From positions 2,365,181-2,429,180 of the forward strand of contig CP013099.1 of NCBI GenBank assembly GCA_001447805.1: a DNA stretch of 64,000 nucleotides, written 5' to 3'. How positions within the stretch are numbered: position 1 is the stretch's first letter; each line of letters starts with the position of its first letter. Position numbers and translations under genes: made by a program. Below the pieces are notes generated by a model. It did not search any database. It worked only from the letters and a program-made list of their open reading frames with translations, and was not told the origin of the DNA. Positions 1 through 64,000 of the stretch are shown here, piece by piece. The DNA is from Candidatus Tenderia electrophaga. Lineage in GTDB: Bacteria > Pseudomonadota > Gammaproteobacteria > Tenderiales > Tenderiaceae.

Positions 1-141
1 CACCGCCACGTCGGCTTTGACTGGGAGAAGATACCGGCGTTTTACGCCTTGTACGGCTTTATCGCCTGCGTCCTGCTGGTTCTCATTGCGAAGAAACTAC
101 GCAATGTCGTGATGCGCAAGGAAGACTATTACGATGAGTGA
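1..141 (+). CDS. C-terminal end of a small membrane protein (partial)
   Basis: An open frame runs from the window edge to the TGA at 139-141 and encodes the last 46 residues of a protein. It has one hydrophobic stretch (about residues 14-30, ending in VLLVLIAKK) followed by a charged tail ending in DYYDE. The stop overlaps the start of the next gene by 8 bases, so the two are translationally coupled. The family is not certain. From its position it is probably a small accessory subunit of the cation antiporter / NADH-dehydrogenase-like complex encoded here. Confidence 0.6.
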   Translation, partial: HRHVGFDWEKIPAFYALYGFIACVLLVLIAKKLRNVVMRKEDYYDE

Positions 142-1840
142 GTTCCCCCCGTTTCTGCTCTTTTTTGGAGCGGCGGTATTAGTTGCCATTACCCGCGGCT
201 TGCCACGACAACTGATACTGCTGGCAACCCCCGTAATTACGGGACTCTATCTCTGGCTGGGCATCAATCCCGAAGCCGATGTCGCTTATACCCTCATGAG
301 CTATGAGCTCACGCTCGTACGGGCGGATAAACTCAGCTTGCTGTTCGGCTATCTGTTCTGTATCGCCAGCTTTTTTGCAGGCATCTTCTCCCTCCATGTA
401 GAGGATACAAAACAGCATATTGCCGGGGTGATGTACGCGGGCAGCGCATTGGGTGCGGTATTTTCCGGTGATCTGATCACCCTGTTCATCTTTTGGGAGC
501 TGTTGGCGATAAGTTCCGTGTTTCTCATCTGGGCACGCGGCACAGAGCGGGCATTGCGGGCCGGCATGCGCTATCTGGTCTTTCAGGTCCTGTCGGGGGT
601 ACTGCTGCTGGCCGGCGCACTGGTCTACTATCGCAACACAGGCTCGCTCGAATTTGACCACATCGGTCTGGATGCGGGTATTGCAGGCTGGTTGATCTTT
701 ATCGCCTTCGGGATCAAAAGTGCCTTTCCGTTTCTGCACAGCTGGCTTACCGATGGCTATCCTGAAGCGACAGTGACCGGCACGGTCTTACTCTCCGCCT
801 TTACCACCAAGGTTGCCGTCTACGCCCTTGCGCGTGGCTTTGCGGGTGAGGAAATCCTGATCTATATCGGTGTCACGATGGCTTGCTTCCCGATTTTCTA
901 CGCTGTTATCGAGAATGACCTGCGTAAAGTGCTGGCCTATAGCTTGATCAACCAGATCGGCTTCATGGTGACGGGTATTGGTATCGGCACCGCCCTGGCA
1001 CTGAACGGTGCCGTTGCCCATGCGTTTAGCGACGTGATCTTTAAAGGATTGCTGTTTATGAGCATGGGTGCAGTGCTCTATCGGGTCGGCAACATCAATG
1101 GCTCGGATCTGGGTGGGCTCTATAAGTCCATGCCCAAAACAACCGTGCTCTGCATTATCGGTGCACTGTCCATCTCGGCGTTTCCGTTATTCAGTGGCTT
1201 TGTCAGCAAGTCGATGGTGATGACCGCACTGATGAAGGAGGACTATGCTTATATCTGGCTGCTGATGCTGTTTGCCTCCGCCGGTGTATTCCACCATGCA
1301 GGCATCAAGATCCCGTACTTCGCGTTTTTTGCCCATGACTCCGGCATTCGTACTCAAGAAGCGCCCCGGAATATGCTGGTTGCCATGAGTGTGGCTGCAC
1401 TGCTCTGTATCTTTATTGGTACCCAGCCCCAGTATCTCTATGCGCTGCTGCCCTGGGAGATGGACTACTGGCCCTATGATACGACTCATGTCCTGGCCCA
1501 ATTGCAGTTACTCTTCTTCTCCGCTCTGGCCTTTGTCTGGTTGAATAAACGAGGGTTGTATCCACCGGAGCTGCGCTCGGTCAATCTGGATATGGAGTGG
1601 TTCTATCGCAGGTTGGTGCCTGCTGGCGCGCAACGAACCCTGAACCTTCTGCACAGTGCAAAAGAAACTACGCTGGCAACAGTAAGGGCATACATGCAGG
1701 GTATGCAAAACGAATTCGGAAAATCTCCGATGGCCAAATATCATCTCTCGGAGAGTTGGCCTACCGGGAGCATGATCTTCTGGATTTCAGCCATCCTTGC
1801 TGCTTTTCTGTTGCTGGATCTCTTTGGTGTGGGGCGTTAG
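134..1840 (+). CDS. Mrp/NuoN-type proton-conducting membrane transporter, antiporter subunit D-like
   Basis: A 568-residue polytopic membrane protein of the proton-conducting transporter family (MrpD / NuoL-M-N). These are the antiporter-like subunits that move H+ or Na+ across the inner membrane. Family-type signs are the conserved membrane block near residues 110-140 (FSGDLITLFIFWELLAISSV), a Lys-containing helix near 190 (GIKSAFPFLHSWL), and the helix pair near 265-320 (DLRKVLAYSLINQIG and AHAFSDVIFKGLLFMSMGA). The length is slightly above a typical MrpD (about 500), with a C-terminal arm and a last membrane helix at about 548-563. It overlaps the preceding small membrane protein by 8 bases, so it belongs to a multigene antiporter cluster to the left. 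Whether it carries Na+ or H+ cannot be read from the sequence. Confidence 0.85.
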   Translation: MSEFPPFLLFFGAAVLVAITRGLPRQLILLATPVITGLYLWLGINPEADVAYTLMSYELTLVRADKLSLLFGYLFCIASFFAGIFSLHVEDTKQHIAGVMYAGSALGAVFSGDLITLFIFWELLAISSVFLIWARGTERALRAGMRYLVFQVLSGVLLLAGALVYYRNTGSLEFDHIGLDAGIAGWLIFIAFGIKSAFPFLHSWLTDGYPEATVTGTVLLSAFTTKVAVYALARGFAGEEILIYIGVTMACFPIFYAVIENDLRKVLAYSLINQIGFMVTGIGIGTALALNGAVAHAFSDVIFKGLLFMSMGAVLYRVGNINGSDLGGLYKSMPKTTVLCIIGALSISAFPLFSGFVSKSMVMTALMKEDYAYIWLLMLFASAGVFHHAGIKIPYFAFFAHDSGIRTQEAPRNMLVAMSVAALLCIFIGTQPQYLYALLPWEMDYWPYDTTHVLAQLQLLFFSALAFVWLNKRGLYPPELRSVNLDMEWFYRRLVPAGAQRTLNLLHSAKETTLATVRAYMQGMQNEFGKSPMAKYHLSESWPTGSMIFWISAILAAFLLLDLFGVGR

Positions 1841-2054
1841 CCTGAAGTGGCTGAGAAAAACCCCCGATAGAGTCGATATACTCTCCTACCCCATAGCGCT
1901 ATATTTATCCCTATATTCTCGCGCCAACGAGGCTTAACTTAGCGCCATTCGCTCCAGACCCGATTGATTTCTATCTCCTGCTCCACGGTGATGACATGCT
2001 TCAAATTCTCGATCAGCCCATTGTATTCTAATACCCAATAAACCATGACAAGGC
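1841..2054. other. intergenic stretch before the accessory region, with a possible 35-codon gene remnant
   Basis: No convincing gene or terminator is visible. On the minus strand, 2046 to 1939 is an ATG-initiated frame of 35 codons (begins MVYWVLEYNGL, ends RVWSEWR) whose composition looks protein-like. It could be the tail of a gene cut by the insertion events to its right, but it has no recognised homologue and may be chance. Confidence 0.3.
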
Positions 2055-2072
2055 CTACCCCCCTCTATTGTA
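2055..2072. repeat. degenerate guaA-type attachment site
   Basis: CTACCCCCCTCTATTGTA resembles the 8877-8895 sequence CTACTCCCACTCGATTGTA with one gap and a few substitutions. It stands at the same place relative to the 82-bp left-end repeat, which is the main reason for reading it as a decayed att site. Confidence 0.5.
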
Positions 2073-2154
2073 AACGAGCCATTATTATCTTTTATATTCA
2101 ATGGCTTATTCTCCTGCTAAATCGTAATACCATGAAAAATACCATGCTCAGAAA
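2073..2154. repeat. left-end repeat, copy 1 (pairs with 8896-8977)
   Basis: An 82-bp AT-rich sequence aligns without gaps to 8896-8977 with about 13 mismatches. Both copies contain ATCTTTTATA and two ATACCATG octamers spaced 12 bp apart (2127-2134 and 2139-2146 here). Neither copy is coding. The position directly inside an att-like site suggests a recombinase- or excisionase-binding end. Confidence 0.7.
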
Positions 2155-2205
2155 ATCCTTAAAAATGCTCGAAAAATATTACCGACTAAGCGCCCGGATT
2201 ATGAG

Positions 2206-3762
2206 TCAGGTGTAATAAATCTCGGGCCGGCAGCCGATGCCGTTGCGACGCAGGACGCGCGCGAATGCATCGGCATATGTCTTGGCGGTTTCGGCGGACT
2301 GGCCGATGCGTTCAGCAGAAATCGCGTAGCCGGATTTGTAGTGACGGTGGCCCCGCCCGTTCTTGCGCAACCAACGCGCAAGCGATGTGCGCCCGTCTTC
2401 GATAACGACGATAGCACCTCCGCGATCGCCCTCCATATAGACCTGGTTTTCGACCACGAGTGGCTTGGGCACAAAGGCGCTCATGGCCTCCAGACCCGCC
2501 GCATGTGCGAGGTCGTATAGCGCCTGCCAGCGCTCGTCACCTTTCAGGCTGTCAGAGACGAGAGGCGGCGGTCTGGCCTGCTCTTCAAGCGCAGCATCCT
2601 TCTCGCCCGGATAGGCGGTAACAAATGAGGCGCGCTCGCCAGGTCGCACAATCCAGCCGGTCTCGATTGTCGCGGTCTCCCCGTTCTTCCCGGTGACAGG
2701 CAGATTGGCAGTGAAGCGGACGCCATAGTCATCAATGCGCACATTTTCATAGGTAACATGACCAAGGGCATCTACAAGCTGTCCGTGAAGATAGGTCGAG
2801 TCTGATTTTGTAATACCAAGATGCTCCGCAAAGAATTTTGCCTTACCATTGTTGTCCTTGTGGTCAGGGTTGAGCAAATAGTCTGTGATTTTGGTAGCCT
2901 GTACATTGACCTCATCCGGCGCATCCGGAAGCTGGGCAAGATCCCACTCAAAGTCACGCTCCAGATTGCTTAGTGACGGGCTGTAACTCAAATCACGCAT
3001 GACCTGCTGATGAACATCGAGCGCCATACGCCGCTCCATGCGCATTTCGCTGACGAGGCCACGGGCACTAAGCGTCGTGGGGAGAACTAGCGGCGGAGCG
3101 ACAGCATCAAACTGATCGTAGGGTACGACCCCTAGTCCGCCAGAAGAAAACGTATCGGCCCCGATGAAAGAAAGATTGCCCGTCCCTGGTATACCGCCGC
3201 GAATATACACACGGCCTCCACGCAGGAATGCGTCCTTGAACATCACCTCAATAAACAGGTAGCGGTGAAGCGGATTGCCCAGATCGGGCGAAACGGCTCC
3301 TATATAAAGCGGATGGGAACGCAACTCCTTGTCCATCCGCTCTGCAATATCCGGCGCGACCGCCGGCACGAATGTGGCATCGAGTGAGTGGTGGCCGACA
3401 TTTTCCCAAAAGGTCTCTCGATCTACCGTATGCCATCTTTCAAGGCATGACTCCACGAAGTCTCTGACGAGAGTGGCATAGAGACCCCGATCAGAACGCT
3501 CAGTATGACTCGTCTTCGAAGTCACTGGACCGTCAGGTTTGCGGCGCCTTGCCGGTTCGCCTTTGACTACTGCCGTCTTATAGGAAAGCCGCGCAAGCAG
3601 GACACCACCGCGATAAACGCGCGTCTCCACCGTGCCGTCTGGATCAGCAACTTTCAGTGCGCGCAAGAAAGCTTCGTCCAACCACTCGCCTTTCTTCACA
3701 GGCTCATGCGGTACAACGAACAAAAAAGCAACAGGCAAGGTTTCCGGCGAATCTACAGCCAT
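2206..3762 (-). CDS. Gabija-like operon third gene with DUF6883-like region, function unknown
   Basis: A 518-residue protein with no signal peptide or membrane segment. Residues about 277-386 (LNPDHKDNNGKAKFF ... YGVRF ... TGWIVRPGE ... VTAYPGE) resemble DUF6883, a small domain common at the C-terminus of polymorphic toxins. I recognise it by pattern, not by search. The N-terminal 270 residues and the C-terminal 120 residues, rich in basic and aromatic positions, are unassigned. The start ATG at 3762 overlaps the end of the UvrD-like helicase gene by 10 bases. It is therefore the last gene of a coupled three-gene operon with the helicase and OLD nuclease. Canonical Gabija has only the nuclease and helicase, so this could be an effector, an inhibitor or an accessory nuclease. 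Confidence 0.7.
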   Translation of the reverse strand: MAVDSPETLPVAFLFVVPHEPVKKGEWLDEAFLRALKVADPDGTVETRVYRGGVLLARLSYKTAVVKGEPARRRKPDGPVTSKTSHTERSDRGLYATLVRDFVESCLERWHTVDRETFWENVGHHSLDATFVPAVAPDIAERMDKELRSHPLYIGAVSPDLGNPLHRYLFIEVMFKDAFLRGGRVYIRGGIPGTGNLSFIGADTFSSGGLGVVPYDQFDAVAPPLVLPTTLSARGLVSEMRMERRMALDVHQQVMRDLSYSPSLSNLERDFEWDLAQLPDAPDEVNVQATKITDYLLNPDHKDNNGKAKFFAEHLGITKSDSTYLHGQLVDALGHVTYENVRIDDYGVRFTANLPVTGKNGETATIETGWIVRPGERASFVTAYPGEKDAALEEQARPPPLVSDSLKGDERWQALYDLAHAAGLEAMSAFVPKPLVVENQVYMEGDRGGAIVVIEDGRTSLARWLRKNGRGHRHYKSGYAISAERIGQSAETAKTYADAFARVLRRNGIGCRPEIYYT

Positions 3763-5780
3763 GCGATACCACCATCCTGCTGTACACGCCCTACACGCCA
3801 GTTTCTACCCTTAAGAACCTCAATCTCTTGGGCGTCAAGATTGTCCCGCATTGCAATTGCCAGCAAGTGGGTTGGCCTCGTAAAAGCAACATAGTGCTGC
3901 TTGAGACGAGATTGCATGCGAGCACCTTCGGTGCCTTGGCCGGTCTTCTCGCCTAAAAGCCAGGGACGGAGCGCATTTAAATGGTGGTCGTAAAAGTAAG
4001 TATCGAGCACGAGCGTTGCCGTGTGAGTTTCGCCTTTAACCGAATGGATTGAGCCAACACGGACCTCAACGGTAGGGGCATCCGAAGGAAAGCGGTAAAC
4101 ATTGTCTTTGCGCCTCGCTTTTCGTACTACTTCCTCATCCGGTTCCTCATCAGGCCAGACCAGGAATTCATCCAGATGGACAGGGTTGATGTCGCCCCCT
4201 GTCAATAGCTCGGCAAGCTGAAGAATCACAGGCACCCAGGTCCCTTGCCACTCTTCTGGCCCAATGTCTGTTTCATCATCAATGATGCGCACAACGAGAG
4301 CCAGATAACGCTCTTTCAAGTCGGCCTGCCCTTCCAGCAATTCCAGGATCGAGCGATGCCGTCTCTTATGCTGCGTACGCTTCACAGCAGGATCAGCAAT
4401 CTGTACAGCGCGATAAATACCGTCAGCTATGCGATCGACGACGAAATGAATATCACCATCCGCACCAGCTGCATTCCAGCCAGCTGCAATATATTGATGA
4501 AACGTCTTGGGCCTGGGCTCGGCATAGCTCATCTCATGGTCATACTCAGGCCAATAATGCGCGACAAAACGTGGTGCGTTAGTATTTTCACCGGGACGGT
4601 GAACACCACCAACAGCCGTAAATGTACCCTCCGCCAGGTCTTCGTCGGAAAACAGCGCGCGCAGGTATCTCGCGTAACATTCGAGCACGCTGGTGATCGT
4701 GTCGTCTCGAAATAGAATGACGGCATGCCTGCCGTGCGTTTCGGCTTGCACCTTATGCACGGGCGGTCCCAGCCCAATCAGACCCTGTGGATTCAGACCA
4801 AGCGGATTGGCAAGATCAGCAATTTGCTGACCGAAGCGGTGGCTATTGGGAATATCGCGCCTGATGGCATCCACGGGAAACAGGTCACTCTGCGCGCCGG
4901 TCGCCCCGGTGTGCGCATAGATCGCTTGATTAGAGTCTCCATAGCGCTGTCGAATGACAGGATCATCGCCAGCGATAAAAATACGTTGAAGCAATCGTGA
5001 TTGTGACTCACTATTGTCCTGCACTTCATCAATGAAGAGCAGCGGAAATCTCTGCCGAATGATTGCGACAGCTTCCGGATGCTTGTTAAGCAAGTCTTCC
5101 GCCCACATAAACAGCTCTTCGTACCGATAGTACCCGTCTTCTGTACACTGACGAGCAAGCCGACAAAGTTGTTGTGCTGCTGGCTTATTTGGATCCACGA
5201 ATACCTGATTGCCGTTTTCCTTGAGAATCAGGAAATCAGGCGACGCAACATGCCAGCTACCGACAAAGTTTACGTTGGGATGCTTCTCCTTGTTAGCGAC
5301 AGTGGTTCTAAGCGCCGTGTATTGATTGAATGACAGTAGACGGCGCCGATGCTGTTCACAAAGAGCATCGTCTATAACTGCAATGGGATAACCCAGTGAA
5401 CGCAGCCACGGGATGGCGAGAAATTCGTTCACGAAACCGTGAATCGTCCCGACATAGTGGGGATAGGAAAGCAGCGTTGCTCCGGTGGCCGTACGACCGA
5501 GACTGCGCTCGATTTCACGGCGCGCCGCGTTTGTGTGCGATAACACGCAGATGCCTGAGCGCCTCGACTTCCACTTCCGCGCGAGAATCGCGAGTTTGGC
5601 GATAAGCAAGGTCGTTTTGCCGCTACCGGGACAGGCTTCGACATCAAGCGTTTCATCGCTGAGCAGCACGGCCGCGCGCGGATCATTGCCATCATCTCCG
5701 TGAAATGCCGTAGGCGGTAACCCAAGCACTTCACAGGCCCACCGGATATCACGATCATCGACAGGCGGCACTCTGAACAT
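3753..5780 (-). CDS. UvrD/Rep-like superfamily 1 helicase of an OLD-helicase defence operon (GajB-like)
   Basis: A 675-residue SF1A helicase. Walker A is at residues 49-57 (ACPGSGKTT), motif Ia follows (VLSHTNAA), Walker B is LLFIDEVQD at about 247-255, a motif V-like stretch is SIHSVKGETHTATL near 577-590, and motif VI is VAFTRPTHLLAIA near 631. All motor motifs look intact. Helicases of this kind sit next to class 2 OLD nucleases; in Gabija (GajA-GajB) the pair cuts or disables phage DNA. This one is longer than the approximately 490-residue Bacillus GajB, so it may be a sister system rather than Gabija proper. It starts 4 bases after the nuclease stop and overlaps the third gene by 10 bases. 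If the nuclease gene is really frameshifted, the helicase may be an orphan. Confidence 0.85.
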   Translation of the reverse strand: MFRVPPVDDRDIRWACEVLGLPPTAFHGDDGNDPRAAVLLSDETLDVEACPGSGKTTLLIAKLAILARKWKSRRSGICVLSHTNAARREIERSLGRTATGATLLSYPHYVGTIHGFVNEFLAIPWLRSLGYPIAVIDDALCEQHRRRLLSFNQYTALRTTVANKEKHPNVNFVGSWHVASPDFLILKENGNQVFVDPNKPAAQQLCRLARQCTEDGYYRYEELFMWAEDLLNKHPEAVAIIRQRFPLLFIDEVQDNSESQSRLLQRIFIAGDDPVIRQRYGDSNQAIYAHTGATGAQSDLFPVDAIRRDIPNSHRFGQQIADLANPLGLNPQGLIGLGPPVHKVQAETHGRHAVILFRDDTITSVLECYARYLRALFSDEDLAEGTFTAVGGVHRPGENTNAPRFVAHYWPEYDHEMSYAEPRPKTFHQYIAAGWNAAGADGDIHFVVDRIADGIYRAVQIADPAVKRTQHKRRHRSILELLEGQADLKERYLALVVRIIDDETDIGPEEWQGTWVPVILQLAELLTGGDINPVHLDEFLVWPDEEPDEEVVRKARRKDNVYRFPSDAPTVEVRVGSIHSVKGETHTATLVLDTYFYDHHLNALRPWLLGEKTGQGTEGARMQSRLKQHYVAFTRPTHLLAIAMRDNLDAQEIEVLKGRNWRVGRVQQDGGIAWL

Positions 5781-5784
5781 TGGC

Positions 5785-7804
5785 CTAATCCTGCATCTGA
5801 TCTTTTGCAGCGGGTTCGGCTTCTGGCGCTGGCGAGTCGGAGGTCACATGCTGGATAGCATCGACGATGTAATTCGGAAGAACAGCCTTCCATTCCGCCG
5901 GTATGCGCACGTGACTTTGACCAGTACGCGCGAGGATTCGTGCGAGATACTGGGCCGTGACAGACTTCGAGACTGTGCCCTTCGCGAGGGGCGCATAGAT
6001 CCGGGCCGCACGCTCGTCTTCTGACATGGCCTCCTCGGCGAATGTCTTCCAGTCCTTTAGTGCCTGCCGCGTAACACCAATGGCCTTTACCGTCTCCGAT
6101 GCGATGTCGTCGTCCTTCTTCGCCAAGGCAATGGCCAGAAACAGTTCGCGCCCCAGTCCGGCACGGGCAAGATCGTACTCAAGCGTCCAGTAGTCCGAAA
6201 CAAAGGTCTCAACGCTCTGGCCGCTTGCCCGCGCACGGATCGCCTGTTTGTGCTGGTCCAGCTCCCCTTCCCCGAAATCTAATTCGGCCTTCCAACGGCG
6301 ATTCTGGGGCTGGGGCCACGCCTCCCCGGCATTCACCTTACCGATGATCTTGGGAGCACAGTCGGGCATCACATCCGTATCGGCGATACACGCAACCGGA
6401 ATGCCGATCTCGCCGCCCTCCGCGGGATTCATTCTCTGGAAAATCCGTGCATATCGCCGGAACCCGGTACCCCCGACATTGACAATGGAAACCCCGCTCT
6501 CGGTCAGACCGTGGTCAATCAACCCAGCAATTGTAGGCACAAGAATATTTTCGGCATCGCCTTCAACAATGATGACACCGCGCGCGAAGAATAGATTGGC
6601 CTTCGTTACGTCGAGGAAACGCTGCAGGAACCGGTAGTCGGAAGGACTGAGGTTCGTCTCTCCTGACGCGAGGGAAAACGCTTTTCCTCCCTGAAGCAGG
6701 AGAAGATTGTCAAGGTCGATTGCGGATGCAAGATTGGGGCTGTGTGTTGTGACAAGTATCTGAATGTCGTGGCCGCCACCGACTGGCTGCGCTCTGTCTT
6801 GCAGAAAACGCATAAGTCGAAGCTGCCGCTGCGGATGAAGATGTGCTTCGGGTTCCTCAATCATCAGGAACGGGAAACCATCCTCTTCGGAACCGAGCAG
6901 AAGCAGTTCACAAGCCATGAACAGGATATTGTTCGAGCCGAGTCCTCTGTTGCGTGGCAAATGATCGGCTCCGGCCTCTTGAAGCTGAAGCTCAAGCTTT
7001 TCCAGGAGTTGCCGCAATCTCGCCGCTTCATCACCGGTCGCTACACCGATATCACCGCTAAGATCGGAGCCTGCAAAGGACAGATTCTTTAGATAGTCTT
7101 CGTTCAGTCGGTCGCGTGCACCCGTGAGGCCGACGTGACCTTTGAGGAGCGCGTTGGCGAAGTCCCCAATTCCAAGAATGCTGAGCGTTGCCGGGTCAGC
7201 CGGCGGACCAGCGGCATGGTCGTATGGCACACCGGCTGTAGCGATGTCGTCCGTGTACTGGAGAATATGCGAAAGACGTGATCCACGTCCAGCAGACAGC
7301 GCACGCTCTGCGTCTCGCAGGGGACGAAGATAGGTTGCGCAAAGCAGGTTTCGACTCTCCGGGTCGAAAACCGGGCCATCCGCGTCGACGCCGGAGCGGA
7401 CTTCAACTGACACATAACGGCGGTGTCTTGCGCGCCTTTCGGTGGCGAGCGCTTTCCAGTTCAGGTAGATGACAGGTACGCGACTGCCTTCGTGCTCTTC
7501 ATATGTCAGATATTCGGCAAATGCACCGGTGTCAGAACGTGTAAGCCCAGCGAAGCTGGCAGCGTATGCGAATCTCTTTACTCTGCGTGCCTTCAGCGGG
7601 GCAGTGAAAGTCATCATCATCGATGCGAAAATATTCCTGATCACGGGTACCGAGCGCAAGCCGCAGCGCGTCAACAATTACGGTCTTCCCGGAGTCGTTT
7701 TCGCCAACGATTGCGGTTAGTCCCGGCCGCAATCTGAGCAGGGCGGCATTCTCGCCCTCACCAAACAGGCGGAAGTTCTCGACTTTGAGCTCCGAAATAT
7801 ACAT
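5785..7804 (-). pseudogene. OLD-family ATP-dependent nuclease (GajA-like), interrupted by a +1 frameshift near 7555
   Basis: Two frames together encode one OLD-family nuclease. From the ATG at 7804, the first frame gives residues 1-83 with the N-terminal beta strand (MYISELKVENFRLFG) and Walker A (GENDSGKT, 34-41); it then runs into a stop at 7532. The second frame, entered by skipping one base at about 7555 (CAG, extra C, TTC), continues to 5785. It carries the signature-like GLGSNNILF, Walker B FLMIEEPEAHLHP, the His switch TTHSPN, and Toprim residues VEGDAEN and ADTDVMPD. The joined product would be 672 residues. It lies 63 bases after the antitoxin gene and 4 bases before the helicase. 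Either the strain's copy is broken or there is a one-base sequencing error; a programmed shift is possible but shows no obvious slippery site. Confidence 0.85.
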
Positions 7805-7867
7805 CGCCGCCTCTCGTACGTCATTCGTTAGCTATGAGCCACTTCCCAGATGACCAAACCACTTGTT

Positions 7868-8149
7868 CTAAGCAGCAATTTCAATCTTGATATTCTTACC
7901 CAACGCTCTGGCTGCACGCTCCAGGGTCAGCAGCGTCACTGAAGGATTATCGGGATCAAGCAACCGTTCCAATGCGGAGCGGCTGGTTTTCATCCGCTTG
8001 GCCAGTTGGGTCTTGTTGAGTTTCTGCGCCTTCATCAATTCCTCGAGTTGAAAGGCAAGCACACGTTTAACTGCGATAGCTTCCGCTTCCGCAAGCACAC
8101 CTTCCTCTTCCAGAAAATCATCGAAGTTACTGCCAATGTGTTTGCTCAT
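7868..8149 (-). CDS. HigA-type XRE-family antitoxin
   Basis: A 93-residue protein with a helix-turn-helix of the Cro/XRE type in its C-terminal half (NKTQLAKRMKTSRSALERLL, then LTLERAARALG). This is the usual form of antitoxins that pair with Gp49/RelE-like toxins. It would neutralise the toxin and repress the operon. The ATG at 8149 was chosen because it lies one base after the toxin stop (8151-8153) and a purine-rich stretch precedes it; a longer frame to 8233 would bury the start inside the toxin gene. Toxin-first order is typical of higBA. Confidence 0.85.
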   Translation of the reverse strand: MSKHIGSNFDDFLEEEGVLAEAEAIAVKRVLAFQLEELMKAQKLNKTQLAKRMKTSRSALERLLDPDNPSVTLLTLERAARALGKNIKIEIAA

Positions 8150-8150
8150 G

Positions 8151-8495
8151 TTACTTCTCCAGGTTGGCTTTGCGATCTTTAGCCAATTGCAAATCAGCTT
8201 GAGGTGTCTTCTGGGATTTCTTGATGAAGCCATGCAGCAAAATCATCTTTTCACCCTTTACTGTAAACAGAATTCGAGCAATACGTTGATCAAGCCGACA
8301 CCTGACTTCCCATAGTCCGGGCTCCATTTTTCGAACCACTGGCATTCCGATAGGCCAGCCATATTGAACGGTCTTAATGTCGCCACCGATCGTCCTCTTG
8401 TCTTGTTTGCTCAGGCCCTGTAACCACACGCGAACCGGTTCATTTCCCGACTCCGTTCGGTAAAAAACCACTTCAAGAGGCATATCGGCATCCAT
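8151..8495 (-). CDS. HigB/Gp49-type RelE-superfamily toxin
   Basis: A 114-residue protein of the phage-derived Gp49-like (DUF891) toxin family: opening strand PLEVVFYRTESGNEPVRVWL, middle DKRTIGGDIKTVQYGWP, and the typical core GLWEVRCRLDQRIARILFTV followed by ILLHGFIKKSQKTP. Members are ribosome-dependent mRNA endonucleases. The catalytic-type basic and aromatic residues of the C-terminal half appear to be present. An alternative start lies four codons in (8483). A perfect inverted repeat 10 bases upstream of the ATG is the probable autoregulatory operator. The pair sits upstream of the OLD operon in the same orientation and may help maintain the element. Confidence 0.85.
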   Translation of the reverse strand: MDADMPLEVVFYRTESGNEPVRVWLQGLSKQDKRTIGGDIKTVQYGWPIGMPVVRKMEPGLWEVRCRLDQRIARILFTVKGEKMILLHGFIKKSQKTPQADLQLAKDRKANLEK

Positions 8496-8504
8496 GTGAA
8501 AAAG

Positions 8505-8522
8505 TGTACCATATTTGGTACA
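8505..8522. promoter_or_regulatory. operator palindrome of the higBA-type pair
   Basis: TGTACCATATTTGGTACA is a perfect inverted repeat with 7-bp arms around TATT. It ends 10 bases before the toxin start, as expected for a site bound by a dimeric HTH antitoxin overlapping the promoter. Confidence 0.65.
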
Positions 8523-8876
8523 ATTTACAAGCCTTTGATCATGAAAGCTAGAAATCTGAGAACAAACAACTTTGCCGCCCAGAGAGGGAGGGAAGTGATG
8601 TGAATGAGTTCATGGTCCTACAGGCGCCTGATCCAGTGTGACTCGTACTTGGTAACCAATACCATGACGGGCTCGACATGCATGGCATGGTATAGGTGCG
8701 TCACGCTGATTGTGAGTATGGCGATACCATGATCTATACCATTGGAAAACGGTACTAACTGCTTGCCGATGCCTGTCAGTGCCAGATGTTGCCAGACAAC
8801 AATGTGGGTAAGTCATTGGTTTTGCGGGCTGACTGCGTATTGATGCCTGTCAGTGCCAGCCAGTGCCAGATCTGGC
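8523..8876. other. non-coding right end of element 1, with repeated short motifs
   Basis: No convincing gene. The stretch holds several copies of an ATACCATG octamer in both orientations (8659-8666, 8686-8693 inverted, 8724-8731, and ATACCATT at 8736-8743) and two exact copies of an 18-mer (8768-8785 and 8842-8859). These look like protein-binding arrays at a recombination end. Confidence 0.55.
8768..8859. repeat. two copies of an 18-bp right-end repeat
   Basis: GATGCCTGTCAGTGCCAG occurs exactly at 8768-8785 and 8842-8859. A close form, AATGCCAGTCAGTGCCAG, sits at 13347-13364. The second and third copies end 17 and 20 bases before the att cores at 8877 and 13385. The shared placement suggests arm-type binding sites at the right end of each element. 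Confidence 0.7.
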
Positions 8877-8895
8877 CTACTCCCACTCGATTGTA
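8877..8895. repeat. internal guaA-type attachment site
   Basis: CTACTCCCACTCGAT at 8877-8891 is identical to the guaA 3' end at 13385-13399 (the complement of the codons for the last residues IEWE plus TAG). The following TTGTA recurs in the degraded site at 2055-2072. No guaA coding sequence is attached to it, so a repeated insertion target is the simplest explanation. Confidence 0.75.
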
Positions 8896-8977
8896 GATAA
8901 GCCATTTTTATCTTTTATACTCAATAGCTTTTTTTCATGCTAAACGGTGATACCATGAAAAATACCATGTTCAGAAA
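8896..8977. repeat. left-end repeat, copy 2 (pairs with 2073-2154)
   Basis: Ungapped partner of 2073-2154. It has the same two ATACCATG octamers 12 bp apart (8950-8957 and 8962-8969) and ATCTTTTATA. The rest of the gap up to 9229 holds no gene that I can support; a plus-strand frame at 8937-9197 is probably chance. Confidence 0.7.
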
Positions 8978-9229
8978 TTGCTGCTCAGGGCCAGAGAAAA
9001 TTGCCGAAAAAACGCTGCCGCACAGCGCCCTAAACCACCTTATCCTCATCCTGGTACTTCAAAATTTCACCGAATTCATGCTTATCTCAGCAAGCATTAA
9101 TGCTCGCAGATCTCCGGGATCCAACCAGAGGTGCAGAATCCAGAACCAGTTAAGCCTGGTGCTAGGTAATCGAGTGTCCAGTTGTTATCGAAACTGATTC
9201 CAGACTATCCACGTTCAGCATCAATCAAG

Positions 9230-10111
9230 TTATGATAACTTCTCTTCAAGAAAGTTGACGAGTGCACGTACCTTGGGAGCGACGTGTTTGCGTGTCGGGT
9301 AGACGGCATAAATGCCCAACTCAATCGAACGGTATTCTGGAAGTATTTCAACGAGTCTGCCAGTCGCTAGATCGTCCCCGACGAGGAAAGTCGGCTGTAG
9401 AATGATACCCTGATGCGCAAGTGCAACGGCCCGGCATGTATCCCCGTTGTTTGTGGACATCCATGGGTGAATCTTCACGTTGATCGGACCCTCAGGACCA
9501 TCGAATTCCCAGGCATCCCCACCCATCCAGTAGCTATATCCGATGACTTTGTGCTCGGCCAGATCGGCTGGATTTGAGGGCTCACCATATTTATTCAGGT
9601 ACCCTGGTGAGGCACAAAGAACAATTCGAGTACTGGCAAGACGCTTGCTGATTAGTGATGAGCTGGACAAGGTGGCAATGCGGATCGCCAGATCATATCC
9701 CTCCTCAACCACATCCACGACACGATCAGAGAGTTCTATATCGAGCCGTACCTGAGGGTGCATTTCGTGGAATGCATCCCAGAGGGGTGCAAGAGTTTGA
9801 ACGCCAAAGGACACCGGTACATTCATTCGCAGGAGTCCGCGTGCCGCACCACTGCGCGAGCTAACCTCGGCTTCGGCCTCTTCAAGACCGGACAACAATT
9901 CACGGCAACGGGTATTGAACACGGCACCCTCTTCCGTGAGTGAAAGCCGCCGCGTGGTTCGATGCAGCAACCGCACGCCGAGTCGCGCCTCAAGGTCGGC
10001 CACATAGCGAGACACCGCCGGCTTTGACATGTGCAGCACCTCAGCGGCCTTGACAAAGCTACCCGCATCCACCACCGCGCAAAAAGTCTGCATTTCCTGA
10101 AATCGATCCAT
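9230..10111 (-). CDS. LysR-family transcriptional regulator
   Basis: A 293-residue LysR-type regulator. The N-terminal winged HTH covers residues 1-60 (FCAVVDAGSFVKAAEVLHMS, then KPAVSRYVADLEARLG, LLHRTTRRLSLTEEG), followed by a substrate-binding-like effector domain from about 90 to 293. It belongs by appearance to the large subgroup that regulates divergently transcribed redox or detoxification genes. It is transcribed away from the reductase gene at 10256, with 144 bases between them. The inducer is unknown; a quinone or other electrophile is suggested by the target genes (inference). Confidence 0.9.
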   Translation of the reverse strand: MDRFQEMQTFCAVVDAGSFVKAAEVLHMSKPAVSRYVADLEARLGVRLLHRTTRRLSLTEEGAVFNTRCRELLSGLEEAEAEVSSRSGAARGLLRMNVPVSFGVQTLAPLWDAFHEMHPQVRLDIELSDRVVDVVEEGYDLAIRIATLSSSSLISKRLASTRIVLCASPGYLNKYGEPSNPADLAEHKVIGYSYWMGGDAWEFDGPEGPINVKIHPWMSTNNGDTCRAVALAHQGIILQPTFLVGDDLATGRLVEILPEYRSIELGIYAVYPTRKHVAPKVRALVNFLEEKLS

Positions 10112-10255
10112 TGTTCCTAATATCGGTATAGTTCATTTCATATTTACGTGTTTATCTCAATTTACAGAACAAGTAAAGTTTTATTCGTACTCGGGATACA
10201 CCCGAATCCGCCGTGAGGCGGCTTTTAAAACACTGTTCAAACCAGGAGATAGACA
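10112..10255. promoter_or_regulatory. divergent control region with two short hairpins
   Basis: Between the LysR gene and the redox operon. It contains TCGGG-ATACA-CCCGA at 10192-10206 and, directly after, CCGCC-GTGA-GGCGG followed by CTTTT (10208-10226). The second resembles a small intrinsic terminator in the leader of the reductase gene. A LysR binding site is expected here but cannot be assigned with confidence. Confidence 0.45.
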
Positions 10256-10888
10256 ATGAATATTACTGTTATCGGAGCCGGCAACATGGGCTCGGCCTTC
10301 GTCAAGCAATTGGCCCATGCTGGACACCAGGTCACTGTCACCGCCCGCAATGTCGCCAAAGCCGACACTGTCGCGGCAGCCCATCCGGGGGCAAAAGCGG
10401 TCAGCCCGGAGCTGGCTGCTGACCAAGCTGAAGTCGTGATCATCGCTACGGCCTATGACGATGCGGTGAACGCGTTGCGTTCTGTGGGCGATCTTCAGGG
10501 CAAGGTCGTCATCGACATCACAAATCCTCTGACTCCCGACTATATGGGCCTGACCGTTGGCCATGAGACCTCTGCCGCCGAGGAGATAGCCAAGGCTGTA
10601 CCTGGCGTAGATGTCGTAAAAGCCTTCAATACCGTGTTTGCCCAGGTCCTGGCCGAAGGCGGAGATTTCGGCAACGGTCGCAAGGTGACCGTATTCATTG
10701 CCGGAGACAGCAAACAGGGCAAGGACAAGGCTCGTGCAGTCGCCGAAAGCATGGGGTTTGTAACGATCGACGCCGGTGGACTGAAGAATGCGCGTTACCT
10801 GGAACCGCTGGCTGGCCTGAATATCTATCTCGGATATGGCGCAGGCCTAGGCACACACATCGCGCCAACCTGGATGCAGGACGCCTAA
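10256..10888 (+). CDS. NADPH-dependent F420 reductase-like NAD(P)-binding oxidoreductase
   Basis: A 210-residue Rossmann protein of the F420:NADPH-oxidoreductase-like family. The dinucleotide motif is GAGNMGSA at residues 7-14 and the second strand ends in TARN, which suits NADPH. Further family patterns are VIDITNPLT (about 88-96), VKAFNTVFAQVL (about 122-133) and the C-terminal LEPLAGLNIYLGYG. Proteobacteria usually lack F420, so members here are thought to reduce other substrates; the true one is not visible. A good AGGAG site precedes the ATG. It is the first gene of the redox set, divergent from the LysR gene. Confidence 0.85.
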   Translation: MNITVIGAGNMGSAFVKQLAHAGHQVTVTARNVAKADTVAAAHPGAKAVSPELAADQAEVVIIATAYDDAVNALRSVGDLQGKVVIDITNPLTPDYMGLTVGHETSAAEEIAKAVPGVDVVKAFNTVFAQVLAEGGDFGNGRKVTVFIAGDSKQGKDKARAVAESMGFVTIDAGGLKNARYLEPLAGLNIYLGYGAGLGTHIAPTWMQDA

Positions 10889-10941
10889 TCAGATCGATAG
10901 GCATATCTATCAACCTATGTAAATTTACTGAGGAAAACATC

Positions 10942-11379
10942 ATGAAAACCTTAGTGAAAAAAGTTATGGCAACCGACACCAGTTTTGGCCAATTGGCCCT
11001 TCGCATCCCGATCGGCATCATCTTTGTCGCCCACGGCGCGCAAAAACTGTTCGGCTGGTTCGGTGGGTATGGCCTGGAAGGAACCGGTCAATGGATGGCC
11101 TCGATCGGCCTGAACCCCGGCTACCTGATGGCATTACTGGCCGGCAGTGCCGAATTTTTTGGTGGCCTTGCCCTGATCCTAGGCCTGCTGGTGCGGCCGG
11201 CAGCGGCGGTACTCGCCTTTACGATGATCACCGCAATTTTTGCTGTTCATATCGGTAACGGCCTGTTCATGAGCAATGACGGCTACGAATTTGGTCTGGC
11301 ATTACTGGCTGCATCGGTTGCCCTTGCCATCAGTGGTGCAGGCCGGGGTTCTCTCGATGCCTTGTTGTCCAGGAACTGA
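10942..11379 (+). CDS. DoxX-family membrane protein
   Basis: A 145-residue inner-membrane protein with four predicted membrane helices. It has the DoxX opening pattern (LALRIPIGIIFVAHGAQKLFGWFGG, residues about 15-39, shown in part) and SAEFFGGLALILGLLVRPAA near 70-90. DoxX proteins are linked to thiosulfate:quinone oxidation in archaea and, more widely in bacteria, to redox and thiol stress. The gene follows the reductase by 53 bases with a GAGGAAAA ribosome site. A strong hairpin follows at 11407-11429. Confidence 0.85.
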   Translation: MKTLVKKVMATDTSFGQLALRIPIGIIFVAHGAQKLFGWFGGYGLEGTGQWMASIGLNPGYLMALLAGSAEFFGGLALILGLLVRPAAAVLAFTMITAIFAVHIGNGLFMSNDGYEFGLALLAASVALAISGAGRGSLDALLSRN

Positions 11380-11406
11380 TCAAGGTCATGTGTACAGGCT
11401 CGACAT

Positions 11407-11429
11407 AGCCGGGACGAAGCGTCCCGGCT
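11407..11429. terminator. 10-bp perfect hairpin after the DoxX gene
   Basis: AGCCGGGACG, loop AAG, CGTCCCGGCT: a perfect GC-rich stem followed by TAAATT rather than a clean T run. It may end or attenuate transcription between the DoxX gene and the hydroquinone reductase gene. Confidence 0.6.
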
Positions 11430-11463
11430 TAAATTGAGCAGAAGCGTTTATAGGAGGTTTGAA

Positions 11464-12424
11464 ATGTTAATCAATGGGCAGTGGGCGAGAGATTTTCATC
11501 CCGTACAGGGTACCGACGACGAAGGCGGATTTGTTCGAGAGCAATCCCAATTTCGCAACTGGATCACAACTGATGGTAGCCCGGGACCAACCGGTGAAGG
11601 AGGTTTTGTCGCGGAACCTGACCGCTATCATCTGTATGTTGCACTGATTTGTCCCTGGGCCTCGCGCACATTGATGGCTCGTAAACTCAAGGGCCTGGAA
11701 GATGTCATTTCGGTTACCGTGCTCGATCCCCGCCTGACTGAAAAGGTCTGGCGTTTTGGTGACGACAAGAGGGCAATTCCAGGAACTCAATCTGACTCAC
11801 TGTACGGCGCTGAATACCTTTACCAGATCTACCTGCGTGCAAAGTCTGATTATACTGGTCAGGTCACTGTTCCCGTGCTTTGGGACAAGCATAAAGAGAC
11901 CATCATCAACAACGAATCTTCCGACATTATTCGCATGTTAAATGACGGGTTTGGCAACCTGGCCAGGGAATGCATCGATCTCTACCCAATTGATCTACGC
12001 ACTGAAATCGACGACGTCAACGATCGTCTCTACGACAATTTCAACAACGGCGTGTACCGCGCCGGTTTTGCGACAACCCAGATAGCCTATGAACGAGCTG
12101 TCCAGGACAGTATTTGATAGTCTGGACTGGATTGATCGGCGACTCGACAATCAAGACTATCTGGTTGGCGACCGTCTCACCGAGTCTGATGTGCGAGCAT
12201 TCGTCACCCTGATCCGCTTCGACCTCGCCTATCACGGGCTCTTCAAGACCAATCTCCGCCAGCTGCGCGACTATCGGAATATCACTGCCTATATGAAACG
12301 TATCTACGAGCTGCCGGGCATCGCAGAAACGGTATCGCCAGAGCATATTAAAATTGGATACTACTCCATCCGCGCCCTGAATCCTTCGGGTATCGTCCCG
12401 ATCGGCCCCACGGAATTATGCTAA
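11464..12424 (+). pseudogene. yqjG: glutathionyl-hydroquinone reductase (YqjG/Xi-class GST), +1 frameshift near 12105
   Basis: Two overlapping frames match one protein of the Xi-class glutathione transferases, which reduce glutathionyl-hydroquinones. The first frame starts at ATG 11464 behind an ideal AGGAGG and contains FRNWITTDGSPGPTGEGGF, the catalytic-Cys motif LICPWASRTL, and VPVLWDKHKETIINNESS. It continues to GFATTQIAYERAVQ and stops at 12117. Skipping one G in the pair at 12105-12106 joins it to TVFDSLDWIDRRL, which continues to PSGIVPIGPTELC at 12424. The join restores the family spacing exactly. The joined length is about 319 residues (E. coli YqjG is 328). As sequenced the protein would lose its alpha-helical C-terminal domain. 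Confidence 0.85.
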
Positions 12425-12488
12425 TACTGGCCGCCCTTGGGGGAAAAACATTCACATGAAGAACGGGCTAACCTGACAGGAACTAAAA

Positions 12489-13298
12489 ATGATCGAAGAA
12501 AAACGCGACCAATCCCATGACCGAATGCCGGTGGTTTTTGTTGGTCACGGCTCACCCATGAATTTAGCTCAAGTCAATCAGTGGAACCGTGGCTTTGCAC
12601 AGTTACGCCACCACGTACCAAAGCCAGCGGCCATTTTGGCAATCTCGGCACACTGGTATGAGAGCGGCAGCTATCTGACATCTAATCAGCAGCAACCAAC
12701 CATTCATGATTTTGGTGGTTTTCCAGATACGCTCTATAACATACAGTACCCTGCTCCTGGAGACCCGCTACTTGCTGAGCAAGTGCACGATCTCCTTGGG
12801 GAGTGGCAAGTGCAGCTTACCGAGGATTGGGGACTGGATCATGGAATCTGGTCAGTGCTGCACTGGATGTATCCAGAAGCAGATATCCCTGTCGTGCAGC
12901 TTAGTATAGATCGAATGCTTGATGTGCGGCAGCACTATGCGATTGGCAGATCACTTGCCGGATTGCGTGATCAAAACATTCTCATAATGGCCAGCGGGAA
13001 TATTGTGCACAATCTTCCCGATGCTTTCAAACATATGCGATTTGGTACAACTACCACTCCTGAATGGGCCAGTCGTTTTGACGAGGCCGTCAAGCAAGCA
13101 TTACTCGCACATGACACTGAAGCTCTTTTGTCGCTGTACCCAGATTCAGCCGATGGAAAACTTGCACATCCCACTCCGGATCACTGGTTACCGTTGATTT
13201 ATGCAGCAGGTGTGGTAAATGCAAATGATCGTGTAAGTTTTCCAACCGAGGGATTCGATTTAGGGTCTCTTTCAATGAGAAATATTATTTTCGGATAA
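12489..13298 (+). CDS. ygiD: DODA-type extradiol aromatic ring-opening dioxygenase (YgiD-like)
   Basis: A 269-residue member of the 4,5-DOPA-dioxygenase / LigB-like family, which opens catechol rings with a single metal ion. Candidate metal and active-site histidines are in VGHGSPMN (about 17-24), ISAHWYE (about 51-57), DWGLDHGIWSVLHWMYPEA (about 117-135) and NIVHNLPDAF (about 172-181). The length matches E. coli YgiD. It ends the redox gene set; together with the reductase, DoxX and hydroquinone reductase it suggests handling of quinones or catechols (inference). Confidence 0.85.
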   Translation: MIEEKRDQSHDRMPVVFVGHGSPMNLAQVNQWNRGFAQLRHHVPKPAAILAISAHWYESGSYLTSNQQQPTIHDFGGFPDTLYNIQYPAPGDPLLAEQVHDLLGEWQVQLTEDWGLDHGIWSVLHWMYPEADIPVVQLSIDRMLDVRQHYAIGRSLAGLRDQNILIMASGNIVHNLPDAFKHMRFGTTTTPEWASRFDEAVKQALLAHDTEALLSLYPDSADGKLAHPTPDHWLPLIYAAGVVNANDRVSFPTEGFDLGSLSMRNIIFG

Positions 13299-13346
13299 TA
13301 TCGACTGCGCTAGCATCTGGCTGCGAGAGCTTGAAGCCTCAGCCGA

Positions 13347-13364
13347 AATGCCAGTCAGTGCCAG
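13347..13364. repeat. right-end repeat of element 2
   Basis: AATGCCAGTCAGTGCCAG differs at two positions from the 18-mers at 8768 and 8842. It lies 20 bases before the guaA end, matching the position of the 8842 copy relative to 8877. Confidence 0.6.
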
Positions 13365-13384
13365 TCATTGCCTGGCAGTGCCGG

Positions 13385-13399
13385 CTACTCCCACTCGAT
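13385..13399. repeat. guaA-borne attachment site (attB-like)
   Basis: The last codons and stop of guaA, read on the plus strand as CTACTCCCACTCGAT, are repeated at 8877-8891. The 3' end of guaA is a known integration site for genomic islands in bacteria; insertion there keeps guaA intact because the repeat supplies the end of the gene. Confidence 0.75.
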
Positions 13400-14962
13400 G
13401 GTCCCCGGCGGTTTGCCGGTGATGTCATAGACCACGCGCGAGATGCCCTTCACCTCGTTGACGATACGGCGCGAGACGTGGTCGAGGAATTCATAGGGCA
13501 GATGGGCCCAGCGCGCGGTCATGAAGTCGATGGTCTCCACTGCGCGCAGGGCTACCACCCATTCGTAACGACGCCCGTCGCCGGTGACGCCGACGGATTT
13601 GACCGGCAGGAAGACGGCGAAGGCCTGCGAGGTCTTGTCATAGAGATCGTGCTTGCGCAGTTCTTCGATGAAGATATGATCGGCCAAACGCAGCACGTCG
13701 GCGTATTCCTTTTTCACCTCACCCAAAATACGCACACCCAGACCGGGGCCGGGAAAGGGGTGGCGATAGACCATGTCATAGGGCAGGCCCAGTTCCAGGC
13801 CGAGCTTGCGCACCTCGTCCTTGAACAGCTCGCGCAGCGGCTCTAATAATTTCAGTTTCATGGTCTCCGGCAGGCCGCCGACGTTGTGGTGCGATTTGAT
13901 GACATGGGCCTTGCCGGTCTTGGAGCCGGCCGATTCGATGACATCGGGATAGATGGTGCCCTGGGCCAGCCACGTGGCCGCGGTCAGCTTACCGGCCTCT
14001 TCGTCGAAGATATCGATGAACATGTTGCCGATGATTTTGCGCTTCTTCTCCGGATCGCTTTCACCCTTCAGGGCATCGAGAAAACGCTGTTCGGCGTCGA
14101 TGCGGATCACCTTCACGCCCATGTGTTCGGCGAAGGTGGCCATGACCTGGTCGCCCTCCTTGTGGCGCAACAGACCATTATCGACAAACACACAGATGAG
14201 CTGATCACCGATGGCCTTGTGCAACAGGGCGGCGACCACCGACGAATCGACGCCGCCGGACAGACCCAGCACCACCTCGTCGTCGCCCACCATCTCACGC
14301 ACCTGAGCGATGGCCTCCTCGACGATATTGCCCGGCGTCCAGGCGGCGGCGCAGTCGCAGATCTCGTGCACGAAGCGTTCGATGATGCGCTGGCCCTGGT
14401 TGGTATGGGTCACCTCGGGGTGGAACTGCAGGCCGTAGAAATGCTTCTCTTCATTGGCGATACCGGCGACGGGGGCCGAGCCGGTAGAGGCCATGAGCTT
14501 GAAGCCCGGCGGCAGGTCGATCACCCGGTCGCCGTGGCTCATCCACACGTCGAGGATGCCGTAGCCTTCCTCGGTGGTGTGGTCTTCAATATCTTTAAGC
14601 AATTGGGTGTGGCCGCGGGCGCGCACCTGGGCATAGCCGTATTCGTGATGATCGGCGTTTTCCACCTTGCCGCCCAATTGCTGGGTCATGGTCTGCATGC
14701 CGTAACAGATGCCCAGCACCGGCACGTCCAGTTCGAACACGACTTGCGGCGCCAGCGGCGCATTGGCCGCCACGGTGCTCTCCGGCCCGCCCGAGAGGAT
14801 AATGCCCTTGGGCGCGAATTCGCGAATGGCGGTTTCATCCATGTCCCAGGCATGCAGCTCGGAATAGACGCCGGCCTCGCGCACGCGACGGGCGATCAGC
14901 TGGGTGTACTGGGAACCGAAATCGAGAATAAGGATACGGTCGTGATGGATGTCTTTGCTCAT
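13385..14962 (-). CDS. guaA: GMP synthase (glutamine-hydrolysing)
   Basis: A 525-residue enzyme that converts XMP to GMP with glutamine and ATP in the cytoplasm. The class I glutamine amidotransferase domain is N-terminal ([17 protein letters not shown], nucleophile in [20 protein letters not shown] with the catalytic His). The ATP-pyrophosphatase domain starts near 208, with the PP-loop [10 protein letters not shown]. The dimerisation domain ends in KPPGTIEWE. Length is the family norm. It follows guaB by 61 bases in the same direction, and the pair is normally one operon. Its 3' end serves as the boundary of the accessory region. Confidence 0.98.
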
Positions 14963-15023
14963 CGGCGTCTCTGGCTTAAGGGTTAAAACAAACAGGCCGA
15001 CAGAACACCGGCTGCTGGCTTAT

Positions 15024-16496
<1,473 letters not shown>

Positions 16497-16513
16497 TCAG
16501 TTAAAACGGCTGG

Positions 16514-16542
16514 ATTATACTTTGTCGCCCATAGCCGGTAAA
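16514..16542 (-). promoter_or_regulatory. sigma-70 promoter of guaBA
   Basis: Reading the minus strand: TTTACC (16542-16537), 17-bp spacer, TATAAT (16519-16514). Near-consensus spacing and a perfect -10, placed 30 bases before the guaB ATG. Confidence 0.75.
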
Positions 16543-16930
16543 GCAAAGTCAGACATCCCCTTTTCCCTGAGCGCCATGGCTTGAAGACGCGCGCCCTCCC
16601 CATATTGCCAACTGATTCCGCTTTTTGCGCCTTAGGTGCCCCTTTCCATCACCTCGAATAATGATTAACAAAAATCCCCTATCAGTTGTTTTATAACATT
16701 TTTCAGCGGATATATGCGCCCGAGAGTGACGCCAAGCGGCACAAAGTGACCATTTTTGTCAAGCCGTTTTGAGCAATAGAACACGGTTAATTCATGAATC
16801 GTTAATAAACAATCACTTAGGCCGATAACCTAATAGGCCCGCCGGACAAAGACGATCCGCGCTTATCGCCGGCATCACAAATACGTTTCAACTTATTGAA
16901 TTAAATATATTTTTTTAGGTTTTTTTTAGA
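16543..16930. other. long AT-rich intergenic region before the DUF11 gene cluster
   Basis: No gene visible. It lies between the guaBA promoter and the sigma-54-type promoter and is the place where an enhancer-binding protein site would be expected. I see short symmetric pieces such as GTGAC...GTCA near 16746-16760 but cannot assign a defined operator. Confidence 0.4.
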
Positions 16931-16946
16931 CGGCACGGTTCCTGCA
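16931..16946 (+). promoter_or_regulatory. sigma-54 (RpoN) -24/-12 promoter
   Basis: CGGCACGGTTCCTGCA matches TGGCACG-N4-TTGCW with GG (16932-16933) and GC (16944-16945) exactly 10 bases apart. It lies about 95 bases upstream of the ATG at 17041 in the direction of the DUF11 genes. Two mismatches (T to C before GG, and T to C before TGC) do not touch the invariant GG and GC. Confidence 0.6.
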
Positions 16947-17040
16947 ATTTAAACAGTCAAGTGTATGCAAATACCGCAACGGAGATAAACACGTGAAGCA
17001 AGCATTCAACATTCAACCTCAGCACGACAAGGAAACCACC

Positions 17041-17535
17041 ATGCACAAGTCAATCATTACCGCCCTCATCAGCGCCCTCATCTTCTGCCTGGGCTGGGGC
17101 AATGCCCTGGCCGCAGACACCCCCATGGAACTGAAGATGACGGTGGAAGAGGAAGTTGAAGTCATCGACGCGCAAGGCAATACCAGCCTCAAACGCACCA
17201 ATGCCGAGAACGTCATCCCGGGCGACACCGTGGTCTACACCACGCGCTACCAATACACCGGCAAGCAAGCGGCGGACAACGTCGCCATCCGCAACTTTAT
17301 CCCGGCCGAAGTGACCTACCTGCCCGGCAGCGCCATGGGCAGCGACAGCGTCAGCTTCTCGGTAGATGGCGGCAACAGCTTTGATGCAGCGGGCAATCTC
17401 ACCATCACCGATGGCTCGGGCGAGACCCGCCCCGCCACGCCCGAGGATTACACCCATATTCGCTGGCTGCTGCCGCGCGTCGAGAGCGGCCAAACCGGCA
17501 GCGTCAGCTTCAAAACCAAAGTCAACGAGGAATAA
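17041..17535 (+). CDS. small exported DUF11-like protein (first gene of the surface cluster)
   Basis: A 164-residue protein with a Sec signal peptide (MHKSIITALISALIFCLGWG, cleavage likely after NALAA). A single DUF11-like beta-sandwich follows (NVIPGDTVVYTTRYQYTG, then ADNVAIRNFIPAEVTYLPGS). The ATG at 17041 was chosen because it begins the signal peptide and has AAGGAA upstream. A GTG at 16993 with GGAGA would add 16 residues in front. It is the gene nearest the sigma-54 promoter, and an intrinsic terminator follows, so it may be made in excess over the three larger proteins. Its role is unknown; a secreted or surface structural subunit is plausible. Confidence 0.75.
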   Translation: MHKSIITALISALIFCLGWGNALAADTPMELKMTVEEEVEVIDAQGNTSLKRTNAENVIPGDTVVYTTRYQYTGKQAADNVAIRNFIPAEVTYLPGSAMGSDSVSFSVDGGNSFDAAGNLTITDGSGETRPATPEDYTHIRWLLPRVESGQTGSVSFKTKVNEE

Positions 17536-17568
17536 ACCATGTGCTCCCCCAACAACGACCTGACTTGG

Positions 17569-17588
17569 AATGCCCACTGGGCATTTTT
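17569..17588 (+). terminator. intrinsic terminator between the first and second DUF11 genes
   Basis: AATGCCC, loop ACT, GGGCATT, then TTT. A compact hairpin 33 bases after the stop of the first gene; read-through would control supply of the downstream genes. Confidence 0.7.
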
Positions 17589-17734
17589 GCATATCAAGAC
17601 CCTGACATTGATACGAGGATCGCCGCCATGAACCCGGATAGCGGATAGGAAATAGCAACACAGAAATTCAATCAACCCGCGATACGGACATCATCTCCCG
17701 CCAAGGAACCGGCAAACGAAACAGGAGATACACA

Positions 17735-18862
17735 ATGAAAACGTATAAATCCATAACAAGGTTCCTCGGCGGCGGTGCTGCGGCCTTGTTACTCGCGGCC
17801 AGCCCGCAGGCGGTCTTCGCCGTAGCCTCAGGCACCTCGGTCGACAACACCGCGACCGTGGACTACGAGGTCAGCGGCGTGGCCCAACCCCAAGCAAGCG
17901 ACAGCGTCAACTTCGTGGTCGACAAAAAGGTCGACGCACTGGTGGAAAATCTGGACGGCGCCGCCGTCTCGGTCGCCCCCGGTCAGACCACCGTCGTGCT
18001 CAAGTTCCGCGTTACCAACGAAGGTAACGATGTGCAGGACATGCTGCTGACCGCCACCGCCCTCGCCGGCGGTGCGGGTAAGTACGGCGGGACGGATAAT
18101 TTTGATGCCTCCAACTTCAAAATCTATCTGGACGACGGCAACGCCAGCTGGGACGGCACCGGAACGGAGACCGACGTTACCGCCAACGCCTACATCGACG
18201 AACTGGCCAGCAGCGGCCAGCAGGTGGTTTACCTGGTCGGTGATATTCCCAGCGGTCAGGCCGACGCCTCCATCGCCTCGTACTACCTGGAAGCCCAGGT
18301 CGCCGTCGGTGGGGGTGCCGCGTCCAAGGGCGCGGCCGAGAGCGAAACCGGTGACGGCAGCGCCGATACTGAAGGCAGCGTCGATATCGTCTTTGCCGAC
18401 AGCACCGGTGACAACAGCGATGCCGCCCGCGACGGCAAGCACACCCTTCAGGGTGAGTGGAAGGTCGCCGGCGCCACGTTGACGGTGACCAAGTCCTCGA
18501 CGGTGATCAGTGACGGATTCAGCGCCAGCAACCCGAAACGCATCCCGGGCGCGGTGGTGGAATATCGCATCGATATCGCCAACAGCGGCGGCACGGCGGC
18601 CACCAATGTCACAGTCGCCGATGACCTGAGCGGTGAACTGGCCAACATCACCTTCGCGGCTGACCAGTACAACGGCAGCACGGATGAGATCGAGGTCACC
18701 TCCGACCTGTCGGGTACGCCGAGCGTCACCACCTACACCCAGGAGAGTGACGGCGACACCGGTGATTACAATGTCACCACGGCGGATACCGTCACCATCA
18801 CGGGACTGTCGGTCGCCGCCGGCACCACCACGCGCGTCGCCTTCAGAGTGACCATCGACTAA
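17735..18862 (+). CDS. exported DUF11-repeat protein
   Basis: A 375-residue protein with a signal peptide (GGGAAALLLAASPQAVFA, cleavage near residue 29). The mature N-terminus GTSVDNTATVDYEVSG is shared in form with the giant protein downstream. The middle is a Gly/Asp-rich beta domain, and the C-terminal DUF11 domain starts at about 250 (LTVTKSSTVISDGFSASNP, KRIPGAVVEYRIDIANSG). The KRIPGA motif recurs near the C-terminus of the 1486-residue protein. The start ATG has AGGAG 8 bases upstream. The gene ends 2 bases before the next start. It probably forms part of a surface layer or adhesin assembly, by analogy with DUF11 proteins only. Confidence 0.75.
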   Translation: MKTYKSITRFLGGGAAALLLAASPQAVFAVASGTSVDNTATVDYEVSGVAQPQASDSVNFVVDKKVDALVENLDGAAVSVAPGQTTVVLKFRVTNEGNDVQDMLLTATALAGGAGKYGGTDNFDASNFKIYLDDGNASWDGTGTETDVTANAYIDELASSGQQVVYLVGDIPSGQADASIASYYLEAQVAVGGGAASKGAAESETGDGSADTEGSVDIVFADSTGDNSDAARDGKHTLQGEWKVAGATLTVTKSSTVISDGFSASNPKRIPGAVVEYRIDIANSGGTAATNVTVADDLSGELANITFAADQYNGSTDEIEVTSDLSGTPSVTTYTQESDGDTGDYNVTTADTVTITGLSVAAGTTTRVAFRVTID

Positions 18863-18864
18863 GC

Positions 18865-21800
18865 GTGCCGGGTCGTTTCGCAGTTCGTAGACAGGCCTTC
18901 ATGAGCGGCGTCCGCGCCGCTCAAAAGGCCGTGTTGCGTCTGCGCACGACGTTTCTTTTGATTTGCCTGGCCACGCTGTGGTGGCCAGGCCTTACTTTTG
19001 CCGTGCCTGCCGGTACGGTTATCAACAATACCGCGCAGGTGAGTTACGACATCAACACCGCGCATTACAATCTGACATCCAACACAGAACAGTTTACCGT
19101 TGACTCTACCCTGTCGCCTGATTTGGGCAACATGGCGGTTGCGGGACAGAACAGCAATCACTACTATCCCGGCAGCAGTGCAAGCCTGGATATCAGCATC
19201 GACAATACAGGCGGAAACAGCCTGGATAACGGATTTATTACCATTGACACCGATCCCGACATCAACGTGGAGTTAAACGGTGCCAATGTCAGCCTGGTCA
19301 CAGAGAGCACCTCGGAGAGCGGCAAACGCAAAAAATACAGCGTCAGCGATCTTGCCCAGGCGAGCAGCGTAACCTATCAAGCGCAAGTGGATCTGCCTCT
19401 GACCGCAGCAGCGCGAAGCGCGTCGATGAAAGTCACTTACGAGGCGAATGACAAACAGATCTACAGCGAAGACATTACGCTGAATATCAGCGCCCGCAGT
19501 TCCGGTACGCTGAAACTGATGCAGTACTCCACTGCGAGCGATGCCGACGCCACCGCGGTCATGCCGAGCGCATACCTCGACAGCAACAATACCTATCAAC
19601 CGATACCGGCGCCGCAACTGATTCAGGCACCTGGGCTGGACGTCACGGCCAGTCCCGTACCGCTGAAAGAGAACGCCACCTTCAGCCACGACCAGGTGAT
19701 CTTCATTGTGCTGGATGATCCCGATCAAAATATCAGCGGGGCCAATGCGGAAACCGTCGAGATCACCCTCAGTATCCCAGCAGGGGAAGAAACCGAAACC
19801 ATCAAACTACAGGAAAACGGCGCCGACAGCGGCGTCTTCACCGGCTATATCACACTCACGGCAAAGCCTGCCGTCAGCAATGACGGCGTTCTTGATGTCA
19901 ACACCGATACCACGGTTAGCTTCAAATATGTCGACGGCGTCGATCAGAACGATACTAATCTGCAAGAGGTGCTGATAGATCCCTACGGCATCATCTTTAA
20001 CAGCACCACTGGCGCACTGCTCAACGGCTATACGGTCAGCATGGTGAATGCCGATACCGGCCTGCCCGCCAGCGTTTACGGCGACGACGGAGTGAGCAGC
20101 TATCCCGCCACGGTGGTCACCGGCGGCAGCGTCACCGACAGCGGCGGCACGGTGTATCATTTCGCCGACGGCGCCTACCGCTTCCCCTTCGCCCCGGCGG
20201 GCAATTACAAGCTGGTGGTGACGCCGCCCGCCGATGTCCCATACCGCTGGCCGTCGAGCCAGTCCGCGGCGCTGATCAACCAACTGCCCGCGGCGCCCTA
20301 CGCCATCACCCTGGGCTCGCGCGGCGAGGTATTCCCGCTCAACCCCGGTCCACCCCTGCACATCGACATCCCGGTCGACCCCCTGAGCACGCAAATGTAT
20401 GTCCAGCGCAGCGCCGACAAGAACAAGGTCGCCCCGGGTGACTTCATCCATTATCAGGTCTCAGTGGAAAACGTCGCCGCCGTCACACTCAACGATGTAG
20501 TGCTGACGGACACCCTGCCCCACGGTTTCCGCTTCCAGGAACAATCCTTGTTGGTCAACGGCCTGCCCGCCGGTGCGCCCCAGACCTCAGACAACGGCGC
20601 GGAATTGACATTCGACCTGGGCAACATCAACAGCGGCGAAACCTATAGCGTCGAATACGTCGCCGCGGTCGGCGCATTGAATCGCGGCGCGGTGCGCAGC
20701 GGCAGCCGCGCCGGCGCCAACGGCGGCGCCGCCGGCTCCAATACGGCCGAACATTATGCCCAAGTGATTAACGCAATGATGCGCGACCGCGCCCTGCTCA
20801 TGGGACAGGTCCTGATCGAGCCGCGCGAAGGCGACGCCGACGTCACCCGCCGCGGATTGGAAGGTGCGCGCATCTACCTGGAGGATGGCCGTTACGCCGT
20901 GACCGATGAACGCGGCATGTATCACTTCGAAGACATCAAGCCGGGCAGCCACGTGGTGCAACTCGACCTGGATACCATTCCCGATCAATACGAAGTGATC
21001 TTGAGCGAGGACAACACCCGCTTCGCCGGCCGCGCCTGGTCGCAGTTTGTCGATGTGCGCGGCGGCACCCTGTGGCGCACCGACTTCCATGTCGCCAACA
21101 AACCCATCCCCGTGGGCAATGTCTCCCTGCAGCTCAGCAATGAAATGCAGCGGGATAACCACACCGTCCCCTATCGGGTCGACATCCGCAGTGAAACGGT
21201 GGCGATCGAGAACATGCGCTTCAATGTCTTGATCCCCGAGGGGGCGGTGTACCTCTCCGGCAGCAGTCGCATGGGCGAGCGCGCCATCGAGGATCCGACG
21301 ATTAATGACAACATGCTCAGCTATCGCCTCGGCGACGCCGACGCCGCGCAAGGGCATCAAACCTTGCGCTACGCCATCTTGCCGCCGCAGGTCGATACGG
21401 CCGGTGAAATGATCACCAAGGGCTTTCTGTTGTTTGACACCCCGGCCAAGCGCAACCAGCGCACGCCGGTGGCGGATCACCTACTCATGCTGGTTCCGAA
21501 ACTTAGTGACAACGCCTTAGTCGGGAAAGACTTTATCTTCACACCGCGCTTCGAGACGGGAACCGCGACCCTGAACGCAGATGACAAATTCGCCCTGGCC
21601 AAGCTGGCGGAGAAACTGGCGGGCGTCGACGACATCCGCATCCATACCATCGGCCATGCCGACGGCGGCGACCCGGGCGATAAAACACGGCTTTCGCAAC
21701 GCCGTGCCCTGGCCGTGGCCAATGAGCTGCAGCAGTTACTCCAGCTCAGCCCTGGATCCGTCAGCGCCGAGGGCAAGGGCACGAGCCAACCCTTCGGCAT

Positions 21801-24800
21801 CGAGGACGACGAACAGGGCCGCCAGATGAATCGGCGCGTGGAGATACGTATATATAGAATGGATCACGTCACCGGAAAGGCAGTTAAAATCGCTGAAACA
21901 GATCCGCGCCTCGAGGCCACCGCGGGGCAGCAACAGACCGTTGCCACCCAGGGCAAGGACCCGGCCGCGAGCGCGACAGACGCCACCTCCAGTGTTAAAG
22001 AACCGGAAACGCCCAAGATTGTCTATGACGCTGCCTGGCTGCAAGGCAAGGATTCCGACCTGGAATGGTTGCAGCCGGCGGCCGATGGACTGCCGGACCA
22101 GACCAGTACCGCGATCACGCTCAAACATGGCAAAGGCCAGTTCATCGAACTCAAGCTCAACGGCCAAACCGTGCCACGCGTCAACTATGAAGGCTCAGTC
22201 AAAAACCAGCGGGGTGCCGTACTCAGTCTCTGGAAAGGGGTCGACCTGCAGATCGGCGACAATATGCTCGAAGCCGTCGTCAAAGACTCCGGCGGCACGG
22301 TAGTCGCACATCTGAAACGCAGCGTGCATGTGTCCGGCGGCTTCGCCAAGGCCGAATTGGTAAGTGACGCATCCAGCTTGGTTGCCGACGGCCGCAGCCA
22401 CCCCGTCATCGCCCTGCGCATGACCGACAAGGACGGCTACCCGCTGCGCCCGGGCATGGGCGGCCAGTTCCGCGTCAAGCCGCCCTATCACGCGGCTGAC
22501 AATACCGAGTTCGACCTGGACGTCATGCCCGGTGCCGCACCCCAGGATCTGCGCAGCTTCAACGTCGGTGCCGACGGCATCGCCCGCATCAAGTTGGCGC
22601 CCACCAGCCGTTCCGGTGAGGTGGAAATCGAATTGCCACGCCCCAATCAGGACGCGCAAGTGATCAAGGCCAGGTTGCAGGCGGAACAACGCGACTGGAT
22701 CTTGGTGGGCCTGGCCGAAGGGACGGCGGGTCACAACCTTATCAAGGGCAACAGCGCGCCGCTGCAAGGCGACTCGGCGCAACAAGATATTTACCAGGAC
22801 GGCCGGCTTGCCTTCTTCGCCAAGGGACAGGTGCTGGGCAAATGGTTGTTGACGTTAGCCTATGACAGCGACAAGGAACGCGTACCCGGCGAAGACCCCA
22901 ACCTGTTCCAGATTGTCGACCCGGACAGCTACTATACGGTCTACGGCGACAACGCCAACGACGGTAATGACGCAGCCAGCAGCGAAAAGCTCTATCTGAA
23001 ACTGGAGCGGGAGGCCTTCTACCTGCTGTTCGGTGACTACGAAACCGACTTCAACGAAACCGAGTTGGCGCTCTACAGTCGCACCCTGACCGGGGTGAAA
23101 TCGCAATATGAAGACGAGAAATACGATATTACCGTCTTCACCAGCCAGACCAACCAGTCCTTCGTCAAGGACGAATTCAGAGGCGAAGGGCGCAGCGGCC
23201 CCTACCGCTTGTCGCGCAGCAACATCGCCATGAACAGTGAAAAGGTCGTCATCGAAACCCGCGACCGCTTGCGCAGCGAAGAAATCCTGGAGCGTGTCGA
23301 AATGCAGCGCCACACCGACTACAACATCGACTATCGCGAAGGAACCATCACTTTCCGCGAGCCGATATTCAGCGTCAATCAGAATTTTAATCATGTCTTC
23401 ATCGTGGTCAAGTACGAAGCCTATGACGCCGCCGACGAACGAGTCACCTATGGGTTACGCGCCCAGACCCGGCTCAGCGACAAGCTCAGTGTCGGCGTGA
23501 CCCACGTCAACGAGGGCCGCACCGGCGGCGAGGCCAAACTGAGCGGTGTGGATGCGGACTACCAGATCAGCGACAACACCGAGTTGCATGTGGAAGCGGC
23601 CCGCAGCGTCGATCGGAACATCGTCGGTGCCGAAGGCCAAGGCGATGCCTATATTGCCGAGCTCAAACACGAGACACCCACCAACAGCAGCAAGGCCTAT
23701 GTGCGCGAGACCGACACCGGCTTCGGTCTGGGTCAGACCAACGGCTCGGAAGACAGTACGCGCAAGATCGGCGCCGAGACCCGTATCCAGGCCAGCGCAT
23801 CCATCAACCTCAGCGGCCAAGCCTATCGTCAGGAACACACCGCCACCGAGGCCAGCCGCGATCTGGCCGAGGTGCAGGCGGAGATGAATCTAGACAGTAC
23901 CCGCTTGCGCCTGGGGCTGCGTGGCGCGGTCGACAGCCGCGGCGATGGCAGCGAGCAGAAATCGGAACAAGTCACCAGCGGTATCACTCAGGGCTTTTTC
24001 GACAACCGTCTGATCGCCCGCGCCGATCACGAAAATAATGTCAGTGACGGCAATAGCATCGACTTTCCCGATCGCACGCGCCTGGGTGCAGACCTGCGTC
24101 TCAACGACAAGATCAGCCTGTTCGCCGAACAGGAAATCAGCGACGGTCAAATTCGTGATACCCGCCACACCCTGATCGGAGTGAAATCCACGCCGTGGTC
24201 GGGCGGCACACTCTATACCGGCGTCAGCGCCTCACAATCGGCCGCAGGCGAAAGCACCGCCGCGAATGTCGCCGGCACCCAGACTTGGCAACTCAGCCAG
24301 GCCTGGTCAATGGATATCGGCGCCGAACAATCCAAGCTATTCAGTGAAAAGTTGGGCATGCCTCTGGACAACAATGTGCCCTTTGTCAATGGCCCTGCTG
24401 TAGAAGAGTTTGTCGCCGCCTCGCTGGGGCTGACCTATATGGCCGGCGACTGGATGTGGACCGGCCGTATCGAAAACCGCAACGGTGACAGTCAAAACAG
24501 TCACTCACTGGCCACCTCGATGCAGACCACGCCCCACAACTCGCTTTCCATGCTGGCCAGTCTGACGCTGAATCAAACCGAGCGCAGCACCGGCGAACAA
24601 CAGGAGCGCAGTAATGTGGGCCTGAGCTTCGCCTATCGCCCCAATGCCTCGCGCTGGATTCTACTGGATAAACTAAACCTTATTTCGGACGAAAGCAGAG
24701 GCGCTGCGTCTAACAGTGAGGCACAGCGTGTCATCAACATGTTCCATGCCAACTACAAACACAAGCGCTGGCAACTGTCGCTGCAGTACGGCGCCAAGCG

Positions 24801-25134
24801 CGTCACTGAAGTCATTAACCTGCAAACTTATACCAGCTTTACCGACATGCTGGGCGTCGAGACGCGCTACGACCTGAGCCGCAGCTGGGATATCGGCCTG
24901 CACGGCAACGTGCTGCGCGCCGCCGAGCTGGACCATTACGACTACAGCGGTGGCCTCTCCATCGGTCACTCGGTGGCGAAAAACATCTGGATCAGTATTG
25001 GATATAACTTTTTCGGCTTCCGCGACGAGGACTTCTCCGGCGCCAATTACACCAGCCAGGGCGTGTTCCTGCGCTTCAGGATGAAATTTGATCAGGTTTC
25101 AGTACGCGAGGCCGTCAAGTGGGCCGGGCAATAG
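18865..25134 (+). CDS. giant outer-membrane protein with DUF11, prealbumin-like, OmpA, Ig-like and C-terminal beta-barrel regions
   Basis: A 2089-residue protein. Visible in order: signal peptide (about 26-48); mature start GTVINNTAQVSYD; beta-rich domains to 500; a DUF11 domain at about 509-620 (VAPGDFIHYQVSVENV); a SdrD-B/prealbumin-like unit at 646-710 (LEGARIYLEDGRYAVTDERG); an OmpA-type peptidoglycan-binding domain at 890-1000 (TIGHADGGDPGDKTRLSQRR, NRRVEIRIYR); an invasin-type Ig domain at about 1165-1270 (LVADGRSHPVIALRMTDKDG); and a long region (1276-2089) of alternating polar/aromatic strands that looks like an outer-membrane barrel. The start is uncertain: GTG at 18865, 2 bases after the previous stop, or ATG at 18901. 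It may anchor the DUF11 proteins to the outer membrane (inference). Confidence 0.75.
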   Translation: MPGRFAVRRQAFMSGVRAAQKAVLRLRTTFLLICLATLWWPGLTFAVPAGTVINNTAQVSYDINTAHYNLTSNTEQFTVDSTLSPDLGNMAVAGQNSNHYYPGSSASLDISIDNTGGNSLDNGFITIDTDPDINVELNGANVSLVTESTSESGKRKKYSVSDLAQASSVTYQAQVDLPLTAAARSASMKVTYEANDKQIYSEDITLNISARSSGTLKLMQYSTASDADATAVMPSAYLDSNNTYQPIPAPQLIQAPGLDVTASPVPLKENATFSHDQVIFIVLDDPDQNISGANAETVEITLSIPAGEETETIKLQENGADSGVFTGYITLTAKPAVSNDGVLDVNTDTTVSFKYVDGVDQNDTNLQEVLIDPYGIIFNSTTGALLNGYTVSMVNADTGLPASVYGDDGVSSYPATVVTGGSVTDSGGTVYHFADGAYRFPFAPAGNYKLVVTPPADVPYRWPSSQSAALINQLPAAPYAITLGSRGEVFPLNPGPPLHIDIPVDPLSTQMYVQRSADKNKVAPGDFIHYQVSVENVAAVTLNDVVLTDTLPHGFRFQEQSLLVNGLPAGAPQTSDNGAELTFDLGNINSGETYSVEYVAAVGALNRGAVRSGSRAGANGGAAGSNTAEHYAQVINAMMRDRALLMGQVLIEPREGDADVTRRGLEGARIYLEDGRYAVTDERGMYHFEDIKPGSHVVQLDLDTIPDQYEVILSEDNTRFAGRAWSQFVDVRGGTLWRTDFHVANKPIPVGNVSLQLSNEMQRDNHTVPYRVDIRSETVAIENMRFNVLIPEGAVYLSGSSRMGERAIEDPTINDNMLSYRLGDADAAQGHQTLRYAILPPQVDTAGEMITKGFLLFDTPAKRNQRTPVADHLLMLVPKLSDNALVGKDFIFTPRFETGTATLNADDKFALAKLAEKLAGVDDIRIHTIGHADGGDPGDKTRLSQRRALAVANELQQLLQLSPGSVSAEGKGTSQPFGIEDDEQGRQMNRRVEIRIYRMDHVTGKAVKIAETDPRLEATAGQQQTVATQGKDPAASATDATSSVKEPETPKIVYDAAWLQGKDSDLEWLQPAADGLPDQTSTAITLKHGKGQFIELKLNGQTVPRVNYEGSVKNQRGAVLSLWKGVDLQIGDNMLEAVVKDSGGTVVAHLKRSVHVSGGFAKAELVSDASSLVADGRSHPVIALRMTDKDGYPLRPGMGGQFRVKPPYHAADNTEFDLDVMPGAAPQDLRSFNVGADGIARIKLAPTSRSGEVEIELPRPNQDAQVIKARLQAEQRDWILVGLAEGTAGHNLIKGNSAPLQGDSAQQDIYQDGRLAFFAKGQVLGKWLLTLAYDSDKERVPGEDPNLFQIVDPDSYYTVYGDNANDGNDAASSEKLYLKLEREAFYLLFGDYETDFNETELALYSRTLTGVKSQYEDEKYDITVFTSQTNQSFVKDEFRGEGRSGPYRLSRSNIAMNSEKVVIETRDRLRSEEILERVEMQRHTDYNIDYREGTITFREPIFSVNQNFNHVFIVVKYEAYDAADERVTYGLRAQTRLSDKLSVGVTHVNEGRTGGEAKLSGVDADYQISDNTELHVEAARSVDRNIVGAEGQGDAYIAELKHETPTNSSKAYVRETDTGFGLGQTNGSEDSTRKIGAETRIQASASINLSGQAYRQEHTATEASRDLAEVQAEMNLDSTRLRLGLRGAVDSRGDGSEQKSEQVTSGITQGFFDNRLIARADHENNVSDGNSIDFPDRTRLGADLRLNDKISLFAEQEISDGQIRDTRHTLIGVKSTPWSGGTLYTGVSASQSAAGESTAANVAGTQTWQLSQAWSMDIGAEQSKLFSEKLGMPLDNNVPFVNGPAVEEFVAASLGLTYMAGDWMWTGRIENRNGDSQNSHSLATSMQTTPHNSLSMLASLTLNQTERSTGEQQERSNVGLSFAYRPNASRWILLDKLNLISDESRGAASNSEAQRVINMFHANYKHKRWQLSLQYGAKRVTEVINLQTYTSFTDMLGVETRYDLSRSWDIGLHGNVLRAAELDHYDYSGGLSIGHSVAKNIWISIGYNFFGFRDEDFSGANYTSQGVFLRFRMKFDQVSVREAVKWAGQ

Positions 25135-25146
25135 GACGATGAAGAC

Positions 25147-28100
25147 ATGATGCATAAAGGAATGGATACATTCATCAAGCCTGCCTCGATCTACGTATGG
25201 ATCGGCGTGCTGCTGTGCCTGTTATCAAGCGCAACGGTCGAGGCCGGCACCACGACCTTGTACCCGTCCGGGGCCAATGCCGGTGACAATGCCGCTTATC
25301 AGAACTCCGCCAGCACCGACCTGGATGACAATGACAGCACCAACTACGGCACCTCGTCCGGCAGCAGCAATGACTTCTATCTGGATATGGATGATTCCAG
25401 CAGCGGCGGCAGCATCGACTCGGTGCGGGTCAGCGCCCGGCTGCGCTGCGTCAATACCTGCGACGGTGGCTGGAGCGCGGACAATCCAGCCACCTTCAGA
25501 ATCGGGGTAAAGACCAACGGTTCGAGCTATTTCGCCAGCAGTGACAGCCACAGCTCCACCGGCTACTCGCTATATAACGGGTCGAGCTACAGCACCAATC
25601 CGCAAAGCGGCTCGGCCTGGACCTGGAGCGAGATTGACAATCTGGTGGCCATCGTCGACCACACCAACTCCACCGCCATCCGCGTCACTGAGCTCTATGT
25701 CACCATCAACTGGACCGACAACACCGCGCCCGCGGCGGTCGCGGATCTGGCCGCCGGTAATCCCCAATCCACGACTATCGATCTCGATTGGACGGCACCG
25801 GGCAACGACGGCAGCAGCGGGACGGCGGACAGCTATGACATCCGCTATTCCACCTCGACCATTACCGCGGGCAACTGGTCCAGTGCCACCCAGGTGACGG
25901 GCGAGCCCTCGCCCAGCATAGCCGGCAGCAGCGAATCGATGACCGTGACGGGACTGAGCAGCAGCACGACCTATTACTTCGCCATCAAGACCGCGGATGC
26001 CATACCGAACACCAGTTCCATTTCCAACATCGCCTCGGCGACCACGGCCGCCCCGGATGTTACCGCGCCAGCGACGATCAGCGATCTCGCCATCGGCACC
26101 GTCACCACCTCCTCGGTGGGCCTGACCTGGCACGCGCCCGGCGATGACGCCAGCAGCGGCACTGCCACGAGTTACGACATCCGCTATTCCACCGCGGCCA
26201 TTAACGACGGCAATTGGGGCAGCGCGACCCAGGTCAGCGGCGAGCCCTCGCCCTTGAGCGCAGGCACCCTGCAGTCGTATACCGTCACCGGACTGTCAAA
26301 CGGCACGACCTATTATTTCGCCATTAAGACCGTCGACGAAGCCTCTAATTGGTCGGGCACGTCCAATTCGCCAAATGCCATTACCCCCTCGGGCACCTCG
26401 GTCACCCTGCACCCCTCCGGCGCCAACGCCAGCGACAATGCCAGCTATCAAAGCTCCGCCGCCACCGACTTGGATACCAATGACTCGACTTATTACGGCA
26501 CCTCCAGCGGCAGCAGTAACGATTTTTATCTCGACCTGGATGATTCGGCCGTCGGCGGCGCGATTGATGATGTCAGAGTCAGCGCCCGGCTGCGCTGCGT
26601 CAATAGCTGCAACGGCGGCTGGGACGGCGATGATCCGGCCACATTCAGAATCGGGGTAAAGACCAACGGTTCAAGCTACTTCGCCGGCAGTGACAGCCAC
26701 AGCTCCACCAGCTACTCGCTATATAACGGGTCGACCTACAGCACCAACCCCCAAAGCGGGTCCGCCTGGAGCTGGACTGAGATCGACAACCTGGTGGGCA
26801 TCGTCGACCACACCAACTCCACCGCCATGCGTGTCACCGAGCTGTACGCGGTGGTCAACTACACGCCGGACAGCATCGCCCCCGCGGCGGTCTCCGACCT
26901 CGCCACCACCAACCCCACCTCCACCAGTGTCGCCCTCACCTGGACCGCGCCGGGAGACGACGGCCTGATGGGCACGGCCAGCAGTTACGATATCCGCTAT
27001 TCCACCTCAGCCATCAACGACGGCAATTGGGCCAGTGCGACGCAAGCAAGCGGGGAACCGACGCCGAGCGCGGCGGGCAGTAATCAATCCTTTACCGTAA
27101 CAGGCTTGAGCCCGGGCACGACCTATTATTTCGCCATCAAGACCTCGGACAACGCCAGTAACACGAGTGCGCTGTCCAACTCGCCCTCACAGGCCACCAG
27201 CGCCGCCGACCCGACCGCCCCCGCGGCCATCAGCGGCCTGGTGGCGGGTTCTCCCGGCGAGGCCTCGGTGCTGTTGAGTTGGACCGCGCCCGGGGATGAT
27301 GACAATACCGGCACGGCCGCCAGTTACGATGTACGTTATTCGACCTCGGCCATCAACGACGGCAACTGGGCCAGTGCCACCCAGGCCACCGGCGAGCCGG
27401 CGCCCCAGATAGCGGGCAGCAGTGAGTATTTCACCGTGACCGGTTTGAATTCCAGCACCACCTATTATTTCGCCATCAAGACCTCGGACGAGGTGCCGAA
27501 TACCAGCGCCCTCTCGAATGTGCATAGCGCCACCACCAGCGTCTCCACCGGCGGCGTGGTGACCTTACACCCCTCCGGGGCCAATGCCAGCGATAATGCC
27601 AGTTACAGCGGTTCCGCCGCCTCGGACCTGGACAGCAATGACGGCAATACCTCCTACGGCCTCTCCTCCGGCACCGGCAATGATTTCTATCTGGATATAG
27701 ACGATTCATCCCAGGGCGGTAGCATCGATGACGTGCGCGTCAGTGTGGTGGCGCGCTGCGACCCGGATTGCGGCGGCTGGGGCGGCACTTCGTCGCAGTT
27801 CAAGATCGGCGTAAAGACCAACGGGGCGGACTATTTTGATGGCGGTAACACCGAAAGCGACCAGACCTACAGCCTGCACAACGGTGCCACCTACGCCACC
27901 AATCCCGACACCGGTTCGGCCTGGACCTGGAGCGAAATCGACGCCCTGGTAGGGATCGTGGACCATACCGCGGGCGATGGCCTGCGCGTCACCGAGATGT
28001 ATGTCGAAATCAACTACACGCCGGGCGACAGCACCGCCCCCGATGCGGTCAGCGACCTGGCCAGCGGCACGCTGACGGATACATCGGTACAACTCTCCTG

Positions 28101-29607
28101 GACCGCGCCGGGCGATGATGGCGCCACGGGCACCGCCACCTTATATGACATTCGCTATTCCACCAGCCCCATCAACGATGCCAATTGGGACTTCGCCGCC
28201 CAGGCCACCGGCGAACCCGCGCCCGCCGTGGCGGGCAGCAGCGAATCCTTCACGGTGACGGGTTTGAGTCCGGGCACGAGCTATTATTTTGCCGTCAAGA
28301 CCCGGGACGAAATCCCAAATATCGCCGCGTTGTCCAATGTGGTCAACGTCACGACTTATGATCCCCCGGTGGGCGGCTACACGGCCGACAACCTCATCCC
28401 CGCGGCCCAGGTGAGTCAATCGAGCAGCGGCGACGGCGTCATCACCATCAATTGGAAGGGACGTGACAATCAATCCGACAATGTCACCCTGAATAGCTTT
28501 GAGTATTCCGTCGACGGCGGTTCCACCTGGAACGCCCCCACCAATGGCGACGCCTCAGCGGCCTTGTCCAGCGATTGGGACGACAACGGCGGCAGTGACT
28601 GGAGCACAGCCACGACCTTCGCCAGTGCCCCCGCGCATAACTTCAGCTTCGATACCCAGCATGCCGACGTCAGCGGCCTGGACGGTGTCGACCAGTCGGA
28701 TGTGCAGATCCGGTTTACCTTGAACGACGGCAGCATGGACAGCAATTCACCGGTCACCTCGGAAAGCGTCCAGGTGGACAATGTCGCACCCACTGCAACC
28801 ATCACCGGCGCTTCCTACTCGCCCGCCAGTGATACCCTGACCATTACCGGCACCGACTTCACCACCATTGCCGCCGCCAGTACCGACATTAAATCCTATG
28901 TCGACTGGACCAAGTTTGTTTGGGACATCAACGGTGATGATGCAACCACAGCCAACATCAGCTTTGTCGAAGGTGATGTCACCAGCCTGACCGTCACCGA
29001 TGCCACCACCCTGACACTGGTGTTTACCGGCGCCAAGGGGACGGCCATCGAGGGCACCAGCGGCTATGGCAGCGCCGGCGGCGCCGATACCCTGGATGTG
29101 AGCGTCGGTTTCATCAAAGACGCCGTCGGCAACACCGCGAGTACAGACGCGGTCGCCGACGGCGCCTTGACGATCGCCGTGCCCAACATCGGCGTCACCA
29201 AGCTCAGCAGCGTTATTTCAGACCCCATCAGTGCCAGCAATCCGAAACGCATCCCCGGGGCGGTGATCGAATATATGATCACAGTGTCCAATTCCGGCAA
29301 TGCCTCGCCCGATGCCGATACCACCATCGTCAGCAACAGCATCGACAGCAATAAGATCGAGTTTTACTACGACGGCGGCGTCAGCTTCACCGACGGCGCC
29401 ACCAGTTCGGACCTGGCCATCGATACGGTCAGCTATTCCCAGACCGCCGCACCGGGGCCTTACGTGTATGACTACACCCCGTCACCGGACGGTGATGGCT
29501 ATGACCCCAACATCACCAGCTTCGAGGTCACCACCAGCGGCACCTTCGCCTATGGCGGCAGCCCGTCGGCCAGCTTCACGCTCAAATATAGAGTCCGGGT
29601 GAAATAG
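25147..29607 (+). CDS. exported repeat protein with three long repeats, five fibronectin-III domains and a C-terminal DUF11 domain
   Basis: A 1486-residue protein with a signal peptide (YVWIGVLLCLLSSATVEAG). A repeat R of about 155 residues (starts LYPSGAN, contains NDFYLD and RIGVKTNGSSYF, ends before TELY) occurs at about 37-192, 419-575 and 805-958. Fibronectin-III domains (opening TAPAAVADLA, with YDIRYST and TTYYFAIKT) fill the gaps as R-F-F-R-F-F-R-F. A beta-rich region (about 1080-1350) and a DUF11 domain with SNPKRIPGAVIEY end the protein. It has no barrel or LPXTG-like anchor, so it may be carried by the upstream giant protein. It starts 12 bases after that gene. Its stop is one base from the end of the convergent SGNH gene. 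Confidence 0.75.
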   Translation: MMHKGMDTFIKPASIYVWIGVLLCLLSSATVEAGTTTLYPSGANAGDNAAYQNSASTDLDDNDSTNYGTSSGSSNDFYLDMDDSSSGGSIDSVRVSARLRCVNTCDGGWSADNPATFRIGVKTNGSSYFASSDSHSSTGYSLYNGSSYSTNPQSGSAWTWSEIDNLVAIVDHTNSTAIRVTELYVTINWTDNTAPAAVADLAAGNPQSTTIDLDWTAPGNDGSSGTADSYDIRYSTSTITAGNWSSATQVTGEPSPSIAGSSESMTVTGLSSSTTYYFAIKTADAIPNTSSISNIASATTAAPDVTAPATISDLAIGTVTTSSVGLTWHAPGDDASSGTATSYDIRYSTAAINDGNWGSATQVSGEPSPLSAGTLQSYTVTGLSNGTTYYFAIKTVDEASNWSGTSNSPNAITPSGTSVTLHPSGANASDNASYQSSAATDLDTNDSTYYGTSSGSSNDFYLDLDDSAVGGAIDDVRVSARLRCVNSCNGGWDGDDPATFRIGVKTNGSSYFAGSDSHSSTSYSLYNGSTYSTNPQSGSAWSWTEIDNLVGIVDHTNSTAMRVTELYAVVNYTPDSIAPAAVSDLATTNPTSTSVALTWTAPGDDGLMGTASSYDIRYSTSAINDGNWASATQASGEPTPSAAGSNQSFTVTGLSPGTTYYFAIKTSDNASNTSALSNSPSQATSAADPTAPAAISGLVAGSPGEASVLLSWTAPGDDDNTGTAASYDVRYSTSAINDGNWASATQATGEPAPQIAGSSEYFTVTGLNSSTTYYFAIKTSDEVPNTSALSNVHSATTSVSTGGVVTLHPSGANASDNASYSGSAASDLDSNDGNTSYGLSSGTGNDFYLDIDDSSQGGSIDDVRVSVVARCDPDCGGWGGTSSQFKIGVKTNGADYFDGGNTESDQTYSLHNGATYATNPDTGSAWTWSEIDALVGIVDHTAGDGLRVTEMYVEINYTPGDSTAPDAVSDLASGTLTDTSVQLSWTAPGDDGATGTATLYDIRYSTSPINDANWDFAAQATGEPAPAVAGSSESFTVTGLSPGTSYYFAVKTRDEIPNIAALSNVVNVTTYDPPVGGYTADNLIPAAQVSQSSSGDGVITINWKGRDNQSDNVTLNSFEYSVDGGSTWNAPTNGDASAALSSDWDDNGGSDWSTATTFASAPAHNFSFDTQHADVSGLDGVDQSDVQIRFTLNDGSMDSNSPVTSESVQVDNVAPTATITGASYSPASDTLTITGTDFTTIAAASTDIKSYVDWTKFVWDINGDDATTANISFVEGDVTSLTVTDATTLTLVFTGAKGTAIEGTSGYGSAGGADTLDVSVGFIKDAVGNTASTDAVADGALTIAVPNIGVTKLSSVISDPISASNPKRIPGAVIEYMITVSNSGNASPDADTTIVSNSIDSNKIEFYYDGGVSFTDGATSSDLAIDTVSYSQTAAPGPYVYDYTPSPDGDGYDPNITSFEVTTSGTFAYGGSPSASFTLKYRVRVK
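25497..26790 (+). repeat. near-identical DNA repeats inside the fibronectin-III protein gene
   Basis: The stretches at about 25497-25635 and 26645-26783 encode the same part of repeat R and are almost identical at DNA level, including synonymous positions; the third copy (about 27795-27935) is more diverged. Recombination between the first two would delete about 1.15 kb in frame, giving length variants. Confidence 0.6.
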
Positions 29608-29608
29608 A

Positions 29609-31444
29609 TTAGGGGTGTCCGAGCCGCGCACGCATGCGGCGCGCTTTATCGGTTTGACCGGTGTGCTCATAGGCTTGCGCCAACAGATCGATAACCTGGG
29701 GATTGTCGGTGGTGTAAAGCTCAAGGGCCTGCTCGAAGTACGCGACGGCCTGGGGATACTCCGCATGGCGAAACGCGATCTGACCCAGCCACTTGTAAGA
29801 TTCGGCGGTCGGCTCGACGCGCAAAGATCTCAGAATAATCGGCCGCGCCGCATCGATGCGATCGGCCTTCAACAGCGCCCATGCCGCGGCGCGATAAACA
29901 CTTTGGTCAAAGGGGAACAGTTCGATGATCGCCTGATATTCCGCCGCAGCGGCATCGATGTCGCCCTGCTCTTGATACTCCCGCGCCAACGCCAGATGGG
30001 CCTGGATTAAATCCCGCTCGCCGTTGTAGACCTCCAGCGCCAGGGTTTCAATTCTGGACTCAGGCCGGTATCGTTCAAGATTTTCCCCCGCCGCCGCAAC
30101 GCTGGTAAACGGCCAGTGATCCGTCAGCTTCATCACGGAAATCCGGGCCAAGGCCCGATCCAGCGCGGTCACCCCCCACTGCGCCCGGTAACTTCGACCG
30201 GCAAGCGTCTCGGGCCAGTCACGGCGGATCCAGCCGGCCCGCCGCATGGCGTCCAAGAACGCCTCGCTCATAAGAAAATAGCCGTCGATGTTGGGATGCA
30301 GGTGCTCCAGCATCAAGTTAGCGCCGATCAGACCATGGCTGGAGTCGCCTTCAAAATAGGTCTGCATGGGCACCACCGGCACCTCATAATCAGCCGCCAG
30401 GCGATGAATAATCCGGTTGAACTGTTCCGGCGCGCGGAAGCGCAAGGCATCCAAGTCCTTGGCCCGGTAATACATCTCCCGCGCCGCCGGATACTCGCCC
30501 TGCTGCTCCAACTGACGCGCAGCTTGATACACTTCGCGTGCCGGCTCGTACGCTTGGGTGGCAACAGATACAAATGGAGCTTGATCCTGTACATTGCTAA
30601 CCAGTTCGCTGATGATCACATCCACATCCGCCTGGCGGAAACGGCGCAGTATTTCATCGAGATTTGCTTGAAACTGCTCCACGCCCCTTTGATAGACCGC
30701 ACCCTCGAGCGGAATGGTTTTCTCGGCCACCATGCGCTCCATCAAGGTGCCTTGGGCGAGGCGCAATTGCAGCGACGCCTGCGGCGTCAGCCAATGGATT
30801 AGATCCTGCAACAGCCGAAATACCTTATAGTGCTGAAATTCGAGATAGGCCCTGACCAGCCAACGCTGATCGCCGACGGACTTGGACGACCCAACGCCCA
30901 AGACACCGTAGAATTCGTTATGACCGCTGTAGATCAACACCGCATCCGGTGCCTGCGCCAGTATCTCGTCGACAAAATCCAACAGCGTGTAGGTATTGAT
31001 GGCGGAAAAGGCCACGTTGACCACTTCGATGTGCCGATCCGGAAAGGCCTCGCCCAGGCGGGTGGCTATGATCCTGGACGGCATCATATTGTCGCGATAG
31101 GGCCAGCCGGCAGCGGTGGAACCGCCAAGCATGAAAATACGAAAACCGTTGTCGGGCTTGTGCTTCAGAAACAGATCATTGCGCGGATAGGGCGGCGCAT
31201 CCTCCCTGCGAAAGTAGCGTAGGCCGACATCGGGATTGACGGTCAGATAGGCGGGGTATTTATCACCGGCGGCGATAAACAGCGGATAGGATTGGCCGTA
31301 GTCGAACAGGCGCAAGCCGGCCTCCAGCAGCAGCAGCAGAAGCACGGGCAGCAACACCAGGACCAGATAAAAAACCGGTCGTCTCCGCGTTAGCGCGGCA
31401 CTATCCTGTCTCCGCGACGTATCCTTGCTACGCTGCTTTACCAT
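29609..31444 (-). CDS. membrane-anchored SGNH/GDSL hydrolase with C-terminal TPR repeats
   Basis: A 611-residue protein. A basic N-terminus precedes one membrane segment (about 24-42, FYLVLVLLPVLLLLLLEAG). An SGNH hydrolase domain follows, with block I LGGSTAAG, block II NVAFSAINTY, block III YSGHNEFYG and block V HLHPNIDGY. From about residue 470 there are TPR repeats (DIDAAAAEYQAIIELFPF, YPQAVAYFEQALELYTTDNP). The active domain should lie outside the inner membrane. Members of this family are esterases or acyl-transfer-related enzymes, often near envelope or polysaccharide genes. The substrate is not visible. It is convergent with the DUF11 cluster with a one-base gap and no terminator. Confidence 0.8.
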   Translation of the reverse strand: MVKQRSKDTSRRQDSAALTRRRPVFYLVLVLLPVLLLLLLEAGLRLFDYGQSYPLFIAAGDKYPAYLTVNPDVGLRYFRREDAPPYPRNDLFLKHKPDNGFRIFMLGGSTAAGWPYRDNMMPSRIIATRLGEAFPDRHIEVVNVAFSAINTYTLLDFVDEILAQAPDAVLIYSGHNEFYGVLGVGSSKSVGDQRWLVRAYLEFQHYKVFRLLQDLIHWLTPQASLQLRLAQGTLMERMVAEKTIPLEGAVYQRGVEQFQANLDEILRRFRQADVDVIISELVSNVQDQAPFVSVATQAYEPAREVYQAARQLEQQGEYPAAREMYYRAKDLDALRFRAPEQFNRIIHRLAADYEVPVVPMQTYFEGDSSHGLIGANLMLEHLHPNIDGYFLMSEAFLDAMRRAGWIRRDWPETLAGRSYRAQWGVTALDRALARISVMKLTDHWPFTSVAAAGENLERYRPESRIETLALEVYNGERDLIQAHLALAREYQEQGDIDAAAAEYQAIIELFPFDQSVYRAAAWALLKADRIDAARPIILRSLRVEPTAESYKWLGQIAFRHAEYPQAVAYFEQALELYTTDNPQVIDLLAQAYEHTGQTDKARRMRARLGHP

Positions 31445-31563
31445 GATTTGTGGTTATTGGCCTTGGCACCATACATTGTAAATCGGACTGTCCAAATCCA
31501 CCGGCAAATGATCCCTGGTAACAAGACTGGAAGAATAACACGGCGCCAGGTTAAGATGCCTTC

Positions 31564-32928
31564 ATGCAAGACGCGTTGAACATACCCGGCCGTGATATCT
31601 ACAGCGTCTCTCGCTTGATTCGCGAGACACGGGCGGTCTTGGAGGGCAGTTTTCCCCTGCTCTGGATCGAGGGCGAAATCTCCAACCTTTCGCGCCCCGC
31701 CTCCGGTCACATGTATTTTTCCCTCAAGGACGAGGCGGCCCAGGTGCGCTGCGCCATGTTCCGCAATCGCAATCTGCAACTGCGTTTCAAACCGGAAAAC
31801 GGCATGCGTGTGCTGGTGCGCGCCCGTGTCACGGTCTACGAGGCGCGCGGCGATTTTCAGATCGTCGTCGAGCACATGGAAGAGGCCGGCCTGGGCGCCT
31901 TGCAGCGCGCCTTTGAAGAACTGAAGGCGCGTCTCGGCCGGGAAGGCCTGTTCGAGATGCAGCACAAGCAAGCTCTACCGGTGTTGCCGAAACGTATCGG
32001 CGTCATCACCTCGCCCACCGGCGCCGCCATCCGCGATATTCTCAGTGTCTTGAAACGGCGCTTTCCCGCCATTCCCATATTGATCTATCCGGTGCCGGTA
32101 CAGGGCGCGCAGGCCGCCGGCGAAATCGCCCGCATGATTCAGACCGCCGACAGCCGCCGGGACTGCGATGTCCTCATCCTGGCCCGCGGCGGCGGCTCGC
32201 TGGAGGACCTGTGGGCCTTCAACGAAGAGGGGGTGGCGCGTGCCATCTATGCCTGCAACACGCCGCTGATCGCAGCCGTGGGCCACGAGGTGGATTTCAC
32301 CATCGCCGACTTCGTCGCCGACCAGCGCGCCCCTACCCCGTCGGCGGCGGCGGAGTTGGTCAGCCCCGATCAGTATGAGTTGCAACAGCGGCTGAGCAGA
32401 CAGTCCGGCCGTTTGCAGCAGCAGATCGCCCACGTGCTGCGTCAATCGACCCAATCCCTGGACTGGCTGAACAAACGCCTGCAACGTCAGCATCCGGCCC
32501 GGGAACTGCAGCTCAAGGCACAGCGCCTGGATGAGCTGGAACTCCGCCTGAAACGGCAGATCAAACATAATCTGAAGCAGAACGGTCATCGGCTCGGCCG
32601 GCTCCAGAGCCAATTGCAACGCCATGCACCGCTGCAACTACTCAGCCAGCTGGACGCTCGGCGGCAACATCTGCAGCAGCGTCTACAGCACGCCTGGGAG
32701 CGCAGCATGACTCAAAAACGTCAGCGTCTGGCCATATGCAGTCGCACCCTGGACAGCGTCAGCCCGCTGGCCACCCTGCAACGGGGCTATGCCATTGTGC
32801 AGGATATGCCCGCTAAGCATATCTACCGGGATGCCGCTGAGTTGAGCCAAGGAGACAGGATCTCGGCCCGGCTGGCCAAGGGTAGCCTGATCTGTACCGT
32901 GGATGAAATCCATAAAGAGACGTCATGA
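31564..32928 (+). CDS. xseA: exodeoxyribonuclease VII large subunit
   Basis: A 454-residue catalytic subunit of ExoVII, which degrades single-stranded DNA in both directions to oligonucleotides. The N-terminal OB-fold has WIEGEISNLSRPASGHMYF; the catalytic core has RGGGSLEDLWAFNEE, VGHEVDFTIADFVAD and RAPTPSAAAEL. A long coiled-coil region (about 280-400) follows. Length is normal. No xseB is in the window. It overlaps the M23 peptidase gene by 4 bases. In E. coli xseA is the divergent neighbour of guaB; here about 15 kb separate them. Confidence 0.97.
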   Translation: MQDALNIPGRDIYSVSRLIRETRAVLEGSFPLLWIEGEISNLSRPASGHMYFSLKDEAAQVRCAMFRNRNLQLRFKPENGMRVLVRARVTVYEARGDFQIVVEHMEEAGLGALQRAFEELKARLGREGLFEMQHKQALPVLPKRIGVITSPTGAAIRDILSVLKRRFPAIPILIYPVPVQGAQAAGEIARMIQTADSRRDCDVLILARGGGSLEDLWAFNEEGVARAIYACNTPLIAAVGHEVDFTIADFVADQRAPTPSAAAELVSPDQYELQQRLSRQSGRLQQQIAHVLRQSTQSLDWLNKRLQRQHPARELQLKAQRLDELELRLKRQIKHNLKQNGHRLGRLQSQLQRHAPLQLLSQLDARRQHLQQRLQHAWERSMTQKRQRLAICSRTLDSVSPLATLQRGYAIVQDMPAKHIYRDAAELSQGDRISARLAKGSLICTVDEIHKETS

Positions 32929-33806
32929 TATTTAGACTTCGATCGCCCGTTGCCGTCGTATGCGGCCTGCTGATTTCCTTGGCGACCTGGGCTCAGGCAG
33001 CTGAATTGCCCAGGCAGGAGAGCGTGCCCGGCGGCATCGCCGTCATCAAGCTGGATACGTCCGCTGAACACCCTCCCAAGGCAAGCTACAAGGGCAAACC
33101 GGTGATGGTGCTCCGCCATCAAGACGGCTGGTATGCGGTAATCGGCATTCCCCTGAGCGCCAAGACCGGCAAACACCTGCTCAAGACCAGCAGCGCCGGG
33201 CGGGACAAGACTTACCGCTTTCAAGTCAAGGACAAGGCCTACGAGACCCAACACATCACCATCAAAGACAAGCGCAAGGTGACACCGAATGCAGACGATC
33301 TCAAGCGTATTCGCGCCGAGTCCAAGCAAATCAGCGCCGCCCTGAGCCATTGGGACGACAGGGCTTATACCGACTCGCCCCTACTTGAACTGCCCGCCGA
33401 GGGACCACTCAGCAGCCCCTTCGGTCTGCGGCGCTTTTTCAACGAGCTGCCGCGCAAACCCCATAGCGGCATCGACATCGCCGCGTCCAAAGGGGCGCCG
33501 ATCACCGCACCCGCTGGCGCCAAAGTCATCCTCACCGGCAACTTTTTCTTCAATGGCAATTCGGTGTTTCTCGATCACGGCCAGGGCCTGATCACCATGT
33601 ACTGTCATATGGACACAATCGAGGTCAGGGAGGGGGAGATGGTCGAACGCGGCCAGCGGATCGGCACGATCGGCATGACCGGCCGTGTCACGGGTCCCCA
33701 TCTGCACTGGAGCGTGAGTCTGAATGATGCGCGCATCGATCCGGGCTTGATCGTACCGGCCTTACAACCGAGTCTCGCTGCGGACCAGCCCGCCCCCGGC
33801 GAATAG
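32925..33806 (+). CDS. M23-family metallopeptidase (LytM-type, periplasmic)
   Basis: A 293-residue protein with a signal peptide (VAVVCGLLISLATWAQAAEL), an N-terminal beta domain of about 100 residues, and a C-terminal LytM/M23 domain. All zinc and catalytic residues are visible: HSGID (about 179-183), YCHMDTIEV, and GPHLHWSV (about 256-263). Such enzymes cut peptidoglycan cross-links during growth or division. The ATG overlaps the xseA stop (ATGA), so the two are translationally coupled. Confidence 0.92.
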   Translation: MIFRLRSPVAVVCGLLISLATWAQAAELPRQESVPGGIAVIKLDTSAEHPPKASYKGKPVMVLRHQDGWYAVIGIPLSAKTGKHLLKTSSAGRDKTYRFQVKDKAYETQHITIKDKRKVTPNADDLKRIRAESKQISAALSHWDDRAYTDSPLLELPAEGPLSSPFGLRRFFNELPRKPHSGIDIAASKGAPITAPAGAKVILTGNFFFNGNSVFLDHGQGLITMYCHMDTIEVREGEMVERGQRIGTIGMTGRVTGPHLHWSVSLNDARIDPGLIVPALQPSLAADQPAPGE

Positions 33807-33850
33807 GGACAGGCATGAAGCATCTGGCCGCCCGGTGAGTAAGGCGCGGG

Positions 33851-34984
33851 CTAGTTAACCCCCAGGGCGTTATCCAATTCAGCACGCACTTGAGAAAATT
33901 TATCGTAGAGTTTCGCGCCCGATTTGAAGGTTTCGGTTGAGCGTTCGCGCCCCTGGATAATGATCTCGCGCACCAGATCTTCCTGATTAGCGGTGAGCCC
34001 CAGGTCGAGCATGGCCTCGTCAAGCTCGTCGATCATATCGGTGATCACCTCGGCATTCTGCTGCTGGATCTGGGTGAACATGGCGTCCACCTCCTCCATC
34101 ATACTGATCACCGCGTTGACGATGCGCCTTTTCCGCTGCGCGGCGTTTTCATGCAACAGGAATTTGATGCGCGCCTCGACGGCGTTACACAAGGCACCCA
34201 GCGCGTCCTTGAGTGTGCCGTAACGTTCCGGATCGTCAAGCGGCATGTTTTTCACCAACAGGGAGAAGTCTTGGTAGTTGATCAGGGTACGACTGCCGAA
34301 ATCAAAAACCCTGCCTTTGCCGCGCGACAACTCAATCACATTCGCCTCCAGCGGCGACACGGCACCCTGACTGCCAAAATTCACGATGTGCTCAGGGGTG
34401 ACGATTTGCAGCGAACACTTGAGTCCGTAGCCCCGGGTGACATCGAACAACAGCCGCGCCACTTCATCGAAACCGGCGGCATTCAAGGCGGATTTGTAAA
34501 ATTCCAGAATCTGCCCCAGGTCGCTGGAATAGCTCATTGCCTGCAAGGCAACGTTGTTGGATTCGCTCAACTGCTCGCTGAGCTCCCGGTTTTTGACTCT
34601 GAACTTGAGCAGGTTGGAGATCTTAAAGCCCAGTTCCTCGGGGCTGATCGGCTTGGTGATGTAATCGTCGGCGCCGGCCTCGAAGCCCTTCATTTTTTCA
34701 GCCAGGCTGCTGAGTTGCGATACAAAGATGAGCGGTATTTCACACGTGGCGACATCGCTTTTGACCGCCCTGCACAAGGCATAACCGTCCATCTCGGGCA
34801 TGACAATATCGGATAGGATAATGTCGATGTCAGCGGGAAATTGGCGCACCTGCTCCAGGGCGCGTCGGCCGTCTTCAGCGGTAAGCACATCACAATCCAG
34901 CGATACCAGATGCAGCGAGTGCGCTGCCAGCAACGCCGGATCGTCATCTACGACCAGCACACGTGTTTTAGTCGATTGGTACAT
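33851..34984 (-). CDS. response regulator with unassigned output domain
   Basis: A 377-residue protein. Residues 1-125 form a complete receiver domain: acidic pocket DDD at 13-15, phospho-acceptor Asp59 in LSDIVMPEMDG, and Lys111 in YITKPISPEEL. The remaining 250 residues have no HTH, GGDEF, EAL or HD motif that I can see. They begin with a coiled-coil linker (about 128-150), then a mixed domain (about 160-290) that could be GAF-like, then a helical tail rich in Met/Gln/Glu. It probably signals by protein-protein contact. No histidine kinase is adjacent; the GGDEF-EAL sensor nearby is a possible partner. Confidence 0.8.
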   Translation of the reverse strand: MYQSTKTRVLVVDDDPALLAAHSLHLVSLDCDVLTAEDGRRALEQVRQFPADIDIILSDIVMPEMDGYALCRAVKSDVATCEIPLIFVSQLSSLAEKMKGFEAGADDYITKPISPEELGFKISNLLKFRVKNRELSEQLSESNNVALQAMSYSSDLGQILEFYKSALNAAGFDEVARLLFDVTRGYGLKCSLQIVTPEHIVNFGSQGAVSPLEANVIELSRGKGRVFDFGSRTLINYQDFSLLVKNMPLDDPERYGTLKDALGALCNAVEARIKFLLHENAAQRKRRIVNAVISMMEEVDAMFTQIQQQNAEVITDMIDELDEAMLDLGLTANQEDLVREIIIQGRERSTETFKSGAKLYDKFSQVRAELDNALGVN

Positions 34985-35131
34985 GCATTCTTACCCGCTC
35001 TAGACATTGCCTAGATGAGGTATCGACAGAATGTTCGTATAAATGAATATATCGCCGGGATGATGTAACAATTGTTTATTGTTGTACTCATTACAGCCGC
35101 CGACGTGCGCTCGTGTCGGGCCGTGCCGGGA

Positions 35132-35554
35132 CTAATTGTGCGCGGCGCCCTCAGCGTTCGGGCCGTGCCAATCGTTAAGCTTTCTGAACAGAAACTTCAC
35201 ATACGGCCCTTTCAAGCCTTGCTGGCTGTAATACCAAAATTCCATCCCGCCTTTTTTGACCTCTACCGGGTCGCCCAATAGTTCGCGCACCTCTTCGTAG
35301 TCGTATCCCACCTTGAGACGCGCCCAGTTGGAACGATCGCCGCTGTCGCCCGGGTTTTGCGGCGCACTCAGCTGCCGTGCCATTTGCTTGATCTCGGGCG
35401 ATTCCAGTACCTCCAGACGCCGCTCCAGCTCGGTCACACGCGCGCTGAGGGCCTCAAGTTGCTGTTGCATTGAGGCCTCACTATCTGCAAAACTCACGCA
35501 AGGACAAACCACCGTGATTGGCAACAAAACCACCAAACGAGTGAGAAAATGCAT
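35132..35554 (-). CDS. small exported protein with coiled coil and SmpA/BamE-like C-terminal part
   Basis: A 140-residue protein with a signal peptide (FLTRLVVLLPITVVCPCVSF), a short coiled coil (MQQQLEALSARVTELERRLE, about 30-50) and a C-terminal part. That part, WARLKVGYDYEEVRELLGDP followed by EFWYYS, resembles the SmpA/OmlA fold used by BamE. The ATG at 35554 (MHFL) with AAGGGA upstream is preferred over a TTG five codons earlier. No lipobox is evident. The function is unknown. Confidence 0.65.
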   Translation of the reverse strand: MHFLTRLVVLLPITVVCPCVSFADSEASMQQQLEALSARVTELERRLEVLESPEIKQMARQLSAPQNPGDSGDRSNWARLKVGYDYEEVRELLGDPVEVKKGGMEFWYYSQQGLKGPYVKFLFRKLNDWHGPNAEGAAHN

Positions 35555-35816
35555 TAATTTCCCTTTCAAGTGAACAACTTAGAAACAGATTCTAGCCCGG
35601 TCCCGACCGCCCTGTCGAACCGGTCTCAGGCAGGCATGGCAATAATATAAAAATATGAATAATAATCAGCGAGTTATAAACATTTTCTACCCTCTGTTGC
35701 GGCCTTCGGCACACTCGCCTGCGCGGCAATTCCTCATCAAGTTGGCGCGCTTAGCATCCGTAAATACTAATACTCCTTAAATTATTGCCAGGGTCTGCAA
35801 GCCAAGACTAATTCGG

Positions 35817-38800
35817 ATGTCAACGTCAGGGATTCAAACGCAACGATTGCGGCCGGGCACACGTTATTACGTGTTGGCGCTGATCTTGATTACCGTGTTG
35901 CCGGTAATCGCGCTGATTTTTTACAATGATCTGGAGGATCGCCACGAGGCCCGCAAACAGGGCCGCAACCAGGCCATGGGCATTCTGCGTGCCATCCACC
36001 TGAAGCAGGAAAACATTATCGAAAGCACCGACCAGGTGCTCACCGCACTGGGGCAACTGCCCGCCATCCAAGAACACGATCGCGCCGCATGTACCTCGCT
36101 GCTGAATTCCCTGCTGGGACGATATCGACAGTTTTCCTCCCTCAGCGCCTTCAAGCCCGATGGCGAACTGTTTTGCAGTGCTCCTCGGTATGAACAGCAG
36201 ATCAGCATCGCGGGTCAACCCCACTATCAACAAGCGCTGGAGAGTAGGCAGCTGACGACCAGCAATTACATCATCAGCAACCTTTTGGAAAAGCCGGCGC
36301 TGTTTGTCATCAAGCCCATACTGGACAGTACGGGCGAGCCGTTGGTCCTGGTAGACGCCGCGATCGATCTAAGCTGGTTAAATACTCAGATCCAGCAATT
36401 GCCGCTGTATGACTTTTCCATATTGACCATCTTCGACGCCCAGGGCACCGTGCTGATGCAGTATCCGAGTCAGGACGACGTGCACGTGGGCGACCGTTTC
36501 GCGGAAACCGAAGTGGTCACCACCGCTGTCAAACTGCGTCACCTGGGCGTATTGGAGCGCAGCGACGCCGCCGGGGTGGAATATATCCATGCCTATGCCC
36601 CGCTGGGCGGCCACGATATCAACGCCTTCGTCGCCGTGTCCATTCCCGCCGACGTGGTGCTGGCCGGCGCGAATGAGGATCTGCGCCATAATCTGTTGAT
36701 GTTAACCATCGTCACCGTAATCGCCATCCTGATCGCCTTCAGCTGGAGTCATCGCTTCTTCGTTAATCCCATGCGCCGGCTGGCCGAGGCCGCCACCCAG
36801 GTGCGCCACGGCAAGCTCAACATCAACGTGGCGGGCGACGGCGGGCCGGCGGAACTGCTGCAGCTCGGCACGGCATTCAATCAAATGACCGAGGCCCTGC
36901 AGCGTCGCGCCGATGACCAGGAACGTATCGAGCATGCCTTGAGCCAACTGATACAGCAGCATCGCAATGCCACACCGACGGAATTCCTGGTCTCTCTAAC
37001 CTCGATCCTGGCCGATTCACTGGACTCAAAATACTGCCTGATCGCGCTGCTGGACCCCGCCCATCCCGAGCAGCTCAAGACCCGCGTCTTATGGGCCAAC
37101 GGCAGCCAACTCGATAACATCTCCATCGCCCTTGAGAACAGCCCTCATGAAGAACTGATCGAACGCGAACGCTTTCGCATCTATCGTAACGGTGTGCGCC
37201 GGCTGTTTCCCGACAGCCCGCTGCTCAACGAGCTAGAGGTGGACAGCTATGCCGGTATCACCCTGACGGACTTCGACCAAAAGGTGCGCGGCCTGTTGGT
37301 GGTGATGAACGATCAACCCATCCGCAGCGATGAGATGTTTCACTCCCTGCTGCAAATATTCGCGGCACGGGTAACGGCCGAACTGGAACGCGAGGACATG
37401 GAACGCCAACGTCTGCAACTGCTCGACGAGGCGCGCCTGGCCGCCACCGCTTTTGAAAGCCACGAGGCCATGTTTATCACCGATGCGCAGCACCGCATTC
37501 TCCGCGTCAACCGGGCCTTTATCGAAATCACCGGTTACGACGAGGCGTTTATTTTGGGCAAACGACCCAAAACGTTGTTGGTCGACGATGTCGATGAAGA
37601 GTTCTGCGAGCGGATGTGGAACGAAACTATCAAGCACACTAAGTGGTCCGGCGAGGTCGAATTCAAGTGCAGAAACGGCAAGACCTTCACCGCCAATCTA
37701 ACCGTCAGTGCCGTGATCCCCGCCAGCGACGAACGCATCAGCCACTTCGTGGCCCATTTCCAGGATGTTACCGAACGCAAGCTGGCCGAGGCGCGCATCC
37801 AGCACCTTGCCTATCATGATGACCTGACCGAACTACCCAACCGCACGCTGCTGCTAGACCGGTTGGAAAAGGCCATGGCTCGGCTCAGGCGCCACGGCAC
37901 CTTCGGCGCCCTAATGTTCATCGACCTGGATCATTTCAAAAACATCAACGACTCCCTGGGCCACCCCGTCGGCGACGGTCTGCTGATCCAAATCTCGGAA
38001 CGTCTGCGCCAACACCTGCGCCAGGAAGACACCGTCGCCCGCCTTGGTGGCGACGAGTTTGTCGTGCTGCTGCCGGAACTCAACGATAACAAGGATCTCA
38101 GTTTACACGAGGCGCACAGCCTGGCCGGCAAACTGCTGGACATCCTCTCCGATGAATACAACGTTGCCGGCCACACCATCAAGACCAGCGTCAGCATCGG
38201 CATCGTCCTGTTTCCCGAACGCGACCTCGACGCCGACGACATCCTGCGCCATGCCGACATGGCCATGTACAGTGCCAAGGGCGCCGGCCGCAGCTCGGTA
38301 CGCATATTCGAACCGGAGATGCAGGCGCGCCTCATCGAACGTCTCAAGATCGAAGACGAGCTGCGCAAGGCCTATGAGAAGAACCAGTTCGTGCTCTACC
38401 ATCAGCCCCAGGTCAAACTCGACACCAACGCCATCATCGGCAGCGAAGTGTTGCTGCGCTGGCAGCACCCCGTTAACGGCCTGACCGTGCCCGGCGCCTT
38501 TATTGCCATTTTGGAAGAAAGCGGGCTGATTCAGCCTGTCGGTCAATGGGTGTTACGCGAGGCCTGCGCCACCCTGGCCGAAAACAGCCTGCTGGCCAAC
38601 CATGTCAATCAGCCGGTGATGGCGGTCAACATCAGTCCGCGCCAGTTTTTGGAGCGCGACTTCGTCGACTACGTGATCGCCCAGCTGGATGAATTCGGCA
38701 TTGAAGGCGAACGCCTGGAGTTGGAAATCACCGAACGCGCCGTGATCAAGGATGTGGACGAGACTATCCGCAAGATGAAACGGCTGCGCGAATACGGCGT

Positions 38801-39122
38801 ACGCTTCTCTATCGACGACTTCGGCACCGGCTATTCGTCCCTGGCCTACATAAAACAACTGCCTATCGATACCCTGAAGATCGACCGCAGCTTTATTCAG
38901 GATTGCCTCACCGATGCCAACGACAAGGCCATTGTGCGCGCCATCGCCAGCATGGCCAACAGCCTGGAGCTGGGCATTATCGCCGAAGGGGTGGAGACCC
39001 GGGAACAACTCGAATTCCTCAAGCAGATCGGCTGTCAGGCCTATCAGGGGTATTACTACAGCCATCCCCTGCCTGAGGCGCAATTCAATCTACTGCTGAA
39101 AGAAAACGATAAAGTCGCCTAG
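35817..39122 (+). CDS. membrane sensor with Cache, HAMP, GAF, PAS, GGDEF and EAL domains
   Basis: A 1101-residue c-di-GMP enzyme of the inner membrane. TM1 is at about 19-39; a periplasmic Cache-like domain follows to about 290; TM2 is at 293-312 (LLMLTIVTVIAILIAFSWS). Then come HAMP, a GAF-like region (about 380-540), PAS (about 545-660), GGDEF and EAL. The GGDEF motif is intact (RLGGDEFVVLL), with an RxxD inhibitory site (RQED) five residues before it. The EAL signature reads EVLLRW, a tolerated variant, and later motifs (NISPRQF, EITERAV, DDFGTGYSS) are present. Both synthesis and breakdown of c-di-GMP are possible. The input ligand is unknown. Confidence 0.92.
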   Translation: MSTSGIQTQRLRPGTRYYVLALILITVLPVIALIFYNDLEDRHEARKQGRNQAMGILRAIHLKQENIIESTDQVLTALGQLPAIQEHDRAACTSLLNSLLGRYRQFSSLSAFKPDGELFCSAPRYEQQISIAGQPHYQQALESRQLTTSNYIISNLLEKPALFVIKPILDSTGEPLVLVDAAIDLSWLNTQIQQLPLYDFSILTIFDAQGTVLMQYPSQDDVHVGDRFAETEVVTTAVKLRHLGVLERSDAAGVEYIHAYAPLGGHDINAFVAVSIPADVVLAGANEDLRHNLLMLTIVTVIAILIAFSWSHRFFVNPMRRLAEAATQVRHGKLNINVAGDGGPAELLQLGTAFNQMTEALQRRADDQERIEHALSQLIQQHRNATPTEFLVSLTSILADSLDSKYCLIALLDPAHPEQLKTRVLWANGSQLDNISIALENSPHEELIERERFRIYRNGVRRLFPDSPLLNELEVDSYAGITLTDFDQKVRGLLVVMNDQPIRSDEMFHSLLQIFAARVTAELEREDMERQRLQLLDEARLAATAFESHEAMFITDAQHRILRVNRAFIEITGYDEAFILGKRPKTLLVDDVDEEFCERMWNETIKHTKWSGEVEFKCRNGKTFTANLTVSAVIPASDERISHFVAHFQDVTERKLAEARIQHLAYHDDLTELPNRTLLLDRLEKAMARLRRHGTFGALMFIDLDHFKNINDSLGHPVGDGLLIQISERLRQHLRQEDTVARLGGDEFVVLLPELNDNKDLSLHEAHSLAGKLLDILSDEYNVAGHTIKTSVSIGIVLFPERDLDADDILRHADMAMYSAKGAGRSSVRIFEPEMQARLIERLKIEDELRKAYEKNQFVLYHQPQVKLDTNAIIGSEVLLRWQHPVNGLTVPGAFIAILEESGLIQPVGQWVLREACATLAENSLLANHVNQPVMAVNISPRQFLERDFVDYVIAQLDEFGIEGERLELEITERAVIKDVDETIRKMKRLREYGVRFSIDDFGTGYSSLAYIKQLPIDTLKIDRSFIQDCLTDANDKAIVRAIASMANSLELGIIAEGVETREQLEFLKQIGCQAYQGYYYSHPLPEAQFNLLLKENDKVA

Positions 39123-39136
39123 GGCCGACAGAGCGC

Positions 39137-40534
39137 TCAGCGCCGCGACTGTTTGACAAACTTCTTGAGCCGCTTCTTCTTCTGGATCTGGCGCTGGGTC
39201 AGCACGTTGCGCCGCCCGGCGTAGGGATTGTCGCCCGACTTGAATTCCAATCGCACCGGCGTGCCGTGCAGTTTAAAGGCCTTGCGAAAGCTGTTCATCA
39301 AATAACGCTTGTAGGCGGCGGGCACCGCCTCGGTCTGATTGCCGTGAATGATAATCAAAGGCGGATTACGCCCCCCTTGATGGGCATAACGCAGTTTGAT
39401 GCGCCGGCCGCGCACCAGCGGTGGCTGATGCTGAATCACCGCCTGCTCCAGCACCCGCGTCAACTCGGGGGTGGAAAGCTTCTGCACCGCCGCGGCGTAG
39501 GCCGCATCCACCGCCTCGAACAAATGCCCGACACCGGTTCCGTGCAGGGCGGAGATAAAGTGCATCTCGGCGAAATCCAGAAACAGCAGGCGCCGGTCGA
39601 GTTCGGTCTTGATGCGCTCGCGGGCGCTCTTTTCAAGGCCGTCCCATTTGTTGACGGCGATTACCATGGCGCGGCCGGCGTCCAGGGCGAATCCGGCCAG
39701 GGTGGCGTCTTGATCCGAGACGCCCGCGTGGGCATCCAGCACCAGGATCACCACGTGGGCCGCCTCGATGGCCTGCAGCGCCTTGATGACGCTGAACTTC
39801 TCGATCACCTCCTTGACCTTGCCGCGGCGCCTCACCCCGGCGGTATCGATGAGGGTATAGCGCTGGCCGTCGCTTTCGAAGGGAATGAAGATACTGTCGC
39901 GGGTGGTGCCGGGCAGGTCGAAGGCCACTACCCGCTCCTGGCCCATAATGCGATTGATGAGCGTCGACTTGCCCACATTGGGACGCCCGATGATGGCGAC
40001 CTTGGTGCCGCCCTCCTCGTCCGCGTCCGGCGCTTCGGCGGCCGGAGGCAGAGCGGCCAGCACGCGCTGCATCATGGCCGCGATACCGCGGCCGTGGGCG
40101 GCGGCGATGGCCAGCGGCGCGCCCATGCCCAAGGACAGAAACTCGCTTACCGCCAGGTCGGCGTCGGCGCCGTCGATCTTGTTGACCACCAGGTAGATGG
40201 TCTTGTTAAGCCGGCGCAGCTGCTGCGCGATCTGCTCGTCGGCGGCATTCAGCCCGGCGCGACCATCTACCATAAACAACACCACATCGGCCTCGCCGAT
40301 GGCCTGGTAGACCTGGCCCACCATGTGTTCCTCGACGCCCGCCTTGTCGTCGCTGAGTCCCCCGGTATCCACTGCGATGTAGGGCCGATCGCCGACCCGG
40401 CCTGTGCCGTACTGGCGGTCACGCGTCAAGCCCGGATAATCGGCCACCAGGGCGTCACGACTCTTGGTCAGTTGGTTGAACAGGGTCGACTTGCCCACAT
40501 TGGGACGGCCGACCAGGGCGATAACGGGTTTCAT
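39137..40534 (-). CDS. der: ribosome-assembly GTPase Der (EngA)
   Basis: A 465-residue double GTPase needed for 50S subunit maturation. The first G domain has GRPNVGKST at 9-17, DTGG and NKID; the second has GRPNVGKST near 187, [10 protein letters not shown] and NKWDG. A KH-like C-terminal domain and a basic tail end it ([14 protein letters not shown]). It is the last gene of the ndk-to-der unit and starts 6 bases after the bamB stop. Confidence 0.97.
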
Positions 40535-40540
40535 AGGCGA

Positions 40541-41689
40541 CTACGGTTGTTGTGTTCTCAGCCTCAGGGCCTCGACCTTGCCGCTGCGACTACGGCTGTA
40601 GAGGATGCCCTGGCGCTCCAAGGGCGCCACGCGGATGCCCGCCTCGTCGACCTGGTAACGGGCGAAGATGCGACCGTCGCTTTGCGCCAGCCAATGCAGG
40701 TAGCCTTCGAAATCGCCTACCACGACGGCGCCATCATACGCCAGCGGCGCGCCGACTTCGCGATATTTCAGTTTTTCGCTTTTCCATAGGGTAGCGCCGT
40801 TGCGGCGATCCAAGGCCCAGATCTGACCCGCGTCATCCACCAGATAGAGAGTTTGCTGGTCCAGCGCCAGGCCCACCGAGCCGCCCAGGTCGCGACTCCA
40901 GAGCGTGGTGCCGGTCAGTTTAGAAAGCGCCAACACCCGGCCCTGATGGGCGGTGACGTAGACCACATCGCCGACCACCAGCGGCGCCGCATCCACGTCG
41001 ACCATGCGCTCCAGATCAGTGCGACCCTGGGGCACAACCACGGTGGCCTCCCACTGCAACACACCGTCGAATACCGACAGGGCCGCCAAATGGCCGTTGG
41101 CCAGGCCCAGCAGCACCAGATCGTCGCTGACCACGGGCATGGCGACGCCGCGCAGGCTCAGCGACGGCACCTGACTGGCGAAACGCCACAGCTGCTCGCC
41201 GCTGTCCAGGCTCAAGGCCTCGGTGACGCCGTCGCCGCAGCGCACGATGACCAGATTGTCCTTGGCGGCCACCGGCGGCGCCAGCACTTCACTGGAGACG
41301 CGGCTGCGCCAGCGCAGCGCGCCGTCGCTGCGCGACAGGGCCAACACCTCGCCCGCCGCGGTGCCGAGCAACAGCAGCTCGGGGCTCGCCCCGAGACCGG
41401 CGGAGATGACCGTCTCCAACTCGACTTTCCATAGGCGTTTGCCGTTGCTCACGCTGTGCGCCTGCACGATGCCTGCGGCGCCCACGCTATACAGCACCTC
41501 GCCGCTCAACACCGGCCGCAAGGTATCGTAGATCGTGTCCTCGGCGCCGGCGGGCGTGCTCACCGACCACAAAGACCTGACACCGGCGCCGCTCTCCAGC
41601 GGTTCCAGCGGCGTCGGTTCATGGATCGGCCCCGAGCTGCTACATCCAGCCAGCAGGCTCACCATCAGTGCCGGCCACAGCAATCGCAT
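40541..41689 (-). CDS. bamB: outer-membrane protein assembly factor BamB (lipoprotein)
   Basis: A 382-residue lipoprotein with lipobox LLAGC (Cys16). An eight-bladed beta-propeller of PQQ-like repeats follows (GKRLWKVELE, GALRWRSRV, TTLWSRDLGG, ATLWKSEKL). It is part of the BAM complex that inserts beta-barrel proteins. The ATG overlaps the stop of yfgM by one base (TAATG). Gene order yfgM-bamB-der is the gammaproteobacterial norm. Confidence 0.95.
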   Translation of the reverse strand: MRLLWPALMVSLLAGCSSSGPIHEPTPLEPLESGAGVRSLWSVSTPAGAEDTIYDTLRPVLSGEVLYSVGAAGIVQAHSVSNGKRLWKVELETVISAGLGASPELLLLGTAAGEVLALSRSDGALRWRSRVSSEVLAPPVAAKDNLVIVRCGDGVTEALSLDSGEQLWRFASQVPSLSLRGVAMPVVSDDLVLLGLANGHLAALSVFDGVLQWEATVVVPQGRTDLERMVDVDAAPLVVGDVVYVTAHQGRVLALSKLTGTTLWSRDLGGSVGLALDQQTLYLVDDAGQIWALDRRNGATLWKSEKLKYREVGAPLAYDGAVVVGDFEGYLHWLAQSDGRIFARYQVDEAGIRVAPLERQGILYSRSRSGKVEALRLRTQQP

Positions 41690-42330
41690 TAAGATTCCGC
41701 CTCCGGCCCGCCGACTTCATCCAGCTTCATTTGCAGGATCGAGGGGTCCAGGCCGGCCTCCATGGCATCGAGCGCTCGCTGATAGGCTTCGCGTGCCTGC
41801 TCGCGATTACCCAAGGCGACATGGATGTCGCCCTTGAGTTCATTCAGCACTAGGTCGAAGCCGCCGGCCTCGATGCCGTTCACCAGCGTCAAGGCCTGGC
41901 TGGCCTCACCCTCGGCCAGTAACAGGCGTGCCAGGCGCAGGCGCGCCACGGTCTGCAGCTGCGGCTGCTCATTTCGATCGATCACTTGTTGCAGATAACT
42001 TCTGGCGGAGGCGCGATCGCCTTCAGCAAGATAGGCCTTGGCCAGTCCCATGGCGCTCAGAGCGGCGTAGGGCGTGTCCGGATACTGGGCCAAAATGCGG
42101 CTGCCGCGATCCTTGACCGCCTGCAGATTGCCGTTCTGCAACTCGGCCAGCATGACGTCGTATTCCAGCGAGGCCGATTCCCGCGCTGCCTTTTGATTGG
42201 CCTGCCACTGCTGCCAGCCGATCAGGGAACCGAAGCCCAAAATGGCACCGATGATCACCGCCTTGCCGTTTTCCTTCCACCACTTTTTAAGGGCGTCTAT
42301 CTGATCCCGTTCGGATTCGTATACTTCCAC
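41689..42330 (-). CDS. yfgM: YfgM-family TPR ancillary protein of the Sec translocon
   Basis: A 213-residue protein with an N-terminal cytoplasmic tail, one membrane helix (about 24-38, AVIIGAILGFGSLIGW) and a periplasmic TPR domain. E. coli YfgM associates with SecYEG and PpiD and contributes to periplasmic chaperone networks. The N-terminal pattern YESERDQIDALKKWWKENGK is characteristic. It lies between hisS and bamB as in E. coli. Confidence 0.93.
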   Translation of the reverse strand: MEVYESERDQIDALKKWWKENGKAVIIGAILGFGSLIGWQQWQANQKAARESASLEYDVMLAELQNGNLQAVKDRGSRILAQYPDTPYAALSAMGLAKAYLAEGDRASARSYLQQVIDRNEQPQLQTVARLRLARLLLAEGEASQALTLVNGIEAGGFDLVLNELKGDIHVALGNREQAREAYQRALDAMEAGLDPSILQMKLDEVGGPEAES

Positions 42331-42352
42331 GGGGCAACTCCTTCTTCGGTTG

Positions 42353-43633
42353 TCAGTGTAAATTCAAATGCTGCAGCAGGAAGTGGCCGAGTTCATCCCA
42401 GGCAACGGTCTGCTGTTCGAAATCCGGATCGCGCAGGTGTTTGATCGAGACGCTGCGCTGGCCGACCTCTGCTTCACCCAGGATCAGCGCAAAGCGGGCG
42501 CCGCTTTTGTCGGCGCGCTTGAACTGGGCCTTGAAACTGCCGCCACCGCAGTTGCTGCGGATGCGCAGGCGCGCATCGGCGTCGCGCAGCTGCTCGGCCA
42601 ACAGCAGCCCCGCTTCGAGGGTGCCCGCGCCGGCCATAACCAGGTAGACATGGGGCGCGCTGTCCGGCTCGCGCTCACCCTGATCCATCAGCAAGGCCAC
42701 CAGCCGTTCCAAGCCCATGGCAAAACCCAGCGCCGGCGTATCGCGGCCGCCGAGCTGCTCCACCAGGCCATCGAAACGGCCGCCGGCGCAGACCGTGCCC
42801 TGGGCGCCGAGTCGGTCGGTGACCCACTCGAATACGGTCTTGTTGTAATAGTCCAGGCCGCGCACCAGACGCGGGTTCACCTCGTAGTCGATGCCCGCCG
42901 CGCGCAACAGGCGACAAAGTTCGCCGAAATCGTGTTGCGACGCTTCATCCAGGTGATCCACCAGGCTGGGCGCCGCGGCGAGCAGCGTCTGCATGGCGGG
43001 ATTCTTGCTGTCCAGGATGCGCAGCGGATTGCTATGCAGACGGCGCTGACTGTCCTCGTCGAGCTGCTCATGATGCGCCTGCAGGTAGGCCACCAGTTTG
43101 TCGCGATAGGCGACGCGCGCCGCGGCCGAGCCGAGGGTGTTGAGTTGCAGCGTCAACCCGTGCAGCCCCAAGTCGCGCCACAACCGCGCCGTCATCATGA
43201 TCAGCTCGGCGTCGATATCCGGACCGGCCAGACCGAAGCATTCCACGCCGAGCTGGTGGAACTGGCGATAGCGCCCCTTCTGCGGCCGCTCATGGCGGAA
43301 CATGGGTCCCTGATACCAGAGCCGTTGAATCTGATTGTGGGTCAGGCCGTTTTCGATGCAGCCGCGCACGCAGCCGGCGGTGCCTTCGGGGCGCAAGGTG
43401 AGGCTGTCACCATTGCGGTCCGCGAAGGTATACATCTCTTTTTCGACAATATCGGTGACCTCGCCGATGGTGCGTTTGAACAGCTCGGTCTTTTCCACGA
43501 TGGGCAGGCGAATCTCGTCAAAGCCGTAGGCCGCAAAGATACGCCGCGCGGTGTCCTCCAGCAGGCGCCAATAGGGCGTCTCCTGCGGCAGGATATCGTT
43601 CATGCCACGCACGGCCTGAAGTTGCTTGGACAT
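42353..43633 (-). CDS. hisS: histidine-tRNA ligase
   Basis: A 426-residue class II aminoacyl-tRNA synthetase. Motif 1 is near residue 50, motif 2 near [20 protein letters not shown] (about 111-130), the histidine-specific [15 protein letters not shown] is near 258, and motif 3 is GLERLVALL. The C-terminal anticodon-binding domain is complete. It starts 15 bases after ispG. Confidence 0.98.
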
Positions 43634-43648
43634 CGTAAACTCGCGCTC

Positions 43649-44794
43649 TTATTTTTCTGATATCGCCGCGGGCGATGCCGCGGGACAGCTCTCACAACCG
43701 GCGGCTTGCTGTTCTTCTTGTTTGATCTTGATGCGGTGACGGATGGCCCGCTCCAATTCATCCACCATGGTCTCGTTGCTCACCTTGTGATCGGGCTTGC
43801 CGCCCACATAGAGCAGATTGGGCTCGCCGCCGGTGAGACCGATCTCGGCCTCGCGCGCCTCACCCGGGCCGTTGACCACACAGCCTATGACGGCCACGTC
43901 CATGGGCTCAGTGATGTCTTCCAGACGTTGTTCCAATTCGTTGACCGCGGCGATGACATTGAAACGCTGGCGCGAACAGGACGGACAGGCGATCAGGTTA
44001 ATGCCCTTGCTGCGCAGGTGCAGACTCTTGAGTATATCGAAACCGACCTTGATCTCTTCCACCGGATCGGCGGCCAGGGAGATGCGCAGGGTATCGCCGA
44101 TGCCCTCGGCCAGCAACATCCCCAGCCCCACCGAAGACTTGACCGTACCGGAACGCAGACCGCCCGCTTCGGTAATCCCCAGATGCAGGGGTTGTTCGAT
44201 CTGGTTCGCCAGCAGCCGGTAGGCGGCCACGGTCATGAATACATCCGAGGCCTTGAGGCTGACCTTGAATTCCTGGAAGTCGAGCTTGTCGAGGATGTCG
44301 ATGTGGCGCAGCGCCGATTCGACCAAGGCTTGCGGCGTGGGCTCGCCGTATTTCTTCTGCAACTCCTTCTCCAGCGAACCGGCGTTGACGCCGATGCGTA
44401 TGGGAATGTTTTTGTCCCGGGCGGTCTCCACCACCGCACGCACGCGCTCGTCCTTGCCGATGTTACCCGGATTGATGCGCAGGCAGTCCACCCCCAGCTC
44501 GGCCACGCGCAGGGCGATCTTGTAATCGAAGTGGATGTCGGCCACCAGCGGCACGTCGACCTGTTTTTTGATTTCACCGAAGGCCTCGGCTGCTTCCATG
44601 CTCGGTACCGAGACCCGCACGATGTCGGCGCCCACCTGTTCCAGGGCGCGGATCTGGGCGACGGTGGCGGCCACATCGCAGGTTTCGGTGTTGGTCATGC
44701 TCTGCACCGAGATGGGCGCGTCACCACCGACCGGCACCTTGCCGACCATGATCTGGCGTGATTTGCGACGTTTGATTGGGCTTTGATGTTCCAT
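43649..44794 (-). CDS. ispG: (E)-4-hydroxy-3-methylbut-2-enyl-diphosphate synthase (flavodoxin)
   Basis: A 381-residue 4Fe-4S enzyme of the MEP isoprenoid pathway that forms HMBPP. Cluster cysteines are in [11 protein letters not shown] and [10 protein letters not shown]. The N-terminal barrel carries [17 protein letters not shown]. The ATG at 44794 was chosen over a TTG two codons earlier. A Cys-containing tail ([10 protein letters not shown]) extends beyond the E. coli protein and is of unknown meaning. Confidence 0.97.
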
Positions 44795-44826
44795 AGTCAA
44801 TTCTCTAGGGGCTGTTAACAGGCCCT

Positions 44827-45726
44827 TTATTCACCGAGGGTGAAGCGCGCCACGCCCTGGCGATTGTGCGCGGCGTGTGGGTAGACCTCACCGTTGTATT
44901 CAATCGTGACCGCCGGGGCATTGCCCAGCAAAATCTCAAAAGGCGCCTCACCTTGCACACGCGTGGTCTGACCCGCGCGGGCCAGATCCACGAACAGTCG
45001 CTCACCGCGGGCGTCTTCGATCTCCACCCAGGAATCTTCCGTAAAGCTGAGCTGCACGCTATCCAGCACCGGCGCAGCGGCCGGCGGCTCGGATGGGGCC
45101 GGGGGAACAGCCGCCGGCGCAACGCCCTGCGGCTCACTTTCAATGGGCCCCTCAGCGCTCGGCGCTGGCTCGGATTCTGGCACGGCGGCGCCCGGCGGTG
45201 GCGGTGTGAAGGCGGTCTCAGGTTGCGGCGACGCATCGATTTGCGGTCCGAAGGATGGCGTGTCGCTGGCGGTGCTTTCCACTTCCATCGGCGCCGACAC
45301 CTCAGACCACCACCAGACGCCGAAGGACACTACCAGCACGATCACCACAATCCAAGCGGCGTAGCGCGGCGCGGCGTCGCCGGAAGACACATCCTTGATC
45401 TTGGTGACCTGAGTCAGCGGAGGCTCCTGGTTGCCGCAGACCTTGCGATACGCCTCAATTAGCGGCTCGGAGTCCACTTCCAACAACTTGGCATAGTTAC
45501 GCAGATACCCCTTGACATAGGACGACCCGGGCAGGCGGTCGCAGTTCTCCGTTTCGATGGCTTCGAGGAGCGATAATTCCAGATGCAGGACGCTGGAGAC
45601 TTCCTCGATACTCATACCGCGGCGGACACGCGTCTCGCGCAGCTGCTCACCCCAGGGCGGCCGCGCCTCGCTCTGCGAGGCATCCGACTGTTGCGCATCG
45701 ATCTCTATCTGCTGATGTTTAGACAT
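44827..45726 (-). CDS. rodZ: cytoskeleton protein RodZ
   Basis: A 299-residue bitopic protein that links MreB to the cell-wall machinery. A cytoplasmic helix-turn-helix domain (about 25-95, [20 protein letters not shown]), one membrane helix (about 125-140, [16 protein letters not shown]), a Pro/Ala/Glu-rich periplasmic linker, and the C-terminal DUF4115 beta domain ([18 protein letters not shown]) are all visible. Its position between pilW and ispG is standard. Confidence 0.95.
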
Positions 45727-45749
45727 GATTCGGCAACGCCTCTGTGGTG

Positions 45750-46475
45750 TTATTCCTGCGCGGCATCTGGAAACCGGGTTGACAATAATTTCCGATACTT
45801 GTCGGCGGCGGCCTCGGCGCCCAAGGCCTCTTCGATTCGAATGCCGAGTTTGAGACTCTGCGCCGTGCGGCCGATGGCATGAAAACGCTCGATGAAGGCG
45901 CGCGCCGACAGATACTCACCCTGCTGATAGCTGATCAATGCCATCTGGTAAAGCGATTTCGGCAGGGACGGGCGAATCTGCAAGGCCTTGCGGAAATAGG
46001 CTTCCGCGGTCTCCGGGTGTTCCGTCTGCAGGGCGCACAAGGCCAGGTTTTCATAGGCCAACTCCGGGGTGCGGTAAGTGGGCAAATGGGCGGCCTGGAG
46101 AAAATATTCTTCCGCTTCCTTGAGGCGCCCCTGCTCGCACAGGAAGGCGCCGTAGTTGTTCAGCAACATGGGATTGTCAGCGTCATAACGCACGGCCTTG
46201 CTGTAATGCTGAAGGGCCAGTTCACGGTTACCCAACTGCTTGTAGACCTCGGCGATGTAATGATGAGCATCGGCGTTTTTGCCTTCCAGTTCCAAACTGC
46301 GTTCCAACTTGACCCGCGCCAATTCTAGGTTGCCTTGGCGCAGATACTGTAGTCCCAGATCGGCATAGATCTGAGCCGCCTTTTCCGGGTCGGCTTCGCG
46401 TTTGTCCATAGAAACGCATCCTGCCGTCAAAAATAGGGCCGCGAAGACACCGATGAACAACTTGCCAGGCTTCAT
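45750..46475 (-). CDS. pilW: type IV pilus biogenesis/stability lipoprotein PilW (PilF)
   Basis: A 241-residue lipoprotein with lipobox LTAGC (Cys20) and six TPR motifs (for example [20 protein letters not shown] and [20 protein letters not shown]). It is the pilotin for the PilQ secretin, helping its assembly in the outer membrane. The start overlaps the rlmN stop by 4 bases. Other pilus genes are not in the window. Confidence 0.93.
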
Positions 46476-47575
46476 GCCCGCCCCTCCTGCATTTCGATCC
46501 GACGCGCCTGGCGCTTGGTCTTGTCCATCACCTTACCCACCAGTTGGCCGCAGGCGGCGTCGATATCGTCGCCGCGGGTACGGCGGGTGACGGTGGTAAT
46601 ACCGGCGGCCATAAGAATCTCCCAGAAACGGGTAATGGCCTCCTGGCTGGAGCGGGTGTAATCGGTCTGCGGGAAGGGATTGAAGGGGATGAGATTCACT
46701 TTGGCGGGCACACCTTCGAGGATCTTCACCAACTGGCGCGCATGTCCGGGCGTATCATTAACGCCGTCGAGCATGACGTATTCGAAGGTGATCTTGCGCT
46801 TGCCGCTACCGGCAAAGGCGTAACGTTTACAGGCCGCCATCAATTCGTCGATGGGGTACTTATTGTTCAACGGCACCAACTCGTTGCGCAACTCATCATT
46901 GGGGGCATGCAGCGACACTGCCAGACTGACATCGCTCGCCTCGATGAGACGATCCATGGCCGGCACCACGCCCGAGGTGCTCAAGGTCACGCGGCGCTTG
47001 GACAGGCCGTAGGCGTCATCATCGGTCATGATATTCATAGCCGCGACTACGTTGTCGAAATTGAGCAAAGGTTCCCCCATGCCCATCAAGACCACGTTGG
47101 TGACAATGCGTTCATCGCGATGCCTGGCGCCGAAATACTGGTACGCGGCGCGCAACTGGCCGACGATCTCGGCACTGCTCAGATTGCGGTTAAAGCCCTG
47201 CTGGCCAGTGGAACAGAAAGAACACTCCAGCGCACACCCCACTTGTGACGAGACACACAGGGTGCCACGCTCGCCATCGGGAATAAATACGGTTTCAATA
47301 TGATTGCCGCCATCCAGCCGCAATACCCACTTGTGGGTACCGTCGCTGGAGCCTCGGTCCAACACCACCTCGGGCGCGCGGATCTCGGCGCTCTCGCCGA
47401 GACGCTGGCGCAGAGCCTTGCTCATATTGGTCATCTGCTCGAAGTCTTCCACGCCGAATTGATGGATCCACTTCATCACCTGAGAAGCACGAAAGGCCTT
47501 CTCCCCCATGGCGGTGAAGAAGGCCTCCAGTCCTTGCCGGTCGAGACCGAGCAGATTGACCTTGTCGGTATTCAA
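46472..47575 (-). CDS. rlmN: 23S rRNA/tRNA adenine-C2 methyltransferase RlmN
   Basis: A 367-residue radical-SAM enzyme that methylates A2503 of 23S rRNA and A37 of some tRNAs. The cluster motif is CALECSFC (CxxxCxxC, about 121-128). The C-terminal catalytic Cys is in [22 protein letters not shown] and SLHAPND are also typical. It follows ndk by 6 bases. Confidence 0.97.
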
Positions 47576-47581
47576 ATGAGA

Positions 47582-48007
47582 TCAGCTCCGTGAATACAAC
47601 TCGTCGCCGAAGAAATACGCGATTTCGGTGGCGGCGGTTTCAGGTGCATCGGAACCGTGCACGGCGTTGGCGTCGATCGAGTCGGCAAAGTCGGCGCGGA
47701 TGGTGCCGGCCTCGGCTTCCTTGGGATTGGTGGCACCCATCAGTTCGCGATTCAAGGCGATGGCGTTTTCACCTTCCAGCACCTGGATCATGACCGGACC
47801 GGAGGTCATAAACTTTACCAGGTCGCCGAAGAAGGGACGCTCTTTGTGCACAGCATAGAAACCTTCGGCCTGCTCACGGCTAAGGCGGGTCATCTTGGCG
47901 GCGATGATCTGCAGGCCCGCCTTTTCGAAACGGCTGTAGATTTCACCGATAACATTCTTGGCGACGGCATCGGGCTTGATGATAGAAAGGGTACGTTCAA
48001 CGGCCAT
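47582..48007 (-). CDS. ndk: nucleoside-diphosphate kinase
   Basis: A 141-residue enzyme exchanging phosphate between NTPs and NDPs. The start [15 protein letters not shown] is canonical, and the active-site His is in [14 protein letters not shown] two codons upstream is ignored. It is the first gene of the ndk-to-der unit; the isc terminator lies 42 bases upstream. Confidence 0.97.
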
Positions 48008-48048
48008 GGTCAATATCTCTCCAAATTTTCAGATCTATATATAGGACA

Positions 48049-48069
48049 AACCCGCGGTCAACGCGGGTT
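48049..48069 (-). terminator. intrinsic terminator of the isc operon
   Basis: AACCCGCG, loop of 5, CGCGGGTT: an 8-bp perfect stem between iscX (ends 48135) and ndk (starts 48007), followed on the minus strand by TGTCC. It separates the two minus-strand transcription units. Confidence 0.65.
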
Positions 48070-48134
48070 CAAAAACTGTTGCATTTTAGCTGGTTACCGA
48101 CTAACAAACAACGTCCACAGGCATCGGGCCGGCA

Positions 48135-48335
48135 TTACTCACGCTCCTCGATCCAGGCCATTTGGATACCCTCAAGGATTTTTTCGCCGCAGTGGTCCGG
48201 ATCGTCGTCGAATTCCTCCAGGGCCATGACCCAATCCATTAAATCGGTAAAACGGATGGTCTTGGGATCGACCTCGGGATGGGCCTCATCCAGGGCGATG
48301 GCGATCTCCAGCGAATCAGTCCATTTCAGGCTCAT
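48135..48335 (-). CDS. iscX: Fe-S assembly protein IscX
   Basis: A 66-residue acidic protein with the typical core KWTDSLEIAIALDEAHPEVD and a tail ending in WIEERE. IscX binds IscS and iron and modulates the cluster assembly rate. It is the last gene of the isc operon, 21 bases after fdx. Confidence 0.95.
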   Translation of the reverse strand: MSLKWTDSLEIAIALDEAHPEVDPKTIRFTDLMDWVMALEEFDDDPDHCGEKILEGIQMAWIEERE

Positions 48336-48356
48336 TTGCCTATCCTCCCTTTAAAA

Positions 48357-48695
48357 TCAATTGTTTTCGGAAACCATGTTAATCGTGTATTTAGGAATCT
48401 CGACCACCAGTTCCTCCTCGGACACCGCCGCCTGGCAGCCCAGACGCGAATCAGGCTCCAGGCCCCAGGCCTTATCGAGCATGTCCTCCTCGGCGTCACT
48501 GGCCTCGTTGAGGGAGTCAAAGCCCTCACGCACGATGACGTGACAGGTGGTGCAGGCACAAGATTTTTCGCAGGCATGCTCCAGCTCGATGCCGTTGGCG
48601 AGGGCGGCATCCAGGATGGTGGTACCGCGTTCGGCCTCGACCACCTGGCCTTCCGGACATAATTCTGCGTGGGGTAGAAATATAATCTTAGTCAT
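48357..48695 (-). CDS. fdx: ISC-system [2Fe-2S] ferredoxin
   Basis: A 112-residue adrenodoxin-type ferredoxin with cluster ligands CEKSCACTTC (three of the four Cys used) and the fourth in LGCQAAV. It supplies electrons for cluster formation on IscU. It starts 3 bases after the hscA stop. Confidence 0.96.
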   Translation of the reverse strand: MTKIIFLPHAELCPEGQVVEAERGTTILDAALANGIELEHACEKSCACTTCHVIVREGFDSLNEASDAEEDMLDKAWGLEPDSRLGCQAAVSEEELVVEIPKYTINMVSENN

Positions 48696-48698
48696 TCT

Positions 48699-50570
48699 TT
48701 ACTCTGAAAATTCGTCTAGTGTATGGCCCTTGAGGACCTTCCTGACACTGGCGTCCATACGCCGCGCGGCGAATTCCCCTGCCGCTTGATCCAGCGCCTC
48801 CACGGCCTGTTTGATGGCCTGCACATCTTCACCAGCGCGCGCCTGTTGTAGCGCCGCGATGGCCCGATCGATGTTGCGCCGCTCCTCCGCCGACAGTAAG
48901 GCCTCGCCGTCGGCGGCGAGGGCGGCGTCGATGGCCTCGAGCACGCGGTCGGCCTCCACCTGCTGCTCGCGCAGACTGCGCGCCTGCATGTCCTTTTCGG
49001 CGTAGTCGAAGGAGTCGCGCAGCATCTGCTCAATCTCGCCCTCGCTCAGACCGTAGGCGGGTTTAACCTCGATGGCACTCTTGACGCCGGTGCTCAGCTC
49101 TTCGGCCATGACGCTGAGCAGACCATCGGCATCCACTTGAAAGGTGACACGAATGCGCGCTGCCCCCGCCACCATGGGCGGAATGCCGTGCAACTCGAAA
49201 CGGGCCAGGGAACGGCAGTCGCTCACCAGTTCGCGCTCGCCCTGCAGCACGTGAATGCCCATGGCGGTCTGGCCGTCCTTGAAGGTGGTGAATTCCTGCG
49301 CCCGCGCCACCGGGATGGTAGTATTGCGCGGAATCAGTTTTTCCACCAAACCACCCATGGTCTCCAGCCCCAGGGACAAGGGAATCACATCCAGCAACAG
49401 CATCTCGTCGTCGGGCCTGTTGCCGGCCAGCGCATCGGCCTGCAGGGCGGCGCCGACGGCCACCACCCGGTCGGGGTCGATATCCACCAGGGGCTCGGTC
49501 TGAAAAAACTCGCCGACCATTTCACGCACCAGCGGCACGCGGGTGGAACCGCCCACCATGACCACGTCTTCGATATCCTCCAACTCCACGCCGGCATCAC
49601 GCAGGGTGCGGCGACAGGGCAATAAGGTCTTGCGCACCAGCGGCTCGATCAGTTCATTGAAACCCTTTCGTGTCAGCACGCCCTGCCAGGGGGTGCCGGT
49701 CGGCCGCTCCAGACTGACCTCTACCTGTTCCGCCTCGGTGAGTTGCTCCTTGATACTGCGCGCCTGATGCATCAGGGCGCGGGAATGACGCTGGGCGGGA
49801 TCGTCGCCCATATCAGCCTGCTGCAACAGCCACTCGACGATCAGATGATCGAAGTCGTCACCACCCAAGGCTGAATCACCGGCTGTGGCCAGCACCTCGA
49901 AGACACCGCGACTGAAGCGCAGGATGGACACGTCGAAGGTACCGCCGCCCAGATCATACACCACGTGCACGCCCTCCGAACCGCGATCAAGGCCGTAGGC
50001 CACCGCCGCCGCTGTCGGTTCATTCAACAGGCGCAACACGTTCAAACCGGCAAAGCGTGCAGCGTCCTTGGTGGCCTGGCGCTGGGCATCGTCGAAATAG
50101 GCCGGCACGGTGATCACCGCACCGCTCAGCTCGCCGCCGAGCGTCTCTTCGGCGCGCTGTTTGAGCGCCTTCAGGATCTCGGCCGACACCTCCACCGGAC
50201 TCACATCGCCGGCGACGGTGTGGATGCGCGGCACAGCGGATTCAGTCTCGACGAATTCATAGGGCAGATGCATGCGCCGCACCTCTTCCGGCCCGCGGCC
50301 CATCAGGCGCTTGACTGAGGAAATACTGTTGCGCGGATCCTTGGGCGCCGCCGCACGGGCAGCCTGTCCCACCTCGAGCGTGCCGTCGGCCAGATAGCGT
50401 ACCACCGAGGGCAGCAGGTGGCGGCCCTCGTGGTCGGGAAACGTCTCCGCCACGCCGCTGCGCACCGAAGCCACCAGCGAATTGGTGGTGCCGAGATCAA
50501 TGCCCACCGCCAAGCGATGTTGGTGCGGCGCGGTGGATTGTCCCGGTTCGTTAATCTGTAGCAATGCCAT
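48699..50570 (-). CDS. hscA: Hsp70-type chaperone HscA
   Basis: A 623-residue specialised Hsp70 that releases Fe-S clusters from IscU. The ATPase domain has [24 protein letters not shown] and [10 protein letters not shown]. The substrate-binding domain has [16 protein letters not shown]. It differs from DnaK by lacking the long C-terminal tail. It lies between hscB and fdx. Confidence 0.97.
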
Positions 50571-50629
50571 GTGCTTAATTGCCTTTAGTTGATACAGGCG
50601 AAAAAAATTTTAACGTGCTTTATGTGGCG

Positions 50630-51163
50630 TCAAATCAGCGCTTCTTCAAGGGCCTCCGCCTCTTGTCTAAGACGATACAGAAACTGCAGCTGATGAACCG
50701 CCGTCTGAGCCCGAAGCAACGCGGCCTCATCACCGCGGGCGAAATCCTGTTTCAACTGTTCGACACAATCTTTCACGCGCTGATCCAATTGCTTCATGAA
50801 ACGCATTAACGCCGCCATCGGATCGTCGCCGAGTTTGATTTCCGCCAATTCCTCGCGCAACCCCATTTGTTGCTCCAGAAATTCGGGATCGCGAATGGTC
50901 GTCGCCTCGTCATTCGTCACCGCACCGCGCAGCTCGAGCAAATAGCGGGCCCGGGCCAAGGGATCCTTCAAGGTTTGGAAGGCCGCATTGACCTGCGCCG
51001 CCTGCTGCAAACTGATACGGCGCTCGCGCTCGGAAGCGCTGGCAAAACGATCGGGATGGAAAGTTTTCTGGAGCTCTTGATAGCGCGCCGACAGGAGCTT
51101 CAAGTCTAACTCGAAGGCCTCGGGCAAACCGAACAATTCAAAATAGTTTTGCTTGAAATCCAC
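50630..51163 (-). CDS. hscB: co-chaperone HscB
   Basis: A 177-residue J-protein: the J domain (residues 1-75) has the HPD tripeptide in KTFHPDRF, and the C-terminal three-helix domain that binds IscU follows. The start codon is GTG at 51163. It delivers IscU to HscA. Confidence 0.95.
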   Translation of the reverse strand: MDFKQNYFELFGLPEAFELDLKLLSARYQELQKTFHPDRFASASERERRISLQQAAQVNAAFQTLKDPLARARYLLELRGAVTNDEATTIRDPEFLEQQMGLREELAEIKLGDDPMAALMRFMKQLDQRVKDCVEQLKQDFARGDEAALLRAQTAVHQLQFLYRLRQEAEALEEALI

Positions 51164-51178
51164 AACAAGGTTTTCAAA

Positions 51179-51502
51179 TCAGACGTTAAAGCTTTCACCA
51201 CAACCGCAGGCGTCTTTGACATTGGGGTTGTTGAACTGAAAACCTTCATTAAGGCCTTCCTTGACGAAATCCAGCTCGGTACCGTCCAGATAAAGCAGGC
51301 TCTTTGAGTCGATCACCACCTTCACGCCGTGATCTTCGAAGACCTGGTCTTCCGCGTCGATCTTGTCGGCGAACTCCAGCACATAAGCCATACCGGAACA
51401 GCCGCTGGTTTTTACACCCAGGCGCAGGCCTGCGCCCTTGCCGCGGCTGGCAAGAAATTTCTTGACGTGGTTGGCTGCCTTTTCTGTCAATGTAATACTC
51501 AT
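51179..51502 (-). CDS. iscA: A-type Fe-S carrier IscA
   Basis: A 107-residue protein with the three conserved cysteines, in [10 protein letters not shown] and ACGCGESF. It carries Fe or Fe-S clusters to targets. It sits 37 bases after iscU. Confidence 0.96.
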
Positions 51503-51539
51503 TGCTAACTATCCTCTACTGGCTACCGACTTCGGAATA

Positions 51540-51941
51540 TCACTCTGCGTCCGCGGCACCTGTTTGTTGCTTGGCTCTAAAATCTTCAATGGCCGCCTTA
51601 ATGGCGTCTTCCGCCAATACCGAACAGTGAATCTTGACCGGTGGCAGGGCCAGCTCTTCGGCGATATCGGAGTTCTTGATCTGGGATGCTTCATCCAAGG
51701 TCTTGCCTTTGACCCATTCGGTAAGCAGTGAGCTGGAAGCGATCGCCGAACCACAACCATAGGTCTTGAAACGCGCATCCTCGATCACGCCCTGTTCGTT
51801 GACCTTTATCTGCAACTTCATCACATCGCCGCAGGCCGGCGCGCCAACCATACCCGTACCGACACTGGCCTCCTTTTTATCCAAGGAACCGACGTTGCGC
51901 GGGTTTTCATAATGGTCCAATACCTTTTCACTGTATGCCAT
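51540..51941 (-). CDS. iscU: Fe-S cluster scaffold IscU
   Basis: A 133-residue scaffold with cluster cysteines in GAPACGDVMKL, TYGCGSAIASS and KIHCSVLAEDA, and the HscA recognition motif LPPVK just before the last Cys. It has a short Ala/Glu C-terminal extension. It sits 32 bases after iscS. Confidence 0.97.
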   Translation of the reverse strand: MAYSEKVLDHYENPRNVGSLDKKEASVGTGMVGAPACGDVMKLQIKVNEQGVIEDARFKTYGCGSAIASSSLLTEWVKGKTLDEASQIKNSDIAEELALPPVKIHCSVLAEDAIKAAIEDFRAKQQTGAADAE

Positions 51942-51973
51942 GCTTGTATCCTCTCAATCCTGCTCCCTGCCGA

Positions 51974-53188
51974 TTAGTGTGCCGCCCATTGGACGCTATC
52001 CAGATCAACACCTTCTTGATACATCTCCCACAGGGGAGAGAGTTCGCGCAGTTTAGCCACTTTCCCTTTGACCAGCTCCACGGTGTAATCGATCTCCTCC
52101 TCCCTGGTGAAACGTCCGATACTGAAACGGATAGAGCTATGCGCCAATTCATCGCTGCGGCCGATGGCGCGCAGCACATAAGACGGTTCGAGGCTCGCCG
52201 AGGTACACGCGGAACCCGAGGACACGGCAATGTCCTTGAGCGCCATGATCAGCGACTCGCCCTCGACGAAGTTGAAACTGACATTCAGATTACCGGGAAC
52301 GCGCTGCTCGGCATCGCCGTTAAGGTACACCTCGTCGATATCCCGCAGGCCGTTCCAAAGCCGGTTACGCAACTTCAAAATACGTTCATTCTCCTCTGCC
52401 ATATCTTCCTTGGCGATGCGGAAAGCCTCACCCATGCCGACAATCTGGTGCACAGGCAAGGTACCTGAGCGCATTCCACGCTCATGACCGCCGCCGTGCA
52501 TTTGCGCTTCGATACGGATGCGGGGCTTACGCCGCACGTATAGCACACCGATGCCCTTAGGCCCGTAAATTTTGTGCCCGGAAAAGGACATCAGATCGAC
52601 GTCCAGCTGCTGCAGATCGATCTCGACCTTGCCGGCACTCTGGGCAGCATCGACATGAAAAACGATACCGCGTGAACGGGTCAGTTTGCCGATAGCCTCG
52701 ATGTCCTGAATAACACCGATCTCGTTGTTGACGTGCATGATAGACACCAGGATGGTGTCGTCACGCATCGCTGCTTCCAGCTTGGCCAGATCGATCAAAC
52801 CATTCTTTTCCGGCTCCAGATAGGTGATTTCGAAACCTTCACGTTCCAGCTGACGACAGGTATCCAACACCGCCTTGTGCTCGGTCTTACAGGTAATAAT
52901 ATGCTTGCCTTTGCGCTGATAGAAGCGCGCGGCACCCTTGATGGCGAGATTGTCCGACTCGGTGGCACCGGACGTCCAGACGATCTCCTTTGGATCGGCA
53001 TTGATCAAGGCCGCGACGTTGGCGCGCGCCTCATTCACCAGTTCGTCGGCCTTCCAGCCGAATGAATGGGAGCGGGACGCAGGATTACCGAACACCCCGT
53101 CCATGGTCAAACAACCGGCCATTTTTTCAGCCACTCTTGGATCGATTGGCGTGGTCGCCGAATAATCCAGATAAATAGGCAGTTTCAT
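51974..53188 (-). CDS. iscS: cysteine desulfurase IscS
   Basis: A 404-residue PLP enzyme that transfers sulfur from cysteine to IscU and other acceptors. The PLP lysine is in [12 protein letters not shown] and the mobile-loop catalytic Cys is in [14 protein letters not shown]. The C-terminus [15 protein letters not shown] is close to E. coli IscS. The ATG at 53188 ([13 protein letters not shown]) with GGAGA upstream is chosen over a start five codons earlier. Confidence 0.97.
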
Positions 53189-53228
53189 ACTCACAATCTC
53201 CAAATCGCGTTGTGTTCGTTAAGACTCT

Positions 53229-54368
53229 TCAGGCCCACGCCAACATGGCATTGTCCTGCAGAACCTTCGCTTGCCGGTTCATAACCTGCAAAAAATTCTC
53301 TATGTCGCGCTCGCTATTGTCCTTGCCGATACTGACTCTGACAGCGCCGCGGGCCAGAGTTTCATCAACCCCCATGGCGCGCAGCACATGGCTGGACCCG
53401 GGCTTGCGGCTGTCACATGCAGAGCCGCTGGCGACAGCCACGCCGACGCGGTCCATCTCCATCAAGAGTGTTTCACCCTCGATGCCGGGCAGGGCCATAT
53501 AGACCGTATTGGACAGGCACTCGGCCTGTCGGGCGAATACCACTACACTTTCTATTCGCTCCAGCCCTTGCAACAGTTGGTGGCGCAATGCCGCAACCTT
53601 GGCTTGGCGCGGCGCGAGTTCCGCCAGGGCCAGCTCGGCCGCCCTGCCAAAACCGACGATGGCAGCGACATTCTCCGTACCGCTGCGATATCCCTCTTCC
53701 TGGCCGCCGCCAACCAACTGGGGCTGAAGATCAAGATGCTTGTCAAACACCAGAGCACCTGCGCCCTTTGGGCCGTAGATCTTGTGTGCCGACAAGCTCA
53801 TCAGGTGCACGCCTAAAGCGGCAAAATCGACCTCTATTTTACCGGCGGCCTGAACCGCATCGGTATGGAACAGCACACCGCCTTCCTCGGCCAGACCGGC
53901 CAGGCGGGGGATGTCTTGTACGACACCCGTTTCATTGTTCGCCAACATCACCGAGACCATATCGGGGCCCGCCGCCAAGGCCTCCCGCATGGCGGCCTCG
54001 CTCACCCGCCCGTGCTGATCGACCGCGATTTCTATCAGCTGTCGTCCACGCGTCACCTGACGCGCCGGCGCCATCACCGAGGCATGTTCAATGGCGCTGA
54101 CCGCCAGGCAGTTAAGCCCTGCGACCGCGCCCTTAATGGCGAGATTGTTCGCCTCGGTACCGCCGCTTGTGAAAACCACCTGCGAGGGATGAACATTAAC
54201 CAGCTGGGCGACCTGCTCACGCGCTGTCTCTATCGCCTGCCTCGCCAAACGCCCCTGCCGATAAACTGCGGAAGGATTGCCATAATGCAGCCGCAAAAAA
54301 GGCAGCATGTCGTCGAGTACACGTTCATCGAGCGGCGTGGTGGCATTGTGATCCAGGTATGTCTGCAT
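53229..54368 (-). CDS. second cysteine desulfurase (NifS/IscS-like) in the isc operon
   Basis: A 379-residue PLP-dependent desulfurase. The start is YLDHNATTPLDERV, the PLP lysine is in [16 protein letters not shown], and the catalytic Cys is in ASGSACDSRKPGSSHVL. It is shorter than IscS and lacks its C-terminal IscU-docking sequence, so it is closer to NifS-type enzymes. It sits between iscR and iscS in the same direction and should share IscR control. Such extra copies are found in some Chromatiales-like isc operons (recalled, not searched). A separate sulfur acceptor is likely. Confidence 0.9.
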   Translation of the reverse strand: MQTYLDHNATTPLDERVLDDMLPFLRLHYGNPSAVYRQGRLARQAIETAREQVAQLVNVHPSQVVFTSGGTEANNLAIKGAVAGLNCLAVSAIEHASVMAPARQVTRGRQLIEIAVDQHGRVSEAAMREALAAGPDMVSVMLANNETGVVQDIPRLAGLAEEGGVLFHTDAVQAAGKIEVDFAALGVHLMSLSAHKIYGPKGAGALVFDKHLDLQPQLVGGGQEEGYRSGTENVAAIVGFGRAAELALAELAPRQAKVAALRHQLLQGLERIESVVVFARQAECLSNTVYMALPGIEGETLLMEMDRVGVAVASGSACDSRKPGSSHVLRAMGVDETLARGAVRVSIGKDNSERDIENFLQVMNRQAKVLQDNAMLAWA

Positions 54369-54395
54369 ACCCTGACCTACTCCAGATATAAGATG

Positions 54396-54890
54396 TTAGG
54401 CGTGCCCCGGAGTCGCCGCCACTTCTTCGATAGTCGCGCCGAGGGCCGCACTGTCTTCACGACCGTCCTGACGCTTGGACACTTCCCTAACGAAGCGCCG
54501 CTCAACCAGCTGCTGCAGGTCAATGCCGGCCAGGAAGTCATGGATCTGTTTGCTTAGATCGCACCACAGCTCATGAGTCAAACATGGCTCGCCATCCTGG
54601 CAGTCGCCTTGACCGCCGCAGCGGGTGACGTTGACGTTTTCATCAATGGCGTTGATGACGTCGACCACGGCGATATCTGCCGCCGAACGGGACAAGCGAT
54701 AACCGCCACCCGGACCGCGCGCGCTGTCCACCAGTCCCTGACGACGTAGGCGCGAGAACAGCTGCTCCAAATAAGAGAGTGAAATCCCCTGGCGCTGTGA
54801 AATGTCCGCCAAAGGCACGGGGCCTTCGGTTGCATGCAAAGCCAGATCCAACATTGCGGTTACGGCGTAACGACCTTTAGTGGTAAGTCT
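54396..54890 (-). CDS. iscR: Fe-S-responsive regulator IscR
   Basis: A 164-residue Rrf2-family regulator. The winged HTH is in the N-terminal half ([39 protein letters not shown]). The [2Fe-2S] ligands are in [13 protein letters not shown] (three Cys) with the His in THELW. With its cluster it represses the isc operon. The ATG at 54890 matches the family N-terminus; a longer frame to 54950 is not needed. The promoter and operator are directly upstream. Confidence 0.96.
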
Positions 54891-54961
54891 CATGGCAATC
54901 CCTCTTGCTGTCTTCAACGACCAATATTTAAATGATTCATAATGCCACATCCATACTGGGG

Positions 54962-54994
54962 ATAATACTATACCTGAGTACAGTGGTCAAGTAT
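54962..54994 (-). promoter_or_regulatory. iscR promoter with IscR type 1 operator
   Basis: On the minus strand, -35 TTGACC (54990-54985), 17-bp spacer, -10 TATTAT (54967-54962). A 25-bp site at 54970-54994 begins ATACTTGAC and ends CTCAGGTAT, matching 21 of 25 positions of the E. coli type 1 consensus. It overlaps the -35 and spacer, as expected for repression. The site begins inside the cysE stop codon. Confidence 0.75.
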
Positions 54995-55794
54995 TAATCC
55001 TTATTCTTGACTAAGGTATTGTGGACCTTTTGCGCCGGTTTTTCACCCCCGTCCTGGATCTCGTCGACATCCAGCTCTGGCATGGGGACATTTTCGATAT
55101 TTCCGCCCAACTGCTCGATTTCACGGCACATCGCCTCCATTCGGGTATCCATGGCGTGAATGTGGTCAAGCATGTGGTTGATGGCGTTGGTCATGGGATC
55201 TGTCATGTCCTGGGACATGCCGTAGGCATCGAAGCCGATCTTTTTCGCCATGGCCTGCCGAGTCTTTTCTTTTGCGCTCGTCGGACGCGCCATCAGGCGC
55301 CCTGGAACACCGATAACCGTTTGATTTGGAGCCACATCTTTCACCACCACCGCATTCGAGCCGACGCGCACGCCGGCCCCCAGGGTGATCGGACCCAGCA
55401 CCTTGGCGCCGGCGCCCACCACAACGTTGTTACCCAGGGTGGGATGGCGCTTACCCTTGTCCCAACTGGTACCCCCCAAGGTCACGCCGTGGTAGAGGGT
55501 GCAGTCATCGCCAATTTCCGCGGTTTCCCCGATAACCACGCCCATCCCATGATCAATGAAAAAACGGCGCCCGATTTTGGCGCCGGGATGAATCTCGATA
55601 CCGGTCAGCCAGCGGGCCAGAGTTGAGTTGAAACGGGCCAGCCATTTCAGACCGTTGTTCCACAGCCCATGGCTGACGCGGTGGGCCAGGACCGCATGCA
55701 GCCCAGGATAGGTGGTCAGCACCTCGAACACATTGCGCGCCGCCGGGTCCCGTTCGAACACACATTGAATATCTTCGCGAATACGTCGAAACAT
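54994..55794 (-). CDS. cysE: serine O-acetyltransferase
   Basis: A 266-residue enzyme making O-acetylserine for cysteine synthesis. An N-terminal helical domain precedes a left-handed beta-helix of hexapeptide repeats ([40 protein letters not shown]). The start [10 protein letters not shown] at 55794 is preferred over a TTG two codons upstream. A C-terminal extension of about 80 residues (from about 185) is longer than usual. Placing it directly before the isc operon links cysteine supply to cluster assembly. Confidence 0.95.
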
Positions 55795-55876
55795 GCGCAA
55801 ACACTCGTCCTTTGCTTGATACCTATTATACTAATACCTGAGTCAACTATAGCCTGAGCGCGCCAGTCGAAGCCAA

Positions 55877-56611
55877 TCAGCGCCCTGTTTTCTTAGACAG
55901 CTTGCGCCCCTGAGCGGCGGAGAACACACCGCGCAGAATGTTGACCTCGGTCTTGTCCAGCCGGGCGCGGTTGAACAGGCGGCGTAGACGGCGCATCAGC
56001 TTGCGCGGTTGATTGGCGTCGAGGAATTCCAACTCCACCAGGGTTTGTTCCAGGTGGCCGAAAAATGATTCCATCTCGTCCGCCGGGGCCAAATCACGCC
56101 GATCTTCCCCAGGCCCCGCGTCCTGCTCCGTGTGCGCCATCATCAACTCATAGCTGAGCACCTGCACCGCCGCTGCCAGATTTAACGAAGAAAAATCGGG
56201 ATTGCCGGGGATGTGCACCAAATAATGGCAGGTTTCCAGTTCCGCATTGCTCAAGCCGGAGTGTTCACGCCCGAATACCAGCGCCACCTCCCCCTGCTCG
56301 CACTCTTGCAGCATGCGCGCGGCGCATTGCCGTGGGTTTTCCACCGGCCAGCTGATGCGCCGACTGCGGGCACTGGTGCCGACCACGAAGCGACAACCCG
56401 CCAGGGCCTGTTCCAGGCTGTCACACACGACCGCATGGGCCAGCAGATCGTCGGCGCCGGAAGCGCGGGCGGTGGCCTCGGCGCAGGGAAACCCCTGCGG
56501 CTGGACCAGATAGAGCCGTGTCAGCCCCATGTTCTTCATGGCACGGGCGGCGGCGCCGATGTTGCCCGGATGGGTGGTATTGACCAGGACGATGCGTATG
56601 TTCGATTTCAT
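55877..56611 (-). CDS. trmJ: tRNA (cytidine/uridine-2'-O)-methyltransferase TrmJ
   Basis: A 244-residue SPOUT-family enzyme that 2'-O-methylates position 32 of several tRNAs. It has the N-terminal MKSNIRIVLVNTTHPGNIGA, the SPOUT core LVFGREHSGLSNAEL, and the knot-forming IPGNPDFSSLNLAAAVQVL. ATG 56611 is used instead of an upstream frame start at 56662. It is commonly found between suhB and the isc operon in gammaproteobacteria. Confidence 0.95.
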   Translation of the reverse strand: MKSNIRIVLVNTTHPGNIGAAARAMKNMGLTRLYLVQPQGFPCAEATARASGADDLLAHAVVCDSLEQALAGCRFVVGTSARSRRISWPVENPRQCAARMLQECEQGEVALVFGREHSGLSNAELETCHYLVHIPGNPDFSSLNLAAAVQVLSYELMMAHTEQDAGPGEDRRDLAPADEMESFFGHLEQTLVELEFLDANQPRKLMRRLRRLFNRARLDKTEVNILRGVFSAAQGRKLSKKTGR

Positions 56612-56715
56612 GGGGACGTATTCTAAACGAACAGCGCGCGGAAGCCTCACAAAAATCGCCATTCTCTGGTATCCTTTGCGCCCCGTTCAGCCGCAGCAGG
56701 AAGCAGGAATCCGCC

Positions 56716-57516
56716 ATGCACCCCATCGTCAACATCGCTATCCGTGCCGCCCGCAACGCCGGCGACATCATCATGCGCGCCACCGCTCGCATGGACTCGC
56801 TCACCGTCAAGCACAAGTCCGAAAACGACTATGTCAGCGAAGTGGATCAGATGGCCGAACAGGAAATCATTCGCACCATCCGCAGGGCCTACCCCGATCA
56901 CGCCATCCTGGCGGAAGAAAGCGGCAGCAGCGCCGCCAGCAACGACAGCGAATTCGAATGGATCATCGACCCGCTGGATGGCACCACCAATTACCTGCAC
57001 CAGTTTCCCCAATATTCAGTCTCCATCGCGGTACGGCAAAAAGACCGCCTGGAACATGCCGTGGTCTATGATCCACTCAAAGACGAGATCTTCAGCGCCA
57101 GCCGCGGCGCCGGGGCCCAGCTGAACGGCCGTCGCCTGCGCGTCAGCGCCGCCAAGGGGCTGGACGGCGCCCTGCTCGGCACCGGTTTCCCCTTCAAGGA
57201 CCAGCGCTATCTGGACCTCTATCTGCAGATGTTCAAGGCCATGGTCATCCCCACCGCCGGCATTCGCCGCGCCGGCTCCGCCGCCCTGGATCTGGCCTAT
57301 GTGGCCGCCGGCCGTCTGGACGGCTTTTGGGAACTGAACCTGAATCCCTGGGATATGGCCGCCGGCCTATTGCTGATCCAGGAGGCCGGCGGCATGGTCT
57401 CCGATATCAAGGGCGGCCACCATATTTTCGAGACCGGCCACGTCATCGCCGCCAATCCCAAAGTGTTCAAGGCGATGGTCAAGGCGTTGCATCCCTACGC
57501 CAGCCAGATCGATTAA
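56716..57516 (+). CDS. suhB: inositol-1-monophosphatase family protein SuhB
   Basis: A 266-residue Mg-dependent phosphatase. Metal ligands are in AEESGSS and IIDPLDGTTNYLHQFP, and the C-terminal motif is NPWDMAAGLLLIQEAGG. In E. coli SuhB also acts in the rRNA antitermination complex. It is transcribed divergently from trmJ, and AGGA precedes the ATG. Confidence 0.96.
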   Translation: MHPIVNIAIRAARNAGDIIMRATARMDSLTVKHKSENDYVSEVDQMAEQEIIRTIRRAYPDHAILAEESGSSAASNDSEFEWIIDPLDGTTNYLHQFPQYSVSIAVRQKDRLEHAVVYDPLKDEIFSASRGAGAQLNGRRLRVSAAKGLDGALLGTGFPFKDQRYLDLYLQMFKAMVIPTAGIRRAGSAALDLAYVAAGRLDGFWELNLNPWDMAAGLLLIQEAGGMVSDIKGGHHIFETGHVIAANPKVFKAMVKALHPYASQID

Positions 57517-57679
57517 TTTTCGCGCTTTAAAAACATCTCTTAAGCCGCTGATAAGCCAGTGACAATCCACTTCAGATAGCCACGCAACCCGCCTTCCGGA
57601 GCGACTTTCCTGGGTGATTTTTTCAAGTTCGTCCCTGCTTTGCCCGATATATTGGTTAGCAGTGAGGTGAGGTAGGGCA

Positions 57680-57961
57680 ATGTCAGATAAGCTTTGCAAA
57701 CGGGCCATTTCCGGCAATAAACAACAGGAAATCATCATGAAGGACGTACTTGGGGGGCTGGAGGAAATCGCCAGCATGTTGAGTTACGATCCCTGGCCCG
57801 GCGACTTCGAGATTATCGCGGTGTACTCTCCCGAGGAAGAAGAAAACGTCGCCACTCAGGAACAGGTCGTAGTCAAATCCCAGGCCGACGAGCGCCCCAC
57901 CCACACAGCGCAGGTCATCTGCTATCAGCAACAAAAAGAACGTCTGCTGAAATCCGCATAA
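57680..57961 (+). CDS. small acidic protein of unknown function
   Basis: A 93-residue frame with the strand-like core SYDPWPGDFEIIAVYSPEEEEN and a Gln-rich tail. No domain recognised, no signal peptide or membrane helix. Two starts are possible: ATG 57680 behind GAGGTAGGG, or ATG 57737 (MKDVLGGLEEI) behind AGGAAAT. It stands alone between suhB and the rhodanese gene. Coding seems likely from codon pattern and start signals but is not certain. Confidence 0.5.
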   Translation: MSDKLCKRAISGNKQQEIIMKDVLGGLEEIASMLSYDPWPGDFEIIAVYSPEEEENVATQEQVVVKSQADERPTHTAQVICYQQQKERLLKSA

Positions 57962-58043
57962 CCACAGTTTTTGCCTATTTGATTCCAAGGGCCGAGCCGG
58001 GCCAAGCTTATATTCCGGCCCGCCAGCACCAAGGGAGTTGATC

Positions 58044-58862
58044 ATGACCGAACCGGAACTGCCGCTCATTCTGGAAGCGGAGCAGTTGCTGCCGCGCCTG
58101 GGTGACGAACAGCTGCTCATCATCGATGTGTCCGATCCGGAAACCCACCGCGCCTACCATGTCCCCGGCGCCGTCCATTTACCCTATCAACAACTGACCT
58201 GCGAACTGCCGCCCGGCGCCGGTGAACTCTCGCCCCAGGCACCGCTGGCCCGGGTCCTGAACCGCATCGGTCTGCGCCCCGGGGCGCATGTCATCGCCTA
58301 CGACAACGAGGACAACGGCCGCGCCGCGCGCCTGCTCTGGACCCTCGACCTCGTCGGCCACCCTCACTATTCCCTGCTCAACGGCGGCCTGCCCGCCTGG
58401 CTCGATGAACGTCACCCGGTCGAAGAAGGTGACACGCCGCCCGAACCCGTTGAGCGCAAATTCAACTACCAGCCTGACGGAAGCGCCGTCGATCTGCTCT
58501 ATCTGCTGCAACACCTAAATGACAGCTCGATCACCCTGCTTGACGCCCGCACGCCAGAAGAATTTTCGGGGCGGGAAATACGTGCCCGACGCGGTGGCCA
58601 CATCCCCGGCGCCGTCAATCTGGATCACCGCCGCCTGCTCGCGCCGGAACACAGCATGCGCCTCAAGCCAGAGAAAGAGTTAAATAAAATCATCAAAGAG
58701 TTGAAGATAAAACCTAAACAGGAAATCATCACCTATTGCCACACCCACCGCCGCTCGGCCCTGCTCTACATCGCCCTCAAAAGCCTCGGCTTCGACAAGC
58801 TCAAGGCCTATCCAGGCTCCTGGGCCGAATGGGGTAACAATCTGGACACACCGGTGGAGTAA
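58044..58862 (+). CDS. two-domain sulfurtransferase (rhodanese family)
   Basis: A 272-residue protein made of two rhodanese domains. The N-terminal one (about 10-125) has the loop YDNEDNGRA with Asp in place of the catalytic Cys, so it is inactive. The C-terminal one has LLDARTPEEF and the active Cys in YCHTHRRSAL, a loop typical of thiosulfate or 3-mercaptopyruvate sulfurtransferases. The ATG at 58044 with AAGGGAG is chosen. It may take part in sulfur oxidation or sulfur relay; the donor is unknown. Confidence 0.92.
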   Translation: MTEPELPLILEAEQLLPRLGDEQLLIIDVSDPETHRAYHVPGAVHLPYQQLTCELPPGAGELSPQAPLARVLNRIGLRPGAHVIAYDNEDNGRAARLLWTLDLVGHPHYSLLNGGLPAWLDERHPVEEGDTPPEPVERKFNYQPDGSAVDLLYLLQHLNDSSITLLDARTPEEFSGREIRARRGGHIPGAVNLDHRRLLAPEHSMRLKPEKELNKIIKELKIKPKQEIITYCHTHRRSALLYIALKSLGFDKLKAYPGSWAEWGNNLDTPVE

Positions 58863-59012
58863 CGGCCTTTGCGGCAAAAAAGTCCCTGAAAAGACCCTCC
58901 CGCTTGGGTTAGAATTACTCCCTACACCGGTCGCCATCATCCGTCTATATTGTCTAACAGCGTGTGGCGAAGCGTGTTTTTTACCCATTCAAAAAACCAA
59001 GGAAGAAACCCC

Positions 59013-59477
59013 ATGAACATAGACATCGGCATTAATGAACAGGACCGTCTCAATATCGCCGCCGGTCTAAAGCGGCTGTTGGCGGACTCCTACACGCTTT
59101 ATCTGCAAACGCACAACTTTCACTGGAATGTCACCGGCCCTCAGTTCCGCGAGCTGCACCTGATGTTCGAAGAGCACTACACTGAACTCGCAACCGCGGT
59201 GGACGAAATCGCGGAACGCATACGCACATTGGATGTCGCCGCGCCCGGCACCTACAAATCTTTCGCGGAACTGAGTTCCATTAAAGAAGTGGAAGGCGTA
59301 CCGGCAGCGAAAGAGATGATCGACATTCTGACTCACGGCCATGAGCAGGTTGTAAAAACCTGCCGCGAAGTGCTGGTGCCGGCTCAGGAAGCGAGCGATG
59401 AATCGACGGCGGCATTGGTCTCCGACCGCATGCGTGTCCATGAGAAAACAGCCTGGATGCTGCGCGCCTTGCAATAA
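59013..59477 (+). CDS. dps: Dps-family ferritin-like protein
   Basis: A 154-residue DNA-protection/iron-storage protein. Inter-subunit ferroxidase residues are in [13 protein letters not shown] and [20 protein letters not shown]. The length is typical. The ATG 59013 follows AAGGAAG. It takes up Fe(II) with peroxide, limiting Fenton damage. A strong terminator follows. Confidence 0.93.
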
Positions 59478-59503
59478 GGGCCCACTGCTCCGGCCACTCC
59501 GCG

Positions 59504-59535
59504 AACCCTCGTTAAGTAATTAACGAGGGTTTAAT
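59504..59535 (+). terminator. intrinsic terminator after dps
   Basis: AACCCTCGTTAA, loop GTAA, TTAACGAGGGTT: a perfect 12-bp stem followed by TTAAT, 26 bases after the dps stop. It can act on both strands. Confidence 0.75.
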
Positions 59536-59874
59536 CACGCCCCCAAACGGCACGCTCATCCGGCAGCGTAGATATGCGTTGGTGAGCAGACCCACCGACA
59601 CGCAAAGCCAGGCCGCTGTCCAACTAATTTCCATCCACATCGCCATTTCCAGAAGCAGCCGAGGCCATGTCCTGATTGAGTGACAAAGCACTGCCATAAA
59701 TAGTAATAAGAATTGTTTTTATTTTCCATTCAATAACTTATACTTGACACCCCGCCCCCTTTCGGGCCACCATCCCCCTCCATTGACCTATCCCCGGTCA
59801 TCGCCAGCCATTCCGTTCGGATAGCCAGCCCACCCCATAACTAATCATCTGCCGAGGAAGCAAAGGAATCTGCC
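59536..59874. other. intergenic region upstream of the bacterioferritin pair, with a Fur-box-like sequence
   Basis: No gene seen. At about 59698-59722 the AT-rich run AATAGTAATAAGAATTGTTT continues to TTATT and resembles overlapping Fur hexamers, as would suit iron storage genes. The match to the 19-bp consensus is imperfect, so this is a tentative call. Confidence 0.35.
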
Positions 59875-60339
59875 ATGAAAGGTAACAAGCCTATTATCAA
59901 ACTCCTCAACCGTGTTTTGAAAAACGAACTGACGTCGACGAGCCAGTTTTTCCTCCATGCCCGCATATATAAGAACTGGGGCTTTAACGAACTCAATGAA
60001 ACGTCCTACAAGGCCTCCATCAAGGCCATGAAACAGGCCGACGATCTCATCAACCGGGTACTGTTCCTGGAGGGTCTGCCCAATCTGCAGGACCTGGGCA
60101 AGCTCCGCATCGGCGAAGACCCAAAAGAAATGATCGAAGCCGACCTGGCCCTGACCACCGAGATCCGCAGCCAATTGGTAGAAGGTATCGCCCAATGTGA
60201 ATCCGCCCCCGATTACGTCAGCCGCGAGCTATTGGAAGAGATGCTGGAACACACTGAAGAATATCTGGATTGGCTGGAGACCCAACTCTCGCTGATTGAC
60301 GACATCGGCATTCAAAACTATCTGCAAAAAATGATGTAA
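59875..60339 (+). CDS. bfr: bacterioferritin, heme-binding subunit with degenerate ferroxidase centre
   Basis: A 154-residue bacterioferritin subunit. Compared with the E. coli Bfr ligands, Glu18 and Glu127 remain, but Glu51 is Ala, His54 is Gln, Glu94 is Thr, His130 is Tyr and Tyr25 is Phe. Met52, the axial heme ligand, is kept ([12 protein letters not shown]). It should therefore bind heme but not oxidise iron by itself. It is followed 10 bases later by the complementary subunit, so a mixed 24-mer is likely, as described for two-subunit Bfr in Neisseria and pseudomonads. Confidence 0.9.
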
Positions 60340-60349
60340 GGAGCACACC

Positions 60350-60817
60350 ATGAAAGGCAATCAAAAAATCATCGACACCCTCAATACGCTCCTCGCCGGT
60401 GAACTCACCGCCATGGATCAATACTTCACCCATTCACGTATGTTTGACGACTGGGGGCTGAGCAAACTCTACGAACGCATCGACCATGAAATGGACGATG
60501 AAAAGCAACACGCTGACGCCCTCATCAAACGCATTCTGTTTTTAGAAGGCACACCGCAAGTGGGTAACCGCGCGCCGCTCAACATCGGCAAAGATGTACC
60601 GGAGATACTGGCCAACGACCTGGCACTGGAAAATCAGGTGATCAACGCACTGCGAAAAGCCATCGCCCAGTGTGAAAAAGAGCAGGACTACCAGACCCGC
60701 GAAATCCTCGAAACCATGCTGGCCGACACCGAAGAGGATCACGCCTACTGGCTGGAAAAACAACTGGGCCTGATCGATAAGATCGGCCTGCAAAATTACT
60801 TGCAATCACAGATGTAA
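60350..60817 (+). CDS. bfr: bacterioferritin, ferroxidase subunit lacking the heme-ligand Met
   Basis: A 155-residue bacterioferritin subunit with all ferroxidase ligands (Glu18, Tyr25, Glu51 and His54 in MDDEKQHAD, Glu94 in LALENQV, Glu127 and His130 in TEEDHAYW) but Lys at position 52 instead of the heme-binding Met. It complements the preceding subunit. It stores iron as a mineral after oxidising Fe(II). The two genes form one operon (gap 10 bases, GGAG before the ATG). Confidence 0.93.
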
Positions 60818-60831
60818 CAACAGCTATTCAG

Positions 60832-60856
60832 GGGCGCGCGGCTTACAAGCGCGCCC
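60832..60856. terminator. hairpin between bfr and hemP (convergent)
   Basis: GGGCGCGC, 9-base loop, GCGCGCCC. It lies between two convergent genes with no T run, so it may be a bidirectional or factor-assisted terminator. Confidence 0.5.
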
Positions 60857-60917
60857 TGGCTACTATTTCGATGGGTTGGTTACAAACCCAATAACGGCTG
60901 ATCAATGCGCTCTGCTT

Positions 60918-61109
60918 TTATTTGGTAAGAATGAGCTTGCCTTGTTTCGTTTTTCGCAAACGATACTCTTCTCCGCCATGTTCGATAATGATCTCTTTCT
61001 GCCCCGCAAGTAGTTCGTCACTGGTCACTCTGAGCGTCTCGAGGCCCGCTTGTCCTTTGGCTTGCGCTAGCGGCGTCGCCTGAGACGGGGAATTTTTAAA
61101 ATCTCTCAT
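60918..61109 (-). CDS. hemP: hemin uptake protein HemP
   Basis: A 63-residue protein of the HemP/HmuP family, recognised by its C-terminal half: VTSDELLAGQKEIIIEHGG, YRLRKTKQGKLILTK. HemP proteins are required for heme uptake gene expression in several proteobacteria. It is convergent with the bacterioferritin genes; no heme receptor is in the window. Confidence 0.9.
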   Translation of the reverse strand: MRDFKNSPSQATPLAQAKGQAGLETLRVTSDELLAGQKEIIIEHGGEEYRLRKTKQGKLILTK

Positions 61110-61922
61110 TTCGCAACTCTCAATTTAAATAAGATAGCTGTTTAAGAGTGAAAGCGGAAAGCACGATGCGCCCAGAAGGCGCAGCCTTTCCCCGTCATCT
61201 TGCTAGCTAATCAACAAGCTTGGCTGGCTAACCCGAAAACGAACGAGATGGCTGGCAAATCGAATTTTATACGAATACTAATACGAACGATTCGTATTGG
61301 CAATATCGCATGGATTATTTTAAAATTTAGACCGTTTCCATCTACCCGGCGCAACTGCCTGCGAGTGTCGTCGCCTCGGTCTTGGGCGGCAATAGTTTCA
61401 TCGACTTGTTGGCCAGACGACAAACAGTGGAACCACGCGCTTAATACTTACCTCAACGCACCCGTCATCGCTCGCTGCGCCGCAGCTCGGGAGACCGTGA
61501 ATCGGGCCTCATCCACTTCGCCTGGCTTCAGTGATGCTACTGTTCTGGAAGTTAGAGGTTTGTTACTCTGCGCTGCGGCCACCGGCATCCTCTTGAATGT
61601 GTATCGATTCATACCAAGCGCCGGCAAAGTATCGCCTAGACCTAAATTTACCTCGCCACAGCTCACGCTCACGTGACACTTTATGGACGAGATTGGATGA
61701 GATTTATTGATACCTTCAGCCCCCTCGAGAGACGCCATAAAAGAAGAAGATATTTAAATATCAATAATTTAAAAAATATAACCCCATGAGTTCCGAAAAA
61801 AAAATCAGCCCGCACACCCCCATGATGCACAGGTGTTACAGCATTGTTTATTAAGCATTTATAGGAATACAGATTTAAAAGCTACACTATAGGTTACAGT
61901 TTTTAAGATTTTAAAGATTCTG
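61110..61922. other. non-coding or decayed stretch upstream of hemP
   Basis: Several long frames cross this stretch (plus 61200-61676; minus 61448-61738) but none resembles a family I know, and their compositions differ from nearby genes. I treat the stretch as non-coding or decayed. It holds a perfect palindrome at 61280-61298 and becomes very AT-rich at 61735-61900. Confidence 0.4.
61280..61298. promoter_or_regulatory. perfect 8-bp-arm palindrome, possible operator
   Basis: AATACGAACGATTCGTATT: arms AATACGAA/TTCGTATT around CGA. A further ATACGAATA half-like copy lies at 61270-61278. It looks like a dimeric repressor site, about 170 bases upstream of hemP; the regulator is unknown. Confidence 0.45.
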
Positions 61923-62054
61923 ATGCTAAAACAACTGCGCATTGATGATGCCGCTGCCTGTACCAGATGGCCGAGACGCTACATATATCGGCTCGGTGGA
62001 GCGTGGCGCCAGCCGGATGCGCCCAAACCAGTGTCACTTAAACCTTTTAGCTGA
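61923..62054 (+). pseudogene. AlpA-like HTH fragment (possible excisionase remnant)
   Basis: A 43-codon frame whose start LRIDDAAACTRWPRRYIYRL resembles the first helix-turn-helix of AlpA-family excisionases/regulators (usual form LRIDEVAxxTGLSxSTIYRL). It continues with APKPVSL, like the usual PVKLS, and then stops early. There is no clear ribosome site. It probably marks a decayed mobile element near the AlbA_2 gene; it could be chance. Confidence 0.4.
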
Positions 62055-62057
62055 ACT

Positions 62058-63233
62058 CTAAAGTTGACTTGCAGACAGAAGGGTTTGTAGGTGGCGGTTT
62101 AGATCGTGAACACGTTCAACAATGCGTCTCATAGATTGGCCGCCATCACTGTAGAGACGATCGGTTTCCAGCAAATGGAGGTCGTGACCAACCGAGCGAA
62201 GCTCACCCGTAAATTGCCCGCCCGGCTCATCAAGCCGGTAATGACCTACCAGGAGCAGGGATCGACCGATACTGCTTGCTGCCTCCTGTAGATCTTCGAC
62301 ACGGCCATCTTCAGCCATTGCTTCCGCCCTGTTATCGAGGTCCGCAAGCTCGCGCGAAGATCGGCTTATCATATCTGCAATGTCCCTCCTGGACTCATCC
62401 GAAAGCGGTACGGTATCAATGTGCTCTTTCTTTATTTCAGCTGCCTCCCTCACTGCATCTGTAACATACCCCAAAAGCGTACTCCATGATTCCTTACCCA
62501 AAGTCAGGCGATGGGCCGCAGCGGCATCGAGTTTATCAGCTATGGAGCGAAGCCGATCGTCCAGCCTCTTTTCAATTGCGGTGTCATCGGTTGCAAGACG
62601 CCGTAATTCCTCACCTGCACTACCAAGCTGGGTTCGTGAAAGATCAAGCCAGGGATTGACGTTTCTTTTTTCAAACTCACTACCATAAATAAGGACATCA
62701 ATAAGCGTCGCTGCGAGAGAGGACAAAAAGCGGCTGCTCGGGTCCTCTTCTGCCGAAGCAAGTGGATTCGATTTCAGCCATTCTCCGACCCGCTCGATGA
62801 CTTCGTGCGGTTCGGCGGGCCGTGACTGGGACAGATGACGCACATACGGTGTGTTTTTGCTGTAATAAATTGGCTGACTGCCACGGGGAACCTCTATTGC
62901 AAGCACGACAGATTCGGCTTCCATTGCAAACTTCACGACAGGCGTTATCGCGGGCCGGACATTCCCGGAGCAAACGCCTTCAATACGCCTGCAAAGACGG
63001 TCGCGGCCCTCTGGGCTGCCTACGTCCTCAAGACCGGCAAGCGTACCATCGTCACCGACACCAATAAGGATAGTACCGGCATTTGAAGATGCGAAGGCCG
63101 CGATCTCCCGGCTCAACTCATGACCGTTTTCTGGATAGCGCACCATAAACTCCAGATGCTGCCCTTCGCCCCGGTCGCGTAACAGGGGAAGTTCACTGGA
63201 GAGGGCTTCATCAAGCCATTCTGGAGCAGACAT
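62058..63233 (-). CDS. AlbA_2 (Schlafen-like) domain protein
   Basis: A 391-residue protein. Residues about 20-150 form an AlbA_2 / Schlafen-type domain: EGQHLEFMVRYPENG, then ELSREIAAFASSNAGTILIG, VGDDGTLAGLED, and PVVKFAMEAESVVLAIEVPR. The C-terminal 240 residues are mostly helical and charged (DDRLRSIADKLDAAAAHRLT) with no recognised domain. AlbA_2 proteins bind nucleic acid and are common in accessory and defence regions. The role here is unknown. Confidence 0.75.
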   Translation of the reverse strand: MSAPEWLDEALSSELPLLRDRGEGQHLEFMVRYPENGHELSREIAAFASSNAGTILIGVGDDGTLAGLEDVGSPEGRDRLCRRIEGVCSGNVRPAITPVVKFAMEAESVVLAIEVPRGSQPIYYSKNTPYVRHLSQSRPAEPHEVIERVGEWLKSNPLASAEEDPSSRFLSSLAATLIDVLIYGSEFEKRNVNPWLDLSRTQLGSAGEELRRLATDDTAIEKRLDDRLRSIADKLDAAAAHRLTLGKESWSTLLGYVTDAVREAAEIKKEHIDTVPLSDESRRDIADMISRSSRELADLDNRAEAMAEDGRVEDLQEAASSIGRSLLLVGHYRLDEPGGQFTGELRSVGHDLHLLETDRLYSDGGQSMRRIVERVHDLNRHLQTLLSASQL

Positions 63234-63377
63234 ATTTACACCTAGTAACGCCAGGAGCGTCTATCTAGGTCATCATTTGATCCCGGCGAACCAATCGTAC
63301 CGCGTTCGGCTGTACATTTCAGATTGATCATCTATTCGGCATCACTTCGTACAGCAATAACCTGGCCGGTTTATCAA

Positions 63378-63590
63378 TTATTTATTTCGATTCACATTAT
63401 CACTTTTGGAATGATCCGGATTATCTCGCGCATACTCTCGACCGTTGATTTTAACGACATGCGCACCTGGATGTTTACCTTGTTTGATTTCTTTAACGAT
63501 CTCAGTTCGTTTTACTGCTGGTCTACTCCCGATTTTATATGTTTCATTTCGTCCACCGGGGCCGTCATTATTACCAATTATCTTGGTCAT
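63378..63590 (-). CDS. small DUF3892-like protein
   Basis: A 70-residue protein with a Gly/Asn-rich start and the pattern EIVKEIKQGKHPGAHVVKIN, REYARDNPDHSKSDNVN. This resembles DUF3892, a small domain of unknown function. I rely on pattern memory. It starts 24 bases after the GIY-YIG-like gene and probably shares its promoter. Confidence 0.6.
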   Translation of the reverse strand: MTKIIGNNDGPGGRNETYKIGSRPAVKRTEIVKEIKQGKHPGAHVVKINGREYARDNPDHSKSDNVNRNK

Positions 63591-63614
63591 AGCCTTATCC
63601 TCTGTCGTTTAATG

Positions 63615-63917
63615 TTACGGATTCGTAATCGCGGTTTTCAGGTACGCATATACGAACACTGCATCAGAGTCACCACCGCCCCCGCCACCATCACATCCCC
63701 AATCAAGTAGCGATTTTTCTGCGGCTCTGGCGACATCTGAAGATAGGGCCTTACGGTGTGCCCGCCAATGATTTTCCTTTGGTACGCTATGGTCTCCGAA
63801 TACGCGTTGTTCTATATTCTCTGTTATTCCGACATACCAAGATGAAAGGGCACCACCTTGTTTTTGGATGTGAGCAGCGATTTCGTTTACGATTGTTTGC
63901 GCATCTTGAGACTGCAT
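63615..63917 (-). CDS. small GIY-YIG-like protein
   Basis: A 100-residue protein with SSWYVGITENIEQRVFGDH. This matches the core of GIY-YIG endonucleases (Y/V-G-I-T followed by the Arg of the second helix), and a Gly-rich loop near the end (CDGGGGGGDSD) precedes AVFVYAYLKT. It may be a minimal nuclease or an inactive relative; the usual later Glu and Asn are uncertain. GGAG lies 8 bases before the ATG, inside one arm of an inverted repeat. Confidence 0.6.
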   Translation of the reverse strand: MQSQDAQTIVNEIAAHIQKQGGALSSWYVGITENIEQRVFGDHSVPKENHWRAHRKALSSDVARAAEKSLLDWGCDGGGGGGDSDAVFVYAYLKTAITNP

Positions 63918-63984
63918 TTGACTTTCTCCAAATATTCTCTAAAATGAATAGTACGAAAATAAGAGAAATTTTGGAGAAAGTCAA
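63918..63984. promoter_or_regulatory. 23-bp imperfect inverted repeat with promoter and ribosome sites
   Basis: The arms 63918-63940 and 63962-63984 match at 21 of 23 positions around a 21-bp spacer. On the minus strand the right arm gives -35 TTGACT with a -10 TATTTT 17 bases on, and the left arm gives the GGAG ribosome site of the GIY-YIG-like gene. On the plus strand the right arm places GGAGAAAG before a GTG at 63985 that could begin a divergent gene beyond the window. Confidence 0.55.
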
Positions 63985-64000
63985 GTGCTCACGGCGCTCG

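What the first reader, a model, noticed from the sequence alone, without database searches (positions are those of the whole stretch)
2206..7804. Three-gene OLD nuclease / UvrD helicase operon with an added DUF6883-like protein
Canonical Gabija is a two-gene system. Here a third gene overlaps the helicase gene by 10 bases and carries a region resembling DUF6883, otherwise known from polymorphic toxins. Nuclease and helicase are both longer than the founding Gabija proteins. This may be an undescribed Gabija relative with a toxin-like effector.
Basis: partly seen in the sequence, partly recalled or inferred. Interest (0 to 1): 0.8.

Follow-up and report, generated by a model that had tools for sequence, protein, structure and literature searches.

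The report
Portable tRNase-like third gene on Gabija
Behind an ordinary two-gene Gabija anti-phage system sits a third gene with a domain folded like tRNA-cutting toxins; relatives of that gene sit in the same last position behind two other, unrelated two-gene systems, so it looks like a rare add-on effector that different bacterial immune systems have picked up, although no activity has been shown.

Summary
In detail: GajA, GajB and a third gene (P3, 518 aa) lie in that order, and P3 overlaps gajB by 10 bases. Pfam DUF6883 in P3 is real (E 6e-20). In this genome gajA is frameshifted; a close relative has it intact. GajA and GajB are recognised Gabija proteins of a long subfamily already in PADLOC.

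The reading "undescribed Gabija relative" is only partly right. Full-length P3 homologues are rare and not tied to Gabija. They follow GajAB (two related cassettes), SIR2-HerA (Thiohalobacter), or an uncharacterised PIN + ~800-aa pair (Variovorax, Ramlibacter). Three more distant ones have no such pair next to them. GajAB normally lacks P3 (none of 36 plasmid GajB records).

The DUF6883 part of the AlphaFold model matches the CdiA tRNase toxin 6CP9 (Z 11.3, 2.1 Å, 101 residues) and keeps its Lys-Tyr-Thr triad. Short DUF6883 proteins and toxin C-termini are followed by a DUF4926 gene in 33 of 39 loci; long P3 never is (0 of 7).

Best explanation: P3 is a portable, probable tRNase effector with no dedicated immunity gene, controlled by its own flanking domains or by the host system. 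RNase activity and anti-phage function are inferred, not shown.

The parts
2206..3762 (-). P3, third gene, 518 aa: N-domain + DUF6883 (BECR tRNase-like) + C-domain
   Evidence: ORF; DUF6883 E 6.2e-20; AF2 model pLDDT 77.7; purifying selection
2968..3762 (-). P3 N-domain (residues 1-265), ferredoxin-like core, YIGAxSPDLGNPLH motif largely conserved; no clear structural relative found
   Evidence: alignment; model and fold search, best Z 4.6
2605..2931 (-). DUF6883 domain (residues 278-386), BECR/CdiA-CT-like; K291, Y295, H301 and T382 in the putative active site
2209..2589 (-). P3 C-domain (residues 392-518), conserved only in the long P3 family
   Evidence: alignment; no Pfam match
3753..5780 (-). 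GajB, UvrD-like helicase, 675 aa
   Evidence: PADLOC GajB E 1.8e-176; Pfam UvrD-helicase
5785..7677 (-). GajA, C-terminal part (ATPase C part + OLD-like TOPRIM), out of frame with the start
   Evidence: PADLOC GajA E 4.7e-171; PF20469 TOPRIM; frame break
7532..7804 (-). GajA N-terminal piece with Walker A motif; reading frame lost at about 7550-7610
7868..8233 (-). HTH antitoxin-like gene upstream of gajA; 95% identical in L011
   Evidence: Pfam HTH_37
8151..8495 (-). Gp49/RelE-like toxin gene; 93% identical in L011
   Evidence: Pfam Gp49 E 3e-22
2052..2154 (+). Downstream copy of the direct repeat bounding the cassette
8874..8977 (+). Upstream copy of the direct repeat (85% over 104 bp); its edge carries a copy of the guaA 3' end; only two copies in the genome

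Best explanation
P3 is a portable accessory effector that has been added as the last gene of different two-gene bacterial immune systems, one of them this Gabija. Its middle domain (DUF6883) is a BECR-fold ribonuclease of the CdiA-CT/colicin D kind and most likely cuts tRNA. The N- and C-domains, found only in this long family, stand in place of the export module and the DUF4926 immunity gene that accompany DUF6883 in polymorphic toxins. The likely order of events: the partner complex (GajAB, SIR2-HerA or PIN + ~800 aa) senses infection; P3, kept quiet by its own flanking domains and/or by the partner, is switched on; tRNA cleavage stops translation and adds a growth-arrest arm to a system that otherwise attacks DNA or NAD+. 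Shown by computation: domain, fold, triad conservation, operon position, recurrence behind three systems, absence of DUF4926, purifying selection. Inferred: RNase activity, tRNA as substrate, control by the partner, anti-phage role.
For: DUF6883 E 6.2e-20. Model residues 285-386 match 6CP9 at Z 11.3, rmsd 2.1 A, 101 residues; the related 6CP8/6VEK at Z about 8; RelE-like toxins at Z 6-7; everything else at or below 4.3 (Foldseek E 8e-4, prob 1.00). 6CP9 is a tRNase with residues K157, Y160, H170, R252, T255 (PMC9086364; PMC6851490). The ends of the structural alignment put K291 on K157 and T382 on T255. K291 and Y295 are invariant in all sequences compared; T382 is kept in 6 of 7 long proteins (Ser in the other). 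Position: overlaps gajB by 10 bp in the window and in L011; starts 0 bp after herA in L010; 75 bp after the ~800-aa gene in L013, and after the same gene's end in L012. The partner pairs exist elsewhere without P3. DUF4926 follows 33 of 39 non-P3 DUF6883 loci and 0 of 7 long P3 (hypergeometric p about 3e-5, my arithmetic). Purifying selection. P3 lies inside the repeat-bounded cassette with gajAB.
Against: Few examples: two Gabija loci (one cassette lineage), one SIR2-HerA locus, two PIN-pair loci. Three distant homologues (L007, L008, L015) have no recognised pair beside them. The arginine that is conserved in DUF6883 toxins (R379 column) is lost in every long P3, and H301 is Gly in L012/L013, so activity could be reduced or changed. 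No contact between P3 and a partner could be modelled. In the window gajA is broken while P3 is intact, which argues against GajA alone restraining a constitutively active toxin. The PIN + ~800-aa pair is not a proven defence system.
Confidence: 0.5

Rival explanations
1. Guard/back-up model: P3 is a latent toxin held inactive by an intact partner complex and freed when a phage inhibits or destroys that complex, so it punishes anti-Gabija or anti-SIR2 proteins.
For: P3 is the last gene directly behind the partner's ATPase/helicase gene in different systems and lacks its usual DUF4926 immunity gene. P3 is truncated inside the nuclease domain in L011 and in L014.
Against: In the window gajA is frameshifted yet P3 and gajB are intact. 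Orphan P3 genes exist without any partner. In L011 the truncated P3 sits with an intact GajAB.
Confidence: 0.2
2. P3 is a catalytically weak or dead BECR protein that works as an RNA-binding regulator or scaffold of the defence complex.
For: The toxin-type arginine (R379 column) is lost in all long P3 and the histidine is lost in two. Long, conserved flanking domains without known catalytic relatives.
Against: The Lys-Tyr-Thr triad is kept almost everywhere; K291 and Y295 are invariant. The DUF6883 domain is under strong purifying selection.
Confidence: 0.15
3. P3 is an independent defence or competition gene that merely travels in the same islands and is not functionally coupled to its neighbours.
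For: Distant homologues L007, L008 and L015 have no recognised partner pair and lie near IS elements or integrases. DUF6883 generally belongs to toxins.
Against: All five closer homologues with upstream DNA sit within 0-75 bp behind, or overlap, the last gene of a two-gene system on the same strand, and the window copy lies within one repeat-bounded cassette with gajAB.
Confidence: 0.15

Closest known systems
Gabija (GajA-GajB, class 2 OLD + UvrD-like helicase)
   Same: GajA and GajB homologues in the right order and spacing, PADLOC E-values below 1e-170.
   Different: Third gene P3 overlapping gajB; gajA broken here; Gabija is described as two components in a 4:4 complex (PMC10568477), and its PA14 version is reported non-abortive (PMC12407980).
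BECR tRNase toxins CdiA-CT Kp342 (6CP9) and EC3006 (6CP8)
   Same: Fold over about 100 residues (Z 11.3 and 8.0) and Lys-Tyr-Thr triad.
   Different: Inside a defence operon, no CdiA export part, no CdiI/DUF4926 immunity gene, conserved arginine lost.
DUF6883-DUF4926 toxin-immunity-like pairs and DUF6883 tips of MuF, FHA-type and other polymorphic toxins
   Same: The same Pfam domain.
   Different: Those are about 110-aa proteins or toxin C-termini followed by DUF4926; long P3 has extra N- and C-domains and no DUF4926.
PARIS and similar ATPase + tRNase immune systems
   Same: General idea of an OLD/ABC-type sensor with a separate nuclease effector (from general knowledge; PARIS is discussed with OLD proteins in PMC10568477).
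   Different: The PARIS effector is a TOPRIM nuclease, and P3 has an unrelated BECR fold; in Gabija the TOPRIM stays within GajA.
SIR2-HerA
   Same: P3 homologue (53% identity) starts directly after herA in Thiohalobacter.
   Different: Other SIR2-HerA loci on plasmids have no P3.

Membership tests
Gabija | GajA: OLD ATPase with TOPRIM domain | tested here: met
   Both pieces match GajA models; TOPRIM PF20469 E 2.7e-17; intact copy in L011
Gabija | GajB: UvrD-like helicase directly downstream | tested here: met
   GajB E 1.8e-176; starts 4 bp after gajA
Gabija | Intact gajA in this genome | tested here: not met
   Frame break at about 7550-7610; sequencing error not excluded
Gabija | Anti-phage activity | not testable with these tools
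   Needs phage challenge
BECR (colicin D/CdiA-CT-type) RNase | BECR fold | tested here: met
   6CP9 Z 11.3, 2.1 A, 101 residues, well above unrelated rows; on a predicted model
BECR (colicin D/CdiA-CT-type) RNase | Lys-Tyr-Thr triad | tested here: met
   K291 and Y295 invariant, T382 in 6 of 7 long proteins; placement on the 6CP9 residues inferred from the alignment ends, not from residue-level output
BECR (colicin D/CdiA-CT-type) RNase | Auxiliary Arg and His | tested here: inconclusive
   H301 present in 5 of 7; toxin-type R379 absent in all long P3
BECR (colicin D/CdiA-CT-type) RNase | RNase/tRNase activity | not testable with these tools
   Biochemistry needed
Polymorphic toxin with DUF6883 | Adjacent DUF4926 immunity gene | tested here: not met
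   0 of 7 long P3 against 33 of 39 other DUF6883 loci
Polymorphic toxin with DUF6883 | Toxin domain at the C-terminus behind an export or trafficking module | tested here: not met
   DUF6883 is central, followed by a conserved domain of about 125 residues; no other Pfam match

The most novel reading that the evidence does not exclude
Long DUF6883 proteins are a plug-in effector class: one tRNase module with adaptor domains that can be coupled to mechanistically unrelated sensors (OLD-helicase, SIR2-HerA, PIN pair) and gives each a translation-arrest arm, possibly as a guard against anti-defence proteins.
Probability: 0.35. Interest if true: 0.8.

Novelty: new variant of a known kind. Interest (0 to 1): 0.6.

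Why it matters
If P3 is a real effector, one gene has been recruited by at least three systems with different chemistry. That would make 'interchangeable effector' directly testable: move P3 between GajAB and SIR2-HerA in a laboratory strain. It would also give a function to DUF6883 and DUF4926, for which the open-access library held no DUF6883 paper and one paper mentioning DUF4926, and suggests that some Gabija loci may be abortive while two-gene Gabija of PA14 is reported not to be.

Tried and rejected
(1) P3 as a Gabija-specific subunit: rejected by the neighbourhood survey. (2) P3 in viruses: two scans of viral contigs and a phage-record search found no relative of long P3. (3) Sequence-profile matches to solved structures: none for P3 or for the ~800-aa partner. 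(4) N-domain fold: ferredoxin-like arrangement only, best Z 4.6 to ribosomal protein S6; no relative claimed. The C-domain was barely tested by the fold search. (5) Weak RnfG matches of the P3 C-domain in three genomes: chance. (6) Truncation of P3 in L011 by an insertion sequence: first idea, dropped, since the downstream repeat follows directly, which means a deletion. (7) IetAS next to P3 in Ramlibacter L012: dropped as partner, because it lies 1.2 kb downstream while the upstream edge of the contig holds the end of the PIN-pair's second gene. (8) Broader genome searches (class, family, phylum and order draws, about 1,680 genomes counted) added no further full-length P3 beyond those listed.

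Full report
What is there. On the minus strand, a Gp49/RelE-like toxin gene (8151-8495), an HTH gene (7868-8233), gajA, gajB (3753-5780) and P3 (2206-3762) follow one another closely; P3 overlaps gajB by 10 bases and gajB starts 4 bases after gajA. GajA and GajB are unambiguous by PADLOC. GajA is in two frames, and the intact 672-aa GajA of a gammaproteobacterial MAG (L011) aligns across both, so the reading frame is lost at about 7550-7610. Whether this is a mutation or a sequencing error cannot be told here.

P3. Pfam sees one domain, DUF6883, at residues 278-386 (E 6.2e-20). Full-length homologues exist in Thiohalobacter (L010, 53% identity), Ramlibacter (L012, 45%), Variovorax (L013, 45%), a Methylobacterium plasmid (L007, 31%), an Oscillospiraceae MAG (L015, 30%) and a Streptomyces plasmid (L008, 26%), and share the N-domain, DUF6883 and the C-domain. 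L011 and a Sulfuritalea MAG (L014) carry copies truncated inside DUF6883. The coding sequence is under purifying selection.

Fold and active site. An AlphaFold2 model built with 28 sequences has mean pLDDT 77.7. Its DUF6883 part matches the tRNase toxin CdiA-CT of Klebsiella pneumoniae 342 (6CP9) at Z 11.3, rmsd 2.1 Å over 101 residues, then the related E. coli 3006 toxin at Z about 8 and RelE-like toxins at Z 6-7; unrelated chains are at or below 4.3. The reviewed active site of 6CP9 is K157, Y160, H170, R252, T255, with a Lys-Tyr-Thr triad recognised by comparison with colicin D (PMC9086364, PMC6851490). The ends of the structural alignment place P3 K291 on K157 and T382 on T255. K291 and Y295 are invariant; T382 is kept in all but one long protein, where it is Ser. 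The arginine common in the toxins is absent in all long P3, and the histidine is replaced in two. I read this as a probably competent but altered RNase.

DUF6883 elsewhere. Outside the long family the domain is about 110 aa on its own, or the C-terminal tip of MuF-type phage proteins, of very large filamentous or polymorphic toxins and of others. A small profile of DUF4926 finds that gene next to 33 of 39 of these loci, and beside none of seven long P3 genes (three of the 33 supplied the seeds). This fits DUF6883 as toxin and DUF4926 as its immunity, and sets long P3 apart as a toxin domain without that immunity. The toxin/immunity assignment is inferred from architecture.

Neighbours of long P3. 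Behind GajAB in the window and L011; immediately after SIR2-HerA in L010 (PADLOC E 7e-112 and 1e-208); 75 bp after a PIN-domain + ~800-aa pair in L013, and after the end of the same ~800-aa gene in L012 (60% over the last 25 residues, E 7e-6). L007, L008 and L015 show no such pair, though L008 lies near defence-type genes. Conversely, the pairs usually lack P3: 36 plasmid records with GajB and 117 with HerA were found, only 4 plasmids carry DUF6883 matches, and none of those is among the organisms and records listed for GajB or HerA (not every record of the two long lists was printed); inspected examples have no P3, and PIN + ~800-aa occurs without it. P3 is thus an optional last gene shared by different systems. 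The sample is small: three partner types, five loci, with the two Gabija loci being one cassette.

The cassette. The five genes are bounded by a direct repeat (2052-2154 and 8874-8977, 85% over 104 bp), present only twice in this genome, whose edge repeats the guaA 3' end; guaA itself is at 13385-14962. L011 has the same block right behind guaA with similar repeats further on. This looks like a guaA-site integrative cassette, with P3 travelling inside it. In L011 the end of P3 is deleted up to the repeat.

Mechanism. Most likely P3 is a tRNase-like effector wired to a partner sensor. A guard role and a non-catalytic role are the main rivals. The intact P3 beside a broken gajA speaks against GajA alone restraining an always-active toxin. 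None of the functional steps has been tested.

Literature. No paper in the open-access library mentions DUF6883 and one mentions DUF4926; Gabija is described there as a two-component 4:4 complex (PMC10568477). Subscription papers and most preprints were not covered, so novelty is stated with that limit.

Noticed in passing
window 2052-2154 and 8874-8977; guaA 13385-14962; L011 4871-5268, 11029-11163, 14912-15012: Direct repeats that carry copies of the guaA 3' end bound the Gabija cassette, and a second block (about 9230-13300) lies between it and guaA, which suggests tandem guaA-site integration.
   Followed up: partly
window 7532-7804 / 5785-7677: gajA is frameshifted in this genome while gajB and P3 are intact.
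   Followed up: partly
L011 10001-11044, L014 2-547: Two P3 relatives are truncated inside the nuclease domain, one by a deletion.
   Followed up: partly
L013 2181-5536, L079 3952-7373, L080 3940-7391: A conserved two-gene pair, PIN-domain protein + ~800-aa protein (weak HEAT-repeat signal), found on plasmids or near integrases; no PADLOC match, possibly an undescribed defence system.
   Followed up: partly
L009, L016-L042, L051-L057: DUF6883-DUF4926 is a widespread toxin-immunity-like pair, also at the tips of MuF phage-head proteins, with no described function found.
   Followed up: partly
window 7868-8495; L011 5155-5893: A RelE-like/HTH toxin-antitoxin-like pair sits directly upstream of gajA in both cassettes and may regulate the operon.
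   Followed up: no

Follow-up and report, generated by a model that had tools for sequence, protein, structure and literature searches.

The window analysed here, a 64,000-nucleotide stretch of the Candidatus Tenderia electrophaga genome, carries on its minus strand the OLD-family nuclease gene of a Gabija anti-phage system, gajA (5785-7804), encoded across two reading frames. This raises the question of whether the frame change is a genuine mutation that broke the gene, a device by which the two frames are joined or switched, or an error in the published sequence. A sequence-only reading of this DNA had described an OLD nuclease whose Walker A motif is cut off by a +1 shift. The nuclease identity was confirmed by matches to the PADLOC GajA model and to the Pfam OLD-like TOPRIM family, and the shift is evident from the two frames, from a one-base gap that opens when the gene is aligned with its closest relative, and from the span of 2020 nt, i.e. 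673 codons plus 1 nt. The stop predicted after 90 residues was found at 7532-7534 (TGA), the predicted 672 residues of a rejoined protein equal the single-frame length and are present in one frame in the closest relative, and the downstream genes, described as looking intact, indeed include an uninterrupted gajB. The assignment to Gabija and a second broken gene nearby are additions to that reading.

The 5′ part of gajA (7532..7804, minus strand) is a 90-residue open frame that begins with the ATG at 7804 and takes in the first section of the ABC ATPase domain, including the Walker A motif GENDSGKT (7682..7705, minus strand; residues 34-41 of this part as counted on the translation). The 3′ part (5785..7677, minus strand) lies in a second frame, which is open from 7677 to the stop at 5785-5787 and preceded by a stop at 7678-7680, and comprises what remains of the ATPase domain, together with the OLD-like TOPRIM nuclease (PF20469, residues 363-435 of this part; 6373..6591, minus strand, after conversion of the Pfam match to window coordinates). 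Both frames are open together over 143 nt. The one-base gap and a switch of the coding signal at 7565/7566 place the frame change approximately at 7549..7566 on the minus strand; codons 1 to ~82, Walker A included, are in the first frame and the TOPRIM nuclease is in the second. The PADLOC GajA model PDLC00099 matched the 5′ part over profile positions 1-81 (E 3.1e-28) and the 3′ part over positions 71-621 of 626 (E 4.7e-171), indicating that the two pieces, which match one profile end to end, are one gene. The Pfam family AAA_15 was likewise divided, its start being found in the 5′ part and its end, together with the OLD-like TOPRIM, in the 3′ part; NCBIfam at its own cut-offs gave no match for either piece. 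The coding-signal score at the switch was 13.5, exceeded by that of only one other among the 84 same-strand frame changes scored in 464 kb of this genome. As both sides match one family strongly and the score ranks this high, the frame break is beyond chance.

Directly downstream of gajA lies gajB (3753..5780, minus strand), coding for an uninterrupted UvrD-like helicase of 675 residues that matches PADLOC GajB (E 1.8e-176) and Pfam PF00580. Both gene families of Gabija are represented, gajA by PADLOC GajA, AAA_15 and OLD-like TOPRIM over two frames and gajB by a UvrD/SF1 helicase; of the two full-length proteins that the system requires, GajA is lacking because its gene ends after 90 codons as sequenced. 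Judged from its sequence, the locus is a broken Gabija copy by descent and, in the sequenced form, not a working member. The third gene of the run (2206..3762, minus strand) overlaps gajB by 10 nt and encodes a DUF6883 protein of 518 residues. A DUF6883 gene also adjoins gajB in the closest relative, where it is shortened to 347 residues, and in the one plasmid relative of it that we examined (L148, 11.9 kb) no Gabija genes are listed beside it. Upstream of gajA are a Gp49/HigB-like toxin-type ORF (8151-8495, minus strand) and an HTH antitoxin-type ORF (7868-8233, minus strand), together spanning 7868..8495 and both uninterrupted, which from their families we infer to be a toxin-antitoxin pair.

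The sequence-only reading had proposed a comparison with relatives, in which a shared two-frame layout would point to a programmed shift. We compared 22 loci whose match extends along most of the nuclease, and in all 22 a single frame runs across the junction; none has the two-frame layout, which contradicts a programmed shift. The set comprises L003, L020-L025, L040 and 14 plasmid regions (L100-L113, two of which, L102 and L105, derive from one strain). L020-L025 and L040 are seven of 80 loci from one search, the more distant of which lie outside the count, and the plasmid regions are 14 of 20 plasmid records listed, at least 80% coverage having been found for 50 of 2061 matching plasmid records. 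In four loci (L003, L100, L108 and L110) the Walker A pattern was unmatched, yet the N-terminal alignment spans residues 1 to 84-86 in the same frame as the part after the junction. Within the gajA match no frame break was seen in 21 of the 22 homologues, the exception being L100 with a break around residue 200.

The closest relative, L021, belongs to the gammaproteobacterial MAG S140_27 (WFVD01000014.1) and has gajA in one frame of 672 residues. Its DNA identity to the window is 88% across the toxin-antitoxin-type pair and gajA (2984 nt) and 85.6% across positions 2854-8896, a range that includes gajB; the alignment shows the one-base gap at the gajA junction. In a search of 56 genomes 15 matched at E <= 0.001, but besides the window's own genome only G007, the source of L003, did so along most of the protein. 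Among 369 genomes of the class four matched at E <= 1e-40, namely the genome itself, G081, whose contig coordinates are identical to those of L021 and whose match we therefore take to be that locus, G007, already in the set, and G152, which the 22-locus count excludes. Only one close relative is known, and each species is represented by one genome in the collections. Viral contigs yielded three distant gajA relatives and a phage collection six partial matches; as none covers 80% of the query, they say nothing on the junction. The one-base shift is best explained as private to this genome among the genomes compared and as postdating the split from L021.

We also compared substitution in the pieces of gajA with that in gajB. 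Relative to L021, dN/dS in gajA was 0.085 over the first 80 codons and 0.145 over the 587 that follow the junction; the value for gajB was 0.149. When amino-acid changes were assigned with outgroups to the window and the L021 branch, the ratios were 2:1 for the first part of gajA (no change unplaced), 30:28 for the part after the junction (18 unplaced) and 39:41 for gajB (35 unplaced). By these substitution measures gajA is without apparent decay compared with gajB. The absence of excess change suggests that normal constraint acted on gajA up to the very recent past, or acts on it even now, and that the break is either young, if real, or an error.

The 143-nt overlap of the frames would permit a programmed +1 ribosomal frameshift that joins both parts and thereby sets GajA output, and the 3′ piece shows purifying selection across the entire divergence from L021. 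Such a signal should consist of a slippery site with a stimulator, either a Shine-Dalgarno-like element or an RNA structure, and should be conserved, but neither this combination nor a conserved two-frame layout was found. Inspection of 7530-7580 by eye revealed no recognisable slippery +1 site, CUU-UGA-like or of another type, and the stop of the 5′ frame, in the context TTC TGA C, lies 3′ of the point where homology already requires the second frame. RNA folding of the junction region was not better than that of shuffles (z-scores +1.12 and -0.70). The single frame in all 22 homologues, including the one with 88% DNA identity, led us to reject this mechanism, which we regard as very improbable. 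Phase variation had been suggested as well, i.e. an on/off switch through slipped-strand mispairing. Slippage typically produces one-base indels, and phase variation can occur in defence genes generally, so that the kind of change would fit. The sequence at the switch does not: the junction was searched for tandem repeats and none was detected, gene nt 191-300 contain no run of at least four identical bases other than a CCCC ~40 nt upstream of the junction, where both frames are open, and L021 differs at the junction by ordinary substitutions too and not by repeat number. Phase variation was thus rejected for want of a repeat and is likewise very improbable in our assessment. The split gene might also still be used, since the 143 nt open in both frames would allow translation to begin internally at the ATG triplet 7614-7620; such a start or low-level +1 slippage could yield P-loop-less GajA or a little GajA. 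Continued use is compatible with the purifying selection on the 3′ piece and would mean a defence kept on standby at a lower cost of self-damage. No convincing Shine-Dalgarno sequence was seen by eye in the 20 nt before the ATG triplet, and we consider continued use highly unlikely. In the parts of the Gabija literature available to us, mentions of frameshifts concern another gene or titles of references.

Of the origins proposed in the sequence-only reading, a recent defect and a sequencing error remain, the phase-variable one being unsupported. If the extra base arose in sequencing or assembly, the strain carries an ordinary intact gajA. This reading accounts for a lone one-base shift in an otherwise uninterrupted gene without signs of relaxed selection, next to an uninterrupted gajB and uninterrupted toxin-antitoxin-type ORFs, and the lack of decay in gajA fits it equally well. 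Residual indel errors, however, usually fall in homopolymer runs, and none of at least four identical bases lies within ~40 nt of the junction; moreover, the genome is in two contigs and rated 100% complete. For the quality of the assembly at large we surveyed the window and 20 sampled 20-kb stretches of its genome (464 kb in total), in which same-strand frame changes were scored by coding signal. An earlier rule for unnatural switches had flagged only 4 of 118 planted shifts, although 107 of them were seen, and was replaced by the scored version, which at a cut-off score of at least 10 recovers 138 of 197 planted one-base shifts. Three of the 84 frame changes reached the cut-off. Besides gajA these were two that looked natural on inspection: a tandem repeat preceding a regulator-like gene, and what we take from the translations to be a queF-like gene with a kinase-like gene downstream. 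Three weaker frame changes also appeared natural. Since the two other calls are natural-looking, frame errors do not appear to pervade the assembly, and of the strong candidates that we inspected across the 464 kb no other was a convincing frame break; gajA, the second broken gene and five others of the 84 were inspected one by one. This second gene, a YqjG-like glutathionyl-hydroquinone reductase (11434-12117 / 12089-12424, plus strand), has its GST N and C domains on separate pieces. Its homologue L138 from a same-genus genome is in a single frame of 331 residues, and the window's genome has a further YqjG copy with an open frame of 355 aa (G000:C1:3438241). The YqjG break was found by eye and scored 7.3, below the cut-off, suggesting that other breaks of this strength may have been missed. 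Lying 4.5 kb from the gajA break, it may reflect locally poor sequence, and the two together could also result from a local assembly fault. On the other hand, neither break is in a long homopolymer, which favours real mutations. Taking these points together, we favour a real, recent loss-of-function mutation with moderate confidence, and regard a sequence error as possible, though the less probable origin.

Both broken genes are located in islands at the 3′ end of guaA, YqjG in the island adjoining that of Gabija. The core of the guaA 3′ end, GAGTGGGA, is present in exact copies at 13385-13398 and 8877-8890, the latter (minus strand) being an att-like repeat of the final 14 nt of guaA that forms one edge of the Gabija island. 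Two copies with at most two mismatches were found, compared with a mean of 0.25 expected, and at least two occurred in 3 of 100 shuffles. The far edge of the Gabija island (2059..2159, minus strand) consists of a 101-nt repeat (83%) of the segment 8882-8982 and includes the guaA end in degenerate form. These copies and the 101-nt repeat make the region from guaA to 2059 look like two adjoining tandem islands without a recognised integrase: a Pfam scan of 12 ORFs between 2059 and 13385 showed none, the smaller ORFs having been looked over by eye. The first island carries the toxin-antitoxin-type ORFs, Gabija and the DUF6883 gene, the second carries LysR, F420-oxidoreductase, DoxX, YqjG and LigB genes. 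The same core, GAGTGGGA, is described for the guaA attachment site of GIsul2 in the available text of PMC9376610; the islands share with the GIsul2 type the direct repeats of the guaA 3′ end but show no recognised integrase gene of their own next to the att site. On the guaA side (13348-16469) the window shares only 73% DNA identity with the L021 genome. The island is thus more alike between the two genomes than core genes are, as expected for recent island exchange.

If the extra base is truly in the cell's DNA, the one-base shift would end GajA translation after 90 codons. The short product would retain Walker A and be devoid of the rest of the ABC ATPase and of the TOPRIM nuclease; any product of the 3′ piece, made from what would be a weak internal start, would be missing the P loop and the first section of the ATPase domain. 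According to the available parts of the respective papers, Gabija immunity is lost when either gajA or gajB is deleted (PMC10822852), the TOPRIM portion of GajA by itself shows no nuclease activity (PMC8136825), and the N-terminal ATPase domain contributes to formation of the GajA tetramer (PMC10781630), while a K35A substitution in the ATPase-like domain retains in vitro activity (PMC8136825). No working GajA is to be expected because the protein would end before the remaining ATPase and the nuclease, not because a vital Walker A lysine is lost, and in the absence of full GajA, GajB alone should not defend. The Gabija system in the window is most likely a recently inactivated copy, and defence is probably off in this strain, or the published sequence is wrong at the junction. 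The finding bears mainly on annotation: profile scans will call Gabija here on the strong GajA and GajB matches, even though the system should not work as sequenced, and the locus adds, if the base is real, a further case in which counts of defence systems per genome can overstate the functioning number.

Two further OLD-type loci came up in the searches. The genome has a second, distant OLD-type gene of 674 residues (L002, G000:C1 around 2853050) with no helicase recognised among the ORFs of the 3.5 kb covered, and on a Roseibium aggregatum plasmid (L104, 4785-9871) a shorter gajA, single-frame at the junction, is followed by Mu-transposase/TniB/TniQ-type genes instead of gajB.

The Gabija system of Bacillus cereus VD045 has the same order as the window, an OLD-type ATPase and TOPRIM protein followed by a UvrD-like helicase, and the 3′ part of the window's gajA matches PDB entries of GajA (best E 4.8e-07). 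It differs in that the window gene is a distant branch, class 2 OLD structures outscoring GajA in the PDB (6nk8, E 1.6e-14), in the length of the protein (a GajA chain of 578 residues versus 672 for the window gene if in one frame), and in that the window has its gajA split in two frames and a DUF6883 gene after gajB. L100, on plasmid p1 of Sphingomonas morindae (5001-6765), likewise has a broken gajA with an adjoining UvrD-helicase gene, and no gene is listed over its nuclease part in that collection, whose gene table is incomplete; its break, however, occurs later, at about residue 200 of 672, and the window's junction is in one frame there. L021 of S140_27 shares with the window the toxin-antitoxin-type and gajB neighbours and the edge on the guaA side, whereas its gajA is uninterrupted, its third gene is cut to 347 residues and its island sits directly on the guaA end. 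The locus in the window is an ordinary two-gene Gabija of a known kind, either recently broken or mis-sequenced.
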